From assembly GCA_030625965.1 (NCBI GenBank), contig DAOUPV010000001.1:1-64000 (forward strand): a stretch of DNA of 64,000 nt, in the 5' to 3' direction. The notes under the pieces are model-generated. The model saw only the letters and a program-made list of their open reading frames with translations, was not told the origin of the DNA and made no database searches. A program made the position numbers and the translations under genes. Within the stretch, counting starts at the first letter, position 1; each line of letters opens with the position of its first letter. The DNA comes from Clostridia bacterium (GTDB lineage: Bacteria > Bacillota > TC1 > UBA5767). Shown here in pieces: positions 1 through 64,000 of this stretch.

Positions 1-96
1 CAATCGACTTTCTTCAACGTCGAAGGATACATCTGTTACCGTCCATGGCTCCTGTAATCCGAGTGCGCTCGTAAATAAATCTATCTGACTAAACAT
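1..96 (-). CDS. ISL3-family transposase, N-terminal part (cut by window edge)
   Basis: Only the first 32 codons are in the window; the frame is still open at base 1. The start (MFSQIDLFTSALGLQEPW) matches my recollection of how ISL3-type transposases of Firmicutes begin: a short hydrophobic stretch, then E-P-W before the first beta strand. A GGAGGT ribosome site lies six bases before the chosen ATG at 96; an in-frame ATG at 102 is too close to that site. The zinc-finger and catalytic regions lie outside the window, so neither intactness nor the element's ends can be judged. The family call rests on a short N-terminus and is moderate. Confidence 0.6.
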   Translation of the reverse strand, partial: MFSQIDLFTSALGLQEPWTVTDVSFDVEESRL

Positions 97-234
97 TGAC
101 ATACCTCCATAATTTCAAGTGATTTACCTATGAAAAGTATATCATATATCGGGGATTTCAAAGTATGATCTTGGTTTGTTAATCAGTATGAATCCACACA
201 ATATGAGAAAGAGCCCATTTTTAGCTCAAAAGTA

Positions 235-546
235 TTATGGTAAGATTTTTAAAGACTCTATCAAGTCAATGTTAAGCAGGTGTTCAGTGCCATTTTTGGA
301 GATCTTCAGCCAGTTCTCTTCGATGGCCATGATCTGGACCTGTTTAAAACTACGACCGAATGAGGTAACAATGCTACAACGTTTTCCTATGTATTCCAGG
401 AAGAGATGGTTGGTCATGAGCGTTTCACTCCTTTTCTTGCGTAAACGCTGTATCGTCATCTTCTTCTTCTTGTTCATGGTGGGGAGGATGACAAAGAGCA
501 ACATGAATATGGGTAGATAGATGGCGATGAAACTGGATGATTCCAT
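235..546 (-). CDS. small membrane-anchored hypothetical protein
   Basis: A 103-residue protein. Residues about 5-24 form one hydrophobic membrane segment, followed by a very basic stretch (KKKKMTIQRLRKKR), which suggests that the C-terminal part is cytoplasmic. The remaining 60 residues are a compact, beta-rich looking tail with no motif I recognise. The start is supported by AAGGGGGA eight bases upstream of the ATG. It stands alone between the ISL3 fragment and a gene-free stretch. No function can be assigned. It is taken as real because of the ribosome site, the sensible topology and normal composition. Confidence 0.6.
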   Translation of the reverse strand: MESSSFIAIYLPIFMLLFVILPTMNKKKKMTIQRLRKKRSETLMTNHLFLEYIGKRCSIVTSFGRSFKQVQIMAIEENWLKISKNGTEHLLNIDLIESLKILP

Positions 547-1158
547 CAGGTGTCCCCCTTATACTCCGTATTTCTCTGGTGTAACTGCGTATGAAGAAGG
601 GCAGAAACAGCTACACATCTGCTAGTGCGGCTAAAAGTTCTATTCTATGCTTCGCATGCAACTGGTGTTACCGTAATAGAAGCATTAGAACTGGCTCAAG
701 TCTGAATAAATCTCGCATTCCACACGGCTAGAAATATCATCCGGCGCGAAGTTGTTACGCAGCATGGATGGTTGGTAGAGATTGGGATTAAGTGGATGCG
801 GTTATGGCAGACCTACTCATCTTTGATGCTGTAGAAGACTTCTTTCCAGAGGAATAGCATGACTGCCTTTTTTCTCCTTGTATTGTATGCTCATCAGATG
901 AGAGTACAACTTAATTATAGGGTGCTGGGAAGTGTACGACAAGTTATTCCCAGAAATACCTTGCAGGTTCACAGCTAGTGGTTTCGTAAGTACTCGGAGC
1001 AAGACAACAGCCTTAGTGAAGTGCAAACTAGTTTTGTGGAATCGTCGATACTGGAAGGGACCAGAAAAAGCAGAGATTTGGTGAAAAGAATTGGCCTCTA
1101 GTGTAACCTGTGATATGATTAGGGCTAAATATTAACGCATGAACATGCGGAGGAGAAT
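547..1158. other. 612-base stretch without a supported gene
   Basis: No frame on either strand has both a ribosome site and a protein-like product. A short open run near 660-710 could encode ATGVTVIEALELAQV before a stop, which may be a scrap of a decayed gene, but it cannot be extended. The last 60 bases hold the ribosome site (CGGAGGAG) of the downstream aminotransferase. No RNA gene or strong hairpin was seen. Confidence 0.5.
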
Positions 1159-2346
1159 ATGAAATTATCTAATAGATTGAATTCAATGCAGGAATCGCCA
1201 ATCAGGAAGTTGGTACCCCTGGCAGAACAAGCAAAAAAACGAGGCTTGGAAGTCATCCATATGAATATCGGCCAACCAGACATCAAGACGCCGAAAGCGT
1301 TCAAGCAGGCCATCAACGATTTCGACCTGGATGTGATCGCCTATTCCTTTTCACAAGGAGAACCGGAGCTAATACGGACCATCTCAGACTACTACCGTCG
1401 CTACGACATGGAGTACGAGGAAGACGAGATCCTGATCACCAACGGCGGTAGCGAGGCGCTGATCTTTGCCATCTACGCGGTAGCCGATGCTGGAGACGAA
1501 ATCCTGGTACCGGAGCCTTTCTATACCAACTACAACGGCTTTTCCAAACCGGCTAATGTGAATGTAGTGCCCATCACTACAAAAAGCGAGGAAGCGTTCC
1601 GTTTGCCACCTAAGGAAGAAATCGAGAAGCTGATCACGGATAAGACCAAGGCTATCCTCTTCTCCAATCCAGGTAATCCCACCGGGGCCATCTATGGTCC
1701 GGAGGAGCTAAGGATGCTGGCAGAGATTGCCAAGGAACACGAATTATACCTGATTGCCGATGAGGTGTACCGTGAGTTCGTCTATGACGGTATGGAATAC
1801 GTTAGCATGGGCAATATCGAGGGCGTTCAGGACCGGGTAATCATCGTAGACAGCATATCCAAGCGTTTTTCAGCTTGCGGCGCCAGAATCGGCTCGCTGG
1901 CCTCAAAAAATAAGGAACTGATGGCATCCATCCTGAAGCTATGTCAGGCCAGACTTTGCGTACCTACGTTGGAGCAGGTCGGTGCTATGGAACTTTACAA
2001 GATGGATCCCGGATACTTCACCGGAGTCAAGGAAGAATATGATAAGCGCAGAATGATCGTCTATGAGGGTGTGAACCGTATAGATGGCGTTATGTGCAAG
2101 AAACCCAGAGGCGCTTTCTATGTGATCGTCGACCTACCAGTGGATGATGCAGACGACTTCGCCCGCTGGATGCTGGCTGAATTCAGTTACGAGGGAGCTA
2201 CCCTGATGGTGGCGCCAGCAGCCGGATTCTATGCCACTGAAGGCCTGGGCAAGAACCAGATCCGACTGGCCTATGTGCTGGAAGAGGATAAACTGAAAAC
2301 AGGTATCGCTGTGCTGGAAAAGGCTCTTGAGGCCTACAATAGTTAG
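1159..2346 (+). CDS. pyridoxal-phosphate aminotransferase, class I/II
   Basis: A 395-residue fold-type I aminotransferase of the aspartate aminotransferase superfamily. The N-terminal arm is followed by the substrate-loop motif NIGQPDIKTP near residue 38, ITNGGSEAL for cofactor phosphate binding near 93, SNPGNPTG near 170, DEVYREF near 200 and the lysine-bearing SISKRFSACGARIG near 235, where the lysine forms the internal aldimine. Length is normal. GGAGGAG precedes the ATG. It is monocistronic, with a terminator directly after the stop. The substrate cannot be read from sequence; aspartate, alanine or aromatic amino acids are all possible, and an amino-acid fermenter would use it to feed amino groups to 2-oxoglutarate. 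Confidence 0.9.
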   Translation: MKLSNRLNSMQESPIRKLVPLAEQAKKRGLEVIHMNIGQPDIKTPKAFKQAINDFDLDVIAYSFSQGEPELIRTISDYYRRYDMEYEEDEILITNGGSEALIFAIYAVADAGDEILVPEPFYTNYNGFSKPANVNVVPITTKSEEAFRLPPKEEIEKLITDKTKAILFSNPGNPTGAIYGPEELRMLAEIAKEHELYLIADEVYREFVYDGMEYVSMGNIEGVQDRVIIVDSISKRFSACGARIGSLASKNKELMASILKLCQARLCVPTLEQVGAMELYKMDPGYFTGVKEEYDKRRMIVYEGVNRIDGVMCKKPRGAFYVIVDLPVDDADDFARWMLAEFSYEGATLMVAPAAGFYATEGLGKNQIRLAYVLEEDKLKTGIAVLEKALEAYNS

Positions 2347-2370
2347 GTGACACACAAAACGTCAATATTA

Positions 2371-2411
2371 ACCGACGGATCCGCTATGGATTCGTCGGTA
2401 TTTGTTTTTTA
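2371..2411 (+). terminator. rho-independent terminator after aminotransferase
   Basis: The arms ACCGACGGATCC and GGATTCGTCGGT form a hairpin with one mismatched pair and a short loop, followed by a T-rich run (TATTTGTTTTTT). It separates the aminotransferase from the EamA gene. Confidence 0.85.
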
Positions 2412-2502
2412 AGCCCTAAGTTCCTTTTGCTTTTTTAGCCCTTCCACTACTATATTTCCACTGAGTCTGATAAAATGGAGTGATATTGTAAGGGGGAAGA
2501 AG

Positions 2503-3420
2503 ATGGGTAAATCGAGTAATAAAGGATATCTGTACATCGCGATGGCTGCTGTTGTGTTCGCCTTTCAGGGGGTGCTCAGCAGATATTTGCTCAGTCAACA
2601 TATTCCAGCACTAGTGCTGGCCTTTCTGAAGACCTTTTTCGGTTCATTGATTCTGCTGGTTCTGATGTTTTTATTCGGGGTCCGCAATTTTAGAATCGAG
2701 CGTAAGGACATCGTTTCCTTCATCCTGTTTGGAGTACTCGGAGTAGGCATGTTCAGCTACAGCTTTTTTGTAGCCATTGAGCGTACCAACATTACTACGG
2801 CTATCTCATTGATGTACACATCTGGGGCCTTCACCATCATTATGGCATCCAAGCTCCTGAATGAACGTATCACAAGGAACAAACTGATCAGTGTGGGTGT
2901 GACCTTCTTGGGTACGCTTCTAGTAGTGGTCGGTTACAATGTAGACCAGTTGGTCTTTGACCCGGTGGGTATGCTGGCTGGACTGGGTGTGGGCGCTGCC
3001 TACGGATTCTACAATGTGAACAGCAAGCGATTCGTCGGGAAATACAATACCTTTATCACCAATTTCTATTCGGTGCTCTTTGCCGCATTGTTTCTTGCCC
3101 TTTTGGTGAATCCAGTGGAAATCTTTACCGGTGGAATGGTGCCCGGTGCAGCCTGGAAGTTCGTAATCTTATTGGCTTTTATCACCTATGGTGTGGCCTA
3201 CACACTGTTCATACAGGGTTTTAAGACAGTTGAAGCCGGTCGTGGCGCGATTATCGCGAACATCGAACCGGTAATCGCCGTTTTATTGGCCAGGCTACTG
3301 TTCCAGGAGAGCATGGGATTGGTCCAGGGAACGGGCTTTGTCCTGATTTTCATGGCTATCTTTATTGCGACCCGCACAGAAGCAGTGTTGCAAGATGTAG
3401 CTAAAAAAAAAATAAGCTGA
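2503..3420 (+). CDS. EamA/DMT-family transporter
   Basis: A 305-residue integral membrane protein with about ten hydrophobic segments, arranged as two repeats of five as in the drug/metabolite transporter superfamily (EamA domains at roughly 8-140 and 155-290). A typical feature is the FIQGFKTVEAGRGAIIANIEPV stretch, of which the glycine- and proline-containing core near 235-250 is conserved in the family. AAGGGGGAAGAAG provides the ribosome site. One base separates it from the next gene, so the two are translationally coupled. Substrate unknown; members export amino acids or metabolites. Confidence 0.85.
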   Translation: MGKSSNKGYLYIAMAAVVFAFQGVLSRYLLSQHIPALVLAFLKTFFGSLILLVLMFLFGVRNFRIERKDIVSFILFGVLGVGMFSYSFFVAIERTNITTAISLMYTSGAFTIIMASKLLNERITRNKLISVGVTFLGTLLVVVGYNVDQLVFDPVGMLAGLGVGAAYGFYNVNSKRFVGKYNTFITNFYSVLFAALFLALLVNPVEIFTGGMVPGAAWKFVILLAFITYGVAYTLFIQGFKTVEAGRGAIIANIEPVIAVLLARLLFQESMGLVQGTGFVLIFMAIFIATRTEAVLQDVAKKKIS

Positions 3421-3421
3421 C

Positions 3422-4783
3422 ATGGAACGACTGACCGGGCCCATCGGGCGAGCCATCAATAATTGGCAAGAAAGAAATACCACCCGGCTATCCATGCCGG
3501 GTCATAAAGGGAACGATTCGGTTTTGTCCGAATTGTCACGTTACCGGGATGTGACCGAACTGCCTGGTTTCGACAACTTGCATGCACCTATCGCTTGTAT
3601 CAAGGAAAGTCAGAGACAGATTGCCGATATTTATGGTGTGCAGGAAAGTTATTTCCTGGTAAACGGCGCTTCTGGTGGATTGAAAGCAGCTTTGCTCGCA
3701 TTGCGGGGCCAAGCAAGGACCATCCGCATACCACGCAATGCCCACCGTTCTGTCTGGCAGGGGTGTCTGCTGGCCGGTTTGGAGCCACTCTACGTCCAGC
3801 CTGATTACCGGCAGGGCCTGATGCTACCACCGACGACTGAGGGTTATCAAGCTAGGGAAGCGGATGCCACACTGGTACTGACAACCAGCTACGAAGGCGC
3901 TGTCATCGATTATACTGCGCTCGCGGCGGACGGGATACTGATCGCGGATGAGGCCCATGGGTCACATCTTCCTTTCGGACTACTCCCCTCTGCAGTAGAC
4001 TATGCGGATCTTGCGGTACATGGTACCCATAAGACGCTGGGCAGCTTGACCCAGTCGGGTCTTCTGCACAGCAACAATACACAATTGACAGAACGCTTGA
4101 GGGAAGCCTTGTCCCTGATGGAATCCACCAGCCCTTCCTGGCTGTTGCTATCATCCGTGGAGGAGGCCGTGCTCAGCTGGCAACAGATGAGCAGACGGGG
4201 CGACTTGGACGGATTGTGGGAACGCTGCAAATTGCTCAAGCAACGCATCAATCGGATATCTGGATTTCGCATACCGGAAGAGACACCCGGCGTGCATTGG
4301 GATCCGTTACACTTGTGCATACAAACAGAAGACGGAATGAGCGGCAGAGAACTGCTGACCATTTTGGACCGAGACTTCGCCATAGATATGGAAATGGCGA
4401 CCGACGGGCATATTGTCGGATTACTGGGGCCGTTCGATGCACCTGAGACAGATGAGAAATTACTGGCTGCTTTGCAGGCGGTGTCCCGAACCTTAGGTCT
4501 CATGGACCGGTTCGGCAAGAGAGAAGACCTATGTTGGCCACAGACGGTGCAAGTCGTCAGTTTGCAACAAGCTTATGAAGCGGATAAGCGCCGGGTAAGC
4601 CTGAGTGAAGCCGTGGGATGCGTAGCAGCCGATGCTGTAAGCGCCTATCCTCCGGGAATTCCTCTGCTGCTGCCCGGCGAGCGAATCAGTTGGGATATCT
4701 GTGAGACCCTGGTGGACTGGCAAAAACAGGGTGTCTGGCTAGAGGGCCTGACCGAGGGAAATTTGAGAATAATAGAGGACTGA
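3422..4783 (+). CDS. YaaO-like PLP-dependent amino acid decarboxylase (Orn/Lys/Arg type)
   Basis: A 453-residue protein of the Orn/Lys/Arg decarboxylase major domain. It begins with the characteristic MPGHKGN (about residue 25) and VTELPGFDNLH (about 41). VNGASGGLKAALLAL near 80 is the phosphate-binding loop, DEAHGSH near 178 holds the cofactor-ring aspartate, and GTHKTLGSLTQSG near 198 contains the Schiff-base lysine. Length matches the short Firmicutes YaaO/SpeA-like proteins. As in Bacillus it lies immediately before tmk, one base apart, and probably belongs to that operon. Whether it acts on arginine, lysine or ornithine is not visible. Confidence 0.85.
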   Translation: MERLTGPIGRAINNWQERNTTRLSMPGHKGNDSVLSELSRYRDVTELPGFDNLHAPIACIKESQRQIADIYGVQESYFLVNGASGGLKAALLALRGQARTIRIPRNAHRSVWQGCLLAGLEPLYVQPDYRQGLMLPPTTEGYQAREADATLVLTTSYEGAVIDYTALAADGILIADEAHGSHLPFGLLPSAVDYADLAVHGTHKTLGSLTQSGLLHSNNTQLTERLREALSLMESTSPSWLLLSSVEEAVLSWQQMSRRGDLDGLWERCKLLKQRINRISGFRIPEETPGVHWDPLHLCIQTEDGMSGRELLTILDRDFAIDMEMATDGHIVGLLGPFDAPETDEKLLAALQAVSRTLGLMDRFGKREDLCWPQTVQVVSLQQAYEADKRRVSLSEAVGCVAADAVSAYPPGIPLLLPGERISWDICETLVDWQKQGVWLEGLTEGNLRIIED

Positions 4784-4784
4784 C

Positions 4785-5402
4785 ATGTTTATCACATTTG
4801 AGGGAACAGATGGTTCCGGAAAAACTACACAGATTGAAAGACTGAAACATACATTGGAAGAAACGGGTTGCCTAGTTGTGCAAACCAGAGAACCTGGAGG
4901 TACCAAGGTGGCCGAGAAAATCAGGGACATCCTGTTGTTCGAGATGGAGGAAACCATCCATCCGGAGACGGAGGCGCTCCTGTATGCCAGCGCGCGTGCC
5001 CAGCATGTGCGAGAGCTGATCCGACCGGCGCTTACGTCGGGCAAAGTTGTCCTCTGCGACCGCTTCGTCGACTCCAGCCTGGTTTACCAGGGCATGGCAC
5101 GCGGTCTCTCGCTGGAAACAGTGTTGTCCATCAATGAGGTGGCTATCGCTGGCCTTTGGCCGGACCTGACCTTCGTGCTGGATCTGCCTGTTGATGAATC
5201 ACTCAACCGAATGCAGAAAATGGATAGGGCGCTGGACCGGCTGGAACAGGAAAAGAGGGAGTTCAGGGAACTGACCAGACAGGGATATCTCCAGTTGAAA
5301 GAGTTGTACCCCGAGCGCATCGTGCTGCTCGACGCTACAGCCAAACCGGAGGAACTGCAAGAGGTCATCTGGAAAGCCACTCGGGAAGCGATGAAACAAT
5401 GA
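4785..5402 (+). CDS. tmk: thymidylate kinase
   Basis: A 205-residue dTMP kinase making dTDP for DNA synthesis. The P-loop GTDGSGKTT is at residues 6-14, the DR(F/Y) motif with DRFVDSSLVYQGMARG near 92-107 contacts the nucleotide base, and the lid region with basic residues follows near 145. The length equals that of B. subtilis Tmk. It is one base downstream of the decarboxylase, and its stop overlaps the start of holB in an ATGA arrangement, so translation is coupled. Position between a YaaO-type gene and holB is the standard Firmicutes context. Confidence 0.97.
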   Translation: MFITFEGTDGSGKTTQIERLKHTLEETGCLVVQTREPGGTKVAEKIRDILLFEMEETIHPETEALLYASARAQHVRELIRPALTSGKVVLCDRFVDSSLVYQGMARGLSLETVLSINEVAIAGLWPDLTFVLDLPVDESLNRMQKMDRALDRLEQEKREFRELTRQGYLQLKELYPERIVLLDATAKPEELQEVIWKATREAMKQ

Positions 5403-6358
5403 AGAATTTTCGAGATATCAAGGACCAGGATCGCTTGATCGAACGCTTGCAGGAAGATATTGCCAAGCATCAAATGAAGCATGCCTACCTGTTTATCGGA
5501 CCCAAAGGCGTGGGCAAGCGGACCTTGGCCCAGGCGTTCGCCAAGACTATCTTTTGCGGTCAAAGCGGGGATGCTTGTGACGAATGCGACACCTGCCGTA
5601 TATTGGAACATGACAACCACCCGGACTCCTACCTAATGCGTCCGGAACCGGGCAAGGACTACCGCATCGATGCCATACGTGAGATGCAGAGGACGATGCC
5701 CTATAAACCGGTGGCCGGGGATTACCGTGTCATCTTGCTGGATGAAGCGGAGAAACTGGGTGCGACCTGCGGCAATGCTTTGCTGAAGAGCATCGAGGAG
5801 CCGCCGGAAGGAACAATCTTTCTGCTGGTCTCATCTTCGCTGGATGCCTTGCTGCCGACCATTGTGTCACGCTGCCAGATCATGCGGTTATCACCGTTGA
5901 CATCTGAATCCGTAACCGAGCTGTTTGTTACGGATTATGGAATGGACCATGAACAGGCTGCCATGCTGGCGGGCCTGTCCTCACAGTCCATGGAGGCTGC
6001 CGACTACGTCGCGGAAGCGGACGAAATGATGGATTGGTTGGACTTTTCGGAGATAGACAGAACCGTGCGGGAAAGACCGCATGAACTGTGGGACCTGTCC
6101 CAGTCTCTGGAAAAGCTCGATAGACTCACACAGGTCATCGGGTACTGGCGCAAGCTTCTAAGAGACGCCCTGGTGCGCTCCATCGATGAGAAAATTAAAC
6201 CGATGCTGGATAGCGAAGAACCAGTTTGGGATGAAGAGTATATCCTGACCGCGTTGGATCTCATGAGTGAGACAATCGCGGCTTTGGAACAAAGAGCCAA
6301 CAAAAGGATGACAGTAGATGTATTGCTACAAAGGCTGAGAATCGCAGCCAATGCGTAG
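5399..6358 (+). CDS. holB: DNA polymerase III delta-prime subunit
   Basis: A 319-residue clamp-loader subunit. The N-terminal AAA+ domain has the P-loop-like GPKGVGKRTL near 36, followed by the zinc-binding cysteines CGQSGDACDECDTC near 54-67, LLDEAEKLGA (Walker B region) near 113 and SIEEPPEGT near 132, followed by a sensor-1-like SSS. The C-terminal helical domain covers about 200-319. The ATG overlaps the tmk stop by four bases. It is part of the replisome and loads the beta clamp together with DnaX and HolA. Bacillus has two small genes (yaaQ, yaaR) between tmk and holB; both are absent here. Confidence 0.95.
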   Translation: MKNFRDIKDQDRLIERLQEDIAKHQMKHAYLFIGPKGVGKRTLAQAFAKTIFCGQSGDACDECDTCRILEHDNHPDSYLMRPEPGKDYRIDAIREMQRTMPYKPVAGDYRVILLDEAEKLGATCGNALLKSIEEPPEGTIFLLVSSSLDALLPTIVSRCQIMRLSPLTSESVTELFVTDYGMDHEQAAMLAGLSSQSMEAADYVAEADEMMDWLDFSEIDRTVRERPHELWDLSQSLEKLDRLTQVIGYWRKLLRDALVRSIDEKIKPMLDSEEPVWDEEYILTALDLMSETIAALEQRANKRMTVDVLLQRLRIAANA

Positions 6359-6372
6359 AAAGGACTAGAAGC

Positions 6373-7614
6373 ATGGATAAGAAGATAGAAGTTAAAGTAG
6401 TGGGTATACGCTTCAAAGAAGTCGGTAAGATCTACTATTTCGACCCTGACGATATGGAGATAAAAGCCGGTGACCAGGTCATCGTGGAGACGGTGCGGGG
6501 CAAGGAATACGGCGTGGCGGTCGTTGGTCCTCGTTGGATTGGTGAGAAGGAAGTAAACCAACCGCTGAGAAAGATCATCCGTAAGTCGACCAAAGATGAT
6601 AAAGCCCAGCTGGCGAAGAACCGTGCAGACGAGAAAGAGGCGCTCGCCGCTTGTGCCCAGAAGGTGGAAGAGCATCGTCTACCGATGAAACTGGTCGACG
6701 TGGAGTACACGTTCGACCGCAGCAAAATCATTTTCTATTTCACGGCAGAAGGACGAGTGGACTTCAGAAACCTGGTCAAGGACCTGGCTTCCGTTTTCCG
6801 TACACGCATCGAGCTCAGACAGATTGGGGTACGCGATGAGGCTAAAATGATTGGCGGACTGGGATCCTGCGGTCGTGAATTGTGCTGCAGCACTTTCCTG
6901 GGAGACTTTGAGACCGTGTCCATCAAGATGGCCAAGGAACAGAACCTCTCGCTTAACCCCAATAAGATTTCAGGAATTTGCGGCAGGCTCATGTGTTGCC
7001 TCAAGTACGAGAATGCAACTTACGAGAAATTGAAGAAGAAGATGCCTCGTGAGGGCACTCGGGTGAAAACCCTATTCGGTGTCGGTGTCATCGATACAGT
7101 CAACCTGCTCCAGGAGCTGATCATCGTCAAATTCGCCGACGGCAAGAAAGAAATATTCACTATGGAAGACGTGGAGATGGTGGAAAAGACTACACCGCTG
7201 GATCCGATGGAGCAGACCTCAACGGACAGTTACACCAGAATGAAATCTTCGTCTGATAAACCGCGCGAACCGCGTAAGGCAAAAGAACCGCGCACCTCAA
7301 AGGAGCGGCCCAAGAAGCAGAAACCTGCCCAACCGGGTGACAATAAGGAAGCGGTCGGCAAAGAATTAAGCGAAGAAGAGAAGAAGAAGAAGAAATCCCG
7401 GAATAACAGACGCCGCAGAAGCAACAGGAACAAAAAGAAGACTGATCAGTCCGGTCAGCAGAATCAGCAGGAAGCACCGAAGTCAGAGAAGAAAACCCAG
7501 GAGGGCGCTCCGGCCAAGAAGAAGAAACGAAATTTCCGTGGCAAGAGCAAGAACAGCGGTGGCAGGAAAGATGGCGCAGCTCCGGCACCAAGAGGCGGAA
7601 ATGATAATAACTGA
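6373..7614 (+). CDS. ricT: RicT/YaaT, PSP1-domain protein
   Basis: A 413-residue homologue of B. subtilis YaaT (RicT), a subunit of the iron-sulfur-containing RicAFT complex that guides RNase Y mRNA processing. The PSP1 domain covers about 60-215 and contains the cysteine pairs CGRELCC (about 167) and CGRLMCC (about 204). From about residue 275 to the end is a long, lysine/arginine/glutamate/proline-rich, low-complexity tail of some 140 residues that the Bacillus protein lacks; it is probably disordered and may bind RNA. The 3' end overlaps the yabA start by 14 bases. The context (holB before, yabA after) is canonical. Confidence 0.9.
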   Translation: MDKKIEVKVVGIRFKEVGKIYYFDPDDMEIKAGDQVIVETVRGKEYGVAVVGPRWIGEKEVNQPLRKIIRKSTKDDKAQLAKNRADEKEALAACAQKVEEHRLPMKLVDVEYTFDRSKIIFYFTAEGRVDFRNLVKDLASVFRTRIELRQIGVRDEAKMIGGLGSCGRELCCSTFLGDFETVSIKMAKEQNLSLNPNKISGICGRLMCCLKYENATYEKLKKKMPREGTRVKTLFGVGVIDTVNLLQELIIVKFADGKKEIFTMEDVEMVEKTTPLDPMEQTSTDSYTRMKSSSDKPREPRKAKEPRTSKERPKKQKPAQPGDNKEAVGKELSEEEKKKKKSRNNRRRRSNRNKKKTDQSGQQNQQEAPKSEKKTQEGAPAKKKKRNFRGKSKNSGGRKDGAAPAPRGGNDNN

Positions 7615-7888
7615 ATCAATTCTGGCCCTAGAAGAACAGCTGAAGAATCTGCTGGAAGAAGTTTCGGAGATTAAGATGCAGGTCTACGCGCTAGAGGAAA
7701 AAAACAAACAGGCTTTCAATAAGGTCTACGATGATAGAGAAGGCCAGAGTCATGAGCATTTAACGAAGCTATACGAAGAAGGTTTCCATATTTGTCCGGA
7801 ACATTTTGCTGGTGTGCGGGATACCAACCAGGATTGTCTGTTCTGCTTGAGCTTCCTGAGCGAAGTGAGAGGCAATAAGAATGAATAA
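7601..7888 (+). CDS. yabA: YabA, replication initiation control protein
   Basis: A 95-residue protein. Residues 3-45 form a leucine-zipper-like coiled coil (ILALEEQLKNLLEEVSEIK) used for tetramerisation. The C-terminal zinc-binding part has H-I-C-P-E-H and CLFC near 66-86, as in Bacillus YabA, which bridges DnaA and the DnaN clamp to limit initiation. The start at 7601 is chosen because the coiled coil begins there; an upstream in-frame ATG (7538) would add a basic segment that is merely the ricT tail read in another frame. It overlaps the end of ricT and the start of the methyltransferase gene. Confidence 0.88.
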   Translation: MIITESILALEEQLKNLLEEVSEIKMQVYALEEKNKQAFNKVYDDREGQSHEHLTKLYEEGFHICPEHFAGVRDTNQDCLFCLSFLSEVRGNKNE

Positions 7889-8615
7889 AGATGTCTGTTC
7901 CTTGGAATGGATAAACGAGAGATACAAGATTTACCAGCCCAAAGAGGGGTACCGATTCAATATGGATTCTCTGCTGTTGGCGGCATTCGCCCGACCTAGG
8001 AGGAACGCCGAGGTGCTGGATATTGGGACAGGTACGGGGGTGATTCCGTTGCTACTTCTGTCAAAGGACGACAGTCTGAAGATCGTGGGGGTGGAAATAC
8101 AGGAACAACTAGCCGGCCTGGCAGCAAGAAGCTGTGAAGAGAACGCGCTGAAACAGTTGGAGATTCTGCACGGAGATGTGCGGGAGCTGGACAGCAGTTT
8201 CTCAAACCGTTTTCAGCTGGTAATAAGCAATCCGCCTTATTTCCGTCAGGATGCGGCCATACTGAGCCGTCATCCGGTCGAAGTGCAGGCCAGGCATGAG
8301 GTCACGCTTTGCCTGGACGAACTGTTCAAAACAGCCTACAGGACCATGCGACCCGGCGGCCATTTTTGCTGCATCTACCCGGTCGGACGTTTTCTGGAAG
8401 CCATGAAGGCGGCGGAGCATTGCAAGATCCATCCGTTGCGTATCCGCATGATCCACAGCAAAAAGGACAAGGGGGCCAGAGCGTTTCTGTTCCAGGGTGG
8501 CAAGGATGCCGGCCGGGAATTGAAGGTTGAGAAGCCTCTGATCCTGCATGAAGACGACGGAAGCTACAGCCATGAGCTGGAGCGGGTCCTAAAAGGAGGA
8601 CTGCTTGATGGATAA
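7881..8615 (+). CDS. trmN6: tRNA1(Val) adenine-37 N6-methyltransferase family protein
   Basis: A 244-residue class I SAM methyltransferase (YabB/TrmN6 family). LDIGTGTGVIPLLL near 45-60 is the SAM-binding motif I, VGVEIQ near 74 is motif II, and SNPPYF near 115-120 is the N/D-P-P-Y/F catalytic motif of N6-adenine methylases. It starts eight bases inside yabA, its conserved neighbour in Bacillus. Family members modify A37 of tRNA-Val in E. coli; the exact target in Firmicutes is inferred. Confidence 0.9.
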   Translation: MNKDVCSLEWINERYKIYQPKEGYRFNMDSLLLAAFARPRRNAEVLDIGTGTGVIPLLLLSKDDSLKIVGVEIQEQLAGLAARSCEENALKQLEILHGDVRELDSSFSNRFQLVISNPPYFRQDAAILSRHPVEVQARHEVTLCLDELFKTAYRTMRPGGHFCCIYPVGRFLEAMKAAEHCKIHPLRIRMIHSKKDKGARAFLFQGGKDAGRELKVEKPLILHEDDGSYSHELERVLKGGLLDG

Positions 8616-9447
8616 GAAAGGGCAACTGATTCTGGTAACCACACCCATCGGCAATTTGGAAGAAATGACGCCCCGGGCCATCAAGGTGCTTCAGGAGGCG
8701 GATTTGGTCGCGGCCGAGGATACCCGGGTGAGCAGGAAACTGTTCAACCGGTTTGAGATTCAAACCCATATGCTCAGCTACCACAAACATAATGAAAAAG
8801 AACGGGCGTCGGAACTGGTCAGCAGGATGCTTGCCGGAGAGACCGTGGCTGTGATCACCGATGCCGGCATACCGTGCATCTCCGATCCGGGCAATGTCCT
8901 TGTACGTGAAACCATAGGGAAGGGAATCACTGTTTTGGCAGTGGGTTGCGGCTCGGCCGCAATGCACGCACTGGTGGTATCCGGATTGCCAGCGGACCGT
9001 TTCAGCTTCCAAGGCTTTTTGCCCAAGGAAAAAAGTGATAAAAAGAAAATGTTGGAACACCTGGACCAGGTGGAAGAGACGCTGATTTTCTACGTCTCAC
9101 CGCATGCCGTATCCAAGGATCTTACACTGATGCGCGAAATGCTTGGAGACAGGGAAGCATCGCTGTCTAGGGAAATGACCAAGTTCTACGAGGAAACCAG
9201 AAGAGGAACCCTTGGGGAACTGTTACTGGGAATCGAAGAGAAAGAACCCAAAGGAGAGATGGTGCTGGTATTGGCCGGTGCAAAGCCGGACCATAAGGAA
9301 ACAGGGCAGGCCTATCAAGAGATGGTAGCTCTTATCCAGGCGGGGCTGAGAGTCAAGGCGGCCTCCACCTACGTAGCCGGAAAATACGAGGAAAGCAAGC
9401 GAGAGCTGTACAATCGCTATATCGAGGAAGAAAAAAAGAGTGAGTGA
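8608..9447 (+). CDS. rsmI: 16S rRNA (cytidine-1402 2'-O) methyltransferase
   Basis: A 279-residue RsmI of the tetrapyrrole-methylase fold. LVTTPIGNLEEMTPRA at the N-terminus, AEDTRVSRKL near 35, SYHKHNE near 55, ITDAGIPCISDPG near 80 and FYVSPHA near 153 are all family hallmarks. It 2'-O-methylates C1402 of 16S rRNA in the decoding centre. The ATG at 8608 follows AAAAGGAGGA; a TTG three bases earlier is less likely. The GIY-YIG gene yazA that usually lies just before it in Bacillus is missing. Confidence 0.95.
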   Translation: MDKKGQLILVTTPIGNLEEMTPRAIKVLQEADLVAAEDTRVSRKLFNRFEIQTHMLSYHKHNEKERASELVSRMLAGETVAVITDAGIPCISDPGNVLVRETIGKGITVLAVGCGSAAMHALVVSGLPADRFSFQGFLPKEKSDKKKMLEHLDQVEETLIFYVSPHAVSKDLTLMREMLGDREASLSREMTKFYEETRRGTLGELLLGIEEKEPKGEMVLVLAGAKPDHKETGQAYQEMVALIQAGLRVKAASTYVAGKYEESKRELYNRYIEEEKKSE

Positions 9448-10414
9448 ATGGATTAAATCCAGACGCGGAGGGTTCACGCTTGCCGTAACGGCCTGTGTGC
9501 TTTGGGGTAGTGCCTATCCTGTGCTGAAGATTTGTTTTAAAGATATGGGCCTGGTAAACGCCGGGGCGAAAAGCCTGGTGGCCTTTGCCGGGCTGCGTTT
9601 TTTACTGGCAGCCGGAATTATCTGGCTGATCAGTCTCATCTTCCTGCGGTTGAAAATACCCAGAAGCAGGGATTATTTGAAAAGATCCGCCATAATCGGT
9701 CTATTCCAGACCACACTGTTATACTATTTCTTCTATAACGGTCTGGCCGTGACCAGTGGCATGAAATCGGCAATACTGAATGCCAGCGGGACTTTCTTTC
9801 TGGTGGTCCTGGCCCACTTCCTTTTACCGGATGACCGGTTGAATTGGGGAAAGTGGATCGGCATCCTGATGGGTTTTTTGGGCATCATCGCCGTGAATTG
9901 GGGAGCGGGTTTCGACTGGGATTTCTCCATGACGGCGGAGGGCTTCATCATCGTATGTTGCCTGTTCGCATCCATCGGGGATATTCTGACCAAGAAATGG
10001 TCTGACGGGGTACATCCATTCCTGCTCAATGCAGCGCAGATGACCTTCGGCAGCCTGGTGCTGCTGTGGTTAGGCCGGGAAGAAGTGGCGAATGTAGCCG
10101 CGCAGTTGGAAGGACGCTCACTGATGTTGTTCCTCTATGCGGCACTTTTATCAGCGCTGGCCTTTTCCATTTGGTTCAGTGTGTTAAAATATCATAAGGC
10201 TGGGGAAGTCGCGGTGTTCCGCTTCGTGATTCCGTTGGCGGGGGCGTTTTTATCCTCGCTGTTCATCCCCGGAGAACAATTCAGCGTAAAACTGCTATTG
10301 GGCCTGTTGCTGGTCTGTGCCGGCATCGTCTTCGTACACCAGAAGGGCTTGAGGCGAGAGTATATAGAGAATCAAAGGAATGTTACAGAGGGAGGAATTT
10401 TCCATGAGCAATAA
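9440..10414 (+). CDS. EamA/DMT-family transporter
   Basis: A 324-residue membrane protein with two EamA repeats and about ten hydrophobic segments. It starts at a GTG eight bases inside rsmI and its last codons run over the ribosome site and start of metG, so it is a tightly packed operon member. The end of helix 1 carries LWGSAYPVLK and helix 4 SGMKSAILNASGTF, both typical of the family. Substrate unknown. In other Firmicutes this spot between rsmI and metS usually holds abrB or nothing, so this gene looks like a lineage-specific insertion. Confidence 0.85.
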   Translation: MSEWIKSRRGGFTLAVTACVLWGSAYPVLKICFKDMGLVNAGAKSLVAFAGLRFLLAAGIIWLISLIFLRLKIPRSRDYLKRSAIIGLFQTTLLYYFFYNGLAVTSGMKSAILNASGTFFLVVLAHFLLPDDRLNWGKWIGILMGFLGIIAVNWGAGFDWDFSMTAEGFIIVCCLFASIGDILTKKWSDGVHPFLLNAAQMTFGSLVLLWLGREEVANVAAQLEGRSLMLFLYAALLSALAFSIWFSVLKYHKAGEVAVFRFVIPLAGAFLSSLFIPGEQFSVKLLLGLLLVCAGIVFVHQKGLRREYIENQRNVTEGGIFHEQ

Positions 10415-12380
10415 ACGATTTTATGTAACCACACCCATTTATTATCCGAGTGACAAGCTGCATATCGGTCACGCGTTGACCACAACCATGGCTGACACGT
10501 TATCCCGTTACAAGAAGATGCTGGGGTACGATACCTTTTTCCTGACGGGCTCGGATGAGCACGGACAAAAGATCGAGAAAACCGCGGCCCAGGCAGGCAT
10601 GAAACCCATCGAATACACGGACAAAATCGTAGCTGGTTTTCAGGAACTGTGGAAGAAGTTGGATATCGAGTATGATGATTTCATCCGCACCACCGAGAAG
10701 CGTCATTACGAGACGGTATCCAAAATCTTCACCAAGATCTACGAAAAAGGAGATATCTACAAGTCGGAGTATGAAGGTTTCTATTGCACGCCTTGTGAAA
10801 GCTTCTTCACCGAGCGTCAACTGGAGGAGGGACACTGTCCAGACTGCGGCCGCAAGGTGGATGTTGTGCGCGAAGAGTCCTATTTCTTCAAGATGAGCAA
10901 ATATGCAGATGACCTGATCGCCTATATCGAGTCGCATCCGCATTTCATCCGGCCGGAAACCAGAAAGAACGAGATGCTTAGTTTCCTGAAATCCGGATTG
11001 GAAGACCTCTGTGTATCCAGAACTACTTTCGACTGGGGCATTCCGGTGCCCATCGACGACAAGCACGTAATCTATGTCTGGTTTGATGCGCTGACCAATT
11101 ATTTAACCGCGCTGGACTACCTGAACGAGGGAGAGCTGTACCAGAAGTTCTGGCAGGAGAACGATGAGATCGTCCACCTAGTAGGCAAGGATATCGTGCG
11201 GTTCCATACCATCATCTGGCCCATCATCCTGATGGCGGCAGATATCAAGATTCCGGATATGGTGTTCGCCCATGGCTGGCTCTTGTTGGATGGCGGAAAG
11301 ATGAGTAAATCCAAGGGCAATGTGGTGGATCCCACAGCTCTGATTGATAAGTATGGCTCCGATGCCATCCGCTACTTCCTGCTGAGGGAAATGCCCTTTG
11401 GTGAAGACGGATACTATTCGGAGGAAGCACTAGTGCTCCGGACCAACACGGACCTGGCCAACGACTACGGCAACCTGCTGTCAAGGACCACGTCCATGAT
11501 CGATAAATTTTGCGGCGGCATCATACCCGAGAAAACGTCAGAAGATGACGTAGACAAGGAATTTGCAGACCTGGCCGGAGATATCAAGGAGGCCTATGTA
11601 GCCAACATGGACAATCTGCAGTTCGGTAAAGCGCTGCAGGAGGTTTGGAAAATCATAGCCAGAGGAAACAAGTATATCGAGGAATCGGCACCCTGGGCCC
11701 TGGCCAAGGATGAAAGCAAGGCGGAAAAACTGAATGCCGTGATGTACAACCTGGCTGAGACCATTCGGGTGGCTACGATCTATCTATCTCCTTTCATGCC
11801 AGCAACACCTGCCAAAGTGTTCGATCAGCTGGGTATCGATGAGCTGGGACTGAAGTCCTGGGACAGCATCGATTTCGGTGCTGCCATCCAAGGCATCAAA
11901 GTAAGACGCAAAGATCCAATATTCCCCCGGATCGATGCAAAGGAAGCATTGAAGGTCGAGGAGACGCAAGAACCTAAAAAAGAATCCAAGAAAGATAGCA
12001 AGAAAGATAGCAAGAAAGAGAGCAAGAAGGAAGCTGCCGAGGAAGGCGCCAATCTAATCAGCTTTGACGAATTCTTCAAGACTGAACTGAAGGTAGCAGA
12101 GATTGTTGCTGCAGAAAAAGTAGAGAAGACGGACAAGCTGCTGAAGCTTTCATTGCAAGTCGGGGAAGAGAAGAGAATCATTGTGGCTGGGATAGCGCTA
12201 CACTATGCACCAGATGAGTTGATCGGCAAGAAGATCATCATCGTGGCCAATCTGAAACCGGCCAAATTGCGTGGCATCGAGTCTCAGGGTATGCTGCTTG
12301 CAGCCTCCACCTCGGATAAAAAGCAGATGACACTGTTGACAGTGGATTCAGACATTCCCAGTGGCAGCAAGGTGGGCTAG
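10404..12380 (+). CDS. metG: methionyl-tRNA synthetase
   Basis: A 658-residue class I synthetase that charges tRNA-Met. The HIGH equivalent HIGHALTT is near residue 20, the zinc knuckle CTPC...CPDC near 127-150 and KMSKSKGN near 296. The anticodon-binding domain follows (about 360-510). A low-complexity linker of repeated K-K-(D/E)-S units spans about 524-546, and the C-terminal tRNA-binding OB domain (about 555-658) allows dimerisation. The ATG at 10404 after GGAGGAATTTTCC is chosen over an upstream in-frame codon. tatD follows one base after the stop, as in Bacillus metS-yabD. No T-box was seen in front of it. Confidence 0.97.
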   Translation: MSNKRFYVTTPIYYPSDKLHIGHALTTTMADTLSRYKKMLGYDTFFLTGSDEHGQKIEKTAAQAGMKPIEYTDKIVAGFQELWKKLDIEYDDFIRTTEKRHYETVSKIFTKIYEKGDIYKSEYEGFYCTPCESFFTERQLEEGHCPDCGRKVDVVREESYFFKMSKYADDLIAYIESHPHFIRPETRKNEMLSFLKSGLEDLCVSRTTFDWGIPVPIDDKHVIYVWFDALTNYLTALDYLNEGELYQKFWQENDEIVHLVGKDIVRFHTIIWPIILMAADIKIPDMVFAHGWLLLDGGKMSKSKGNVVDPTALIDKYGSDAIRYFLLREMPFGEDGYYSEEALVLRTNTDLANDYGNLLSRTTSMIDKFCGGIIPEKTSEDDVDKEFADLAGDIKEAYVANMDNLQFGKALQEVWKIIARGNKYIEESAPWALAKDESKAEKLNAVMYNLAETIRVATIYLSPFMPATPAKVFDQLGIDELGLKSWDSIDFGAAIQGIKVRRKDPIFPRIDAKEALKVEETQEPKKESKKDSKKDSKKESKKEAAEEGANLISFDEFFKTELKVAEIVAAEKVEKTDKLLKLSLQVGEEKRIIVAGIALHYAPDELIGKKIIIVANLKPAKLRGIESQGMLLAASTSDKKQMTLLTVDSDIPSGSKVG

Positions 12381-12381
12381 C

Positions 12382-13143
12382 ATGTGGATAGATACCCATG
12401 TCCACCTGAACGACGACAGGCTATACGAACAGGCGCAGAATATTCTTATTAGGGCGCAGGCGGACAATGTAGGTTTGGTCGTCAACGCGGCCTATGACCT
12501 GGAAAGCAGCATAAAAGGTGTGGATTTGGCCAATACCTACGACAATGTTTACACGGCGGTAGGTTTGCATCCTCATGACGCGAAGGACTACGGTGATGCT
12601 TTCAAAGATGAGATGCGTCGACTGGCGAGCCAGGAAAAAGTGGTGGCTTATGGAGAAATTGGCCTGGACTACCATTACGATCTGTCCCCCCGCGAAGTGC
12701 AGAAAGAGGTGTTCGTGGACCAGATACGTCTGGCCAACGAGCTTTCTCTCCCGGTGATTATTCACAACCGTGAATCGCACGGCGATATGCTGGAAATCCT
12801 AAGGGAGAATCCCATCAGTGGGAATGCGGTCATGCATTGCTTTTCTGGCAGCGTGGAATTCATGCGTGAATGTGTGAAGCTGGGGCTTTATATATCCTTT
12901 GCGGGTCCCGTCACTTTCAAGAATGCCCGAAAGCTGCGTGAAGTGGTGCTTGAGACGCCACTGGACCGAATTATGGTTGAGACCGATTGTCCGTATCTGA
13001 CGCCGGAACCGTACCGGGGCAAGACCAACGAACCAAGAAATGTGGCTCTGGTAGCTGAAAAGGTCGGTGAAATCAAGGGAATCCCCTTGGAGGAGCTGGA
13101 ACGGGTTCTGGAGGCGAATAGCCGTAAATTCTTCAATATCTAG
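12382..13143 (+). CDS. tatD: TatD-family metal-dependent hydrolase
   Basis: A 253-residue TIM-barrel hydrolase (YabD/YcfH). The metal ligands are visible as DTHVHL near residue 4, AYGEIGLDYHYD near 89, IHNRE near 125, HCFSGS near 151 and ETDCPYL near 203. Members act as 3'-5' DNA exonucleases and possibly as deacylases. The start at 12382 lies one base after the metG stop, giving the standard N-terminus MWIDTHVHL. It is the last gene of the housekeeping operon. Confidence 0.93.
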   Translation: MWIDTHVHLNDDRLYEQAQNILIRAQADNVGLVVNAAYDLESSIKGVDLANTYDNVYTAVGLHPHDAKDYGDAFKDEMRRLASQEKVVAYGEIGLDYHYDLSPREVQKEVFVDQIRLANELSLPVIIHNRESHGDMLEILRENPISGNAVMHCFSGSVEFMRECVKLGLYISFAGPVTFKNARKLREVVLETPLDRIMVETDCPYLTPEPYRGKTNEPRNVALVAEKVGEIKGIPLEELERVLEANSRKFFNI

Positions 13144-13194
13144 ACCGAACACCATGGATTCTGCCTGTAGCGTGATTCATTATTTTAAGCCACC

Positions 13195-13216
13195 GGGCAT
13201 TTTTTGCCCTTTTTTA
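13195..13216 (+). terminator. weak hairpin with T-run after tatD
   Basis: A five-base stem GGGCA/TGCCC with a T-loop, followed by six T residues. The stem is short for a strong terminator, but it is correctly placed between tatD and the separately transcribed gcvH. Confidence 0.4.
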
Positions 13217-13308
13217 AAATATTTCCGACATATTTTCGGATTCCGATTGAATATTGGATAGAAAAATGTATAATACAGACAGAAATGATTTATTTGGAGG
13301 AAACCAAA

Positions 13309-13674
13309 ATGATTAAGTACACGAAAAACCATGAATGGGTTAAAGTTGACGGAAACAAAGTTACCATGGGCGTTAGTGATTACGCACAAGATTCTATGGG
13401 AGACGTTGTATTCGTTGAACTGCCTGAAGTTGACGATTCTTTTAGCAAAGGCGACGGCATGGCGAACATCGAGTCCGTTAAAGCGGTATCCGATGTTTAC
13501 GCTGGCGTAACCGGTGCGATTCTTGAAGTCAACGAAGCATTGTTGGACGAGCCGGAGTTGATTAACTCTGACCCGATGGGTGACGGCTGGTTGGTCGTGA
13601 TCGATATGAAGGAAGCTTCTGATTTGGACGGTCTGATGTCTGAAGAAGAGTACGAAGCATTTATTAAAGAGTAA
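13309..13674 (+). CDS. gcvH: glycine cleavage system H protein
   Basis: A 121-residue lipoyl carrier. ESVKAVSDVYAP-type sequence (here ESVKAVSDVYAG near residues 56-67) contains the lipoylated lysine. TKNHEWVKV at the start is the family signature. The ATG at 13309 follows TTGGAGGAAACCAAA. None of gcvT, gcvPA or gcvPB is adjacent, and the gene is closed by its own terminator, so it stands alone. In Clostridia a free-standing H protein can serve the glycine cleavage system encoded elsewhere or act as a lipoate carrier. Confidence 0.95.
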   Translation: MIKYTKNHEWVKVDGNKVTMGVSDYAQDSMGDVVFVELPEVDDSFSKGDGMANIESVKAVSDVYAGVTGAILEVNEALLDEPELINSDPMGDGWLVVIDMKEASDLDGLMSEEEYEAFIKE

Positions 13675-13682
13675 GCTTGAAA

Positions 13683-13706
13683 AGCAGCCGCAAGGCTGCT
13701 TTTTTT
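13683..13706 (+). terminator. rho-independent terminator after gcvH
   Basis: A perfect seven-base stem AGCAGCC/GGCTGCT with a GCAA tetraloop and a run of T residues. Confidence 0.9.
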
Positions 13707-13717
13707 GGAGAAATGAG

Positions 13718-14071
13718 ATGAAAGAAACCCAAGTGGAATGCATCAACTGCGGTATGCGCTGCCAGGTGGACATAACCCATGATGATGATACGGTTTACGA
13801 CTGGGAGGGGAACAATTGCTCTCGTGGCGAGGAATATGCCATTGGGCGTCTGAATCTGCCCTATCGCATGTTGAAAACCTATCTGAGAGTAACAGATGGA
13901 AAGTTCGCAGGGGTCAAGGTCCGCGCGATGGACCGGGTGGCCGAGGAGGATATAGGCGCGCTGATGCGTACCTTGGCGGTAACGCCGGTTTCGGCACCGC
14001 TCGCCAAGCACGACGTGGTGGAAGTGGCCGGTGTGCGTTTTGAGATTCTGGAAAATGTAGCAGGAAAATAG
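13718..14071 (+). CDS. DUF1667 cysteine-motif protein
   Basis: A 117-residue protein of the DUF1667 family: CINCGMRC near residue 8, NNCSRGEEYA near 32-41 and a C-terminal half (LRVTDGKFAGVKVRAMDRV) shared by the family. The four cysteines probably bind a metal or iron-sulfur cluster. Homologues usually accompany glycerol-3-phosphate dehydrogenase/NADH oxidase-type flavoproteins, or are fused to them, and are thought to pass electrons. Here no such partner is next to it; it sits 11 bases after the gcvH terminator and ends convergently with the antiporter gene. Confidence 0.8.
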   Translation: MKETQVECINCGMRCQVDITHDDDTVYDWEGNNCSRGEEYAIGRLNLPYRMLKTYLRVTDGKFAGVKVRAMDRVAEEDIGALMRTLAVTPVSAPLAKHDVVEVAGVRFEILENVAGK

Positions 14072-14074
14072 GAA

Positions 14075-14110
14075 AGAGGATTCATGGCCATCAGGCTGAA
14101 TCCTCTTTTT
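14075..14110. terminator. bidirectional terminator between convergent genes
   Basis: The ten-base arms AGAGGATTCA and TGAATCCTCT enclose a 12-base loop. A T-run follows on the plus strand and A residues precede on the left, so it can stop both the DUF1667 gene and the antiporter gene, whose stop codon lies in the loop. Confidence 0.85.
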
Positions 14111-15305
14111 GTTTTCTGTTCAGTAATATAGGTGCTGTCTTGCGGATTAGGAGAGCACCGAGTGGGGCGCTTACGAGGATGGAAAGGACGGCGACGGCCA
14201 GGATGATCTCTCCTCCAGCTATTCCGTAAGCCAGAGGAATGGCACCGATGGCGGCTTGGACTGTGGCTTTTGGCAGAAAAGAGAAGGCACAGAATGTTCG
14301 CTCTTTCGTGTTCAGCTCTGAACCCATCAGAGAAAGCAGCACGCCTAGGGTGCGGAAACATAGTCCAACAAGGATGATCAAGAGTCCCTTGAGCCCGGAA
14401 TCAAGGGCAACCTGGATGTTAACACTGGCCCCGATTAGTACGAATAGCAGAATCTGGGCGAAAACCCAGAGCTTGGCCAGTTTGCTGGAGAGTTCCAAGG
14501 ATATCTCGGGTTTACGGTTGAGCATTATAAAGCCGATGGTCATGATGCCCAGCAGGCTGGCGATGGGTATCAGGTGGCCGACGGCTGTCTCCAGTTCCCG
14601 GAAGAAGAAAGAAACACCAAGAAGAAGCATGACTTTCTCCGTATTGCGCATCTCAATCTTATGATAGAGATAGAGAAGCAGTGCACCCAGTATCAGACCC
14701 AGCCCGATTCCCAATACGATGGACAACGGAATCCGCAGCAACTGTATGCCAAAGGAACCACCAGCACCTCCTGCCAGGCCCAGGAACGCGCCGAACAGCG
14801 TGATGGCGAAGATGTCATCGATGGAAGCGCTGGACAGGATCAGGGTCGGAATCTCCTTGTCCTTGCCCCAGCCCTTGCCAATCAGGTCCAACATCTGTGG
14901 TACGATGACTGCCGGTGACACTGCTGCGATGATGAAGCCCAGCATACCGGCGGTAGCCAGCGGAAAATCGAAGAGCCACATAGCCAGAACCATTATGGCG
15001 AATCCTTCCATCAGGCAAGGTATGAAGCTCATCCTGATGGCGATACCGCCAACCTTTCGGATGGCTTCCTTGTGGATACCCAAACCGGCCCGCAAAAGAA
15101 TGATGATGAGAGCGATCATCCGGAGTTCGCCAGACAATAGGGATTGTGTGTTCAGGTCGAAAGTCGGAAACAGCAGGTCCAGCCCGTAGGGGCCGAGCAG
15201 GATGCCCAGCAGGATCATTCCCAGCAATCCGGGTAGTCTGATTTTTTCCAGCAAGCGGTTGCTCGCAAGTCCCAGTATAATCATTAGAGCGATAGTTAGT
15301 ATCAT
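14091..15305 (-). CDS. cation:proton antiporter
   Basis: A 404-residue membrane protein with about 12 hydrophobic segments, resembling the CPA-type Na+(K+)/H+ exchanger domain. GLLGMILLGILLGPYGLDLL near residue 28 and the ALIIILLRAGLGIH region near 66 are typical of the first helices. SSASIDDIFAITLFG near 155 holds the acidic DD pair expected at the ion-binding site. No TrkA-N or USP domain follows. It is transcribed alone, divergently from fdhA. It probably exports Na+ or K+ for pH homeostasis; the ion is not determinable. Confidence 0.85.
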   Translation of the reverse strand: MILTIALMIILGLASNRLLEKIRLPGLLGMILLGILLGPYGLDLLFPTFDLNTQSLLSGELRMIALIIILLRAGLGIHKEAIRKVGGIAIRMSFIPCLMEGFAIMVLAMWLFDFPLATAGMLGFIIAAVSPAVIVPQMLDLIGKGWGKDKEIPTLILSSASIDDIFAITLFGAFLGLAGGAGGSFGIQLLRIPLSIVLGIGLGLILGALLLYLYHKIEMRNTEKVMLLLGVSFFFRELETAVGHLIPIASLLGIMTIGFIMLNRKPEISLELSSKLAKLWVFAQILLFVLIGASVNIQVALDSGLKGLLIILVGLCFRTLGVLLSLMGSELNTKERTFCAFSFLPKATVQAAIGAIPLAYGIAGGEIILAVAVLSILVSAPLGALLIRKTAPILLNRKQKEDSA

Positions 15306-15489
15306 ATCAGTTCCTCATAGGTTTTTCCTTAGAATAGCATAGCCACCCGGTTCCTACAATCGGAGGTAGCATAGAATGGGGCAAGAAGGAAGAGTTTGTG
15401 AAAAAGATAACTTTCTTAAGCGGGCCCCTCGCTTTACAAAGACGAAGACCTTAATGGATAATGGTAGGGTATGATATTATGACAATGGG

Positions 15490-17529
15490 GTGATTCTATT
15501 GAAAAGAGTATTAACCACGTGCGGCTATTGCGGGTGTGGCTGTGGCCTGTACGTAAATATTGAAGGTGATGAGATCCTGGGTGTTACACCCCAGGGGGGA
15601 CACGTTGTCAGTGATGGCAAGCTGTGTGCCAAGGGTTGGCACGGTTTCAGCTTTGTGCGTAGTCCAAGACGATTGACCAAACCTTTGATCAAGAACAATG
15701 ACGGCACGTTTAGGGAAGCATCTTGGGAAGAAGCCTACAAAACGGTCAAGGAGGGTTTCACCAGAGCCATGACCGGCGGTGACAACACTGATGCTATCGG
15801 TGTATTTTCTTCGGCCCGGTGCACCAATGAGGAAAACTTCCTGATGGCCAAACTGGCCCGTATGTCCCTGAAGACCAGCAGTATAGATCATTGCGCCCGT
15901 TTGTGACACTCCCCCACAGTGGCCAGTATGGCCGCAGCGTTCGGTAGTGGAGCAATGACCAATGCGATTTCTGAGATTTCTCAAGCGGATTCGATTCTAG
16001 TAATCGGTTCGAACACCACGGAGCAACATCCATTGGTGGCAACCAGAGTCTTTGAAGCAAAGGAAAAAGGGGCTAGCCTATATGTGGTGGATCCCAGACG
16101 CATCCGTCTGGCTGAATTCGCCGATGAATATGCAGAAATCGAGCCTGGTACAAACCTGGCTTTCGTGAACGCGCTTATTCACATCATCATTGAAGAAGAC
16201 CTCTACGACCATAAGTTTGTGGCCGAAAGAGTGGAAAACTTTGAGGCGGTTAAAGAATCCGTCAAAGATTGCACCGCCAAATGGGCGGAAGAAATCACCA
16301 ACATCCCGGCGGAAACCATTGAAAATATCGCCAGGGGATTTGCTGGAGCCGACAAAGGTTCTGTCTTGTATGCCATGGGTATCACCCAGCATAAGACGGG
16401 GACCAAGAATGTAGCGTCTCTGGCCAATCTGGTGATGATCACCGGCAACGTCGGTAGGGAAGGCACTGGCCTAAATCCCTTGCGGGGACAGAACAACGTA
16501 CAGGGTGCCTGCGATCTGGGTGCATTGCCAAACGTATTGCCCGGTTACCAAAAGGCAGTCGATCCGGCAACCAAGGAAAAGTATGGCAAAGTATGGGGTG
16601 ATTTCTCCTGCTTTGATGGCAACAAGATTCCTGAGATGTTCGACCGCATCGACGAAGGTAAAATGAAGGCACTGTACGTCATGGGTGAAAATCCTGTATT
16701 GTCTGATCCGGACCAGCAGCACGTGATGCACTGTTTAGAAAAAGTGGATTTCATGGTGGTGCAGGACATATTCCTGAGCGAAACCGCACAGTACGCGGAT
16801 GTCGTATTGCCGGGAGCCAGCTTCTTGGAGAAAGACGGCTCCTTCACCAATACGGAACGTAGGGCGCAGCTCATCCATAAAGCACTGGAACCCATAGGTG
16901 AATCCAAGCCGGACTGGTTGATTCTCGCAGAGCTTATGCAAATGTTCGGCTACGAAGGTAGCTATGAGAACCCATCGGCTGTCATGGATGAGATCAATAC
17001 CTTGGTGCCCCAGTATGGCGGCATCACGTATGAACGCATCCAGGATGTCGGTTTGCAGTGGCCCTGCCCGAATCTCGATCATCCGGGAACCCAATATCTG
17101 CACAAGGACAAGTTCATCCGAGGCAAAGGCCTGATGACGGTCACTCCCTATGAGGAACCAGGAGAACAAGCGGACGAAGAGTATCCCCTGATTATGACCA
17201 CTGGCCGAGTGCATCACCATTACCATACCGGTACTATGACCCGTGAGGTCTGGACGTTGGACCGAGAATACCCGGGAGGTTTCGTGGAAATTAACAAGGC
17301 CGATGCGGAGAAGATGGGATTGTGGGACCACCAGATGGTCAAGATCAGTTCCAGAAGAGGTTCGATTACAGCCAAGGCAGTGATTACTGATAACATAAAG
17401 GAAGGTGTTGTGTTCATGTCCTTCCATTTCGCGGAATCACCTGTCAACAAACTGACTAGCCAAGTAGTAGATCCGGTTACCAAGATTCCGGAATATAAAG
17501 TAACGGCAGTCAGAATTGAGGTGGCATAA
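15490..17529 (+). CDS. fdhA: formate dehydrogenase catalytic subunit, selenoprotein (in-frame UGA = Sec)
   Basis: The reading frame is interrupted by one TGA at 15904-15906, exactly where family members have the molybdenum/tungsten-ligating Sec or Cys: DHCARL-U-HSPTVASM. The frame continues unbroken to 17529, giving 679 residues with Sec at position 139. The N-terminal [4Fe-4S] motif is CGYCGCGCG plus LCAKGWHG. The bis-MGD domains follow, with the TGNVGREGTGLNPLRGQNNVQGACD region near 318-342 and the C-terminal FAESPVNKLT hallmark. A hairpin 15 bases after the TGA can serve as SECIS. The start is GTG at 15490; TTG at 15499 has the better-placed GGGGTG and is an alternative. It oxidises formate or reduces CO2 and is coupled to the next gene by a one-base overlap. 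Confidence 0.93.
15921..15933 (+). promoter_or_regulatory. candidate bacterial SECIS hairpin of fdhA
   Basis: GGCC-AGTAT-GGCC forms a small stem-loop beginning 15 bases after the UGA codon, with a GU in the apical loop, as needed for SelB recognition. The spacing and loop are in the range seen for bacterial SECIS elements; the stem could extend with less regular pairs. Confidence 0.6.
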
Positions 17530-19454
17530 TGATTTACAAACTGAGCAAAGATAACCTGAACAATCTCCTGGGTGTCTGGAACAAGCAGCAGCAGTTGCTA
17601 GTCCCCTACGGCCAGAAAGACAACGTAATGTTGCTTCCCTGGAATGGCGATGAGCCGCAGTTGGATTACATCAACCTGGCTCTGCCAGTAAAGGAATTCC
17701 TATTCGAGCAAAAAGAAGCTCTCTTTTCCTGGGAAAAGAAAGATGGTACCTTCGAAGTGAATAATGAAGCGGGTACCGGCGTGGAGAAAAAGATCCTTTT
17801 CGGCATCCGTGCTTGTGACACCTACGGTGTTTTCTACACGGACCGTTTCTACCTGGGTGAATTTGAAGATACCAATTACCGGGCGCGTCGCGATGCGACC
17901 ACCGTGGTGGCTTTGAACTGCCTTACGTCCGGCAAGAACTGTTTCTGTTCTTCCCAGGGTGTGGGACCGTTTTCCAAAGCAGGGCACGATCTTGTTCTGA
18001 CCGAACTTGAAGATTGTTATCTGGTGGAAAGCGCCACTGATAAGGGAGACCGGCTGATTGCCTGGGGCCATGACTATCTGCGTCGCCACGAAGCACAGGC
18101 TTTGTCGGCTGAGAAGAAAGATGAACTGGAACAAAAGGTGAAAGAAGGTTTCCAGGTACAGTTGGATCTGAGTAACATCGGAGAAGAGCTGTCCAAGACC
18201 TTTGATGCGGATTTCTGGGAAGAAGAAGCCCACGCCTGCATCAGCTGTACGGGCTGCACTTCTGTCTGTCCTACCTGCACCTGTTTCAATGTGGTGGAGG
18301 AAGTGGAAGGTGACGCAGGACGTCGCGTTCGCTATTGGGATTCTTGCCAGAGCGCGCATTTCACCCGTAATGCAGGGGACCATAACCCGAGAAGCAACGT
18401 TTCCAGAGCGCGTTACCGTATATACGATAAGTTGAAATACATCGAAGAACGATTTGGTTACAAGGGTTGCACCGGTTGCGGTCGTTGCATTGCTACCTGT
18501 CCGACCAACATTTCTATTCTGAAAATCATCGAACGGATACAGGAAGCAGCCAAGAAGCCTGATGCTAAGTTGCTAGTGTCTCAGATTACGGAAATCGCCT
18601 ATCAGCGACCGGAAAATGACATCGCCATGCACAAGAGCTTGTACATGCCGGATGTAGCCACCATCACCAAGATGGTGGACGAGACACCGGACATCAAGCG
18701 CTTTTTCCTGGAGTACGATGACAAGGAACTGCACAAGAACTTCAAGTTCAAAGGACAGTTCTTCGAGATTAGTGTCTTCGGTGTCGGTGAAGTGGCCATC
18801 TCAATTCCGTTCGGTCCTTCACAACGTGATCATTTTGATTTCTGCATCAAGAAAGTTGGTAGCGTAACTGAGAAGTTGCATGCTATGCAACCGGGAGACA
18901 AGGTGGGCCTTCGTGGACCATTCGGTAAATCCTTCCCCTATGAGGAAATCAAAGGCCGGGATATCCTGGTTGTGGGATCCGGAGTAGGACTTGCACCGGT
19001 TCGTACCATGATTGTACAGATCATGGAGAATCGAGAAGAATTCGGCAAGATCGTGATCATGGCCAGTGCGCTGCATGATTACGGATTGGTTCTGACGGAT
19101 GACCTGGAAGAGTGGAGCAAGATTCCTGGTGTAGTAGTGAAATACTCATTAAAATATCCTTCAGACGAGATCGATGCCTACACGGGATATATCAATGACC
19201 TGTTACCAGACCTAGGACTGGCGTGGCAGAACACCACGGCGGTCATCTGTGCATCACCCAGAAGGATCAAGAAGGTTTCCAAAGACCTCCTGGCCCTGGG
19301 CATGAAGGGTACGGACATCCTGACCACCCTGGAAACTCATATGCGTTGCGGTTCCGGCAAGTGCGGTCACTGCAAGGTGGGGTCCCATTATATGTGTGTG
19401 GATGGACCGGTCTACAACTATGAAGAGATGCTAAATATGCCACCTGAATTTTAA
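17529..19454 (+). CDS. fused iron-sulfur / flavin electron-transfer subunit (HydB-HydG or AsrA-AsrB type)
   Basis: A 641-residue two-part protein. The N-terminal half (about 1-345) resembles hydrogenase/sulfite-reductase beta subunits of the 4Fe-4S dicluster type, with cysteine sets beginning at C237 (CISCTGCTSVC) and C314 (CTGCGRCIATC). The C-terminal half (about 365-641) resembles FAD/NAD(P)-binding gamma subunits: a ferredoxin-reductase flavin fold, the nucleotide loop GSGVGLAPV near 482 and a terminal [2Fe-2S] motif (C607-GSGKCGHC). In sulfhydrogenases and anaerobic sulfite reductases these halves are separate proteins. It overlaps fdhA by one base, so it most likely links formate oxidation to NAD(P). 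A strong terminator follows. Confidence 0.88.
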   Translation: MIYKLSKDNLNNLLGVWNKQQQLLVPYGQKDNVMLLPWNGDEPQLDYINLALPVKEFLFEQKEALFSWEKKDGTFEVNNEAGTGVEKKILFGIRACDTYGVFYTDRFYLGEFEDTNYRARRDATTVVALNCLTSGKNCFCSSQGVGPFSKAGHDLVLTELEDCYLVESATDKGDRLIAWGHDYLRRHEAQALSAEKKDELEQKVKEGFQVQLDLSNIGEELSKTFDADFWEEEAHACISCTGCTSVCPTCTCFNVVEEVEGDAGRRVRYWDSCQSAHFTRNAGDHNPRSNVSRARYRIYDKLKYIEERFGYKGCTGCGRCIATCPTNISILKIIERIQEAAKKPDAKLLVSQITEIAYQRPENDIAMHKSLYMPDVATITKMVDETPDIKRFFLEYDDKELHKNFKFKGQFFEISVFGVGEVAISIPFGPSQRDHFDFCIKKVGSVTEKLHAMQPGDKVGLRGPFGKSFPYEEIKGRDILVVGSGVGLAPVRTMIVQIMENREEFGKIVIMASALHDYGLVLTDDLEEWSKIPGVVVKYSLKYPSDEIDAYTGYINDLLPDLGLAWQNTTAVICASPRRIKKVSKDLLALGMKGTDILTTLETHMRCGSGKCGHCKVGSHYMCVDGPVYNYEEMLNMPPEF

Positions 19455-19460
19455 AAAAGT

Positions 19461-19500
19461 GACAGGCAGCGGGACCATATGGTCCGCTGCCTGTTTTTTT
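19461..19500 (+). terminator. strong terminator after formate dehydrogenase operon
   Basis: The arms ACAGGCAGCGGGACC and GGTCCGCTGCCTGT pair with one bulged G and are followed by seven T residues. Confidence 0.93.
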
Positions 19501-19586
19501 ACATATGGGTGTGTTAAGAAAAAAGCAGGAATATGGGGATTTTTCTCTAATTGTAAAGAATGTACTGCTAGATACAAGGAGGCACT

Positions 19587-20750
19587 ATGACAGCATTGCT
19601 ATGTTTGATCAACCACCGGAACATCTCGACCCTGGTCGCGGCCAAGGCGTTGAGCCCGGAAAGAATTTATCTGTTGCATTCCGGTTCAGAGGAGGATTTG
19701 GAGGATTTGGAGAACGTGACCATGTTTTTCAACAACCTCTATCCAGAGATTGAAGTGATTTCCTCCCAGATGGACTTTTACGACTGTAAGAAATTGCGTC
19801 AGAGTGTCCAGGAACTGATGCAGAAGGAAAGTGATGTCATCTTGGACTTGTCCAACGGTCATCCGGTGGCGGCCATGCTGTTACGGGAGATCGCCCCTGA
19901 ATTTGAGATTCCCATTTTTGTTTTTTCTGAACGGGACGAACGAGCGGTCATCATAGACCAGGGAGAGTGTATCAGCATAGAGATAGAGGATGTGGACCTG
20001 CAGGTAGAGGACTTTGTGGAAAGTGGCGGTGGCAGCGTATATGCCCAATCCACTGAGATATTTGAGTCCCTGCCCATCAAGCACCTGCTCAAATGGCAGA
20101 TATCGCACCACGATTTATGGATGAGGACCAATAGAATCCTAAAAACCAAGTCCATCATGCGCACCTTGGACCAGCATCTGAAAAACAACCTAGTGGTTCT
20201 TAGTACCCACCGTCTGAACAAGAAGGAGCATGGACTGGTGCTTGAATATCTGGTCCAGTTGCATACGTGTCGGATCGCCAAGTTCAAGAAAACCTCGAAA
20301 TACGAATATCTGCTATCCTTCCACAAGGAAACTTACAAGCAATACATCATGGGGTACGGCTTCTGGTTGGAGGCTGTGACATTCTATGGCATGAAGAAGC
20401 TGGCCTTCCTGGATGACGTGAAAGGTGGCGTGAGTTTCTTTTGGGACGACAGGCAGCAACGGGTCAACAACGAGATCGATGTACTGGCCGTCTACCGGGA
20501 AAAGCTAGTATTGATTTCCTGCAAGGATAGCTCTAAGTATGCTGAAAAGGACCTCAATGAGCTGATAGTCAGTGCGGAAGGGCTAGGCGGCGATTCAGCT
20601 ATCCGTATTATGGTGGTCACCCAATGGCCGGACAAGAGCTCCGTGAGGGCTCGTGCCAGTGAACTGGATGTTCATCTCATTCGCTATGAAGGGAATCTGG
20701 AACGGTTTGTACAAGAATTGGAATCTGTATTCAAAAAGGAAAGGCCATAG
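19587..20750 (+). CDS. Card1/Can2-like CARF-domain nuclease (DUF1887)
   Basis: A 387-residue protein with the architecture of CRISPR ancillary nucleases of the DUF1887 family. Residues about 1-145 form the Rossmann-like CARF sensor: strand-turn LINHRNIST, a long helix, and DLSNGHPVAAM near 87-97. A helical linker spans about 155-235. The C-terminal PD-(D/E)XK nuclease has E262 in GFWLEAV, D298 in NNEIDVL and K313 in LISCKDS. Family members are switched on by cyclic tetra-adenylate made by type III CRISPR complexes and cut DNA and RNA. The residue two before K313 is Ser rather than the usual Glu. No Cas gene or repeat array is in the window. The stop codon lies in the duplicated target site of the adjacent IS. 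Confidence 0.85.
   Translation: MTALLCLINHRNISTLVAAKALSPERIYLLHSGSEEDLEDLENVTMFFNNLYPEIEVISSQMDFYDCKKLRQSVQELMQKESDVILDLSNGHPVAAMLLREIAPEFEIPIFVFSERDERAVIIDQGECISIEIEDVDLQVEDFVESGGGSVYAQSTEIFESLPIKHLLKWQISHHDLWMRTNRILKTKSIMRTLDQHLKNNLVVLSTHRLNKKEHGLVLEYLVQLHTCRIAKFKKTSKYEYLLSFHKETYKQYIMGYGFWLEAVTFYGMKKLAFLDDVKGGVSFFWDDRQQRVNNEIDVLAVYREKLVLISCKDSSKYAEKDLNELIVSAEGLGGDSAIRIMVVTQWPDKSSVRARASELDVHLIRYEGNLERFVQELESVFKKERP
20733..20750. terminator. left half of a terminator split by the IS element
   Basis: AAAAAGGAAAGGC plus CATAG. If the IS (20751-22631) and one CCATAG copy are removed, this joins GCCTTTCCTTTTT at 22637-22649 to give a perfect 13-base stem with a CATA loop, i.e. a bidirectional terminator between the CARF nuclease gene and the PspC gene. 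The left arm also encodes the last codons of the nuclease gene. Confidence 0.75.
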
Positions 20751-20779
20751 CCCAATGTCATCAACTTAAGCAATATTGA
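20751..20779 (+). repeat. left terminal inverted repeat of the IS4-type element
   Basis: Starts CCCAATGTCATCAACTTAAG and continues for nine more bases. Compared with the right end, only positions 11, 21 and 22 differ. Confidence 0.85.
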
Positions 20780-20787
20780 AAAAATGA

Positions 20788-20834
20788 TCACTCTGTGTTA
20801 TGGAAAACGCTCCATATCACAGAGTGACTTTTTT
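20788..20834. terminator. hairpin inside the IS, near its left end
   Basis: Arms TCACTCTGTG and CACAGAGTGA are extended by TATGGA/TCCATA. A T-run follows on the plus strand and another on the minus strand. It can end transposase transcription and also block reading from the nuclease gene into the element. Confidence 0.85.
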
Positions 20835-20895
20835 ATATCTTCGCATAATTAATAGCCGCTGAATGCGGCTGGGTAAAGTCTATTGAAAGGCCAAC

Positions 20896-22236
20896 TTAAT
20901 AGCTTCTTCGATAAGAGTGCTTATTTTTTCCATTGCCTATGGTAATGCGCAAATTAGAACGTTCTTTCCGAACCGGGCATGAATACTTGACGATATTTTT
21001 CTCAAACCTGCGCTGAACCTTTTTTACAGCTTTCTTGTCTCTGTATAAAACGAACATCTTGAGTAAGTCTTTCTAAAGTACGCCAATGGCGTAATTGCGG
21101 TTAATCTGCATATCATACTTGTAGCGCTCATGCGGAGCAGGTTGGTGTTTTTTGTTTTCGGTTATCGACATGGATACAGCATTATATACGATAGCACCCG
21201 CATAGATATCCTGTCTGATCAGAACATCTCTATTCCCACTGAATTCCTCAACTCGCAGTTGCGATTTCAATGATCTGTAACTCGTCTCGATATCCCACCG
21301 AACATAGTAGAGTTCTGCGATTGCATTCGTATCAAACTCATCTTCGGGGAGGTTGGTGATAAATGTGCTATATTCTTCGTTTCCTTTTTGGTCTTCAAAA
21401 TACACCCTGACAAAACGCAAATGGTAGGTTGTGTTCAGAAGTTTCTCGCAGAACTGGAAGTCTTTCCTGTGCCAGTTTGTTCGGGCTCGGTCATACTTGA
21501 TGTCTATCCATTGATCAGGGCTTTCTAAACTTAGCTGTTCCTGCTCTCTCTTGAATGAATTTGCGGTCAAGCGGATAAGGAACTTCTGATGGCGTTCCAT
21601 GATTTGATCTATGATCCGGATGCCCGCATAACCACGATCAAATATACATAGATACTTGGCGTCCTCAGGCAATAGTCGATCCACTGTCGCCAAATGATTC
21701 AATGCTGAAGAGTGCTCAGAGTACTTGTAGGGATTGATTGATACATCCAGGAATAGTTTGTTGATGCAGTCGAAAATCGTAGAAATTGAAGACATGGCTT
21801 GACCTTGGTGTTCTTTTTGATTCGTGCAGTATCCATATTTCTCTCTTATTTTCTCAGTGTTTGGCAGCAAAAAATCACTGCCGTCGACAGCCATGACATA
21901 GTAACCGTTCAACGTTACCAAATCCACAGGATTCTCATACTCTTCTTTCGTCAAATCCTGCATAATCGTCAGTAATGCCTCTGGATTGAATTTCATGCGT
22001 GCGTTGTAGAACGCTGTTGCTGATACATCCATCGATGCTTTCACCTCACTGTAATAGTCGTACAATTCATTCTTCTGCGATTTGCCTTTGTTCGCGACCA
22101 TTTGGAGAAAAAGGTCGTGCAGGCTTACTTTCCTTAGTCTGGTAAAATCGCTTCTCTTCGACCTAATCGTTTCAATGTAATCCGTGCACAAACGGTTACT
22201 GATGGCAAGCAGTCTCTTATAGAACGGACTTTTCAT
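20896..22236 (-). pseudogene. IS4-family transposase with an in-frame TAG stop
   Basis: The first 387 codons encode a complete DDE domain: D118 in AVDGSDF, D200 in IFDRGYAG, and the IS4 signature Y310-R313-E317-K324. Reading then meets TAG at 21073-21075, but the same frame continues for 58 codons (starting KDLLKMFVLYRDKK and including PVRKERSN) to a TAA at 20896. That tail has the basic C-terminal character of full-length IS4 transposases (about 445 residues). The TAG therefore truncates the protein. The catalytic core is untouched, so partial activity cannot be excluded. Other genes here end normally at TAG, which argues against general read-through. Confidence 0.85.
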
Positions 22237-22239
22237 TCA

Positions 22240-22452
22240 TTATCCCCTTGTATCATCATCATAGACAAGCCGGGGTTTGTTCTTGGCATAGGCAGCTTTC
22301 AGATACGGAAGCTGCTCTTCGGTAATCACGCCCAAATAGGCTACCGTTTCTTGCCTGACTTTTTTGCCGACACGAACGGATTTTACTATGCTTGCATACA
22401 GTTTGTTGCCTTTTTTCCAAGATCTAACATACATGCGCCCATTACCTCCCAC
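22240..22452 (-). CDS. small ORF of the IS element, upstream of the transposase
   Basis: A 70-residue basic protein starting three bases upstream of the transposase ATG on the same strand and inside the inverted repeats. The sequence MYVRSWKKGNKLYASIVKS, then QETVAYLG, recalls the N-terminal beta-rich segment of IS1634-like transposases, where such a segment is part of the transposase itself. Here it is a separate frame. It may be an accessory or DNA-binding subunit translated together with the transposase. Function is not known to me. Confidence 0.6.
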   Translation of the reverse strand: MGGNGRMYVRSWKKGNKLYASIVKSVRVGKKVRQETVAYLGVITEEQLPYLKAAYAKNKPRLVYDDDTRG

Positions 22453-22602
22453 TACAATAGTGCAGTTAATCCAGTGATTTCAAGTTATATAGATGTATTC
22501 TTCACACTACATTATACACTAAAAAATTACAGGAAGCCATAGTTTCCACTGACTTTCCTGTAATTTAGATTGCATTTTAGCTACTACAACGCCTTTAAAA
22601 TG

Positions 22603-22631
22603 TCAATATCCCTTAAGTTGGTGACATTGGG
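22603..22631 (-). repeat. right terminal inverted repeat of the IS4-type element
   Basis: Read on the minus strand it begins CCCAATGTCACCAACTTAAG. It is followed outside by the second copy of CCATAG and by the right arm of the split terminator. Confidence 0.85.
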
Positions 22632-22636
22632 CCATA

Positions 22637-22651
22637 GCCTTTCCTTTTTTT
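22637..22651. terminator. right half of the split terminator
   Basis: GCCTTTCC plus a run of seven T residues, complementary to the arm at 20733-20745. It still lies directly behind the PspC gene, whose transcripts now run into the IS instead of a hairpin. Confidence 0.7.
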
Positions 22652-22660
22652 GTCTAACAA

Positions 22661-23005
22661 TTATTTGTTTTTGATGATCAGGTAGATGCCCAATCCGATG
22701 AGTGCGCAAGCTGCAATCACCGTGAAGGTGAGTTGCGGGAAGAAGTTCCTCAGCAGCAGCAGAATACCCAGCCCCAGAATGGCCAGCCCGCTCTTGGTCT
22801 TGTCTCGGTTCTCCATGATGGTTCCCTCATATTGAGGCATGACGACCCAGCAAACAATGTAGGCGAAACCGGTGAAGATGTTCAGGAACATCATGGCCCC
22901 CAGCATAAGCCTGATGGGTAGCGGATCAACGTTGAAGAACTCAGCGAATCCGCTTGCTACTCCACCCAATATGGGTTCAGAACCTTTGGTCAGTCGTTTG
23001 CTCAT
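22661..23005 (-). CDS. PspC-domain membrane protein
   Basis: A 114-residue protein. The PspC domain covers about 1-55 (MSKRLTKGSEPILGGVASGFAEFFNVDPLPIR, i.e. the GGV-x-G-x-A-E segment followed by the first membrane helix). A second hydrophobic region lies at about 68-112. PspC proteins sense or buffer envelope stress. GAGGAGGGGG precedes the ATG. It is the last gene of a five-gene minus-strand cassette under a PadR regulator. Confidence 0.85.
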   Translation of the reverse strand: MSKRLTKGSEPILGGVASGFAEFFNVDPLPIRLMLGAMMFLNIFTGFAYIVCWVVMPQYEGTIMENRDKTKSGLAILGLGILLLLRNFFPQLTFTVIAACALIGLGIYLIIKNK

Positions 23006-23020
23006 TGTCCCCCTCCTCGT

Positions 23021-23212
23021 TTAATCCAGATTGACGCCGTTAGGAATGACCAGCCAAGCAATTAGATAGGCCAGTAGACCAACGCCGGAAAAGATCAGCA
23101 ATGCCCAGATGATGCGGATGATTGTGGGATCTACGTCCAGGTATTCACCCAGGCCTCCGCACACTCCGCCGATTTTTTTATCTGTCTGGGACAGATACAG
23201 TTTTTTACTCAT
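23021..23212 (-). CDS. short PspC-domain protein
   Basis: A 63-residue minimal Psp[23 protein letters not shown], of which the [16 protein letters not shown] core is diagnostic, then one or two membrane helices. It overlaps the end of the DUF4097 gene by eight bases and has GGAGGAAAG as ribosome site. The second PspC gene follows after 15 bases, suggesting tandem duplication with divergence. Confidence 0.88.
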
Positions 23213-24053
23213 GAATATCTTTCCTCCATAATTGAATATCTCCCAGGTCAGTTCTGAGTTCGACTCTCTCTCCGTTCATTGTATCATAAAAGTCACCATG
23301 ATACTTAACGGAACCTAGCCCGGTTTCTGCGATATAGTGTTTGCCCTCGATGTCATCGTCCACCGTCAGATCAATGCTGCCTAGATTTACGGAGCCTGTG
23401 ATGCTACCGAAATCAACTACTTCGATGTCTGCATCACCCAGATCTAGATGGAAAGCCAAATCATCGACTGTTCCTTTGAAACGCAGCGCACCGAGGTTGT
23501 TTTCAATATCTACGTCTCCGTAGTTGCCTTCAGCAACGATTTCTCCTAGATTAGTACTCAGATCCAGATCGAGAACCATACCTGTAGGGACGGTTACTGT
23601 TAGGAAGAGATCACCAGGTTCATCCCAATCTTGGGCGAAGTGGATTTCAGGGATGTCCAGACGGTAGTTTGCGGTAGAACCTTCTTTTTCAGAGGAGACA
23701 GACCATGTTCTGGAGGCGGGCATGCGGCCGCTCAGAGAAAATTCCACCTGATCCTTGAGTGTCGCGCTTTCCTGTACCAAGATCCGGCCGTAGGCCGTGC
23801 TAACTCGGACCGTATCCCCTGCGGACAGCGGCAGTGTCGCCAGCTGCTCCTCAATTTCGACGTAAGTCTCGTTCTCATCGTTCCAGTTCCAGTGTAGTGT
23901 GTCTTCTTCGTTATTCCAGTTCCATCGGACGTGACCGTCAAAAAAGTCGTTTACGTCGATTCTTCCTTCTCCTACAACTTGCATGGCTAGAATTGCGGTC
24001 GCTATCGAGGCGACCATGAATATGATTAGGGCTATGCCTAGTATTTTTTTCAT
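23205..24053 (-). CDS. DUF4097-type beta-repeat envelope protein (LiaG-like)
   Basis: A 282-residue protein. Residues 4-24 are an uncleaved or lipid-free membrane anchor. The rest is extracytoplasmic and from about 95 to 280 consists of short beta repeats with a recurring G-x-(V/I)-x-(V/L) pattern ([49 protein letters not shown]), the adhesin-like fold of DUF4097. Such proteins accompany PspC and HAAS proteins and are part of cell-envelope stress responses. AGGAGGTGCAACG is the ribosome site. The ligand is unknown. Confidence 0.82.
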
Positions 24054-24064
24054 CGTTGCACCTC

Positions 24065-24616
24065 CTATTGATTCTTAATGATTTCAACGTTTTTCTGCAG
24101 ATACTTGATCAGCAGAGAACCGAACAGTTTGCCGGCGCCCAGCGCGATGACGAAAAGGGCGACACCAAATGCGCTCAGTGCAATTCCGCCCATCATGGCG
24201 GTTGCAGTCATGATACCGGCAAACATGGGGATAGACGTCGCCGAGATGGCGATGCCTGAACCAATGAAGGCCAGAGCCACAACGAACAGGGCCAGTATGA
24301 CAGCGAACACGGCTACAATGGGGCCAAGCATGATGATGATATTGAACAATCCCAGCGCGATGGCGGACAATACGGCGCGGGCGAGGTTGCCAGCCGTGGC
24401 ATTCTTTTTGGCGGCCTCGATATGGAATTCTGCCCGATATTGTTTGGCCAGAGTCTTAGGATCCCCAAGCGATTTGGCGATGTCGTCTTCATTACGGCCT
24501 TCTTGCTTACCTATGTCGAAATGTTCCTTGTAGTCACTTAGGATTTCTTGAAGCTCCTCCTGCGACAGAAAGGAAAACTGATTTTGTATTTCTTTTAGAA
24601 ACGTCTCTTTATTCAT
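24065..24616 (-). CDS. HAAS/DUF1700 membrane signalling protein
   Basis: A 183-residue protein. The N-terminal helical HAAS domain (about 1-60; [18 protein letters not shown] and [14 protein letters not shown]) is followed by four hydrophobic segments (about 78-165) rich in Gly, Ala, Ile and Met. DUF1700 proteins are regularly encoded with a PadR-type regulator and are proposed to relay membrane state. The ATG at 24616 is chosen because AAGGAGGTGGC is then correctly spaced; a GTG at 24625 lies inside that site. It overlaps the PadR gene by eight bases. Confidence 0.82.
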
Positions 24617-24932
24617 GCAAGCCACCTCCTTCTATCAAATGTTCAACGGCTCGTGCAAATCTCTTCCATTCATCCTGCAGCGATGCTTCCATCGCCGCAC
24701 CCTCCTGGGTCAGTTTGTAATACTTTCGTGGGGGGCCACCGGATGACTCCTGAAGATAAGTTTCAACGTAGCCGTCATTCTTCAGACGCCTGAGTAGCGG
24801 ATAGATGGTACCTTCTGATATCTTAATGTCTGCCGAGAGGGTTTGGACCAGTTCATATCCATAGCAGTCCTTGTGGGACAGGGTGCTAAGGACACAGAGT
24901 TCTAGGACGCCCTTCTTAAATTGTATATTCAT
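24609..24932 (-). CDS. PadR-family transcriptional regulator
   Basis: A 107-residue winged-helix repressor: [22 protein letters not shown] near 11-32, then [20 protein letters not shown] (recognition helix and wing) near 38-58. The C-terminal dimerisation helix is short, as in the Bacillus YqjI/YvfL-like group. It is the first gene of the cassette and probably represses its own operon. The signal is unknown; antimicrobial or envelope stress is the usual theme. Confidence 0.88.
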
Positions 24933-25092
24933 GTGACTACCTCCTTACAACTACAATATAACACAGGGTACATCGGAATGCAAGGTAGTGTGTAAATAAA
25001 ATACTAAGTTTTAAACGGTAGTGGTTCCGAGCGTTCTTTCGTATGCTTGGTCGAGCGTTATATGGTACAATGAATCCAGTGTAAATCGAACA

Positions 25093-25133
25093 CTCGAATT
25101 TCGTCGCAGAAACAGTAGCTCTGAGAATTCGAG
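25093..25133 (+). promoter_or_regulatory. inverted repeat upstream of the GntR gene
   Basis: CTCGAATT at 25093-25100 is repeated as AATTCGAG at 25126-25133, about 40 bases before the GntR start. It may be an operator or a leader hairpin for autoregulation. No T-run follows, so it is not a terminator. Confidence 0.4.
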
Positions 25134-25174
25134 CGGCATTGCGTGATGCGAAATATATGGCGAGGAGGGATCGA

Positions 25175-26140
25175 ATGCCAATCCAAGTAGATCGAAAAAG
25201 CGGGATTCCACTTTATTTACAATTGAAGAATCAAATCATTAAGGCAATTGGCTGCGGTGAACTAAAGCTGGGCGATCGCATGGTTACGGAGAGGGAACTG
25301 GCCTCTGAAATCAACGTCAGCAGGAAAACTGTTAGTCATACATATAATCTGCTAGAACAGGAGGGTGTTCTGATTTCCCACCAGGGCAAAGGCACATTTG
25401 TGGCTGATGACACCACTGGCTGGAAAACGTTCACGGACAAGGAAAGCGTATTAAAGCTTGTGGACCTAGCCATTGAATCTGCTTTTGAGCGTGACATCCC
25501 GACTGCGGATTTTCTGGATATAGTTCGGTCGCGCGTTCAGGAAAAGGAAGCGTATCTTTCTGAGACTCAGGCTATTTTTGTCGAATGCAACATCGAGCAG
25601 GCCAGAAGCTTTGCGGACCAACTCTCGGAAAAGACGCATTTCAAGCTCTTGCCATTGACGGTATCGGAGCTTGCTGAAATGTCCGACAGTACACGGCATG
25701 CTGTTAAAAAAGCCAAAGTGATTGTTCCTACATTCAATCACGTCAATGAAGTAAAGGAAATTCTATGTAAACATGAGATTAAGAAGAAGGTCATGGGTGT
25801 AGCGATAAGCCCCGATCTGGGTACCATCGTTAAGATTGCTAGGTACCCTGAAGAAACCCGATTTGGTCTTGCTTGCCTGTCAGAGGAATTTTCATATAAA
25901 GTGGAATTGGCGTTAAAGACGGCAGGCCTGAACAATTTGAAGCTTAGGTCTACGAAATCACGGGATAGGAATGTTCTTGAAAGATTTCTGCGAGACGCCG
26001 ATGTCGCGATTGTATCCCCTGGGCGGCTGAAAGAAATCAATGATATTGTAGGAGAGGACAAGGATGTCATTCGTTTTGATTACCATTTGGATGACAGCAC
26101 CGTCAAACCCATCATAGCTAGGCTAGTGGAGAACAGATAG
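25175..26140 (+). CDS. GntR-family regulator, likely of the glutamate fermentation operon
   Basis: A 321-residue protein. The N-terminal GntR winged helix (about 1-75) shows IPLYLQLKNQIIKAI, LGDRMVTERELASEINVSR and HQGKGTFV. The C-terminal 240 residues are not a recognisable UTRA or FCD domain; they look like an alpha/beta sensor (QAIFVECNIEQA, AKVIVPTFNHVNEV, VMGVAISPD), reminiscent of periplasmic-binding-type folds. The ATG at 25175 follows GAGGAGGGATCGA. It is closed by a terminator and precedes the glutamate mutase operon by about 400 bases, which contain a promoter with an overlapping palindrome. Control of that operon is inferred from position. Confidence 0.85.
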   Translation: MPIQVDRKSGIPLYLQLKNQIIKAIGCGELKLGDRMVTERELASEINVSRKTVSHTYNLLEQEGVLISHQGKGTFVADDTTGWKTFTDKESVLKLVDLAIESAFERDIPTADFLDIVRSRVQEKEAYLSETQAIFVECNIEQARSFADQLSEKTHFKLLPLTVSELAEMSDSTRHAVKKAKVIVPTFNHVNEVKEILCKHEIKKKVMGVAISPDLGTIVKIARYPEETRFGLACLSEEFSYKVELALKTAGLNNLKLRSTKSRDRNVLERFLRDADVAIVSPGRLKEINDIVGEDKDVIRFDYHLDDSTVKPIIARLVENR

Positions 26141-26173
26141 GAAATAGAGAAATAGATTAAGAGTAAGAAGCTC

Positions 26174-26210
26174 AAACCACATTCATGGTAAATGAATGTG
26201 GTTTTTTTTT
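26174..26210 (+). terminator. terminator after the GntR gene
   Basis: A thirteen-base stem, AAACCACATTCAT paired with ATGAATGTGGTTT, with a five-base loop and a run of T residues. Confidence 0.93.
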
Positions 26211-26223
26211 GATAAAATTCGGC

Positions 26224-26393
26224 AGGGTCCAATTCTAAAAGGGAACAAATCGAGGTAGGGTGCATATGCGTCAGAATTTTGGTAAAAGAAGCACAGAATA
26301 AGGATAAAATGGAAGAGCGCTTATCGGCAGGAGGGCTCCAATTCACCAAATTGCTTTTTACTAATTAGTTATTGAGGGTGCCAATTATAAAAA
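26224..26393 (+). repeat. three spaced direct repeats AGGGYN-CCAATT upstream of glutamate mutase
   Basis: Copies are AGGGTCCAATTCTAAAA (26224-26240), AGGGCTCCAATTCACCAAA (26332-26350) and AGGGTGCCAATTATAAAA (26375-26392). They lie upstream of the predicted promoter, and copies one and three share the (C/A)TAAAA tail. They are candidates for activator or repressor binding sites. Confidence 0.55.
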
Positions 26394-26441
26394 CGGCTCA
26401 TAAAACAGTCAACATAGGGGGTTGTCTGCTATAATTATTCG

Positions 26442-26470
26442 TTGACCAACGGGGCCAATGGTGCTACTAT
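26442..26470 (+). promoter_or_regulatory. sigma-A-type promoter of the glutamate fermentation operon
   Basis: A -35 box TTGACC (26442-26447), a 17-base spacer and a -10 box TACTAT (26465-26470). The inferred start is near 26477, giving an untranslated leader of about 60 bases. A second TATAAT at 26430 could be an alternative -10. Confidence 0.65.
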
Positions 26471-26477
26471 AGTGGCA
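26462..26477 (+). promoter_or_regulatory. palindrome overlapping the -10 box (candidate operator)
   Basis: TGCTACTATAGTGGCA is a 16-base inverted repeat with a single mismatch, centred on the -10 box, a classical repressor position. The GntR regulator encoded just upstream is the natural candidate to bind it. Confidence 0.5.
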
Positions 26478-26485
26478 ATTGGACA

Positions 26486-26503
26486 CCAATGGGAATCCAT
26501 TGG
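26486..26503 (+). promoter_or_regulatory. hairpin in the glutamate mutase leader
   Basis: CCAATGG-GAAT-CCATTGG is a perfect seven-base stem with a four-base loop just after the inferred transcription start. It could be a second operator or a 5' mRNA stabilising stem. No cobalamin riboswitch features were found around it. Confidence 0.45.
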
Positions 26504-26537
26504 ATGTGAAACCCAGCGAAAGTAGGAGGAAAATCAA

Positions 26538-26993
26538 ATGAACGCAGTACTGGTTATGGGAGTAATTGGAGCAGATTGTCATTCAGTAGGCAATAAGATT
26601 CTGGACCATGCTTTTAGTGAAGCGGGTTTCAAGGTAGTGAACATAGGGGTTTTAAGTTCGCAGGAGGATTTTATCAATGCGGCTATCGAAACGGGAGCGG
26701 ATGCCATGCTCGTATCTTCATTGTATGGTCACGGTGAGATGGACTGCAGAGGCCTGAAAGACAAATGCGTTGAATCGGGCATAGAAGATATTTTGCTCTA
26801 TGTGGGCGGAAATCTGGTAGTTGGCAAGCAGGATTGGGAAGATGTGAAACGGCGTTTTTTTGAGATGGGCTTTGACCGGGTCTATCCTCCGGGCACCCAT
26901 CCCGATACCGCCATCGATGACCTGACCAGGGATTTGCGCTTGAACATAGTGCTGAAAGGAGGCAGGACGGATGGAGTGTATTCTGCTTATTGA
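26538..26993 (+). CDS. glmS: glutamate mutase, cobalamin-binding sigma subunit
   Basis: A 151-residue small subunit of methylaspartate mutase (EC 5.4.99.1). It binds adenosylcobalamin base-off/His-on through D13-x-H15-x-x-G18. The [10 protein letters not shown] segment near 60 and GGNLVVGKQ near 90 complete the B12-binding Rossmann fold. It interconverts L-glutamate and (2S,3S)-3-methylaspartate together with GlmE. It is the first gene of a seven-gene operon and overlaps mutL by 23 bases. AGTAGGAGGAAAATCAA supplies a strong ribosome site. Its C-terminus is slightly longer than in the clostridial 137-residue proteins because of that overlap. Confidence 0.96.
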
Positions 26994-28398
26994 TTTCGGG
27001 AGTACTTATACAAAAGTGACAGTGGTAGACCGGAACAATCAGCGAATCGTATGTTCTTCCAAGACTAGGACGACTGTTGAAACGGATATCATGCTCGGAT
27101 ATGGAAAGGCGCTTGCGAAAGTGCAAGCCCAGATGGCCGATGCTGAGTATGAAGTGATTGACTGTCTGGTATGCAGTAGTGCGGCCGGCGGTTTAAGAAT
27201 GGTGGCTTCCGGACTGGTGAAACAGCTCACAGCCGAGGCTGCGAGGCTGGTTTGTCTGGGATCCGGGGCAAAAATGATGGGCGTATTCAGCCAGAAACTG
27301 ACATCTGGGGACGTGACACGGATTGAAGCGTTGAATCCGGATATCATCCTGCTGTCTGGTGGAACAGATGGCGGAAACAATGAATGCATCATACACAATG
27401 CCAAAAAGGTAAGCGGAGCCATTGGTCATATACCTTATGTCGCAGCAGGCAATAAAAATGCTAGTGATGATCTGGAAGCAATCTTTGAAGAAAATGGTGT
27501 GTATTACAAGACTACGGACAATGTGATGCCGGAACTGAACCAAATCCAGATTGAACCGGCGAGAGATGCCATACGAAAAATTTTCATGGAAAAGATCATA
27601 GAGGCCAAGGGGCTGGGTGAAGTTAAGGAAAAACTATCAAAGGAAATCATTCCCACCCCGATGGCTGTCCTAAGAGCGGCGGAGCTACTGGCGGGTGGAA
27701 CAGACCGGCACAAAGGCTGGGGCCCGCTGCTGGTGATCGATATCGGGGGTGCCACAACAGACGTTCATTCTGCTTGCGATGGCTATCCGACGCGTCCGGG
27801 GGCGGTGATGAAGGGTCTAGTGGAGCCATTCCTGAAGAGGACGGTTGAAGGAGATCTGGGCATGCGTGTCAGCGCTGAATCTCTGAAGGAATCGGTAGGA
27901 CTCATGACGTTGAATGAGCTGTCCGGGGAACCATATGAATATATCGAAGAGCGCTGCAGTATGCTGAGTGGGAACATTGATATGTTGGCTGATACAGAGA
28001 AAGAAGTGAGCTTCGATGAAAGTCTTGCCGCGGCAGCGGTGAAGGTGGCAGTGGACAGGCATGCAGGGAAAATCGAATCAGTGTATACGCCTCTGGGTAC
28101 GCTTTTCTACCAGACAGGCAAGGATTTGTCATCTGTTGATACCATTATCGGAACGGGAGGTGTCTTGGTACACAGCAAGAATCCAGCGAGAATATTGGAA
28201 CATAGCCTTTTGGAAGAGGCGAAGTCTGAGTGGCTTAGACCGACCAAGTCCAAATTCATGGTTGATGGCTCATACATGCTCTCAGCAGCGGGTTTGCTGG
28301 CAGAACGTTATCCTGAACTTTCATTCAAACTCATGAACGATTACCTAAAAGAAGCGGGGAGAAATGAAGATGAACCTCAAGAACGAAAAATGGTCTGA
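26971..28398 (+). CDS. mutL: glutamate mutase-associated reactivating ATPase MutL
   Basis: A 475-residue protein of the actin/Hsp70-like ATPase fold. [16 protein letters not shown] at the N-terminus is the phosphate-1 motif, [11 protein letters not shown] near 128 and [14 protein letters not shown] near 255 are phosphate-2/adenosine motifs, and GTGGVLVHS near 393 follows. MutL is always encoded between the S and E subunits and is thought to exchange damaged cobalamin in the mutase. It is translationally coupled to both neighbours (23-base overlap upstream, 29-base overlap downstream). Confidence 0.94.
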
Positions 28399-29824
28399 AG
28401 AACGATTTTTTGAGATGCGCAAAGAGGTGCTATGCCAGTGGCCGACTGGAGAACAGGTGGATTTGGATGAGGCAGTCCAGTATCTAAAGAAACTACCTGA
28501 GGAAAAGAACTTCGCCAAACGTCTGGCAAAAGCCAAAAACGATCATAAAACGTTGCTTCAACCACGCGCCGGGGTCGCTCTGGTGGAGGATCATATTGAT
28601 CTTCTCCGGTATCTGCAGAATGAAGGTGGAGCGGATTTGCTACCGACAACGATTGACAGTTACACAAGGCAGAATCGGTACAATGAATGTGAATCAGGAA
28701 TCATTGAGAGCCGGAAGGCGGGTCGCTCCATGCTGAACGGGTTTCCGGCTGTGAACCATGGTGTCTACGGATGCCGCAAAGTTCTGGAAGCGGTAAATAT
28801 TCCTCTGCAAGCCCGGCATGGCACACCGGATGCCAGGCTACTGTCTGAAATCACGCATGCGAGCGGCTGGACATCCAATGAGGGCGGAGGAATATCCTAC
28901 AATATCCCTTATGCGAAGAGCGCCACCCTAGAGAAGAGCATACTGGATTGGCAATATTGCGATAGGCTTGCCGGGTACTATCAGGAGCAGGGGATAGATA
29001 TCAACAGGGAGCCATTCGGCCCGTTGACCGGAACGTTGGTACCACCAAGCATCTCGAACGCCGTGGCCATCATCGAGGGACTACTGGCGGCTGAACAAGG
29101 GGTCAAGCACATCACGCTCGGTTACGGCCAATGCGGAAATCTGACACAGGATGTCGCAGCTATGAGCGCTTTGGAAGAACAGGCGCATGAGTATTTCCGC
29201 TTTTATGGATATGACGTCCAACTCACGACTGTTTTCCACCAATGGATGGGTGGATTTCCGGAGGATGAGGCCAAAGCTTTCGGGGTTATTTCCTGGGGTG
29301 CGGCAACGGCCGCCTTGGCCGGAGCTACGAAAGTAATTGTAAAAAGTCCTCATGAAGCGCTTGGGATACCCACGCGGGAGGCCAATACTCAAGGCATGAA
29401 AGCGACGCGCCAGGTGTTGAATCTTTTGAATGAACAGAAGCTAAGCATGTCGAAGGATGTCGTAGCGGAGGTCCAACTGATTAAATCGGAAGTTAAGTGC
29501 CTGCTGGATGCGGTTCTGGATGCCGGTGACGGAGACCTGGCTGTAGGCACGGTCAAAGCATTTAAAAACGGAATTTTGGACATACCATTTGCGCCGAGTG
29601 TTCACAATGCCGGCAAAATACTGCCCGCAAGAGATGTGAATGGTGCAGTGCGCTATCTGTCTTATGGCAATCTGCCGGTTTCAGATAACTTGAAGGAATA
29701 TAATGACGATTTGTTGCAGCAGCGAGCAAGCAAAGAGCATAGAGACGTAAGCTTTCAACTGGTGGTGGATGATATTTTTGCAGTATCCTTAGGTAGGTTG
29801 GTTGGCAATTCAGCGTTAGGATAA
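28370..29824 (+). CDS. glmE: glutamate mutase catalytic epsilon subunit
   Basis: A 484-residue TIM-barrel subunit that holds glutamate and guides the radical rearrangement. [18 protein letters not shown] near 64, [13 protein letters not shown] near 92, [11 protein letters not shown] near 121, [13 protein letters not shown] near 147 and the glycine-rich [14 protein letters not shown] near 169 match the family's substrate-binding arginines and lid. Normal length is 483-485. The ATG at 28370 is favoured by GGGGAGAA upstream; 28364 is an in-frame alternative. Methylaspartase follows after 13 bases. Confidence 0.96.
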
Positions 29825-29837
29825 TGGGGGAATTATA

Positions 29838-31088
29838 ATGAGAATCAAGGATGTTATTTGTTCTGAAGGACGTACGGGCTTTTATTTTGATGACCAGAGA
29901 GCCATCAAAGAGGGAGCGGCTACGGATGGTTTCAGATATGTGGGGGAAACGGTAACGGAAGGTTTTTCAGATATCCGCCAAGCGGGGGAATCCATTTCAG
30001 TTATGCTGGTACTGGAGGATGGCCAAATCGCCTTTGGCGATTGTGCGGCAGTCCAATATTCCGGGGCCGGTGGACGCGATCCCCTTTTTCTGGCTCGTGA
30101 TTTTATCCCCATCATAACTGAGCATATCAAGCCCTGGCTCGTAGGGCGGGATGCATCCGCCTTCAAAGATTTGGCAGAAACCATAGACCAGATGAAGGTG
30201 GATGGGAAACAGCTTCATACTGCCATTCGTTACGGTGTGACCCAGGCCTTGCTGGATGCGACAGCTAAATCGCAGAAACAGACGATGGCTGAAGTGGTCG
30301 TCTCAGAATATGGGCTGAACCCAAAGATGAAAGCCATCCCCATCTTCACCCAATCGGGCGATGACCGTTATAGCAACGTGGATAAGATGATTATTAAGGG
30401 GGCGGATGTGATGCCTCATGGACTAATCAACAACATGGAAAAAAAGCTGGGTCTGAAAGGTGAGAAACTTCAAGAGTATGTAATATGGCTTCGAGACAGG
30501 ATCCAGACTTTGGGTCGGAATCAAGATGAGAAGCCGGTCCTGCACATCGATGTATATGGTACTATCGGCGCTTTATTTGACAATGATACGGAACGCATGG
30601 CAGATTACCTTCAGAGCCTAGGTGAAGTGGCAAAACCATTTAAACTCCGTATTGAAGGTCCGATGGATATGGAGGATCGTGAACTGCAGGTGGAAGCATT
30701 GCGAGACCTGCGTAGAGCTTTGGCTGCCAGAGGATCAGAAGTGGAACTCGTAGCGGATGAATGGTGCAACACTTATGAAGACATAAAACTTTTCGTAGAT
30801 CATGGGGCTGCGGATATGGTCCAGATCAAGACACCGGACCTAGGCGGCGTGAACAACGTGGTTGAAGCGATTATGTACTGCAAGGAACATGGTGTGGGAG
30901 CATACTGCGGCGGCACGTGTAATGAGACCGACCGCTCGGCACAGGTATGCACCAACATTGCCGTTGCCTGTGGTGCTGACCAGTGTTTGGCCAAGCCGGG
31001 CATGGGGGTTGATGAGGGATACATGATTGTGTTCAATGAAATGAGCCGAGTGCTCGCTTTAGCAGATGCGCGTACGAATCGCTGCTAG
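29838..31088 (+). CDS. mal: methylaspartate ammonia-lyase
   Basis: A 416-residue enolase-superfamily enzyme (EC 4.3.1.2) that removes ammonia from 3-methylaspartate to give mesaconate. The N-terminal capping domain (about 1-160) is followed by the barrel with HIDVYGTIG near 235 and the metal ligands D, E and D on successive strands (RIEGPMDME near 270, VADEWCNTYED near 302). The strand with MVQIKTPDLGG near 327-337 contains the catalytic lysine, and GAYCGGTCNETDRSAQV near 356-372 is the characteristic substrate loop. It acts on the mutase product, so position in the operon follows the pathway. Confidence 0.96.
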   Translation: MRIKDVICSEGRTGFYFDDQRAIKEGAATDGFRYVGETVTEGFSDIRQAGESISVMLVLEDGQIAFGDCAAVQYSGAGGRDPLFLARDFIPIITEHIKPWLVGRDASAFKDLAETIDQMKVDGKQLHTAIRYGVTQALLDATAKSQKQTMAEVVVSEYGLNPKMKAIPIFTQSGDDRYSNVDKMIIKGADVMPHGLINNMEKKLGLKGEKLQEYVIWLRDRIQTLGRNQDEKPVLHIDVYGTIGALFDNDTERMADYLQSLGEVAKPFKLRIEGPMDMEDRELQVEALRDLRRALAARGSEVELVADEWCNTYEDIKLFVDHGAADMVQIKTPDLGGVNNVVEAIMYCKEHGVGAYCGGTCNETDRSAQVCTNIAVACGADQCLAKPGMGVDEGYMIVFNEMSRVLALADARTNRC

Positions 31089-31158
31089 TGGCCTCTTAAT
31101 TACCATATGGCCAATACCCATGAGTGAAAGCTTGTCTGAAGCGGAAAGCAGGTAACCT

Positions 31159-31437
31159 ATGATAATTCAAAACCCGTCCTGTGCCGGGGCGATGGAGTCC
31201 AATGATATTCTCATTATGTTGCACCCGTCGGAAGATGGTGTGCAAATCCAGCTCGAGAGCAAGGTTAAGAAACAGTTCGGCAGACGCATTGAAAGCGTCA
31301 TCAAAACGACCCTGGAACAGGCGGGTGTCACAAGCACTGTGGTCATTGCCCGGGATAAAGGGGCACTGGACTATACGATCAAAGCCCGTGTGATTACGGC
31401 TGTCAACAGGTCGCTGGGAGGCGGTTCCTATGAATAG
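31159..31437 (+). CDS. citD: citrate/citramalate lyase acyl carrier (gamma) subunit
   Basis: A 92-residue acyl carrier. The AGAMESND segment places S14, the serine that in CitD carries the phosphoribosyl-dephospho-CoA prosthetic group. The C-terminal helix ends with RVITAVNRSLGG. The ribosome site is weak (AGCAGGTAACCT). In this operon the three-subunit enzyme is most simply read as (S)-citramalate lyase, the last step of the methylaspartate pathway. The accessory genes citC, citX and citG needed to load and acetylate the carrier are not in the window. Confidence 0.9.
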   Translation: MIIQNPSCAGAMESNDILIMLHPSEDGVQIQLESKVKKQFGRRIESVIKTTLEQAGVTSTVVIARDKGALDYTIKARVITAVNRSLGGGSYE

Positions 31438-32323
31438 GTTTTATAGGAGCATGCTGTTCATTCCCGGGAATAATCCGGGCATGATCCAAAACGCCAGTGT
31501 CTTTGACGCGGATGCCCTGATTTTCGATTTGGAGGATGCAGTAAGCATTGACGAAAAGGATGCAGCACGTGTGCTGGTCTCCATGGCTCTAGAAACCTTC
31601 GATTTCAAACCTTCTGTCTGCATTGTGCGGGTCAATCCCCTGGATACAGTGTGGGGGCGCGAAGACGTATTGCAAATCGGAAAGTATCACCCGGACATTA
31701 TCCTTGTTCCAAAAGCAGATCCGGAAGCAATCGGCACATGCCATGCCTTATTGCAGGATATTGAAAAGGAAAATGACTTTAAGCCCGAGAGCATTCGAAT
31801 TATTGCACTCATAGAGTCCGCGTATGGTGTCGAGTGTGCGACAGAAATCATCAAAGGTTCTTCTCGCGTCGATGGAATCCTGCTTGGTGGCGAGGATTTC
31901 ACTGCCGATATGCAAATCAGGAGAACACCCGAAGGCCGGGAGCTGTTTTACGCCCGCACCCGCTTGGCGACACTTTGCAGGGCATACGGCCTGCAATTCA
32001 TCGACACGCCGTATACGGACGTCAATGACCTTGAGGGTTTGACTTTCGACGTACGGGAGGCGGTCTCTTTGGGCGCGACGGGAAAGGCGGCAATCAACCC
32101 CAGGCAGCTTGAAGCAATCCACCGGGGATTTGAACCGATGGAATCAGACGTCCATTGGGCGGCGGAAGTAGTGGCCACGTGGCAACAGGCCAAGGAAGAG
32201 GGCAAAGGGGTGTTTGCCCTCCACGGCAAGATGGTCGATGCTCCGGTGTTCGCCCGGGCGGAGAAGATTCTTAAGCAAGTGGAGGCCGTTCGCGGCGAGG
32301 AGTTGATCAATCATGTTGAATAG
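31430..32323 (+). CDS. citE: citramalyl/citryl-ACP lyase (beta) subunit
   Basis: A 297-residue TIM-barrel of the CitE/CSS family. FIPGNNPGMIQNA near 9, ALIFDLEDAV near 29 with the Mg-binding acidic residues, VRVNPLDT near 65, IALIESAYGV near 123 and LGGEDFTADM near 150 are all conserved. It cleaves the acyl-carrier-bound intermediate to pyruvate (from citramalate) or oxaloacetate (from citrate) plus acetyl carrier. Sequence alone does not separate the two; the operon favours citramalate. It overlaps citD by eight bases and citF by 11. Confidence 0.92.
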   Translation: MNRFYRSMLFIPGNNPGMIQNASVFDADALIFDLEDAVSIDEKDAARVLVSMALETFDFKPSVCIVRVNPLDTVWGREDVLQIGKYHPDIILVPKADPEAIGTCHALLQDIEKENDFKPESIRIIALIESAYGVECATEIIKGSSRVDGILLGGEDFTADMQIRRTPEGRELFYARTRLATLCRAYGLQFIDTPYTDVNDLEGLTFDVREAVSLGATGKAAINPRQLEAIHRGFEPMESDVHWAAEVVATWQQAKEEGKGVFALHGKMVDAPVFARAEKILKQVEAVRGEELINHVE

Positions 32324-33848
32324 CATTGGACGGATTTTGCCTGATTACGTAGAAGGCTATGGAACGGTCAGGCCTTTTATGGGGGCTTACGAGAATCTTA
32401 CTAAGGTTGAACGAAAAGGAGTATCGGCTCTATCCAATACCTGCGGAGGCAATAAGGTAAGAGAGGACCTGGCTGAGCTAATCGGGGAAATTGACATTAA
32501 GGACGGTATGACTCTATCGTTCCACCATCACCTTCGCAATGGAGACAAGGTGCTAAATATGGTGTTGAAGCTGATTGGAGGCATGGGAATTAAGAACTTG
32601 ACGATTGCGGCCAGTTCTCTGTTCCCGGTCCATGAACCGCTCGTCCAATGGATGAAGGCTGGCGTTGTCACCCAAATTGTTTCGAATTACATATCCGGCC
32701 CCGTGGCCCAAGCCATCTCGACGGGTGAACTCGCTAGACCGGCCATCATGCATACCCATGGAGGTAGGGCGAGAGCCATTGAAAGCGGTGACTTGGATAT
32801 AGACATCGCTTTTATTGCAGCGCCCGCAGCAGATGCGTACGGGAATATCAATGGCGTACAGGGCCCGGCAGCCTGCGGGTCACTGGGTTATGCAGTCTCC
32901 GACGCGGAATATGCCCGGACGGTTGTGGCCGTGACCGATACGCTCGTCCCCTACCCTGCGCAAAGGGTTGCTATCAGTCAGGAGTATGTTGACTACGTAG
33001 TGGTGGTCGACAGCATCGGCGATCCGACCGGAATTGTTTCTGGAACGACACAGATCACTAGAAATCCGATTGGGTTAAAGATCGCCTCGCAGGCAGTGGA
33101 CGTGATTGAGGCGGCGGGTTATCTGAAAGAAGGAATATCCTTTCAGACAGGAGCCGGTGGTGTGTCGTTGGCCGTCGCCCATTTCCTGAAACAAAAGATG
33201 CTCTCGAAGGGTGTTATCGGCAGCTTCGCCTCGGGGGGTATCACAGGATATTTGGTAGATATGTATGAACAGGGGTTGTTCAGGGCATTGATGGATGTCC
33301 AGTGTTTCGATTTGGAAGCAATTCGATCTTTTAAGGAAAATGAGGGGCATCAGTCCATGTCGGCTTCCAAATATGGCAACCCCCATAATAAAGGAGCGGT
33401 AGTTGACCAACTGGATGTGATGATTATGGGAGCTACGGAAATCGACCTGGATTTCAATGTCAATGTGACCACCGGTTCGCATGGCCTGATCATGGGTGGT
33501 TCCGGTGGACATAGTGATACGGCGGCTGGTTCTAAACTGTCTATCGTGGTAACCCAGCTGATCAAGGTTCGCAACCCGATTGTCAGAGAACGCGTGACTA
33601 CAGTGACCACACCGGGAGAAACCATTGATGTTGTCGTTACTGAACGGGGAATTGCAGTCAATCCGAAACGGGAGAAACTGCGAGAGCAACTTGTAGATGC
33701 AGGCATAAGGTTGGTCGAAATTGAAGACCTTAAGAATATGGCTTATGAGTTGACGGGTGAACCGGAGGATTTGGAATTAGATGACCGGGTTGTCGCCGTG
33801 GTTGAATATCGGAACGGAACGGTAATCGATGTGGTCAGGATGGTTTGA
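32313..33848 (+). CDS. citF: citrate/citramalate lyase transferase (alpha) subunit
   Basis: A 511-residue CoA-transferase-type subunit that swaps the acetyl group on the carrier for citramalate or citrate. DGMTLSFHHHLRNGDKVLN near 68-87, SNYISGPVAQAI near 125, MHTHGGRARAIESGDLDID near 145, GPAACGSLGYA near 185 and GGSGGHSDTAAGSKL near 395 are family hallmarks. Length is usual (about 505-515). It is the last gene of the operon. GAGGAG ten bases upstream of the ATG sits inside the citE end. Confidence 0.93.
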   Translation: MLNSIGRILPDYVEGYGTVRPFMGAYENLTKVERKGVSALSNTCGGNKVREDLAELIGEIDIKDGMTLSFHHHLRNGDKVLNMVLKLIGGMGIKNLTIAASSLFPVHEPLVQWMKAGVVTQIVSNYISGPVAQAISTGELARPAIMHTHGGRARAIESGDLDIDIAFIAAPAADAYGNINGVQGPAACGSLGYAVSDAEYARTVVAVTDTLVPYPAQRVAISQEYVDYVVVVDSIGDPTGIVSGTTQITRNPIGLKIASQAVDVIEAAGYLKEGISFQTGAGGVSLAVAHFLKQKMLSKGVIGSFASGGITGYLVDMYEQGLFRALMDVQCFDLEAIRSFKENEGHQSMSASKYGNPHNKGAVVDQLDVMIMGATEIDLDFNVNVTTGSHGLIMGGSGGHSDTAAGSKLSIVVTQLIKVRNPIVRERVTTVTTPGETIDVVVTERGIAVNPKREKLREQLVDAGIRLVEIEDLKNMAYELTGEPEDLELDDRVVAVVEYRNGTVIDVVRMV

Positions 33849-33884
33849 AGCGAACTTTTACCGATCATTCATTAATTCAAGAAA

Positions 33885-33929
33885 AGGCATGCGGCTTCAA
33901 CCGAATCAATCGGTCGGACACGCATGCCT
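33885..33929. terminator. hairpin between citF and selC
   Basis: AGGCATGCG pairs with CGCATGCCT across a 27-base interior that itself has CCGA/TCGG. On the minus strand it is followed by TTTTC; on the plus strand no T-run follows. It may end transcripts from both sides inefficiently. Confidence 0.5.
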
Positions 33930-33941
33930 ATTTGGGTGCAT

Positions 33942-33963
33942 AAAAAAAGCCCTTGCGGGCTTT
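33942..33963 (-). terminator. terminator of the tRNA-Sec gene
   Basis: On the minus strand AAGCCC-GCAA-GGGCTT is followed by seven T residues, starting right at the CCA end of the tRNA. Confidence 0.88.
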
Positions 33964-34060
33964 GGCGGGAATGTGTGGGAATCGAACCCACCTATGCCAG
34001 GATCACTGCCATACGACTGGAGTTGAAGTCCAGGTGAACCACCAGGTCCAATCCACTCCC
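33963..34060 (-). tRNA. selC: tRNA-Sec (anticodon TCA)
   Basis: A 98-base tRNA on the minus strand. The anticodon stem CTGGA/TCCAG encloses the loop CTTCAAC with anticodon TCA. The variable arm is very long (about 22-25 bases), the acceptor stem begins GGGAGTG, the T-arm is GTGGG-TTCGATT-CCCAC, and CCA is encoded. These are the marks of selenocysteine tRNA, not of a suppressor tRNA. It has its own promoter and terminator. It supports the reading of UGA as Sec in fdhA and selD of this window. Confidence 0.95.
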
Positions 34061-34073
34061 ACGCACGGACTCT

Positions 34074-34101
34074 ATTATATAGAATCCGGAGAAAAAATCA
34101 A
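34074..34101 (-). promoter_or_regulatory. promoter of selC
   Basis: On the minus strand TTGATT (34101-34096), a 16-base spacer and TATAAT (34079-34074), 13 bases before the tRNA 5' end. The -35 box overlaps the last codons of the MocR gene. Confidence 0.75.
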
Positions 34102-35504
34102 CAGATAACTTTCAGCAAGTTTCCAAGAAGAGGAATACAGCTGCGGATCTGGGCGGCGCTTGTCTTACCGAAGGCCAAGCGGAAGTAGCGGTTGGGTATC
34201 TGGTTCATATAATAGATGTTCCCTGGGTTGAGGCGTATACCCAATTTGGCTGCGCGCTGTGCTAGCAGGGAACTGCTGGTTCCCTCGGGTAATTTGAACC
34301 AGAGACTGAAGCCACCCTGCGGTGGAATGTATGTCACCTCGGGTGGGAAATGATCGGCCACTTTCTGGGTCAGCAGCTGATAGATGCTCCGGTAGTGCGC
34401 GTTCATGGATTTAAAGGCGCTTTCCCAGTCCTCGGTACGCAGATACAGGTCGATGACTCGTTGGCTAAGGCCTGAAGTCGACAGGTCAGCCAGATATTTG
34501 TTGGTCCGGATCTGTTCGCTCAGTTCCGCCGGGGCCAGTATGAAGCCCAGACGCATACCGGGCATCAGCAATTTAGCGATACTCTTGATATAGATGACCT
34601 GGTTGTTGCTGTCCAGCTCTTTCAGAGTTTGGATGTTCTTGCTTCCATAGGAAAACTCACTTAGGAAGTCATCCTCCAGTATATAGAATCCATATTGCTT
34701 GGCCAGGCTCAGCAGTTTCTGCTTTTTCTGCAGCGTCCAGGTCACCCCGGTAGGATTCTGGAAGCAGGGCATGGTGTAGAGGAAACGGATCTGGTTCCTT
34801 TTGGCTCGCTCTTCCAGTTGGACCAGGTCCAAACCATCCGCCTTGAGAGGAATTTCCAGAATCTTGGCACCCTGAGAGCTGATGGTGGCCAAAGCGCCGG
34901 GATAGACCGGGCTTTCCACGGCAACGACATCGTTGCGACGTATCAAAGCTTTGCTGACGATGTCTAGAGATTGCTGTGAACCCGAGGTTACGTGGATATG
35001 GTCTGGACTTGCCGGGATGCTCCGCTTGCCCAGCCAAAGGGCCAGAGATTCTCTGAGGGGCAGGTAACCTTGGGCGTCGGCGATGCTGAAGGCGTAGCCG
35101 CCTTCCTTGGTAAGGATCATATCGACCAGATGCTTGTAGGCGTCGACCGGAAACAGATCCGGCTCAGGATTGTTGCTTGTGAAGTCCACAGCCACTGTCT
35201 CATTGGCATCCGGAAGGGACAGGGAATAGGAGGCCGGTTCGCTATCCTGGGTGTGCTCGTCGGCCACATATGTGCCGCTTCCAGGTTTGGAATAGACCAT
35301 GTCTTGGATCTCCAGCTGCTTGTAGGCACTGACGATGGTCCCGTTGTTGACTTCCAGGATGGAGGCCAGTTTACGGATGGGTGGCAGTTTGCTGTGGGCC
35401 ACCACGTCCTGGTCCAGGATCATCTGTTTGATGGCCTGGAATATCTGTATGTAATATGGCAGTTCGCTCTCATGATCGATTTGTATTTCACTGTATGGAC
35501 TCAT
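34098..35504 (-). CDS. MocR-type regulator (GntR helix-turn-helix fused to aminotransferase domain)
   Basis: A 468-residue PLP-dependent regulator. The N-terminal winged helix covers about 1-80 (PIRKLASILEVNNGTIVSAYKQLE, then SKPGSGTYVA). The aminotransferase-like domain (about 110-468) has the SGSQQSLDIVSKAL loop, NPTG near 250, DDFLSEF near 278 and the cofactor lysine in IYIKSIAKLLMPG near 305. Proteins of this type sense PLP or amino acids without catalysis. Two identical-class palindromes (ATTGTACC-NR-TACAAT) lie in the divergent region to the ECF gene, so it most likely controls itself and that transporter. Confidence 0.92.
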   Translation of the reverse strand: MSPYSEIQIDHESELPYYIQIFQAIKQMILDQDVVAHSKLPPIRKLASILEVNNGTIVSAYKQLEIQDMVYSKPGSGTYVADEHTQDSEPASYSLSLPDANETVAVDFTSNNPEPDLFPVDAYKHLVDMILTKEGGYAFSIADAQGYLPLRESLALWLGKRSIPASPDHIHVTSGSQQSLDIVSKALIRRNDVVAVESPVYPGALATISSQGAKILEIPLKADGLDLVQLEERAKRNQIRFLYTMPCFQNPTGVTWTLQKKQKLLSLAKQYGFYILEDDFLSEFSYGSKNIQTLKELDSNNQVIYIKSIAKLLMPGMRLGFILAPAELSEQIRTNKYLADLSTSGLSQRVIDLYLRTEDWESAFKSMNAHYRSIYQLLTQKVADHFPPEVTYIPPQGGFSLWFKLPEGTSSSLLAQRAAKLGIRLNPGNIYYMNQIPNRYFRLAFGKTSAAQIRSCIPLLGNLLKVIC

Positions 35505-35521
35505 ATGTACTTCCTTTCCAA

Positions 35522-35537
35522 ATTGTACCCGTACAAT
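35522..35537 (+). promoter_or_regulatory. MocR operator, copy 1
   Basis: ATTGTACCCGTACAAT, an inverted repeat just 18 bases upstream of the MocR start codon. It matches the second site at 35652 in 14 of 16 positions; a position this close to the gene suggests autorepression. Confidence 0.7.
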
Positions 35538-35651
35538 TATTGTAAGGCATCTGGACCTAAAAAGGAAGAGAAATTGTGGAAGCCTTGGAATATAAGGGCT
35601 TTCAGTACTAAGTAGAGTGATCAGTGAAGTGAGAACTTAGATATGCATTCT

Positions 35652-35667
35652 ATTGTACCGATACAAT
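35652..35667 (+). promoter_or_regulatory. MocR operator, copy 2
   Basis: ATTGTACCGATACAAT, 23 bases upstream of the -35 box of the ECF S-component promoter, where an activator would sit. Centre-to-centre distance to copy 1 is 130 bases. Confidence 0.7.
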
Positions 35668-35689
35668 CAACTTGGCTGATTCCAAACGC

Positions 35690-35718
35690 TTGATTTTCGG
35701 ATTGTTCTGTATCATAAT
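35690..35718 (+). promoter_or_regulatory. promoter of the ECF S-component gene
   Basis: TTGATT (35690-35695), a 17-base spacer and CATAAT (35713-35718), about 30 bases before the start codon. Confidence 0.6.
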
Positions 35719-35749
35719 CGGCTCATCTTAAGAAATGAGGATTTTAGTA

Positions 35750-36265
35750 ATGAGAGACAAAAGAGTTGAGCGTTTAGTGTTGACTGCTATTATGATCGGG
35801 TTGACTACGGTGGCTACCATGGTCATCACCATTCCCATCGTGGGTACCCAAGGATTTGTTAATTTCGGGGATGTTGTGATATTCATAACCGCGATTCTCT
35901 TTGGTCCCCAAGTAGGCCTTCTGGCTGGTGGCCTGGGTTCTGCTTTGGGAGATATATTGCTGGGGTATGCCCACTGGGCTCCGTACACGTTGGTCATCAA
36001 GGGACTTGAAGGATTGGTCGCTGGACTGTTGGCCTACCATATGTTCTCCGGTGGCAGAGCCAAATGGGGCAAAGGCATTCTGGGATTGATTCTTGGTGCC
36101 TGCGTCATGATTGCCGGATACTATGCTGCTGGCGGTATCATGTTCGGCTTCAAAGTGTCCTTGCTTTCCATTCCGGAAAACGCATTTCAGGCCTTTCTCA
36201 GTGCAGCCATCTCCGTACCACTGGCCTTGGCAATTAGCAAAGTGAAGTTGGACATCCTGAAATAG
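35750..36265 (+). CDS. ECF transporter S component
   Basis: A 171-residue membrane protein with about six hydrophobic segments. The N-terminal RVERLVLTAIMIGLTTVATM and the NFGDVVIFITAILFGPQVGLLAGGLGSALGDIL stretch (residues about 36-68; only its glycine/aspartate pattern is needed for the call) are typical of S components that bind a vitamin and recruit a shared energising module. The start at 35750 is preferred because the upstream ATG (35735) lacks a ribosome site. Divergence from a MocR regulator with shared operators suggests a vitamin B6-type or amino-acid-related ligand; this is inference. Confidence 0.82.
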   Translation: MRDKRVERLVLTAIMIGLTTVATMVITIPIVGTQGFVNFGDVVIFITAILFGPQVGLLAGGLGSALGDILLGYAHWAPYTLVIKGLEGLVAGLLAYHMFSGGRAKWGKGILGLILGACVMIAGYYAAGGIMFGFKVSLLSIPENAFQAFLSAAISVPLALAISKVKLDILK

Positions 36266-36333
36266 TTTTACGTATTCTTAATAACACATTCTGCCGAAAC
36301 GAGTTATAATGATATAACCCGAGGAGGTAGACT

Positions 36334-36717
36334 ATGAAGATTGCATTGATAGCCCATGACAATTTCAAAAAATCACTGATAGCGTTCTGCAGGAAGCATA
36401 AAGCCTATCTTGAAGCCCAGGATCTGGTGGGAACCGGAACCACAGCTCGACTCATAGAGAGCCATATCGGCCTCAAGGTGGAGAAATGCCTCTCCGGCCC
36501 CTATGGTGGAGACCAGCAGATTGGTGGTATGATCGCCAAAGAGGAAATCGGATTGGTGGTATTTTTCCGGGATCCCCTGACTGCTCAGCCGCATGAGCCG
36601 GATGTATCCGCACTGCTTCGACTTTGCGATGTGCACAACATACCCTGCGCTACTAATAAGAGCACAGCAGAACTGGTATTCAAGGCGCTGGAACACGGAA
36701 AAAACAAAACTGATTAA
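36334..36717 (+). CDS. mgsA: methylglyoxal synthase
   Basis: A 127-residue enzyme turning dihydroxyacetone phosphate into methylglyoxal and phosphate (EC 4.2.3.3). IALIAHDNFK at the start, GTGTTARLI near 33-41 (phosphate-binding), SGPYGGDQQIGGMI near 54-67 and FFRDPLTAQPHEPDV near 77-91 with the catalytic aspartates are diagnostic. It is monocistronic, with a terminator after it. It relieves phosphosugar build-up when phosphate is low. Confidence 0.96.
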   Translation: MKIALIAHDNFKKSLIAFCRKHKAYLEAQDLVGTGTTARLIESHIGLKVEKCLSGPYGGDQQIGGMIAKEEIGLVVFFRDPLTAQPHEPDVSALLRLCDVHNIPCATNKSTAELVFKALEHGKNKTD

Positions 36718-36738
36718 GCCCGTTAAGGGCTTTTTTTC
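36716..36738 (+). terminator. terminator after mgsA
   Basis: AAGCCC-GTTAA-GGGCTT followed by seven T residues; it begins within the mgsA stop codon. Confidence 0.88.
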
Positions 36739-36800
36739 TTGTCTTGACGAGACCGTAGCTAAAGAGTAATCTTTACATATGTAACCAACAGGAGGTCAAG

Positions 36801-37646
36801 ATGGTAAGAATTATAACTGAAACCACATGCGATATATCGCTAGATACCTTACAGGAATGGAATGTTGAGAGTTTACCTATGTTCGTAACGCTTGATGGAG
36901 TGGAATACCGTGATCGCTACGATATTTCTCCCGCAGAATTCTTCGAGAAACTGGGGCAATCCAAAAGTCTGCCGACTACGGCACAAATTACGCCCAATAG
37001 ATATCAGGAAGTTATGGAGGATGTGAGAGACAAAAAGCAGCAGGCGCTATTTTTGGTGTTTTCTTCCGGATTGTCCGGCTCCTATCAATCCTGCCTAATC
37101 GCGCAGGAAGCAGTGGGTTACGACGGTATCCGGGTGGTCGATACCAAGGCGGCGTGTGGAGGTCAGGGACTGATCGTCTATGAGATACAGAAGCGCGCGG
37201 CCCAGGGCATGTCCTTGGACGATCTGACGGAGACCGCCAATTGGATGGCCGAGCACATTGAACACTTGATCATGGTGGAGAATCTGGAGATGCTCCGGCG
37301 CGGAGGTCGTATCAGCAGCATAGCAGCCTTTATGGGTGGGGTGATGAACATCAAACCGATCATCCATATGGTTGATGGCAAGTTGATTCCCTTCGACAAG
37401 ATCAAGGGCAAGAAGAAAGCCCTGAGGCGCCTGATCCAAGAAATGAAACTACGGGCCAGGGATTTGGATAAGCAGAAGCTTTTCATCACCCATGCGGAAA
37501 ATCCAATGGGAGCGCAGCTGCTGGTCGATGAATTGAAAACAGAGCATGGTCTGACTGATGTCTCCGTCAATGAAATGGGTGCGACCATCGGCTCCCATAC
37601 CGGAAAAGACACCATCACCCTGCATTTCTTTAGTGAGGCGCCATAA
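36801..37646 (+). CDS. DegV-family fatty-acid-binding protein
   Basis: A 281-residue DegV protein (FakB type). RIITETTCDIS at the N-terminus, PTTAQITPNRY near 57 (the S/T-Q-x-x-P lipid-carboxylate site), FSSGLSGSYQS near 87 and DTKAACGGQG near 115 are hallmarks. Such proteins carry fatty acids for phosphorylation by FakA. ACAGGAGGTCAAG is the ribosome site. The stop overlaps the start of the next gene by one base. Confidence 0.92.
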   Translation: MVRIITETTCDISLDTLQEWNVESLPMFVTLDGVEYRDRYDISPAEFFEKLGQSKSLPTTAQITPNRYQEVMEDVRDKKQQALFLVFSSGLSGSYQSCLIAQEAVGYDGIRVVDTKAACGGQGLIVYEIQKRAAQGMSLDDLTETANWMAEHIEHLIMVENLEMLRRGGRISSIAAFMGGVMNIKPIIHMVDGKLIPFDKIKGKKKALRRLIQEMKLRARDLDKQKLFITHAENPMGAQLLVDELKTEHGLTDVSVNEMGATIGSHTGKDTITLHFFSEAP

Positions 37647-38383
37647 TGGGTAACGAGGGAAAGTGGTATCTTACCAAAGTAAAAAAAGCCTGCAAACAAT
37701 ATGAAATGATCGGCGAAGGCGACCGCATCGCGGTCGGCATCTCGGGTGGCAAGGACAGTTCAGCACTTCTTTACATCATGGAACAGCTGCAGCGCCATCT
37801 GCCGGTAGATTTCGTAGTGGTTCCCATCTACGTGGACTTAGGTTTCGGCATGGATATGCTGGAACTGGAGGAATTCTGCAGGTCTTTGGGATACGAGATG
37901 GTCACCCAGAAGACCCAGATCCAGGAGATTGTCTTCGATATCAGAAAAGAGAAGAATCCCTGCTCCCTCTGCGCCAAGATGCGCAAGGGCGCGCTGGTAG
38001 AAAAAGCAAAGGAGCACGGTTGCAACAAACTGGCGCTGGGTCATCATCTGGACGATGCCACGGAAACCTTTTTTCTTAACCTGCTCTATACCGGCAAGCT
38101 GGGCTCTTTCGCCCCCAAGCTCTATCTGGACCGACGGGATATCACCATGATACGCCCCATGGCTTATCTGGAAGAAAAGACCATCCAGTCCGTGGTAAAC
38201 ACCAAAGGATTGCCCCAGGTGAAAAACAAGTGTCCGGTGGATGGAAGCACCAAGCGGGAAGAGATGAAAGCCTTCGTGGCAGGCATAGAGGAGCAGTACC
38301 CTGATTTTAAGGATAAATTCAAAAGCGCCATTGAGAATATCGACAAAAGTGGTATTTGGGCATTGATAAGCGAGGAACGCTGA
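37646..38383 (+). CDS. TtcA-like PP-loop ATPase (tRNA thiolation family)
   Basis: A 245-residue adenine-nucleotide alpha hydrolase. The PP-loop GISGGKDSSALL is at about 32-43, the CSLCAKMRKGAL cysteines near 110-121 and GHHLDDATETF near 132-142. The C-terminal cysteine in KNKCPVDGSTKR near 194 matches the third ligand of the [4Fe-4S] cluster in TtcA, which makes 2-thiocytidine at tRNA position 32. Short Firmicutes members may act on other tRNAs. It is coupled to the DegV gene by one-base overlap. Confidence 0.87.
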   Translation: MGNEGKWYLTKVKKACKQYEMIGEGDRIAVGISGGKDSSALLYIMEQLQRHLPVDFVVVPIYVDLGFGMDMLELEEFCRSLGYEMVTQKTQIQEIVFDIRKEKNPCSLCAKMRKGALVEKAKEHGCNKLALGHHLDDATETFFLNLLYTGKLGSFAPKLYLDRRDITMIRPMAYLEEKTIQSVVNTKGLPQVKNKCPVDGSTKREEMKAFVAGIEEQYPDFKDKFKSAIENIDKSGIWALISEER

Positions 38384-38408
38384 ACGTTCCTGAAAGGAAG
38401 TAACAATC

Positions 38409-39995
38409 ATGTTTGACATCAAGATCGCAGGTGCAACCGTATTGGACGGTAGCGGTGCGAGCAGAAAGACCTTGGACGTCGCCATCAAGGGAGGCTTCAT
38501 TGCCGAAGTGTCTGAGAATATTAGGGAGGACGCACACCGGGTTATCTATGCCCAGGGGCTATGCCTCTCACCGGGATTCATCGACATGCACAATCACGGT
38601 GACTTGCTGGCCTTCCGGGAGGAGCCGGTGCGTAGTTCCCGGGTGATGCAGGGCATCACCACCGACTGCTCCGGACAATGCGGGCTGGGACCGGCCCCCT
38701 ATACGGACCGGATGTTCGACTGGAAAGCTTATTTCCTGCCGGTCATCGGAGACGCCGAAAAAGCCAGCTGGGACTGGCCCACTTTCGATGGGTTTTTATC
38801 TGAAATCGAACGGCAGCCTATGCTGCACAACCAGACATTTCTGGTCTCACATGGTGCGGTCAGGGCCAGCGTAGTCGGCTTGGCCGACGAGGTGATTACT
38901 CCTGAACATCTGCAGGGCATGAAAGATGTGCTACGGGGTGCTTTAGAAGCAGGAGCCTACGGCATGTCCTTCGGTTTATCTTATCTACCGGGCATGTACA
39001 CGGTTAAAGAGGAAGTCCAGGAGCTTGCTAAGGTGTTGGCCGAAGAGAACCGTATCTTCATGGTACATATCCGTAGCCACTCGGACCAGATGCAAGAAGC
39101 CATAGAAGAGATGATTGAAGTAACCCGGGTGAGCGGTGTGAAGATGCATATCTCTCATCTGAAAACATACTGCAAGGGAGACTTCGGTGTAACACCTGAG
39201 ATAATCCTTGAACAGCTGCAAACCGCCTGGGATGAAGGTTTGGATATCACCTATGACGAGCATCCCTATCGCGGGGGAAGCACAACATTGTCCCAAGTCC
39301 TACCGCCCTGGATTAGAAGTGGCGGTGCGGCTACGATGTGCAGACGCCTGAGAGATCCGGACTGTCTGGCCAGATTGGAAGAGGAGCTCTCTGAACCCGG
39401 ATTCGGCATTCCAGGGTGGGATAACTTCTCGGCCATCGCAGGCTGGGACAATATCTTGGTCAGCTCGATTGCCATAAAAGAGAACGAACGATGGGCCAAT
39501 AGGACCATTGCAGACATTGCCCGGGAAATGCAGGTTTCAAACGTCAAGGCGGCGGCTAAAGTAATCTCTGACGATGAGGGCAAGAGCGCCATGATGATGC
39601 TGGATATCTTCAGTGACCGTGATTTGGCCAAGCTGATGAAACCAGATGTGGCTATGGTGGGATCGGACGGAATCCCGACGGGGAGAAGCCATCCTCGTCT
39701 CTATGGGACTTTCCCGCTGTTTTTCCAGAAGATGGTCCGGGAGCAAGGGGCGCTCAGCCTGGAGGAAGCGGTACGCCGCGTCACCTCCCTTTCGGCATCG
39801 CGGTTGGGACTCGCTAAGCGCGGATTAATCAGACCCGGGTTTGCGGCCGACTTGGTACTTTTCGAGGAGCAGAATATCGGGGTGGATGAGGACTACATGA
39901 CCTCCATAAGTAGGCCCCGAGGCATCCGTGAGGTCTTTGTGAATGGAAAGTCAGCCGACAGTGAAAACGGTAAGTTACTGCGTGCTGGTGCCTAA
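38409..39995 (+). CDS. N-acyl-D-amino-acid deacylase family amidohydrolase
   Basis: A 528-residue amidohydrolase. PGFIDMHNHGDL near 57-68 holds the first metal ligands, QGITTDCSGQCGLGPAP near 84-100 is typical of D-aminoacylases, FGLSYLPGMYT near 190 follows, and HISHLK near 246 gives the next ligands. VGSDGIPTGRSHPR near 420 carries the catalytic aspartate and RLYGTFP the family tail. D-aminoacylases release D-amino acids from their N-acyl forms. AAGGAAGTAACAATC precedes the ATG. It follows ttcA-like by 25 bases and may be transcribed with it. Confidence 0.9.
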   Translation: MFDIKIAGATVLDGSGASRKTLDVAIKGGFIAEVSENIREDAHRVIYAQGLCLSPGFIDMHNHGDLLAFREEPVRSSRVMQGITTDCSGQCGLGPAPYTDRMFDWKAYFLPVIGDAEKASWDWPTFDGFLSEIERQPMLHNQTFLVSHGAVRASVVGLADEVITPEHLQGMKDVLRGALEAGAYGMSFGLSYLPGMYTVKEEVQELAKVLAEENRIFMVHIRSHSDQMQEAIEEMIEVTRVSGVKMHISHLKTYCKGDFGVTPEIILEQLQTAWDEGLDITYDEHPYRGGSTTLSQVLPPWIRSGGAATMCRRLRDPDCLARLEEELSEPGFGIPGWDNFSAIAGWDNILVSSIAIKENERWANRTIADIAREMQVSNVKAAAKVISDDEGKSAMMMLDIFSDRDLAKLMKPDVAMVGSDGIPTGRSHPRLYGTFPLFFQKMVREQGALSLEEAVRRVTSLSASRLGLAKRGLIRPGFAADLVLFEEQNIGVDEDYMTSISRPRGIREVFVNGKSADSENGKLLRAGA

Positions 39996-40052
39996 CATCT
40001 TGTTTATTCATGGCTGAACGATTAAAATGGTAGAAAGACAAGGAGGAATACT

Positions 40053-40544
40053 ATGAAACAGATATTTGGAATATTGGTGGTCAATAGACCGACGGTGCTT
40101 AACCACATCGCCAGTTTGATCAGCAGAAGAGGATATAATATCATGAGCATCGCCGCTGGCACCTGTGAGGACCCGCGTCTTACACGGATCACCTTGGTCG
40201 TAGATTGCGAAGAGGAGACCGTGGACCAAATCAGGAAACAACTGAGTAAGTTGGTAGATACGGTGCATGTGGCCGATCTGACAAAGACCCAAGCCATCGA
40301 GCGTGAATTGGCGCTCATAAAAGTGAAGGCAGAAGCCAAGGACCGTTCGGCCCTGGTGGATATCGCCAACATCTTCAAAGCCAAAATCGTCAGTGCCCAT
40401 ACTTCAACCATGGTCATCGAGACCTCGGGCAATCCCGAGACCATTGACGCGTTGATTGTCCTAATGGAGGAGCATGGCATACTGGAAATCACCCGAACCG
40501 GCGTAATCGCGATGGCCAGGGAAGAGGAACTGACGGAGTGCTAG
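40053..40544 (+). CDS. ilvN: acetolactate synthase small (regulatory) subunit
   Basis: A 163-residue regulatory subunit. The N-terminal ACT domain (GILVVNRPTVLNHIASLISRRGYNI, residues about 6-30) is followed by a second ACT-like domain (about 80-158) with EIARTGVIAM-like end (here EITRTGVIAMARE). It confers valine feedback on acetolactate synthase. The catalytic gene ilvB and the rest of the branched-chain operon are not here, so this copy is an orphan; it could regulate an enzyme encoded elsewhere. GACAAGGAGGAATACT is the ribosome site. Confidence 0.92.
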   Translation: MKQIFGILVVNRPTVLNHIASLISRRGYNIMSIAAGTCEDPRLTRITLVVDCEEETVDQIRKQLSKLVDTVHVADLTKTQAIERELALIKVKAEAKDRSALVDIANIFKAKIVSAHTSTMVIETSGNPETIDALIVLMEEHGILEITRTGVIAMAREEELTEC

Positions 40545-40648
40545 GTTTATAATTCGCTGCATGATTATAGAAAGATTTTATCGACCGGATTTTTTTATAG
40601 GTGCGCTGTTTTCTTCTTGATATACTTGTTCCGAAAGGAGTGATGTAT

Positions 40649-41224
40649 ATGCAAAATTCGCAATCATTCAAAATGACCTTCTCGGTCATCTGTATCGCTA
40701 TCAATATCGTACTGGGTATATTGGTCAGCTTGTTGAGTATTCCCATGATTTTCATGGATACTATGGGAACCATGATCGGGGCTATGGCCTTCGGTCCCTT
40801 CTGGGGTGCCATGATCGGTTTGGCAACCAACCTGCTGATGGGATTTTTGACCAATCCGGTGGATATTCCGTTCGCGTTGGTCAACATGACCATCGGTCTG
40901 GTTGTAGGCCTGGTGGCCAGAAAACTGGGCTTCAACCTGATGAAAGCGGTCGTCACCGGCCTGGTACTGGCTATCGTGGCTCCGCTGATTGGAACGCCGA
41001 TTGTGGTCTGGATCTATGGTGGCCTTACAGGTGGCTCGACGGATTTCATCGTCAGCTGGCTGCTGGCCTCTGGCCAATCCATCTTTACTGCGGCCTTCCT
41101 ACCCAGGATTGCCGGCAACCTTGTTGACAAGGTAGTCAGCTGCGTCATCGCGTATATGCTGATTAGCAAACTGCCAATGCAGATAAAGAATCGTTTCGAA
41201 TCGACAAACAGTAAGGCGGCCTAA
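40649..41224 (+). CDS. ECF transporter S component, CD3073-like
   Basis: A 191-residue membrane protein with about five or six hydrophobic segments. TFSVICIAINIVLGILVSLL begins helix 1, DTMGTMIGAMAFGPFWGAMIG near 45-65 and ALVNMTIGLVVGLVARKL near 83-100 follow. It resembles the Clostridioides difficile CD3073 group of putative S components, which is encoded next to a TudS-like desulfidase exactly as here. The start at 40649 has AAAGGAG eight bases upstream. The ligand is unknown; the pairing suggests a sulfur-containing or thio-base compound. Confidence 0.83.
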   Translation: MQNSQSFKMTFSVICIAINIVLGILVSLLSIPMIFMDTMGTMIGAMAFGPFWGAMIGLATNLLMGFLTNPVDIPFALVNMTIGLVVGLVARKLGFNLMKAVVTGLVLAIVAPLIGTPIVVWIYGGLTGGSTDFIVSWLLASGQSIFTAAFLPRIAGNLVDKVVSCVIAYMLISKLPMQIKNRFESTNSKAA

Positions 41225-41721
41225 TGCAACGATCCAAGAAAGTGCTTTTCTTAGCACATTGCGTGATGAACCAGAATACGGTAGTGTCCCCCCTCGCCAG
41301 AGCGGAAGGTGCGTTTGAGCGCATTACATCGATGCTGGCTGCATCCGGTTTTGGATTGGAAATACTGCCTTGCCTGGAGATGAGACACCTGGGCATGAAG
41401 CGGGAACCCATGAGCAAGGAAGAATATGATGTGCTGGCGTACCGCCAACTATGTGGACAGGAAGCCGCCAGAGCCCAGGGAATCGTGGATTGTTTCTGGG
41501 ATGCGGGCATCCAGGTAATCGGTCTCGTCGGAATCGGGGAGAGTCCGACCTGTAGCATCGGCAACAAGCGGGGTTGCTTCATGGAAGCCTTGGCGAGAGA
41601 ACCGTTTTGGGAGGATTTGGGAAAAATCGACATCCCGGCATTTTACCTGAAGGACAAGACGGCAACAGAATTCTTCGAGACTACATTTAGAGAATGGCTG
41701 GACAACTTGACGTGTGAGTAA
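41224..41721 (+). CDS. TudS-related putative desulfidase, CD3072-like
   Basis: A 165-residue cytosolic protein related to the DUF523/TudS desulfidases that hold a [4Fe-4S] cluster with three cysteines. The cysteines visible at FLAHCVMNQN (about 13), ILPCLEMRHLG (about 51) and IGESPTCSIG (about 108) are the likely ligands. TudS removes sulfur from thiouracil. It overlaps the S-component gene by one base, so uptake and desulfuration of one compound are a reasonable inference. Confidence 0.82.
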   Translation: MQRSKKVLFLAHCVMNQNTVVSPLARAEGAFERITSMLAASGFGLEILPCLEMRHLGMKREPMSKEEYDVLAYRQLCGQEAARAQGIVDCFWDAGIQVIGLVGIGESPTCSIGNKRGCFMEALAREPFWEDLGKIDIPAFYLKDKTATEFFETTFREWLDNLTCE

Positions 41722-41796
41722 GATTGTAGCAGGAATTCACTTCTTAATCTCGAATAGAAACATAGTTAAGAGATTTTAGAGAAAGGAAGTGAAACA

Positions 41797-42129
41797 ATGC
41801 TATTTAGATGCACTATATGCGGATATTTACACGATGGCAATGAACCGCCGGAGTTCTGCCCCAAATGCGGAGCGGATAAGAGCAACTTCGTTGAAGTCGC
41901 GCAGGAAGAGGCGGATAAGATAATTCGTTCACGCTTTACCAATGACCTTCACCTTCAGATGTCAGCTGTTTTGGACAACATCATAATGATTACGGAAGAA
42001 GGCATAAGCGATGATTTGGATCCCGGTTGTGTGGATGTGTTCTCCAAGACCAGGAACTGGGCGCTGCAGAGCAAGAAGATGATTACAGCAGAATTGGCGA
42101 CCCACGTGAAAAAAGGAAAATGGAACTAA
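41797..42129 (+). CDS. rubredoxin-like domain protein with helical tail
   Basis: A 110-residue protein. Residues 1-35 form a rubredoxin-like iron site: CTICGYLHDG and CPKCGADKSNF. The remaining 75 residues are helical and lack the E-x-x-H pairs of a rubrerythrin diiron domain, so it is not a peroxidase by itself. It is probably an electron carrier or oxidative-stress partner in an anaerobe. AAAGGAAGTGAAACA precedes the ATG; a strong terminator follows. Confidence 0.82.
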   Translation: MLFRCTICGYLHDGNEPPEFCPKCGADKSNFVEVAQEEADKIIRSRFTNDLHLQMSAVLDNIIMITEEGISDDLDPGCVDVFSKTRNWALQSKKMITAELATHVKKGKWN

Positions 42130-42132
42130 GAA

Positions 42133-42166
42133 AAGTCTTGCGGCAGATGCCGCAAGACTTTTTTCG
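42133..42166 (+). terminator. terminator after the rubredoxin-like gene
   Basis: The 12-base arms AAGTCTTGCGGC and GCCGCAAGACTT with an AGAT loop and T-run. Confidence 0.93.
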
Positions 42167-42246
42167 TATGGAACCATAAATTTTCCTTATTATCTTTCTT
42201 TTTTTCCCCTTTAGCGGTAGAATGATTGGGATGAAATGGAGGCACT

Positions 42247-43125
42247 ATGCATAGTTTCAAACAATTGCAGTGTTTTGTCGCCATCGTGGAAGAAGGCGGC
42301 TTTACACCGGCAGCACAAAAACTCTATATGACTCAACCGGCCATCTCTTGGCAAATCAAGACGCTGGAAGGGGAACTGGGTCTGAAACTGATTGAACGCA
42401 GCGAACGTAGACTGGTATTGACGGAAGCCGGGCAACTGTTCTATGAAAGTGCTCAGACGATCCTAAACCAATATGAGAAGATGGACAGCGAGATGGAACA
42501 GTTCAAGAATATGGAGAAAGGTTCGCTTAGGATCGGGGCCTCGACCATACCAGGTGAGTACCTGCTGGCGGCCGACTTGGCACGATTCACCAAGACCTTT
42601 CCCCAGGTGGAACTGCAGATGCGAATCGGGGATTCCCGTAGCATCGTCAAGCTGCTTTTGCAGGAGAACATCAGCGTAGGTGTTGTCGGCCTTAAGCCCC
42701 AGGAAGAACAAATCCAGGTTAAACCGTTCTTAACGGATGAAATCGTCTGCATCGCACCACCAGACCATCCGCTATGCCGAAAGGAACAGGTGTTTCTGGA
42801 AGACGTGTTGCAGGAACGGATTCTGATGCGTGAATTCGGATCCGGAACCAGGAATCAGTTGCAGGAAGAGATAAAGAAACAGAAAAATACAAGTTGCAAG
42901 GTCCTGATGGAACTGGGAAGCACACGGGCCATCATTTCCGCCGTGGAGGCAGGTTTAGGACTAAGCTGGGTCTCGAAAACGGCTGTCCGTGACGAAGCAG
43001 TGAAGATACTCGACATTGAGGATTTCAGCATCAAGCGGGACCTGTATGTCATTTGGCTTAAAAACCGGACATTGAGCCCACTGGGCCAGACCTTCGTACA
43101 AATGCTGGAGGAAGCATATGACTGA
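42247..43125 (+). CDS. LysR-family transcriptional regulator
   Basis: A 292-residue LysR protein. The helix-turn-helix (about 3-60) shows FKQLQCFVAIVEEGGFTPAAQKLYMTQPAIS-type sequence with the usual A-A-x-x-L and Q-P-A-x-S positions. The substrate-binding domain begins near 90 (LRIGASTIPGEYLL) and recalls the CysL/selenium-metabolism-associated group. It overlaps the next gene by eight bases and shares its strand, which is less common for LysR proteins. The target could be the downstream run (QueG-like, aminopeptidase, selD). Confidence 0.9.
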   Translation: MHSFKQLQCFVAIVEEGGFTPAAQKLYMTQPAISWQIKTLEGELGLKLIERSERRLVLTEAGQLFYESAQTILNQYEKMDSEMEQFKNMEKGSLRIGASTIPGEYLLAADLARFTKTFPQVELQMRIGDSRSIVKLLLQENISVGVVGLKPQEEQIQVKPFLTDEIVCIAPPDHPLCRKEQVFLEDVLQERILMREFGSGTRNQLQEEIKKQKNTSCKVLMELGSTRAIISAVEAGLGLSWVSKTAVRDEAVKILDIEDFSIKRDLYVIWLKNRTLSPLGQTFVQMLEEAYD

Positions 43126-43819
43126 ATTGAATGATATCATTGAGAATAGGCTTGTGGAGCAGGGTGCGTCTTTTACGGGCTTTGCCGATTTAGTGCCGGC
43201 CCTTGAATACATCAAGATGGAGCACGGTGATGCATTGTTGCATTATCCAAGGGCCATCGTACTGGGATTGGCCTATCCACGAGAGGTGGTCAACCAACTG
43301 ACGGATGGACCGACCCATACCTATCTCTATTACTACAACGTGCTCAACCGCAAGTTGGACGAGATGGCTCTCCTGATGGCTGACTGGTTGCAGGATCAAG
43401 GCTACCAGGCCTTCCCCATCCCAGCATCTCAGCGGGTAGGGGAGGAAAGGCTATCAGGGATATTTTCCCATAGGTTGGCTGCCAATCTGGCAGGATTGGG
43501 TTGGATTGGAAAGAATTCATCCTTCATTCACCCGGATTACGGACCCAGATTGCGGCTGGTAACCATACTCACAGATGCTCCACTCGTGACGGGAAAGCCG
43601 ATGGAAAATGGATGTGGCAACTGCCAGGCTTGCGTGGCTGCCTGCCCCGCCGGAGCCATTACGGGGAAAGAATTTTCAACCGAGGATGTATTGGAAGAAC
43701 GTTTTATAGGTCACCTGTGTGACGAGCATCTAAGCCGGATTCGCAGCTCCTTCGGCAAGCGTGTATGCGGTAAATGTGTTGCGGCCTGCCCTTACGGTAA
43801 GAAAGGAAATGGAAGATGA
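43118..43819 (+). CDS. QueG-like double-cluster iron-sulfur protein
   Basis: A 233-residue protein related to epoxyqueuosine reductase. The N-terminal part (about 1-150) matches the cobalamin-binding QueG core (RLAANLAGLGWIGKNSSFIHPDYGPRLRL, conserved GLGWIGKN near 126-133). Two ferredoxin clusters follow: CGNCQACVAACPAGAI near 165-181 and CGKCVAACPYGKK near 219-231. The HEAT-repeat tail of true QueG is missing, so the substrate may differ. It lies in a coupled run with LysR and aminopeptidase genes. Confidence 0.83.
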   Translation: MTELNDIIENRLVEQGASFTGFADLVPALEYIKMEHGDALLHYPRAIVLGLAYPREVVNQLTDGPTHTYLYYYNVLNRKLDEMALLMADWLQDQGYQAFPIPASQRVGEERLSGIFSHRLAANLAGLGWIGKNSSFIHPDYGPRLRLVTILTDAPLVTGKPMENGCGNCQACVAACPAGAITGKEFSTEDVLEERFIGHLCDEHLSRIRSSFGKRVCGKCVAACPYGKKGNGR

Positions 43820-45213
43820 GCAAAAAGGAAGATAACAAACAGAACCAACATTATTATGAGAAGAAAAACGGCTGGGAAGAGATGGACCGCAAGACGGTAA
43901 TGTCCCATGCGGCGGCCTATAAGGAATTTCTGAGCCTCTGCAAGACTGAGCGTGAATCGGTGGATTATTTCATCCAGCAGGCCGAGCAGGTCGGTTTCGC
44001 TCCCTTTAAGGCGGAGGATTACCGAAAAGGCTATAAATTTTATTTCAACAACCGAGGCAAAAGCTTGATCATGGGTGTGGTGGGAGAAGAATCACTGCTT
44101 TCGGGCTTCAGCCTGCTGGGTGCCCATGTGGATGCACCGCGGCTTGATCTCAAAGCCCAACCGCTATATGAAGATGACGGTATGGCCTTATTAAAGACGC
44201 ATTATTATGGCGGAATAAAGAAATACCAGTGGTTGTCCATTCCTTTGGCCATACATGGTGTGATTGTACTGGAAAGCGGGGAAGCGAAGCGCATCGTATT
44301 GGGTGAGGCGGACGATGAGCCGGTCTTCACTATCGCTGATCTGCTCCCGCACCTGGCCAAAGACCAAATGCTAAAACCCATGAACAAGGCGGTGGAAGGC
44401 GAAGGCCTGAACGTCCTGTTGGGTGCCATCCCTTGTGAAGATAAGGAAGAGGAATCCCGGATCAAGAGCAACGTGATGAACCTTCTGCATGCCCGGTTCG
44501 GCATCAAGGAAGAGGATCTGATCAGTGCCGAGTTGGAAGTGGTTCCCAGTGGCAGGGCCCGCGACGTGGGTCTGGACGAGGCGTTCATTGGTGGTTACGG
44601 TCAGGATGACCGAATCTGCGCCTACGCAGCTGCCGAGGCGCTGCTTACGGCTGGTGAGCTGAAACATAGTTCACTGGTGTTGCTCAGTGACAAGGAAGAG
44701 ATTGGATCCAATGGAAACACTGGAGCCCAGGGACGTTTCCTGGAGTATTCGGTAGCCATGATGGCACAGGCGGAAGGTCTGCATGGGTTGTCGGTCATGG
44801 GCAGCATCATGGACAGATCCAAAGCCCTCTCTGCGGATGTGTCCGCGGCGGTGGATCCCAACTACAAGAATCTTTTCGACAAGTATAACGCCCCCGAGTT
44901 GGGCAAAGGTATCCTGCTTACCAAATATACCGGTTCTGGCGGCAAGTATGAAGCCAACGATGCCAGCGCGGAATACATGGGCGAGATCCGCAGGATTTTC
45001 AATGCTGGCGGTGTCATCTGGCAGGCTGGTGAATTGGGCAAGATCGACCAGGGCGGCGGGGGAACCATCGCTATGTATCTGGCCCAGTTGGGCATCGAGA
45101 CGGTGGATTCCGGCCCAGCCCTTCTGGGGATGCACTCACCATTTGAAATCGCCGATAAGACAGATATCTACAACACCTATCTAGGCTACAAGGTGTTTTT
45201 GGAAAGGAGTTAG
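43816..45213 (+). CDS. M18-family aminopeptidase
   Basis: A 465-residue zinc aminopeptidase. GAHVDAPRLDLK near 95-106 carries the H-x-D ligands, GQDDRICAYAAAEAL near 258-272 the bridging aspartate, and SDKEEIGSNGNTGAQG near 293-308 the catalytic glutamate. MHSPFEI near 440 completes the active site. It trims N-terminal amino acids from peptides in the cytoplasm, fitting amino-acid fermentation. The ATG overlaps the QueG-like stop (ATGA). selD starts one base after its stop. Confidence 0.93.
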   Translation: MSKKEDNKQNQHYYEKKNGWEEMDRKTVMSHAAAYKEFLSLCKTERESVDYFIQQAEQVGFAPFKAEDYRKGYKFYFNNRGKSLIMGVVGEESLLSGFSLLGAHVDAPRLDLKAQPLYEDDGMALLKTHYYGGIKKYQWLSIPLAIHGVIVLESGEAKRIVLGEADDEPVFTIADLLPHLAKDQMLKPMNKAVEGEGLNVLLGAIPCEDKEEESRIKSNVMNLLHARFGIKEEDLISAELEVVPSGRARDVGLDEAFIGGYGQDDRICAYAAAEALLTAGELKHSSLVLLSDKEEIGSNGNTGAQGRFLEYSVAMMAQAEGLHGLSVMGSIMDRSKALSADVSAAVDPNYKNLFDKYNAPELGKGILLTKYTGSGGKYEANDASAEYMGEIRRIFNAGGVIWQAGELGKIDQGGGGTIAMYLAQLGIETVDSGPALLGMHSPFEIADKTDIYNTYLGYKVFLERS

Positions 45214-45214
45214 C

Positions 45215-46255
45215 ATGAGCGAAGATTTGCGCTTAACCCAGATGTCCAGCGCCGCTGGCTGAGCGGCAAAAGTAGGTCCGGGGACCTTAAGCAAAATATT
45301 GGAAAATATGCCAAAAATGACAGATGAGAATGTGCTGATCTGTGGTGATACCATGGATGATGCCGGCGTGTACCGACTGACGGATGAACTGGCCATGGTG
45401 CAATCTGTGGACTTTTTCACACCGATGGTGGACGATCCGTACTTATTCGGTCAGATTGCTGCTGCCAACAGCCTGAGCGATATCTACGCCATGGGTGCTG
45501 TGCCTAAAACAGCCATGAATGTCACTGCCTTTCCCGTAAACAAGATGAGTCTGTCCATCCTGGAGGCCATCCTGTGTGGCGGTGCGGACAAACTGATTGA
45601 GGCGGGCACCAGCCTATTGGGCGGTCATACCATCGAGGATGACGTGCCCAAGTACGGACTAAGCGTGACTGGAATCGTGCATCCGGATAAGATTCTGGCC
45701 AACCGGGGGGCCAATGAAGGCGACTTGCTGATTCTGACCAAACCGATCGGTTCGGGTATCATCAGTACAGCCATCAAGGCTGAAATGGCCAGCGAAGAAC
45801 AGATACAACAGGTTACTGAGGTGATGCGGACACTCAACAAGACGGCGTTCGATGCCACGAAAGGACTTACCGTGCACGCGTGCACGGATGTGACGGGCTT
45901 TGGCTTGCTGGGTCACGCCTATGAGATGGTGGCGGACGAACGGGTCGGTTTTACCATTGAGTCCAGTAAGGTGCCGGTGCTTGATGGGACCTTGGATTTG
46001 GCTCGGATGGGCCTGGTGCCGGCAGGCGCTCACCGCAACAAGTGTTACCTGCAGGACCGCTTGCTTTTTGCAGAACATATCGTTGCGGAAACCCAAGATA
46101 TCCTGACCGATCCACAGACATCAGGAGGACTTCTGCTGGCTATGGACGAATCACAAGCCCAGACCTATCTGCAGCAACTATCCGATTTGGGAGGCCAGGG
46201 CAACATCATAGGCTATGCCGATAAGCGCCGTCCGGGCAAGATAGTCGTCCGCTAG
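45215..46255 (+). CDS. selD: selenide, water dikinase, itself a selenoprotein (in-frame UGA = Sec16)
   Basis: The frame opens at ATG 45215 after AAAGGAGTTAGC. Codon 16 is TGA (45260-45262) in the context SSAAG-U-AAKVGPG, exactly where SelD has its catalytic Cys or Sec, three residues before the essential lysine. The frame then continues to 46255, giving 346 residues. The ATP-binding domain has TDELAMVQSVDFFTP (near 55), ANSLSDIYAMGA (near 88), GGHTIEDDVPKYGL (near 136) and TDVTGFGLLGH (near 225). SelD makes selenophosphate for Sec-tRNA synthesis and so needs its own product. Reading from a later ATG would lose the catalytic residue. Confidence 0.95.
45273..45287 (+). promoter_or_regulatory. 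candidate SECIS hairpin of selD
   Basis: AGGTC-CGGG-GACCT starts about 12 bases after the UGA codon. It is a perfect five-base stem (extendable to six with a two-base loop), a distance usual for bacterial SECIS elements. Confidence 0.6.
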
Positions 46256-46289
46256 CGATAAAAGAATGCGAAGGATTCGAAATCAAAGG

Positions 46290-46330
46290 ATTCAGCAAAG
46301 GAGATTGATCTCTTTTGCTGAATTTTTTTG
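46290..46330 (+). terminator. terminator after selD
   Basis: TTCAGCAAA pairs with TTTGCTGAA around an inner stem GAGAT/ATCTC and is followed by seven T residues. Confidence 0.9.
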
Positions 46331-46347
46331 CGATGAAAGGAGTTTTC

Positions 46348-47835
46348 ATGAAGAAGAGAGGATCCATCACCATTCTGTTCGCTATCCTGCTGCCGGTACT
46401 GCTATTGTTCGGAATGTTCATTTTCGAAGCGCTTTGGGAAAGTCTGGCCAAGACCTATTTTGAGCAGGCTTGCTACAGTGCTTCGAGAAGTAGCTTGGCG
46501 GCCTATGATACAGACTCATGGCGGGACTACGGCGTATTCCTGCTTCCGGAAAAACCGGATCAGGAGCGATTGAAAGAAGATTTCGTCCGCAACTTGGATA
46601 CCAATGGCTGGCTGGACCTGGAGGTCACCCGCGTCGAGAGCCGTGCTGTCGCGCCTTTGGAGCGGGACGTGCTGAAGAACCAGATTTTGGAAAACGTCAA
46701 ATACATCGCTCCGGTGCGCGGTGCCCAAGCACTTTGGGATCTGATACGCCATAAAGAGGACTCTGAATCTTTCTCCCGAGGTGGGGCTGCGGCTGAAGAA
46801 CTGGAACAGGCCCAGGACAATATGGAGAAGACCCGGAAGAACAACCGGGAGATCAAGGATGACAAGAAAGACATTAAGGATTTGAAAGAACGGATTTCGG
46901 AAGAAAGTAAAAAGGAAGAACCAGACCAGGGACGCATCGCATCGTTGGAAAGAAGTATACGGTCGGAAGAGCGGGATATTGACGATATGTATGATGAAAA
47001 CCGCGAACTCACCTATGAAACGCAGGCAATTCTAAACAAGCAGAGCTTGCGAGAAGTGCCCCCCGAACTGGATGAAGAGAAGATGGCCAAGAAGAGTTCG
47101 TTGCAGGAGGAATTGGAAAAGCTGAAACTGGCCAAGGAGCGGACGGAAAAAAGCTTAGACTGGGAGGATGACACAGAGGACCGGATTTTCTCTCGCGGGA
47201 GTACAGATAAGGAGGAGAGCGGTCGTAGCCTGGATCTTGTGAGAGCTGCGCAGGAAGTGCTGGAGGAAGGACGGAACCGGTTGTATCTCGGGGAGTATGC
47301 ACTCAAGTACTTTTCCAGTGTCACCAGTGACAGCCATGATGCCGAGGTTGAGTACCTGATTACCGGTTCAAGACAACCGGGAGCCGCTTATGCTCTGCGG
47401 TTGCTGGCTGTCCGCAGCGGATTGGACGCACTCGGTTATTTCGTGCTGGATCCCAAAGCCCCGCCGGAAATTCTCTCCCGAACGGCATACTCGTTGATCA
47501 TGGGAGGTTTGCAGGGTCTGATCGATCTGTATAGCATGGTGGGGTTGGGGGAAGCCGTACCGCTCATCCACATAACACCGGGAGGGACCAATCCTTTTGA
47601 GCGTATCCAGCTGGATTACGAGGACCATCAACGTATTGATCTTCTTCTGACTGGTGAAGATAAGAAATTAGACCGTATCCAGGAACTGTTGCCAGCACAG
47701 GGTTACACAGGCAGGCAAATCTTATTTGAGGTGCGTGTACGTCGGATCTTTCCCTTTAGAATCTACAGGGACGACGAAGCCATGGATGATATGAATTATA
47801 TGTATCTAAGAAAGGAAGTCAGGATATGTTATTAA
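46348..47835 (+). CDS. TadE/TadG-like secreted or membrane-anchored protein with coiled coil
   Basis: A 495-residue protein. Residues 2-30 are a TadE-like N-terminus: a short basic GSITILF start and a long hydrophobic helix. Residues about 140-290 are a highly charged coiled coil of K/E/D-rich heptads. The C-terminal 200 residues form a globular region (ALRLLAVRSGLDALGYFVLD and LIMGGLQGLIDLYSM) with no motif I know. AAAGGAGTTTTC supports the ATG at 46348. It is first of four overlapping genes of a Tad-pilus-like group, so it is probably an extracellular pseudopilin or assembly protein. Confidence 0.7.
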   Translation: MKKRGSITILFAILLPVLLLFGMFIFEALWESLAKTYFEQACYSASRSSLAAYDTDSWRDYGVFLLPEKPDQERLKEDFVRNLDTNGWLDLEVTRVESRAVAPLERDVLKNQILENVKYIAPVRGAQALWDLIRHKEDSESFSRGGAAAEELEQAQDNMEKTRKNNREIKDDKKDIKDLKERISEESKKEEPDQGRIASLERSIRSEERDIDDMYDENRELTYETQAILNKQSLREVPPELDEEKMAKKSSLQEELEKLKLAKERTEKSLDWEDDTEDRIFSRGSTDKEESGRSLDLVRAAQEVLEEGRNRLYLGEYALKYFSSVTSDSHDAEVEYLITGSRQPGAAYALRLLAVRSGLDALGYFVLDPKAPPEILSRTAYSLIMGGLQGLIDLYSMVGLGEAVPLIHITPGGTNPFERIQLDYEDHQRIDLLLTGEDKKLDRIQELLPAQGYTGRQILFEVRVRRIFPFRIYRDDEAMDDMNYMYLRKEVRICY

Positions 47836-48266
47836 GACCGAAGTACAGGAAGGGCAGTCTTTGTTTGGAACTGTTGATATACTTACCGGTGCTTGCAGGA
47901 CTATTTTTTTCGCTCATCTATTTGCAACTGTTCTTCTTGGAAAGCCTCAGTTTGGACCAGGCCACCTACGAGACAGTGAAGTCTCTGGTCAGTCTGGAGA
48001 TAGCCGAGTCTGCCTTCGAGTCCGTACTCAATGAGCAGACAGGGTTCGCACTGTCCGCGTTGGGTGCCATCGGTCTTAGGGGGAACCTCGGAAGTAAATT
48101 GATTTTGGCCCATGATGCTACTGGGTATCTAGTAGAGGAGAATATGAAGGAGGCGAGGATCGTAAAGGAAGACGGAATGCTATGTGCATACTGCCGCTAC
48201 CGTTCTTCCTTCCTCCCGGGCGTAATCATCGAAAGCAGAGCTGTGGAAAGGAGTTGGAAACCATGA
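47826..48266 (+). CDS. TadE-like minor pseudopilin
   Basis: A 146-residue protein. After a basic start (MLLRPKYRKGSL) the sequence CLELLIYLPVLAGLFFSLIYL resembles the TadE leader: a glutamate five or so residues into a long hydrophobic helix. The remainder is a small extracytoplasmic domain with one cysteine pair near 119-122. It overlaps both neighbours by a few bases. Role in pilus assembly is inferred from form and context. Confidence 0.68.
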   Translation: MLLRPKYRKGSLCLELLIYLPVLAGLFFSLIYLQLFFLESLSLDQATYETVKSLVSLEIAESAFESVLNEQTGFALSALGAIGLRGNLGSKLILAHDATGYLVEENMKEARIVKEDGMLCAYCRYRSSFLPGVIIESRAVERSWKP

Positions 48267-48664
48267 TGCTTAGTGTTGTAGTCACAGTGTTCATACTGGC
48301 CTGCCTAGTGGGGGACTTAAGAGGTGGGCGGATTCCCAACTGGCTGATTCTCTTGTTCCTCCTACCGGTAACTATACGGGCCGCCTTCATGGGAGTGCCG
48401 GACGGTTTCCAGAATCTGGGGATGCCTGTTATGCTGCTGTTATTTGTTACCTGGTTTTTGGGACTTTTGGGTGGTGGGGATGTCAAGGTGTTCCTTACCC
48501 TGTCGCTCTTGCTGCCGGGCGTTATGCTGCTCAGGTTGCTGTGTCTAACCTTAGGATTTTCCCTAATGATCTTCCTGGGAAGAAGCCTTTGGCGGAGGTC
48601 ATGGGTGCGCTCGATGCCTATGATGCCATTTATGGCGGTGGCCTCGTTGGTGATCTGGTTATGA
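48263..48664 (+). CDS. A24-family prepilin peptidase (short, TadV/CpaA-like)
   Basis: A 133-residue membrane protein. The two catalytic aspartates are visible in GDLRGGRIPNW (about 14-24) and GGGDVKVF (about 72-79), the signature of aspartic prepilin peptidases; the N-methylase domain of large PilD proteins is absent, as in TadV/CpaA. Four to five hydrophobic segments. The start codon overlaps the preceding stop (ATGA) after AAAGGAGTTGGAAACC. It would process the leader peptides of the neighbouring pseudopilins. Confidence 0.85.
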   Translation: MMLSVVVTVFILACLVGDLRGGRIPNWLILLFLLPVTIRAAFMGVPDGFQNLGMPVMLLLFVTWFLGLLGGGDVKVFLTLSLLLPGVMLLRLLCLTLGFSLMIFLGRSLWRRSWVRSMPMMPFMAVASLVIWL

Positions 48665-49275
48665 AGAGCATTGAGAGATTGCCGGCTTTTAGTCAGACCA
48701 TGATCTGTCAGGGGAAGATTCCCTATCTTCTTCCAAATATCCGCATGGAACTGGAAAACGGTCAGGAAATCCGCTACCAGACGAAGGGCAAGCGTCAGCT
48801 GGCTGAAGGGATTGGAACCGGTCTGGGTGAGAGCATCTTCAGAAACGCCCGACGTATCGTCTACTGCTACTATGATCTGGAATCTGAATATTTTATTCCG
48901 GGACGATGCCTCTGTCTGGAACCGGAGGAGATCTTTGTGGACAGGGATGGGGAACTGTATTTTATGCTGGATGATGCTGGTCGCTCTCAGCTTTATCCTA
49001 TCATCCGTCGTTTGCTCTCTAATTGGTGGGAGGAACAACCGCTGATTCCTGAAAGTAAGGATGAGTGGTTGTCACTCATCGAATGTTGTGAGGAGAAAGA
49101 TAAACTGTGCAGAAGGTTGATCCTGGCTCCGGAGGAACAGGTGTCTCCTGAGGGTGAGGGGCTTTTAAACCGGATTCGTGTGGCGAGGGAAGAACTGGTG
49201 CGGGATGACAGGAAGATACTCTGTTTGTGGGCTGGTTGTTTTATTCTAGGTATTATACTGTCTGTCTTCTCTTGA
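48661..49275 (+). CDS. hypothetical C-terminally anchored protein of the Tad-like group
   Basis: A 204-residue protein starting at the ATGA overlap with the peptidase gene. Residues 1-170 are a soluble alpha/beta domain (YYDLESEYFIPGRCLCLEPEEIFVD-type strands) similar in feel to the DUF6382 domains that precede FHA domains in clostridial pilus loci. No FHA domain follows; the last 17 residues are one membrane helix (CLWAGCFILGIILSVF). Family assignment is tentative. It is the last gene of the group. Confidence 0.65.
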   Translation: MKSIERLPAFSQTMICQGKIPYLLPNIRMELENGQEIRYQTKGKRQLAEGIGTGLGESIFRNARRIVYCYYDLESEYFIPGRCLCLEPEEIFVDRDGELYFMLDDAGRSQLYPIIRRLLSNWWEEQPLIPESKDEWLSLIECCEEKDKLCRRLILAPEEQVSPEGEGLLNRIRVAREELVRDDRKILCLWAGCFILGIILSVFS

Positions 49276-49327
49276 GGGTGCTCGTCAAATGGGATATAGT
49301 ATAGAGGATAATTCTTGGAGGTGACTT

Positions 49328-50803
49328 ATGGAGTCTAGCATCATTATTACTTTTTTACTGTATCTTTTATTCATGCTGTTTGTCGGGATCTATTTTTACA
49401 GAAGGACTACTGATCTATCAGACTATATCCTGGGTGGCCGGGGGCTTAACTATTGGGTTACAGCACTATCCGCTCAAGCCTCAGACATGAGTGGCTGGTT
49501 GTTGATGGGCTTACCAGGCGCAGCCTATCTGGTGGGTTTGGAATCCATCTGGATTGCCGTAGGACTGGCCCTGGGTACTTATCTGAACTGGAAATACACG
49601 GCCAAGCGACTCAGAATCTACACAGAAGTGGCCGGGAACGCGTTAACCCTATCAGACTATCTACAGAACCGTTTTCATGACAAATCCAACGTACTGCGTA
49701 TCGCCACTGCGGTCTTCATCCTGATCTTTTTTCTGATCTACACGGCATCGGGTTTGGTTGCAGGCGGTAAGCTGTTCAGCACCGTCTTCGGATTCAACTA
49801 CCAGATGGCGGTGGCACTTGGGGCTTTGGCCATCATCGCCTATACATTTTTGGGTGGTTTCATGGCCGTGTCCTGGACTGACTTTTTCCAGGGAAGCCTG
49901 ATGTTCCTGGCCATCCTGTTGGTTCCGGCTATGGGCATCGCTACCTTGGGAGGTCTTGGTGCCAGCAGGGTGGCTATCGCTGCCATCAACCCTGAGATGT
50001 TGAATCCCTTCAGCGATCTGAGCGGACAGAGTTTGTCCTGGATGGCTGTGGTCTCTTCTTTGGCCTGGGGCGTGGGTTACTTCGGACAACCGCACATCCT
50101 GTCAAGATTCATGGCCATCGAGAAGGCCGACGAGATCAAGAAATCCCGCAGGGTGGCCATGATCTGGGTGCTCCTCTCGCTCTTCTGCGCCGTGATTGTA
50201 GGCTTGTTGGGTCGTGCACTGATGCCTGGGTTGACTGGCGCCTCGGTAGAGAAGGTCTTCATGCTGCTGGTGCAGAGCATGTTCAATCCCTGGATCGCAG
50301 GTATTCTTTTGGCAGCCATTCTGGCAGCCATTATGAGTACGGCGGATTCTCAGTTGTTGGTGACGGCTTCGGCCATCTCTCAGGACTTGTACCGCCCCTT
50401 CATAAAACCGAACGCCAGCCAGAAGGAACTGGTCTGGGTGGGAAGGATCACGGTCATCGTGGTGGCGGTCATTGCTTTTGTGATTGCACTCAATCCGGAC
50501 AACAAGGTACTCGATCTAGTTGCCTATGCCTGGGCTGGATTTGGTAGTGCCTTCGGACCGGCCATCATCATGTCCTTATTCTGGAAGCGCATGACTAGGA
50601 ACGGGGCCATCGCCGGCGTGTTGACCGGTGGTATCGTGGCACTGGTCTGGCAGCGCCTATCAGGCGGACTTTTCGATCTATATGAGATCGTGCCGGGATT
50701 CCTACTGGCCGCGTTAGCCATTATACTGGTATCCAAGTTAGGCAAGGAACCGGATGCTGAGCTGACGGAAGAATTTGAAAAAGTGAAGAAAATGTCTATC
50801 TAA
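49328..50803 (+). CDS. putP: sodium/proline symporter PutP-type
   Basis: A 491-residue sodium:solute symporter with 12-13 membrane segments. ADDYILGGR-like SDYILGGRGLNYWVTALSAQASDMSGWLLMGLPGAAY (near 36-72; conserved ASDMSGWLL) and the Na+-site helix ILAAIMSTADSQLLV near 332-346 are PutP hallmarks. GWGVGYFGQPHILSRFMA near 240 matches too. It imports L-proline or a related compound. A terminator separates it from the dehydrogenase genes, yet proximity suggests a shared substrate. Confidence 0.9.
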   Translation: MESSIIITFLLYLLFMLFVGIYFYRRTTDLSDYILGGRGLNYWVTALSAQASDMSGWLLMGLPGAAYLVGLESIWIAVGLALGTYLNWKYTAKRLRIYTEVAGNALTLSDYLQNRFHDKSNVLRIATAVFILIFFLIYTASGLVAGGKLFSTVFGFNYQMAVALGALAIIAYTFLGGFMAVSWTDFFQGSLMFLAILLVPAMGIATLGGLGASRVAIAAINPEMLNPFSDLSGQSLSWMAVVSSLAWGVGYFGQPHILSRFMAIEKADEIKKSRRVAMIWVLLSLFCAVIVGLLGRALMPGLTGASVEKVFMLLVQSMFNPWIAGILLAAILAAIMSTADSQLLVTASAISQDLYRPFIKPNASQKELVWVGRITVIVVAVIAFVIALNPDNKVLDLVAYAWAGFGSAFGPAIIMSLFWKRMTRNGAIAGVLTGGIVALVWQRLSGGLFDLYEIVPGFLLAALAIILVSKLGKEPDAELTEEFEKVKKMSI

Positions 50804-50806
50804 GGG

Positions 50807-50840
50807 ATACGCCAGCAAGAGCTGGCGTATTCTTTCTTTC
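50807..50840 (+). terminator. terminator after putP
   Basis: ATACGCCAGC-AAGA-GCTGGCGTAT followed by a T-rich TCTTTCTTTC tract. Confidence 0.85.
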
Positions 50841-50892
50841 GTCTTTACATGTAACATGTTAATGGATATAATAGGAACAAGGAGGAGTGCGG

Positions 50893-52032
50893 ATGCAGAA
50901 CGAGTATGATTATATAGTAGTAGGAGCCGGGGTCGTGGGATTGGCCATTACCCGCAGCCTGGCCATGAAAAATAAAAGGGTGCTGTTGTTGGAGCGCCAG
51001 GATTTCGGTGCGGCCGCATCTGGTACCAATTTGGGACAGCTATCCGTGGCTGATCGGGCTGCGGGACTTGAGATCGAGATGGTTAAGGAGACTTTTAAGG
51101 CGTATGCGGAGGTAGCGGCTGAATATGGTCTGGAATACGAACGCAAGGGCGGGCTTTGCACCTTGGAAACCGAAGAAGACATAGCCATCGCTGAACGTCT
51201 GGTAGCAGAAAAACGGGCCAAAGGATATAATCTGGAACTGCTTTACGGGGATCAGGTCAGGAAAGTGGAACCCTGGATCGAGAACCTGAAAGGCGGCGTC
51301 TATTCCCCTGATGAAGGGCGGATCAATCCGTTTAAAGTAAACCATTGGCTATTGCAGGAGGCGCTGGATGCGGGAGCCATCTACCTTTCCCATACGGAAG
51401 TGTTGGGATTTGAAGAGATAGAAGGTGGTATGGCCTGCTTGAGTACGGAAGGGACCTACACCGCCGGGACTGTGATATTGGCCACAGGCTCTTGGAGCAA
51501 GGAACTGCTGAAACCCTATGGTATAGAGCTTCCTATGGGATACATCCGGGGGACGGCCATGGTCACCCAGGCTTTCCCCAAGGTCATGAATGGGCCTGTA
51601 GAGGACGGAGCATTCTTTACCGGTAACGTGCCGGACGGGGATACCATCTATTTCGGGGGCGTACAGGAAGAAAATGGCACTATTGTCATCGCCCAGGCCA
51701 ACCGGGCTGGCGAGGATTACAATACAGCGATCGATAATGAGGATCTGACCAAGATGGCCAAGCTGTTCCTGAGCCACTATCCGGCGTTGAAGGATATTCA
51801 GATTGTCAGAGCTTGGTCAGGAAATACGACCACGACGGAGGATGACGAACCGTTTTGGGGCTTTAGTGAAGAACTGCCCCGGATGTTTCTGGCCATCGCC
51901 TTCAAGGGGGCCTTTTCCCTGGCGCCGGCAGTCGGCAGACGGACAGCGGACTGGTTGGTTGATGGAAGCTATGATGAGCGGTATGAGAAATGGAGTCCCC
52001 TGCGAGTGGGGCGATGCGAGGAGGAAGCATGA
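50893..52032 (+). CDS. FAD-dependent amino acid oxidoreductase (DAO fold), catalytic subunit
   Basis: A 379-residue flavoprotein. The FAD Rossmann motif VVGAGVVGLAITRSLA is at about 10-25, LLERQDFGAAASGTNLGQLS near 34-53, and the C-terminal RAWSGNTTTTEDDEPFWGF and FAIAFKGAFSLAP-like region near 313-345 resembles glycine/D-amino acid oxidases. In hydroxyproline and D-amino acid dehydrogenases this is the beta subunit that oxidises the amino acid. Start 50893 follows AAGGAGGAGTGCGG. It overlaps the next gene by four bases. Confidence 0.88.
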   Translation: MQNEYDYIVVGAGVVGLAITRSLAMKNKRVLLLERQDFGAAASGTNLGQLSVADRAAGLEIEMVKETFKAYAEVAAEYGLEYERKGGLCTLETEEDIAIAERLVAEKRAKGYNLELLYGDQVRKVEPWIENLKGGVYSPDEGRINPFKVNHWLLQEALDAGAIYLSHTEVLGFEEIEGGMACLSTEGTYTAGTVILATGSWSKELLKPYGIELPMGYIRGTAMVTQAFPKVMNGPVEDGAFFTGNVPDGDTIYFGGVQEENGTIVIAQANRAGEDYNTAIDNEDLTKMAKLFLSHYPALKDIQIVRAWSGNTTTTEDDEPFWGFSEELPRMFLAIAFKGAFSLAPAVGRRTADWLVDGSYDERYEKWSPLRVGRCEEEA

Positions 52033-52349
52033 GAGTTGAGAAACATCCCATTTTGGGAGATGCAGGGCAAAGAGAGACGGTGAACATCACGGTTGACGGG
52101 CGCGTAATCCAAGCCAGAAAGGGTGAGAGCATCTCCGCGGCCATGTTGGCGGAAAAACTACGTATTTGTCGCCATACCACGAAGAGCAAGGAAGCGAGAG
52201 GTCTATTCTGCGGTATCGGGCAGTGTACTGACTGTGTGATGCAGGTGAACGGCGTACCCAACGTACGTACCTGTATCACCGAAGTCCAGGAAGGGATGAC
52301 GATATGCACCCAAGAGGGTGTCGGAACATGGGAGGCCAAAGATGAATAA
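52029..52349 (+). CDS. small (2Fe-2S)-binding subunit
   Basis: A 106-residue protein with a plant-type [2Fe-2S] fold, family of the HcnA/SoxA N-terminal domain: VNITVDGRVIQARKGESI near 17, RGLFCGIGQCTDCVMQVNG near 57-75 and RTCIT near 80 give the four cysteines. It would relay electrons between the two flavoprotein subunits. The start ATGA overlaps the previous stop and the end overlaps the next start. Confidence 0.88.
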   Translation: MRVEKHPILGDAGQRETVNITVDGRVIQARKGESISAAMLAEKLRICRHTTKSKEARGLFCGIGQCTDCVMQVNGVPNVRTCITEVQEGMTICTQEGVGTWEAKDE

Positions 52350-53448
52350 CTCTAAAATCGACCTGCTGGTCGTAGGAGCAGGTCCGGCGGGATTGGGTGC
52401 GGCCATCGAGGCAGCCAAGCGGGGCGCCAAGGTTCTGGTCGTTGACGAGAACGCCAGACCTGGCGGCCAGTTATTCAAGCAGATCCATAAGTTCTTCGGC
52501 TCCAAAGAGCATATGGCCGGAACCAGAGGTTTCACCATCGGGGAGAAACTGCTGCAGGAGGCCAAGGAACACGGCGTGATGGTCATGCTGAATACGCTGG
52601 CGTGGGGCATCTTTAAGGACAATGTTGTGGTTGTCAAGAAAGACGACCAGTCCTATTCCATCCAGGCCCGCAAGGTGGTCATCGCCACGGGGGCCACTGA
52701 GAATGGACTCAGCTTTAAGGGATGCACCAAGCCGGGAGTCATCACCGGCGGTGCTGCTCAGACCATGGTGAACATCCAGCGGGTAACGCCGGGTGAAAGG
52801 ATCCTGATGGTGGGGACGGGCAATGTGGGACTGATCGTCTCCTATCAGCTTATGCAGGCGGGTGCAGATGTGGTGGGCATCGTGGAAGCGGCGCCGACGG
52901 TCGGAGGTTACGATGTACATGCCAACAAGGTGAGAAAGGCCGGCGTGCCAATCTATCTGGGTCATACTGTAGTTGAAGCCTTGGGCGCCAACGAAGTGTC
53001 AGGGGCCGTTATCGCACCGGTAGATTGCAACTTCCAACCCAAGAAAGAGGAAGCCTTCCAGGTGGAATGCGACACCATATGTCTTGCGGTCGGTCTTTCA
53101 CCCAGGATCGACCTGGCTCTGAACGCCGGTTGCGAACCCATATTCAGCCCGGTACTCGGAGGACATATGCCATGGCACGATCAGAGGATGCGTTCTTTGA
53201 CTGATGTATACGTGGCCGGAGACGTGGCGGGTATAGAGGAAGCCAGTACAGCTTTGGAAGAGGGTAAGCTGGCCGGCGTTGCCGCGGCCGATGATCTGGG
53301 TCTCTTGGGATCAGAAGAAAGAGACACCATCTATCAGGAGATAGAATCGAGACTGAACAAACTGCGTAGTGGTTTGTACGGGGATAAAAGAAGAGTAGCC
53401 AAACTGGAACTGATGGAAAAGGGGTGTGAGAATCATGAGCAAAGATAA
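52342..53448 (+). CDS. NAD(P)/FAD-dependent oxidoreductase subunit
   Basis: A 368-residue two-dinucleotide-binding flavoprotein (HcnB/SoxA-like alpha subunit). The FAD motif LLVVGAGPAGLGAAIEAAKRG starts at residue 7 (core GAGPAGLGAA), ATGATENGLSF is near 118, the second nucleotide motif MVGTGNVGLIVSYQL near 154-168, and YVAGDVAGIEEAS near 295-307 closes the flavin site. It follows the [2Fe-2S] gene by overlap. It is the presumed electron outlet to NAD(P), a quinone-like carrier or another flavin. Confidence 0.88.
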   Translation: MNNSKIDLLVVGAGPAGLGAAIEAAKRGAKVLVVDENARPGGQLFKQIHKFFGSKEHMAGTRGFTIGEKLLQEAKEHGVMVMLNTLAWGIFKDNVVVVKKDDQSYSIQARKVVIATGATENGLSFKGCTKPGVITGGAAQTMVNIQRVTPGERILMVGTGNVGLIVSYQLMQAGADVVGIVEAAPTVGGYDVHANKVRKAGVPIYLGHTVVEALGANEVSGAVIAPVDCNFQPKKEEAFQVECDTICLAVGLSPRIDLALNAGCEPIFSPVLGGHMPWHDQRMRSLTDVYVAGDVAGIEEASTALEEGKLAGVAAADDLGLLGSEERDTIYQEIESRLNKLRSGLYGDKRRVAKLELMEKGCENHEQR

Positions 53449-54181
53449 ATTGGTGGCCGATATTTACTGTATCGAGCCGATTCCCTGCAACCCCTGTGAA
53501 ACATCCTGTCCCTTCGGAGCAATCCAGGTCGGGGATGATATCACCAACCTACCTGTTGTTGATGAGGATTTGTGCCGCGGTTGTGGCATCTGCCTGGCGA
53601 TCTGTCCCGGGCTGGCCATTCGCCTTATACAGGATGGGTACAAAGATGGGACCTCGTTGGTGGCCTTCCCTTATGAATATGAGCCGATTCCTGAAAAGGG
53701 ACAGACGGTCCGCGTGGTGGACATGCAGGGCAATGAATTGTCAGATGCCACAGTCATCAAGATCCAAAAACCCCTGAAGGATGATCCGACCCGTGTCGTA
53801 TATGTAGAAGTGGACAGTGCGGTTGCCGCCGAGGTCCGCAGCATGAAGCGAATCAAAGAGGCAGCGGAGGAGGACATCGTCATCTGCCGCTGCGAAGAAA
53901 TAGGCATGAAAGAAATCCTTACAGCCATCGAGAAGGGGGACCGGAGCCTTAATGCCATAAAACGCAGGACCCGGGCCGGCATGGGACTATGCCAGGGGAA
54001 AACCTGCAGCAAAATGATATCCAGGATGATCTGCGAGCAGACGGGAATTGCGGCGCAAGACTTGGAACCGGCAAGCAAACGCCAACCGGTCAATCCCATC
54101 ACACTTGGTACCATGGCCAGCACCGCTGATCGTCCGCTGATACTCGATCTGGACGATCTGAAGCGGGAGCTGGAATCGTAG
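53435..54181 (+). CDS. ferredoxin-type subunit with BFD-like [2Fe-2S] domain
   Basis: A 248-residue protein. Two [4Fe-4S] motifs are in the N-terminal part (CNPCETSCPFGAI near 17-29 and CRGCGICLAICPG near 50-62). A BFD-like domain near 145-205 has ICRCEEIG and GMGLCQGKTCS, four cysteines for a further cluster. In related operons this domain is often fused to the alpha flavoprotein; here it is a separate protein. Fourth gene of the complex; the GntR gene follows after 13 bases. Confidence 0.86.
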   Translation: MSKDKLVADIYCIEPIPCNPCETSCPFGAIQVGDDITNLPVVDEDLCRGCGICLAICPGLAIRLIQDGYKDGTSLVAFPYEYEPIPEKGQTVRVVDMQGNELSDATVIKIQKPLKDDPTRVVYVEVDSAVAAEVRSMKRIKEAAEEDIVICRCEEIGMKEILTAIEKGDRSLNAIKRRTRAGMGLCQGKTCSKMISRMICEQTGIAAQDLEPASKRQPVNPITLGTMASTADRPLILDLDDLKRELES

Positions 54182-54194
54182 GCGAGAGGTCATT

Positions 54195-54863
54195 ATGGAA
54201 AAGAATCGATACAAAAGCAAGAGCGAGCTGGTGTTCGAGGAAATCTGGGAACGCATCACCCAGGGGACTTTGAAACCAGGAGACCGGTTCAGTGCCCAGG
54301 AGATTGCCGAGGAACTTGGGGTCAGCCGGACACCGGTCAACGAAGCCATGAAGAAGATGTCCGAATACGGTCTGATCCGGATCCTGCCCAATGTGGGTTA
54401 CCAGGTCAATGTACTTAGCTGGTGCGATATTGAGGATATCATGCGCATCGAGTGCCTGCTGGAGACGGAAGGACTCAGATTGAACCGGACGGGATTCGAT
54501 CCGGAGCTAATCGGGGAACTGCGTGAATTGAACAGAAAGACCATAGAGGCGCTGACCCGTCAAGACCGGCAGGACTATTACCGACTTACGGATGAATTCC
54601 ACGAGCGTTTCATCGCGCTTGCTGGCTCGAACATTCTGCAGCAGGTATTTCTGAAGAGTAGACATTATGCGGGTTGGGATGACGGAAAGATCATGGAGAT
54701 GACAGAGACACTGAAAAATCTGTTGCTAGAGCATGAAACGGCTCTGGATTTGCTTACAGAAGAACGGGTGCAGGAAGCCATTGATCTTCTGAAGGCCCAC
54801 TCGGAACGTTCCATCCAGCTGGTACATCAAAGTCTGAAGAATAGCAATTACCCAGGCATATGA
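54195..54863 (+). CDS. GntR-family regulator with FCD domain
   Basis: A 222-residue FadR-type regulator. The winged helix (about 1-75) shows VFEEIWERITQGTLKPGDRFSAQEIAEELGVSRTPVNEAMKKM-type sequence with the usual L-x-P-G and S-R-T-P-V positions. The all-helical FCD ligand domain (about 80-220) has the metal-binding D/H pattern (LTDEFHERFI near 133, HSERSI near 201). It is the last gene of the dehydrogenase operon and is likely its substrate-responsive regulator. Confidence 0.92.
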   Translation: MEKNRYKSKSELVFEEIWERITQGTLKPGDRFSAQEIAEELGVSRTPVNEAMKKMSEYGLIRILPNVGYQVNVLSWCDIEDIMRIECLLETEGLRLNRTGFDPELIGELRELNRKTIEALTRQDRQDYYRLTDEFHERFIALAGSNILQQVFLKSRHYAGWDDGKIMEMTETLKNLLLEHETALDLLTEERVQEAIDLLKAHSERSIQLVHQSLKNSNYPGI

Positions 54864-54869
54864 CCGGAA

Positions 54870-54900
54870 AAACAAACCGCGCTGAGCGGTTTGTTTTTTG
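54870..54900 (+). terminator. terminator after the GntR/FCD gene
   Basis: AACAAACCGC pairs with GCGGTTTGTT around GCTGA and is followed by a T-run. Confidence 0.88.
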
Positions 54901-54977
54901 TCTAAATTGATTTGCCCAAAGAATAAGCTATAATAGAAGAAACATACAAAATACATACCAAAAAACTGGAGGTAAAG

Positions 54978-56804
54978 ATGAGCAAGAACATAGAACATAT
55001 GGAGTTCCAGACAGAAGTCAAAAAGATGTTGGATATCGTTATCCATTCTTTGTATACCGATGCGGAAATTTTCCTGCGTGAGCTGATTTCCAACGGCACC
55101 GATGCCATGGAGAAGGCCAGATATATGCAGGTGTCCGGCGATGCGGACCTTTCCGGGTTGCCGCTGGAGATCCACATCACCACCGACAAGGAAAAGAACA
55201 CCCTGACCATTCAGGACGCAGGTATCGGCATGAGCCGGGACGAGCTGATCCAGAATTTGGGAACCATCGCCCACTCGGGAGCCAAGTCCTTCATAGAGAA
55301 GCTGAAGGAGCATGATTCCAAGGATGTGAACCTGATCGGCCAGTTCGGCGTGGGTTTCTATTCGGCCTTCATGGTGGCCGATAAAGTTGAGCTGTTCACC
55401 AAGTCCATCACAGATGCGCCTGGTGTCTACTGGGAGAGCGAGGGAGCCGGGACCTACGAGATAGCGGAAGATGATAGTCTTGAGCGCGGAACCAAAATCA
55501 TCCTGCACCTGAAATCCAGCGATGCTGAATTCGCTGAACCGGACCGCTTGAAGGAGATTATCAAGCAGTATTCCTCTTTTGTCAGTTTCCCGGTTCTGGT
55601 GGAAGGTGACAAGGTCAATACCGTAGAGGCCCTTTGGCTCAAGAACAAGAAGGAAATCACTGATGAAGAGTACCAGGAATTCTACAAGTTCGTGGGGGAC
55701 GACTATCAGGAACCGCTGATTACCTATCATTTCAGCGTGGATGCGCCGATGGCCATCCATTCTATCCTTTATGTGCCCAAGGAGAATATGGAGCTCAGAG
55801 GGTTCGGCCAGATTGAGGCCGGAGTCAGGCTCTACAGCAAGCGGGTCATGATCCAGGAAGTGAACGATTCCCTCTTGCCCAAATGGCTGCGCTTTCTGAA
55901 GGGTGTGGTGGATAGCCCGGAGATTCCCTTGAACATTTCCAGGGAGACCATGCAGGACAGCGTGCTGATGAAGAAGATCGGCAAGGTACTGACAGGAAGG
56001 TTCCTCAAGTATCTGGCGGACCTGAGCAAGAAGGATCCCGATGCCTATCTGGAGTTCTACCGCAAGTTCGGCGTATATCTGAAGGAAGGACTGGCTTCGG
56101 ACGGCGACAACAAGGACAAGCTGATCAAGCTGCTGCGCTTTGAATCTTCGAAGGAGGAAGCGGGCAAGCTGATATCCGTAGATGAATATCTTGTCAGACA
56201 AGAAGGTGCTGAGGACGCTGGAACGGAAATTTATTATATGAGCGGCGCCTCGAGGGAGGCTATCGAGAAGAGTCCCTATCTGGAGATTTTCCGCAAGAAG
56301 GACCAGGAGGTTCTCTATACGTTCGATGGATTGGACGATTACGTGCTGTCCATGTCCGGCGAATACAAGGGCAAGAGCTTCGTCTCCGCGGAGACCGCCG
56401 ACCTCTCCTATGAGGATGAGTCGGAAGGACTGAGTGAAGAACAGTCGACGGAACTGGCCGATTGGCTCAAGGAAACGCTGGGCGATAAGGTCAGCGATGT
56501 TAAGGCTTCCAAACGGCTTCTGGACAGTCCGGTTCTTGTGAAAAGCTCCATGGGTATGAGCAGCAACCTGGAGAAGTGGCTGACCATGATGGATGCCAGC
56601 CCGGGTACCATGCCGCGCATGCTGGAATTCAATCCACACCATCCTCTGCTGGTGTCATTGTATCAGCACAAGGATGAGGAGGAAAAAAGCGTTCTGCTTG
56701 CCAAACAACTGTTTGACAACGCCATGCTCGCCGCGGGGCTTCCCGTGGACTTCCCAGAGCTGGTGGATCGGATCAACCGTTTGATGGAAGAAACCTTCCG
56801 GTAA
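54978..56804 (+). CDS. htpG: molecular chaperone HtpG (Hsp90)
   Basis: A 608-residue Hsp90. The GHKL ATPase motifs are present: LRELISNGTDAMEK near 33-46, TIQDAGIGMSRDEL near 76-89, GQFGVGFYSAF near 118-128 and GTKIILHL near 172. Middle-domain LPKWLRFLKGVVDS with the ISRETMQ arginine near 318 contacts ATP. The C-terminal dimerisation domain is present, and total length is slightly under the usual 620-630. ACTGGAGGTAAAG is the ribosome site. No CIRCE element was seen upstream. The ABC genes follow after ten bases. Confidence 0.96.
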   Translation: MSKNIEHMEFQTEVKKMLDIVIHSLYTDAEIFLRELISNGTDAMEKARYMQVSGDADLSGLPLEIHITTDKEKNTLTIQDAGIGMSRDELIQNLGTIAHSGAKSFIEKLKEHDSKDVNLIGQFGVGFYSAFMVADKVELFTKSITDAPGVYWESEGAGTYEIAEDDSLERGTKIILHLKSSDAEFAEPDRLKEIIKQYSSFVSFPVLVEGDKVNTVEALWLKNKKEITDEEYQEFYKFVGDDYQEPLITYHFSVDAPMAIHSILYVPKENMELRGFGQIEAGVRLYSKRVMIQEVNDSLLPKWLRFLKGVVDSPEIPLNISRETMQDSVLMKKIGKVLTGRFLKYLADLSKKDPDAYLEFYRKFGVYLKEGLASDGDNKDKLIKLLRFESSKEEAGKLISVDEYLVRQEGAEDAGTEIYYMSGASREAIEKSPYLEIFRKKDQEVLYTFDGLDDYVLSMSGEYKGKSFVSAETADLSYEDESEGLSEEQSTELADWLKETLGDKVSDVKASKRLLDSPVLVKSSMGMSSNLEKWLTMMDASPGTMPRMLEFNPHHPLLVSLYQHKDEEEKSVLLAKQLFDNAMLAAGLPVDFPELVDRINRLMEETFR

Positions 56805-56814
56805 GGAGCGAACA

Positions 56815-57525
56815 ATGAGCCATGATGCCATCTTTGATATTAAAGGCGTAACCAAGGTCTACGACATGGGAGAAGTACAGGTCCACGCCTTGCAGGGCAT
56901 TGACCTGAGCATAGAACGTGGTGATCTGGTGGTGGTGCTGGGGGCCAGCGGCTCCGGCAAGAGCACGCTGCTAAACATCATGGGTGGCATGGATCTGGCC
57001 ACTCAGGGTGAAATCTTTTACCAAGGCGAGGACATATCCACCTATAGCGAAGCGGAGCTCACGGAGTTCCGCAGGCAGGAAGTGGGTTTCGTATTCCAGT
57101 TCTACAATCTGATGCCGGCGCTGACTGTCAGAGAGAATGTGGAGCTGGCATCGGAGATCAAGCCGGATGCCCTTGATGTCATGGATGTGCTCAGACAGGT
57201 GGGCTTGGACGAGCGGACCAACCACTTCCCGTCCCAACTTTCGGGAGGGGAACAGCAGCGGGTGGCTATCGCTCGGGCTATCGCCAAGAATCCGGAAGTG
57301 CTCCTGTGCGATGAGCCGACCGGGGCGCTGGACTTCGCGACAGGCCTTAAGATCCTGGAAGTCATCAAACGCATCCACGAAACAAGTGACCGGACCATAC
57401 TGCTTATCACCCACAACAAGGACATCGCCCATATGGCCGACCGGGTGATCCGCATGCGAAGCGGAAAGATCCTTGAGTCCTACCGCAACGAGCATCCCAA
57501 GGATCCTTCTGAGATAAGTTGGTGA
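56815..57525 (+). CDS. ABC transporter ATP-binding protein (MacB/LolD type)
   Basis: A 236-residue ATPase: Walker [12 protein letters not shown] near 43-53, Q-loop [14 protein letters not shown] near 95-108, signature [14 protein letters not shown] near 143-156, and Walker [13 protein letters not shown] near 163-174. It belongs with the FtsX-like permease and the membrane-fusion adaptor that follow, together a tripartite-like exporter or a mechanotransmission system. AAGGAGCGAACA precedes the ATG. Confidence 0.95.
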
Positions 57526-57529
57526 ACCT

Positions 57530-59890
57530 ATGAAAACATTGAACCGAATGTTACTGAGGGATGTCAGGGAGCACAAGGCCCAGCTAATCGCGGTCAGCGT
57601 GGTGCTGATGTTCGGGGTTTTTTCCTTCCTGGCGACGTACATCTCATACGTCAACATCAACAAATCAGCCGAATTCTATTATGATGAGTACCGCTTTCTG
57701 GACTATTATGCATTGGCCAATCATATCGACGATTCCACTGCACGGACGCTGGCCAAGGAGGATGGTGTCATCGCAGCCGAACCCCGCATCAGCGAGGAGG
57801 CACGTATCGATATCGGTGAGACGCGGGTGTCCGTCAAGGTCAACAGCCTACCGGCTGGCCGGGAACCCTATGTCAACCAGCTGTACTACTTTGAAGGAAA
57901 GGCGCCCCAGGTCGGCAAGAATCAGTGCCTTGTTTCCTCGACCCTGCAAGAATTTTATCAGATGGAGATCGGGGATGAGATTGAGCTGATTGCTGAAGGC
58001 AAGGTGACCACCTTGCAGATAGCAGGTACTGCAGCCAGCCCTGAATACATCTATGAGGTTTCTGGTGCAAGCTCGCTATATTCTGTGCCGGGCGATTACG
58101 GCGTGATTTATCTCAATGAGGATTTCATGCAGAACCTGTTCGGTTACCCCGGCGCATACAACGAGGTCCATTTTCTGCTGGAACCGGCGGTCGCCGAAGG
58201 GACCATCGAACGGATCGAGGAATTGCTGGATACCTCCGGATTCGTGGCTGGTATCGAACGCAAGGACCAGATATCCAATTCGCTGCTTAGGTCGGAGATC
58301 GACCAGCTGGAGAGTATGGCGGTATTGTTTCCTCTGCTGTTTATGAGCATCTCGGCATTCATGCTTTATATCATGATGAAACGGACCATCCAGAACCAGC
58401 GTATAACCTTGGGTACTATGAAGGCTCTGGGGTTATATCGCAAGGATATTCTCCTCTATTATATGAAATTGGGAGGGATTTCCGGGCTGATTGGTTCCAT
58501 CTTTGGGGCGGTGCTGGGCACCTACGGTGGCATGGCCCTGAATGAATACTATACGTTGTATTTCCATATACCAGTCATGATTATCGATACCAAGCCGTTA
58601 TTGATAATAATGGCCATCGGCGGAGGGATGGGTGTAACCTTGCTGGGTTCCTACCTGGCCGGACGGACGGCTTTCGCCCTAAGACCGGCTGAGGCTATGC
58701 GTCCGGCGTCTCCGGAAGCGGTGACTGGCTACGACTACGAGGAGAAATTGGGACGGCTCTGGCACAAAGTCCCCTTCGGCTGGAAGATGGTTATCCGCAA
58801 CATCGGGAGGAAGAAATTCCGGACCGCAGCAACCGCGCTTGGCGTATGCTTCACGGTCATCATGCTTCTGGTCAGTATGTTCATGGGGGATACCACGGAT
58901 CATCTGGTCCAGAAGAACTTCCATGAATACCAGCAGTTCGACATCAAAGCCAATTTCATCGCTCCGGTTTCGTTCCAGGACATAAGACCGCTGGCTGACA
59001 TAGAAGGCGTGCGGACCATCGAACCGGTTCTGGACATGGGTGTGAAACTATCCTTCATGGGGGAGGAAAAGGATATCCTGCTCTCCGGCGTGAGACCGGA
59101 CACCGAGATGGTCACGCTGAGGGACGAGAAGGGACGGATCCTGACGATTCCTCCCTCCGGTGTCGTTATGCCGGCCAGCTATGCAGAGAGCATGGGAATC
59201 GGACTCGGGGACATCATCAACCTTGAACCGTACGACAAGCGGCTGGAGGAAGAACAGGTCGTAGTTGTCGCTCTGGCGGAACAGTATATGGACTTTTCCA
59301 CCTATGCGGATATAGAGTATCTGGGTCGTCTGTTTGATGATTCACAGCATGCCACGGGCATTCTGATCACCGCGGATAAAGAGCATTACATGAGCATCGA
59401 GGATGAGCTCCAGGATTACCCATACGTCCAATCCGTGAATAACCGGGCTGAAATGGTGGCTTGGTTGGAGAGCATGATGGGATTTGTCGATGTCTATATG
59501 GGGGTTATGCTATTGATCTCGGGTATTATCGGCTTCGCCATCATTTTTAACAGCACTCTGATCAACATCGCTGAGAGAAAACGCGAGTTGGCCAGTCTGA
59601 GGGTGTTGGGCTACCGCATCAAGGAAATCAAGCAGATGTTAGGTCGGGAGAACATGCTGGTGGCTGTACTGGCATTGGTACCGGGTATTTATTTTGGATA
59701 CCGAATAAGTATCCTGTTTGGAGAGACTTTTACCAATGACATGTACAATCTGGTGATTATCATATCACTTCAGAGCTACCTAATTACCATCGTTTCGACG
59801 TTGTTTTTCGTCTGGTTTGCCGGAGTCGCCGTGCGTTCACGCATACATAATCTTGACATGGTGGAAGTGCTGAAAGATCGTGAGGGATAA
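57530..59890 (+). CDS. FtsX-like ABC permease, two-repeat form
   Basis: A 786-residue membrane protein. Helix 1 is near 17-38, a large extracytoplasmic domain spans about 40-255, FtsX repeat 1 has three helices near 262-385, a second external domain spans about 430-650, and repeat 2 has three helices near 660-775. This double-FtsX layout is that of permeases which act with one ATPase. It follows the ATPase gene by four bases. Substrate (lipid, peptide or antibiotic) is not visible. Confidence 0.9.
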   Translation: MKTLNRMLLRDVREHKAQLIAVSVVLMFGVFSFLATYISYVNINKSAEFYYDEYRFLDYYALANHIDDSTARTLAKEDGVIAAEPRISEEARIDIGETRVSVKVNSLPAGREPYVNQLYYFEGKAPQVGKNQCLVSSTLQEFYQMEIGDEIELIAEGKVTTLQIAGTAASPEYIYEVSGASSLYSVPGDYGVIYLNEDFMQNLFGYPGAYNEVHFLLEPAVAEGTIERIEELLDTSGFVAGIERKDQISNSLLRSEIDQLESMAVLFPLLFMSISAFMLYIMMKRTIQNQRITLGTMKALGLYRKDILLYYMKLGGISGLIGSIFGAVLGTYGGMALNEYYTLYFHIPVMIIDTKPLLIIMAIGGGMGVTLLGSYLAGRTAFALRPAEAMRPASPEAVTGYDYEEKLGRLWHKVPFGWKMVIRNIGRKKFRTAATALGVCFTVIMLLVSMFMGDTTDHLVQKNFHEYQQFDIKANFIAPVSFQDIRPLADIEGVRTIEPVLDMGVKLSFMGEEKDILLSGVRPDTEMVTLRDEKGRILTIPPSGVVMPASYAESMGIGLGDIINLEPYDKRLEEEQVVVVALAEQYMDFSTYADIEYLGRLFDDSQHATGILITADKEHYMSIEDELQDYPYVQSVNNRAEMVAWLESMMGFVDVYMGVMLLISGIIGFAIIFNSTLINIAERKRELASLRVLGYRIKEIKQMLGRENMLVAVLALVPGIYFGYRISILFGETFTNDMYNLVIIISLQSYLITIVSTLFFVWFAGVAVRSRIHNLDMVEVLKDREG

Positions 59891-59892
59891 AA

Positions 59893-61047
59893 ATGATGAA
59901 GAATAAGAGCAAGGACAAAAAAAGGGGTAAGAGTAAGAAATTGCGTTGGTTGCTATTGCTAGTAGTGGTGCTGGGTGTTGCTGCCTCAGTGGTCTATTCC
60001 CTGCAACCGTCCGAAGTGCTGGGGATTCAGGTCATGCAGGCTGATATCGAGGAGAGCATCGAGATTGACGGTTACGTAGCCTTGGAAGAAGAGATTACCA
60101 TCTACAGTCCCAATGCTGGTTACATACGCAATCTGGAAGCCAAGGAAGGCGCGGACGTGCTGATGGCGGATTTCTTGCTTAGCGTTGAGGACTCAGGTAT
60201 CAACCTGGGGGCCAGGACGCTGGATGCTTCGCTGGCGGAAGCCAAGTCCATGCTGTCCCTGGCGGCCAACGACAATAGCTACGCACGTGACGCCTATCAG
60301 AAGCAGAAAGCGCTCTATGAAGCTGGCGCTGCGTCTGAAGCCGCCTACCAGGCAGCACTAAATGCTTATCGGGCATCTGGCAGTGCTTACAATGCTGCTG
60401 TTGCCAGAGTCAATCAGATCCAGTTGCAGCGAGATGAGGCGGTCAGTACCGAGGAGAAGCAGGATGTGACCTCGCCACTGGCCGGAAGGATTCTGGGTGT
60501 GCACGTGCAGGAAGAAGCCTATGTAGGTCCTGGCAGTCCCTTGGTCTGGATCGGCAATCTGGAGACCCGGATCATAGAGGCCAGCGTGCTGGTGGATGAT
60601 ATGGATGATTTGGACCAGAACGACCCGGTGACACTGTCGGCCAATTACCTGACAGAGGACATTAGCGGTAGCATCAAGTGGATTTCCCCACTGGCGGAGA
60701 CAGCGTTCTCCACCCTGGGAGTGGAACAGAAAAGGGTGCCTTTGAAGATCGCTTTCGATCTGTCACAGGAGATCCTGCAACCTGGATATAGCCTAGATTG
60801 CACCATACGGACCACCAGTAGCGAGAACACCATGGTGTTGGACCGCAAGGCGGTCTTTAGTCACAATGGAGACGACTACGTCTTCTTGATTCAAGACGGA
60901 ATGCTTGAGAAGCGTGAGGTCCGCTTAGGTCTGGAGGACTTGGATCAGGTAGAAATTCTAGAAGGACTGAGTACCGGAGATTGGGTGGTTGCCGCACCTG
61001 GTGTCGACATGGAAGATGGCATGAAAGTGAAGAGGATTGAAGAATAA
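59893..61047 (+). CDS. efflux periplasmic-adaptor (HlyD/MFP) protein
   Basis: A 384-residue protein. Residues 1-17 are very basic, 18-38 form the membrane anchor, and the barrel-sandwich hybrid domain follows (IEIDGYVALEEEITIYSPNAGYI near 56-78). An alanine-rich helical hairpin spans about 105-185 (KALYEAGAASEAAYQAALNAYRASGS-like), then SPLAGRILGVHVQEE near 195, a beta barrel and a membrane-proximal domain. In a Gram-positive it would bridge the ABC permease and the cell wall. It starts two bases after the permease stop. Confidence 0.9.
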   Translation: MMKNKSKDKKRGKSKKLRWLLLLVVVLGVAASVVYSLQPSEVLGIQVMQADIEESIEIDGYVALEEEITIYSPNAGYIRNLEAKEGADVLMADFLLSVEDSGINLGARTLDASLAEAKSMLSLAANDNSYARDAYQKQKALYEAGAASEAAYQAALNAYRASGSAYNAAVARVNQIQLQRDEAVSTEEKQDVTSPLAGRILGVHVQEEAYVGPGSPLVWIGNLETRIIEASVLVDDMDDLDQNDPVTLSANYLTEDISGSIKWISPLAETAFSTLGVEQKRVPLKIAFDLSQEILQPGYSLDCTIRTTSSENTMVLDRKAVFSHNGDDYVFLIQDGMLEKREVRLGLEDLDQVEILEGLSTGDWVVAAPGVDMEDGMKVKRIEE

Positions 61048-61049
61048 TA

Positions 61050-62150
61050 ATGGACAACATGGGATTCATATTGGATAACATCCGGAACGTATTTACAGTG
61101 ACATTTCTGGTCGAGACGGTCATCGCGACTGTTGTACTACTAGCCTTTCTGGTGGTCAACCGATTCCTGAAAGGGAGAATCATCTCCATTTCCAGAAGAC
61201 TAATCACCAAAACAAAAATCACCTGGGATGATAAGTTGCTTGATGCCATGGAGGAGCCATTGGGGTTCCTTCTCAAGGCGCTGGGTACCTATTTCTTCCT
61301 GGTGCTCTTTCCGCCGACCAGCGGATTTGAGAGCTTCTGGATGAACATGCTAAGAAGCATACTGATCATAAGTCTGGCCCGGGTAGCTAGCCGTATGGCG
61401 GGTGATTTTGCAGATATGCTGCTGAACAGCCTGAAGGACAAGCAGGCCAACCAAACTATTCGTCCGCTGACCATCCGGACCTTCCAGGCGCTGGCTTATG
61501 CTTTGGCCGTCTTGATGATTGCCCAGGAATGGGGCTACGATGTCAAGGGCTTCCTAGCCGGACTCGGGTTGATCGGTTTCGCGGTAGCCATGGGTGCACA
61601 GGATACCATCACCAACATGCTTTCGGGATTGTTCCTGATTGCCGACAAGACCATTAGTGTCGGAGACTGGGTGTCTAACGACCAGATCGAAGGAACTGTT
61701 GAGGAGATGAGCTTTAGGACGACCAAAATCCGCACCTTCGAGCAGTCCCTGATCACGGTACCGAACTCACTGTTGGCCAACAATCCTGTCACCAATTACA
61801 CACAGCGCGGGATGCGCCGCATCAGGTTCACCCTGGGTGTAATGTACAAGACCAGTGCCGATCAGTTGGATGTGGTAATCAGGAATATCGATACCATGCT
61901 GAGAGAACATCCCCAGGTAGTCAGCGATACCGTCTATGTCCATTTCTCAACCTTCAACGACTCTAGCCTGGACATTGTGGTCTACTGTTTTACCGATGCC
62001 ATGGGTTATGGGCTGTATATGAAGGTCAAGGAGGAAATCAACTTCAAGATTATGAACATCCTGGAGAAGGAATCCGTTTCCGCGGCTTTCCCGTCCACTT
62101 CGATCTATATCGAGGATGCAGGAGAACTGACAAAGGAAAAACTGGCGTAA
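61050..62150 (+). CDS. MscS-family mechanosensitive channel
   Basis: A 366-residue membrane protein. Hydrophobic segments lie near 15-37, 72-92, 102-122, 143-165 and the pore helix near 168-200 (GLGLIGFAVAMGAQDTITNMLSGLF with its Gly/Ala ridge). The cytoplasmic beta domain shows VGDWVSNDQIEGTVEEMSFRTTKIRTFEQSLITVPNSLL-type sequence, of which V-G-D-W-V and V-P-N-S are hallmarks. It relieves turgor after osmotic downshock. It starts two bases after the adaptor gene. Confidence 0.93.
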   Translation: MDNMGFILDNIRNVFTVTFLVETVIATVVLLAFLVVNRFLKGRIISISRRLITKTKITWDDKLLDAMEEPLGFLLKALGTYFFLVLFPPTSGFESFWMNMLRSILIISLARVASRMAGDFADMLLNSLKDKQANQTIRPLTIRTFQALAYALAVLMIAQEWGYDVKGFLAGLGLIGFAVAMGAQDTITNMLSGLFLIADKTISVGDWVSNDQIEGTVEEMSFRTTKIRTFEQSLITVPNSLLANNPVTNYTQRGMRRIRFTLGVMYKTSADQLDVVIRNIDTMLREHPQVVSDTVYVHFSTFNDSSLDIVVYCFTDAMGYGLYMKVKEEINFKIMNILEKESVSAAFPSTSIYIEDAGELTKEKLA

Positions 62151-62192
62151 CCGGAAATTGAGAACCCTGGTTCTGTAAAAATGATGAAGAAG

Positions 62193-62224
62193 GATGTTCA
62201 GCTAAACGGCTGAACATCTTTTTT
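62193..62224 (+). terminator. terminator after the MscS gene
   Basis: GATGTTCAGC-TAAACG-GCTGAACATC followed by six T residues. Confidence 0.93.
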
Positions 62225-62236
62225 GATGAGTTAAAT

Positions 62237-62266
62237 TTGACATAATTGGACAATATTAGATATAAT
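62237..62266 (+). promoter_or_regulatory. strong promoter of the c-di-GMP riboswitch leader
   Basis: TTGACA (62237-62242), an 18-base spacer and TATAAT (62261-62266), both perfect consensus. Start is expected near 62273, about 16 bases before the first aptamer. The A+T content rises sharply from here on. Confidence 0.85.
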
Positions 62267-62288
62267 TTGAATATATAAGTAAAGGATT

Positions 62289-62395
62289 GCTTTTCAGCGA
62301 TAAAGGCAAACCCGTCGAAAGGCGGGGGCGCAAAGCCATTGGGCCTACGTACCGTAAGGTATAGGGCAGCCGGTTGCCGAAGGGGAAGCTTTTTT
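62289..62395 (+). ncRNA. cyclic di-GMP-I (GEMM) riboswitch
   Basis: The aptamer core AGGCAAACC-n-CGAAAG-n-GGGGGCGCAAAGCC-n-GGGCCTA is at 62304-62346, followed by the P3 arm with TACC/GGTA and the GGGCAGCCGGTTGCCGA receptor end. The TCGAAAG tetraloop and GCGCAAAGCC are invariant landmarks of class I. A P1 stem can be drawn between GCTTTTC (62289-62295) and GGGGAAGC (62382-62389), directly followed by six T residues, so the P1 helix could itself serve as a terminator when the ligand is bound. Any such OFF behaviour is inference. Confidence 0.92.
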
Positions 62396-62548
62396 GATGC
62401 AAAAATATCACATGTTACTTTTTTGCGATTGGCATTCAAGGTGGACCAGATCTGTCAGTCGAGTAAAGATACAGAAATACCGGTTATCTACATTATTAAT
62501 TCAGAGAGGGGTGAGAGTAAGAGACAACTATAGTCAATTGTGAAGTTG

Positions 62549-62622
62549 ATTGAGGGAATGATGAAGCATGTCTTGTATATGGGCACTTGAGGTATGTGGA
62601 GTTAGTAGTGCAACCGACCTTT
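62549..62622 (+). ncRNA. cyclic di-GMP-II riboswitch, copy 1
   Basis: GATGAAGC, then GGGCACTT and TTAGTAGTGCAACCGACC match the class II consensus as I know it from the clostridial structure. P2 is CATGTCTT (62565-62572) with GAGGTATG (62588-62595), all eight positions pairable with wobbles. P1 is GAGG with CCTT. It differs from copy 2 in the P2 strands while keeping pairing, which is evidence of selection. Its 3' strand CCTTTCT can also pair with AGAAGG, the P1 5' strand of copy 2. Confidence 0.9.
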
Positions 62623-62629
62623 CTTTTAT

Positions 62630-62705
62630 GAGAAGGGGAGCGATGAAATGTATCTTTTAATTGGGCACTTTAGATACATGGAGCTAGTAGTGCAACCGAC
62701 CTTTC
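62630..62705 (+). ncRNA. cyclic di-GMP-II riboswitch, copy 2
   Basis: GATGAAATG, GGGCACTT and CTAGTAGTGCAACCGACC define the class II aptamer. P2 is ATGTATC with GATACAT, a perfect seven-base helix different in sequence from copy 1. P1 is AGAAGG with CCTTTCT. The same CCTTTCTT (62699-62706) is perfectly complementary to AAGAAAGG (62721-62728), the ribosome site of the next gene, so ligand binding should free the ribosome site (translational ON switch; inference). Confidence 0.92.
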
Positions 62706-62738
62706 TTTGAACATGAGTTTGAAGAAAGGAGAATAAAA

Positions 62739-63673
62739 ATGAATATGAAAAATATGACAACAAGATTGCGACAATTTTTGTCAATCGTCGTATCGCATAT
62801 TTTTGTTCTCGGTACATATTGGCCCGCAATGGCCTCAGATAGTTTGAATGCGATTACTCCGATCTCTGATTCAGTTAAAGAAACAAATACGAATCAGTAC
62901 GGTCATTCAGTATGAAAATAGAGAGAATCTCTATATCCGGTTTATTTCTGCATTGCCGGAAGGTCTTTTGAATAGAATCGTTTCAGAACCGGGAAAGAAT
63001 AGCGAAGTGTTGGGTGCAGGGAATCAAGCTATATCTGTGTACGGATGTTTCAACGGTGGTTGATTACTGAGAAGGCAGATCCCTGAACTCAAGATCCGGA
63101 CGGAGGTGGCAATCGAAAACCTGATGGTGGCGACCGTACATGTAATCCAGGAGGTGGTGACGGTACGCGGAATCCTGATGGTGGAGATACGCAGAATCCA
63201 GACGGCGTTGATGGATCACAGAATCCCGACAGTGGTGACGGATTGCAGAATCCTGATAGTAGTGGCAGAATGCAACATCCCGATGGTGATGGGCCGCAGA
63301 ATCCGGACGATGGCAGCTATGGTACGCTGAAATCGACGGTGGCGATGGCACCCAGAACCTTGACGGATGTGCGGGCACTCTGGACCACGATATGGATTGT
63401 AGCATTCGGAACCCTGATTGTGGCACATGGATGAAGAATCCCAATTGTGGCAATGGAACGCAGAATCCTGATGGCGGTGATGGAACGCGGAATCCTGATG
63501 GTGGTAATGGGACGCAGAATAGAGCTGGAATGCAGAAATCCGGCGGCTGCGGTGGCATCCAGAACCCTGAAGACTAACTACACGGCGTTACTCAGAATCT
63601 TGATGGCGGCGAGGGTTTTCAGAGCCCTGACGGTGGCGGTGGCATCCTGAGCCAAGATGAGGAAAACGAATAG
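62739..63673 (+). pseudogene. secreted Asn-Pro-Asp-Gly repeat protein, broken by frameshifts and a stop
   Basis: An AAAGGAG site leads to ATG 62739 and a clear signal peptide (basic start, hydrophobic LSIVVSHIFVLGTYW, cleavage after AMA near residue 32). The frame stops at 62913 after 58 codons. The +1 frame then carries TVIQYENRENLYIRF up to a stop near 63061. The original frame resumes from about 63090 with repeats built on DG-x-QNPDGG; near 63330 the repeats shift frame again and run to a TAA at 63575, beyond which the same frame continues (VTQNLDGGEGFQSPDGG, then SQDEENE) to TAG 63671. So at least three frame changes and one stop separate pieces of one gene. It would have encoded a c-di-GMP-controlled surface or secreted protein. 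Confidence 0.75.
63090..63640 (+). repeat. tandem degenerate repeats encoding (G)DGTQNPDG
   Basis: About a dozen copies of a unit of roughly 24-33 bases, e.g. GGTGACGGTACGCGGAATCC and its variants, recur across this stretch. Unit length varies (8-12 codons), and some units have lost codons or single bases, which explains the frame changes. Confidence 0.8.
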
Positions 63674-64000
63674 AAATAATAACACCTGGAAGAGACAGAA
63701 GAGCTGAAAAGGAAAATAATTTTATAGTTGTAATTATGGAGGAAGAGCCAGCACTGGCTGTTCCTGAATCTGAAATGGATGACGAGCTCCCCCCTGTACA
63801 AGAACCAAGGCTTTACCATATACAGGGGTGGCTCACGAAGGACTGACAGGTTTTTAATGTCAGTCGGTACGCATTGTGTAAGAAAAAATATATGCTGATG
63901 TTGGATAACCTGTATAAATAAAAGCAAGCAAGCAAGTGAAAAGGTGGAAGACAGAGAACGTTGTGAAAATCCATGACGTTCTATGTCTTCCTTTTTCTAT
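63674..64000 (+). other. 327-base tail with stacked hairpins and no supported gene
   Basis: Three hairpins follow one another: AGCCAG/CTGGCT with outer GGAA/TTCC (63741-63764), GAGC...CCCCTGTA with TACAGGGG...GCTC (63784-63834), and GACTGACA/TGTCAGTC (63841-63865). A short frame, 63736-63846, reads MEEEPALAVPESEMDDELPP and on, acidic and proline-rich like the linker before a cell-wall anchor, but it has no ribosome site. It may be the decayed 3' end of the secreted-protein gene or an unrelated structured RNA. Confidence 0.45.
63946..63996 (+). terminator. long terminator hairpin at the right edge
   Basis: GGAAGACA-g-AGAACGT pairs with ACGTTCT-a-TGTCTTCC around a 14-base loop and is followed by five T residues. 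It probably closes the transcript begun at the riboswitch promoter. Confidence 0.88.

What the first reader, a model, noticed from the sequence alone, without database searches (positions are those of the whole stretch)
62237..62740. Three c-di-GMP riboswitches of two different classes in one leader (I, II, II)
One perfect consensus promoter drives a leader of about 465 bases with a class I (GEMM) aptamer followed by two tandem class II aptamers and then a ribosome site. Tandem copies of one class are known, but I do not know of a leader that stacks class I with two class II sensors. Unrelated folds with different affinities in series would allow graded or gated responses to one second messenger. 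This is the most unusual structure in the window.
Basis: partly seen in the sequence, partly recalled or inferred. Interest (0 to 1): 0.93.

Follow-up and report, generated by a model that had tools for sequence, protein, structure and literature searches.

The report
Opposed c-di-GMP sensors on one message
One bacterial message leader holds three matches to RNA sensors of two unrelated kinds for a single signal, c-di-GMP; the first would likely stop the message being made when the signal is high, while the other two are predicted to let it be translated only when the signal is high, and the same order stands before uninterrupted surface-protein genes in three other bacteria.

Summary
Confirmed and extended. 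All three aptamers pass Rfam cut-offs: class I 62295-62381 (85.8 bits), II-1 62547-62628 (69.4), II-2 62627-62710 (83.8), behind one 12/12 consensus promoter. The design recurs: I-I-II-II at a second locus of this genome and in Peptococcaceae UBA5767; I(GGC)-II-II in Geosporobacter and Anaerovirgula. All four sister loci lead into uninterrupted repeat proteins with an LPXTG-type end; the gene behind the window copy is broken. Class I: helix P1 runs straight into a T-tract and no separate terminator was found, as in this genome's flgB leader; bound class I likely terminates transcription (OFF). Class II: two copies of the strand CCUUUCUU can each mask the ribosome site; in folding models of 4 of 5 leaders, folding II-2 alone leaves the site masked by II-1's copy, and folding both exposes it clearly in 3 of those 4: a predicted translational ON switch needing both. 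Best reading: c-di-GMP blocks making the mRNA yet is needed to translate it, giving a band-pass, or a pulse when c-di-GMP rises. Binding and polarity are untested. Homotypic c-di-GMP tandems and SAM bi-mechanism tandems are known; my searches found no report of class I plus class II in one leader.

The parts
62237..62266 (+). sigma-70-type promoter TTGACA-18-TATAAT, 12 of 12
   Evidence: letters re-read. Start of transcription not mapped.
62289..62295 (+). class I helix P1, 5' strand GCTTTTC
62295..62381 (+). class I c-di-GMP aptamer (RF01051)
   Evidence: 85.8 bits
62383..62389 (+). class I helix P1, 3' strand GGGAAGC, ends where the T-tract begins
62390..62395 (+). T-tract: with P1 the likely ligand-dependent terminator
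   Evidence: function inferred
62503..62515 (+). Shine-Dalgarno-like element with no start codon at a usual distance
   Evidence: 5 of 500 shuffles of the spacer as good; function unknown
62545..62628 (+). class II aptamer II-1 (Rfam match 62547-62628; weak P1 of 4 inner pairs)
   Evidence: 69.4 bits; extent of P1
62618..62625 (+). Y1: 3' P1 strand of II-1, CCTTTCTT, first anti-SD copy
62630..62637 (+). R1: 5' P1 strand of II-2, GAGAAGGG; pairs with Y1 (linker hairpin) or Y2 (P1 of II-2)
62627..62710 (+). class II aptamer II-2 (RF01786)
   Evidence: 83.8 bits
62700..62707 (+). Y2: 3' P1 strand of II-2, CCTTTCTT, second anti-SD copy
62700..62729 (+). SD-masking hairpin, 13 pairs (CCTTTCTTTGAAC / GTTTGAAGAAAGG)
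62726..62731 (+). Shine-Dalgarno core AAGGAG
62739..62915 (+). 58-codon remnant of the controlled gene: start codon and signal-peptide-like N-terminus, then a stop
62739..63890 (+). broken relative of the LPXTG-type repeat protein; pieces match the sister protein in all three plus-strand frames
   Evidence: tblastn pieces, stops left in place

Best explanation
The leader carries class I, class II and class II c-di-GMP aptamers in series, and it likely acts as an incoherent switch in which high c-di-GMP would end transcription at class I but would be required at both class II aptamers for translation. Stage 1 (inferred): bound class I closes helix P1, whose 3' strand GGGAAGC runs into TTTTTT, making a terminator; unbound, no good hairpin abuts the T-tract and polymerase reads on. 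Stage 2 (predicted by folding): five alternating strands R0-Y1-R1-Y2-R2 (R0, 5' P1 of II-1; Y1 and Y2, CCUUUCUU; R1, 5' P1 of II-2; R2, the SD) pair Y1:R1 and Y2:R2 without ligand. Folding of II-2 alone takes Y2 but frees Y1, which then masks the SD; only with both aptamers folded (R0:Y1, R1:Y2) is R2 left over. The mRNA would thus be made at low c-di-GMP, kept silent, and translated when c-di-GMP rises, while new synthesis stops: a band-pass at steady state if the two stages differ in affinity, or a self-limiting burst on a rise. In the sister loci the output is a wall-anchored surface protein; the window copy now leads into a broken gene, so its own output is probably lost.
For: Aptamers. 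Recurrence: own C141, G001, which is Peptococcaceae UBA5767 contig DIET01000019.1 (4500 of 4500 bases identical), Geosporobacter and Anaerovirgula. Class I OFF: T-run starts 8-10 nt past the aptamer in 16 of 21 class I loci printed, with a P1 helix ending at or within 4 nt of its start in 13 of those 16; P1 keeps 94.6% of cells paired against at most 82.1% when slid; no sense-strand terminator-like hairpin in any of the five leaders, whereas the scan does find one behind class I of C45 and C11; best local hairpin at the T-tract is 0 to -5 kcal/mol in six of the seven composite-leader class I copies; FlgB gene (TIGR01396, 84 bits) of the same genome and of family member G003 has the same P1-T platform; in C. 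difficile 11 of 12 class I are OFF, flgB included (PMC3649979). Class II ON: 13-pair SD hairpin that shares the 3' P1 strand (96.0% of cells paired, at most 68.0% when slid); states model: with II-2 alone folded the SD core stays paired to Y1 in C40, C141, G001 and Geosporobacter; with both folded it is unpaired 0.96, 0.67 and 0.85 in C40, C141 and Geosporobacter (stricter constraint). Kinetic sketch.
Against: No binding, termination or translation was measured. Covariation is weak: compensated changes are 0 to 1 pair per helix and shuffles do as well, so support is preserved pairing, not covariation. Anaerovirgula does not show the second lock (SD paired to Y1 0.02, unpaired 0.61 with II-2 alone; coupling 0.1 kcal/mol), and G001 with both folded is unpaired only 0.33 (0.52 with the looser constraint); with the looser constraint C40 and C141 fall to 0.52 and 0.53. 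P1 is weak for a terminator (1 to 3 G-C pairs). G001a has a local hairpin of -10.3 at its T-tract, and a separate-terminator control, C11a, only -5.2, so the split is not clean; the C12a P1 is not next to its T-tract and in Geosporobacter the best contiguous helix runs into the T-tract. Among 11 flgB leaders with class I looked at, only 2 use the P1-T platform. One of 12 C. difficile class I switches is ON. In Geosporobacter and Anaerovirgula class I is the GGC variant, whose ligand I did not check. The window gene is broken.
Confidence: 0.6

Rival explanations
1. Coherent bi-mechanism switch: bound class I favours read-through (ON) and the class II pair favours translation (ON), so that the leader simply gives a sharp, low-leak ON response.
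For: Same-ligand tandems of two classes with one transcriptional and one translational platform are known for SAM (PMC9481103), there with both stages of the same sign; one C. difficile class I is ON; adhesins are usually made at high c-di-GMP (C. difficile class II).
Against: An ON class I needs a terminator that ligand prevents; the scans found no sense-strand hairpin terminator in the five leaders and no consistent P1-independent hairpin at the T-tract (exception G001a). The same platform precedes flgB in the same genome.
Confidence: 0.17
2. Two neighbouring units, not one device: class I yields a short terminated RNA or is a leftover of another gene's leader, and the class II pair has its own start site.
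For: In G340 a class I lies 118 nt before a class II where the intervening transglutaminase gene of its relatives G180 and G380 is reduced to a remnant, so such juxtaposition by deletion does happen; the spacer is 152-301 nt.
Against: Class I before II-II in five loci of four genomes, each with its promoter-like sites upstream of class I and none listed on the sense strand between class I and II-1; no shared ORF in the spacer by reading. The scan covers only one promoter type.
Confidence: 0.13
3. In the window itself the leader is a relic: sensing may work but nothing useful is made.
For: Frames broken by several stops and shifts between pieces that match the sister protein. An assembly fault cannot be excluded from one sequence.
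Against: Aptamers, both anti-SD copies, SD and promoter are all well kept. This rival is compatible with the main explanation, which rests on the sister loci.
Confidence: 0.1

Closest known systems
Tandem c-di-GMP-II riboswitches before surface-anchor genes (59 doublets, 9 triplets in PMC9481103)
   Same: Abutting class II pair before a surface-anchored protein gene.
   Different: No class I upstream is mentioned there; here a class I precedes the pair, the platform is translational, and two anti-SD copies form a predicted double lock rather than independent switches.
Tandem c-di-GMP-I riboswitches (347 doublets, 12 triplets in PMC9481103; B. thuringiensis Bc3-5, PMC4759541, search listing only)
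   Same: Class I, in the sister loci two in series, each with its own T-tract.
   Different: Followed by class II aptamers of an unrelated fold.
Bi-mechanism SAM-II/SAM-V tandem riboswitches (PMC9481103)
   Same: Two unrelated aptamer classes for one ligand; first transcriptional, second translational.
   Different: There both stages are OFF; here the stages are predicted to have opposite sign. Ligand is a second messenger.
Bc1 class I riboswitch with 'incoherent transcription-translation dual regulation' (PMC11218506)
   Same: Opposite effects on transcription and translation in one c-di-GMP leader.
   Different: One aptamer and two terminators; no response to c-di-GMP seen in vivo; no class II.
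C. difficile CD2830/CD2831 pair (PMC3649979)
   Same: Class I OFF and class II ON switches serve a surface-adhesion programme.
   Different: Separate switches on two neighbouring genes, not in series on one leader.

Membership tests
c-di-GMP-I riboswitch (RF01051) | covariance-model score over the curated cut-off | tested here: met
   85.8 against 35 bits
c-di-GMP-I riboswitch (RF01051) | binds c-di-GMP | not testable with these tools
   needs in-line probing
c-di-GMP-II riboswitch (RF01786) | covariance-model score over the curated cut-off, both copies | tested here: met
   69.4 and 83.8 against 53.5 bits
c-di-GMP-II riboswitch (RF01786) | binds c-di-GMP | not testable with these tools
   needs in-line probing
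Tandem bi-mechanism riboswitch (definition in PMC9481103) | two riboswitches for the same ligand before one gene, no ORF between, gap at most 300 nt | tested here: met
   gaps 165 nt (window), 267, 152, 229; G001 is 301 nt, one over that paper's limit; no shared ORF in the spacers by reading
Tandem bi-mechanism riboswitch (definition in PMC9481103) | one transcriptional and one translational platform | tested here: inconclusive
   anatomy fits; no functional test
LPXTG-anchored surface protein (controlled gene) | C-terminal LPXTG sorting signal, TIGR01167 cut-off 15.9 bits | tested here: inconclusive
   over the cut-off in C141 18.2, Geosporobacter 16.7, Anaerovirgula 17.7; under it in G001 13.1, though LPNTG is readable; Pfam PF00746 under cut-off in C141. 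In the window copy only a broken remnant
Self-splicing (group I) c-di-GMP-II allosteric ribozyme | group I intron beside the aptamer | tested here: not met
   no intron family match in the window leader

The most novel reading that the evidence does not exclude
An RNA-only change detector for a second messenger: the adhesin mRNA is stockpiled while c-di-GMP is low because class I lets it be made, stays silent because two anti-SD strands mask its ribosome site, and fires a single burst of surface protein when c-di-GMP rises, while class I shuts off resupply. Absolute levels matter less than the rise.
Probability: 0.35. Interest if true: 0.92.

Novelty: new variant of a known kind. Interest (0 to 1): 0.75.

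Why it matters
If true, one RNA leader, without any protein, compares the past with the present level of a second messenger: past level sets how much mRNA exists, present level sets whether it is read. That is a new wiring for riboswitches, which are known as cooperative, digital or logic devices with stages of matching purpose. It would also give a reason why clostridia keep two unrelated c-di-GMP folds, and the double anti-SD lock is a simple way to make an AND switch from repeated aptamers that could be tested directly and reused in sensors.

Tried and rejected
Rejected: (1) chance or false aptamer call: all three pass. (2) Unique to the window: rejected by recurrence. (3) Composite leaders in G340, G181, G180, G380: rejected as one leader; a full transglutaminase-like ORF (G180, G380) or its remnant (G340), or a short ORF behind an SD (G181, my reading of the printed sequence), lies between. 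(4) G024, G028 and eight others: II and I are 2.3-3.4 kb apart. (5) Spacer SD-like element as start of a conserved leader peptide: no ORF shared by the five leaders by reading. (6) Strict pairwise covariation as proof: not found. (7) Phage or plasmid origin of the leader: pattern scan of viral contigs 0 matches, phages no match, plasmids three short partial matches covering 11-15%.

Led nowhere: protein search with residues 1-150 of the C141 protein returned only itself; structure of its N-terminal domain from 2 sequences has mean pLDDT 64, all-beta, and no PDB match at E 0.001 or better; band-pass literature search returned nothing relevant.

Limits: the phylum survey compared listed positions by eye; weaker class II matches were not listed. 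One search ended with an error before its 22nd row (G002, HD-domain gene); one search failed and was rerun with another motif.

Full report
What is there. Rfam at gathering thresholds places a class I aptamer at 62295-62381 and a class II aptamer at 62627-62710. A single-family search of the whole genome adds the first class II, 62547-62628, 69.4 bits; it overlaps the second by 2 nt, which is most likely why cmscan hides it. One 12-of-12 promoter stands at 62237-62266 and no other sense promoter-like site is listed before II-1. The open frame that starts at the SD-linked ATG, 62739, stops after 58 codons; further on, pieces in all three plus-strand frames match the intact sister protein, down to an ALPYTG remnant. 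So the sensors are well kept but the gene behind them is broken in this copy.

Recurrence. The same genome (unnamed, 148 contigs) has 11 class I and 5 class II matches. At C141 they form I-I-II-II. In G001, same genus, the order is again I-I-II-II; its contig is DIET01000019.1 of Peptococcaceae bacterium UBA5767 (4500 of 4500 compared bases identical). The third genus member held, G002, has class I (4 matches) but no class II match. A pattern for abutting class II aptamers, scanned over one genome for each of 84,980 species, gave 5 stretches. Of these, 3 have class I upstream in the same leader: UBA5767, Geosporobacter ferrireducens and Anaerovirgula multivorans, the last two with the GGC variant of class I; Proteocatella sphenisci has II-II without class I in the stretch held, and the Slackia MAG has a single class II just under its cut-off. 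The scan may leave out records of the window's own genome. Gaps between the last class I and II-1 are 165 (window), 267, 301, 152 and 229 nt.

How rare. In 398 genomes drawn from the phylum, 107 have a class II match at E 0.001 or better. I searched all 107 for class I (G000, 20, 86) and compared listed positions by eye. Only G000 (two loci) and G001 have class I and class II in one leader without an intervening ORF. G340 (118 nt) and G181 (409 nt) come close but have a gene remnant or short ORF between; G180 and G380 have a transglutaminase-like ORF between. Weak class II matches were cut from the listing, so this is a lower bound.

The controlled genes. All four sister loci lead into frames without internal stops. 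They share a signal-peptide-like start, acidic or proline-rich repeats and an LPNTG or LPKTG end. The LPXTG model TIGR01167 passes its cut-off of 15.9 bits in C141 (18.2), Geosporobacter (16.7) and Anaerovirgula (17.7) but not in G001 (13.1). Downstream in Anaerovirgula is a sortase (PF04203, 78.7 bits). The proteins are related within the genus (55% identity over 141 residues); the two outside proteins look alike in plan only. Sub-cut-off matches of the repeat parts to unrelated families were ignored.

Class I platform. In 16 of 21 class I loci printed from the genus, Geosporobacter and Anaerovirgula, the T-run begins 8 to 10 nt after the counting point at the aptamer's end; in 13 of those 16 a P1 helix ends at, or within 4 nt past, the start of the T-run; the exceptions are C12a, Geosporobacter and one copy of G001 C41. 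In the other 5 the T-run is 24 to 54 nt away (its 22nd row failed). In eight aligned cases P1 keeps 94.6% of cells paired, at most 82.1% when slid, but shuffles do as well for compensated changes. The scan finds no sense-strand hairpin terminator in any of the five composite leaders, while it finds them behind C45 and C11. The best short hairpin abutting the T-tract is 0, 0, 0, -2.3, -3.8, -5.0 and -10.3 kcal/mol in the seven composite class I copies (the last is G001a), against -5.2 and -12.4 to -18.1 in five separate-terminator copies. The own-genome gene behind the C132 class I is FlgB (TIGR01396, 84 bits, cut-off 59.05), and its leader has the P1-T platform, as does that of G003, the same family. 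Of 11 flgB leaders with class I that I looked at (7 found by Rfam among 30 fetched flgB loci, plus 4 picked from listed positions), only these 2 do. In C. difficile, class I switches are OFF for all but one of 12, flgB included, and class II are ON (PMC3649979, section and passages; PMC11477304, passages). I infer that bound class I terminates here.

Class II platform. The 3' P1 strand of II-2, CCUUUCUU, also forms a hairpin of 13 or more pairs with the SD in each of the five leaders; in six aligned leaders, Proteocatella included, 96.0% of cells pair against at most 68.0% when slid. The 3' P1 strand of II-1 is nearly the same sequence and can pair with the 5' P1 strand of II-2 (97.2%) or with the SD (94.4%). 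Each strand serves two or three helices, which may be why compensated changes are few. In a four-state folding model, with no ligand or II-1 alone the SD core pairs with II-2's strand in 5 of 5 leaders. With II-2 alone it moves to II-1's strand in 4 of 5 (not Anaerovirgula). With both, the core is unpaired 0.96 (window), 0.67 (C141), 0.33 (G001), 0.85 (Geosporobacter) and 0.68 (Anaerovirgula) under the stricter constraint, and 0.52, 0.53, 0.52, 0.86 and 0.72 under the looser one. Coupling is -3.0, -2.4, -3.9, -3.4 and 0.1 kcal/mol (stricter). Pseudoknots and ligand energy are not in the model. The lone class II of the genome, at C128, instead has a terminator sharing its 3' P1 strand, again an ON design.

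Combined behaviour. With class I OFF on transcription and the class II pair ON on translation, steady output is a band: peak 0.15 of maximum with equal affinities and one class I, 0.46 if class I binds ten times more weakly. After a step from low to high c-di-GMP the same model gives a translation peak of 0.89 to 0.98 and a fall to 0.001 to 0.09 within an hour for affinity ratios 0.1 to 10 (5-min mRNA half-life assumed). These are illustrations, not data.

A further element. In all five spacers the best match to the 16S tail is an SD-like run (AGRGGGGTGAG, AGGAGGTGA, GGAGGTGGG) 31 to 165 nt before II-1; 5, 53, 9, 4 and 16 of 500 shuffled spacers do as well, so C141 alone is not convincing. No ORF is shared behind it. 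SD runs without ORFs can stabilise mRNA (STAB-SD, Agaisse and Lereclus 1996, seen only as a reference-list entry in PMC3997798), which would suit a stored message; this is conjecture.

Literature. The 2022 survey of tandem riboswitches (PMC9481103; passages and its methods section) lists homotypic c-di-GMP-I and c-di-GMP-II tandems, defines bi-mechanism tandems and names only SAM examples. A 2025 survey (PMC12452182; passages) pools both c-di-GMP classes into one family, so mixed cases could be hidden in its tables, which I could not read. Searches, over open-licence PMC papers only, showed no report of class I plus class II in one leader. Subscription papers are not covered. PMC11218506 (abstract and one section) describes an incoherent transcription-translation effect in a single class I leader.

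Verdict. Real, conserved across three genera in at least four genomes, and a new variant of a known kind. What is shown: aptamer matches, order, recurrence, strand complementarities, gene types. What is inferred: binding, class I polarity, the double lock, and pulse behaviour.

Noticed in passing
L047 (G000:C128) 56-407, minus strand: A lone class II aptamer with its own terminator is followed by a group II intron match (RF02001, 66.9 bits) that begins about 100 nt past the aptamer; from memory, class C group II introns favour sites behind terminators. The contig ends there.
   Followed up: no
window 62503-62515 and the spacers of L046, L054, L064, L065: SD-like run without a shared ORF between class I and II-1 in 5 of 5 leaders.
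   Followed up: partly
G024, G028, G109, G142, G169, G171, G243, G266, G287, G393: A class II and, 2.3 to 3.4 kb further on the same strand, a class I: apparently two neighbouring genes each with its own switch class, in several families.
   Followed up: no
L067 (G340): Class I left 118 nt before a class II where relatives keep a transglutaminase-like gene between: a possible way in which mixed leaders arise.
   Followed up: partly
L060, L061, L048: Two or three class I aptamers in series, each with a T-tract close behind, before a transglutaminase-like secreted protein in all three genus members held.
   Followed up: partly
window 33967-34060, minus strand: Selenocysteine tRNA (RF01852, 64.8 bits).
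   Followed up: no
L046 2820-3170: N-terminal domain of the surface protein: all-beta low-confidence model, no sequence relative returned by a search of residues 1-150 other than itself, though G001 has a 58% identical domain.
   Followed up: partly
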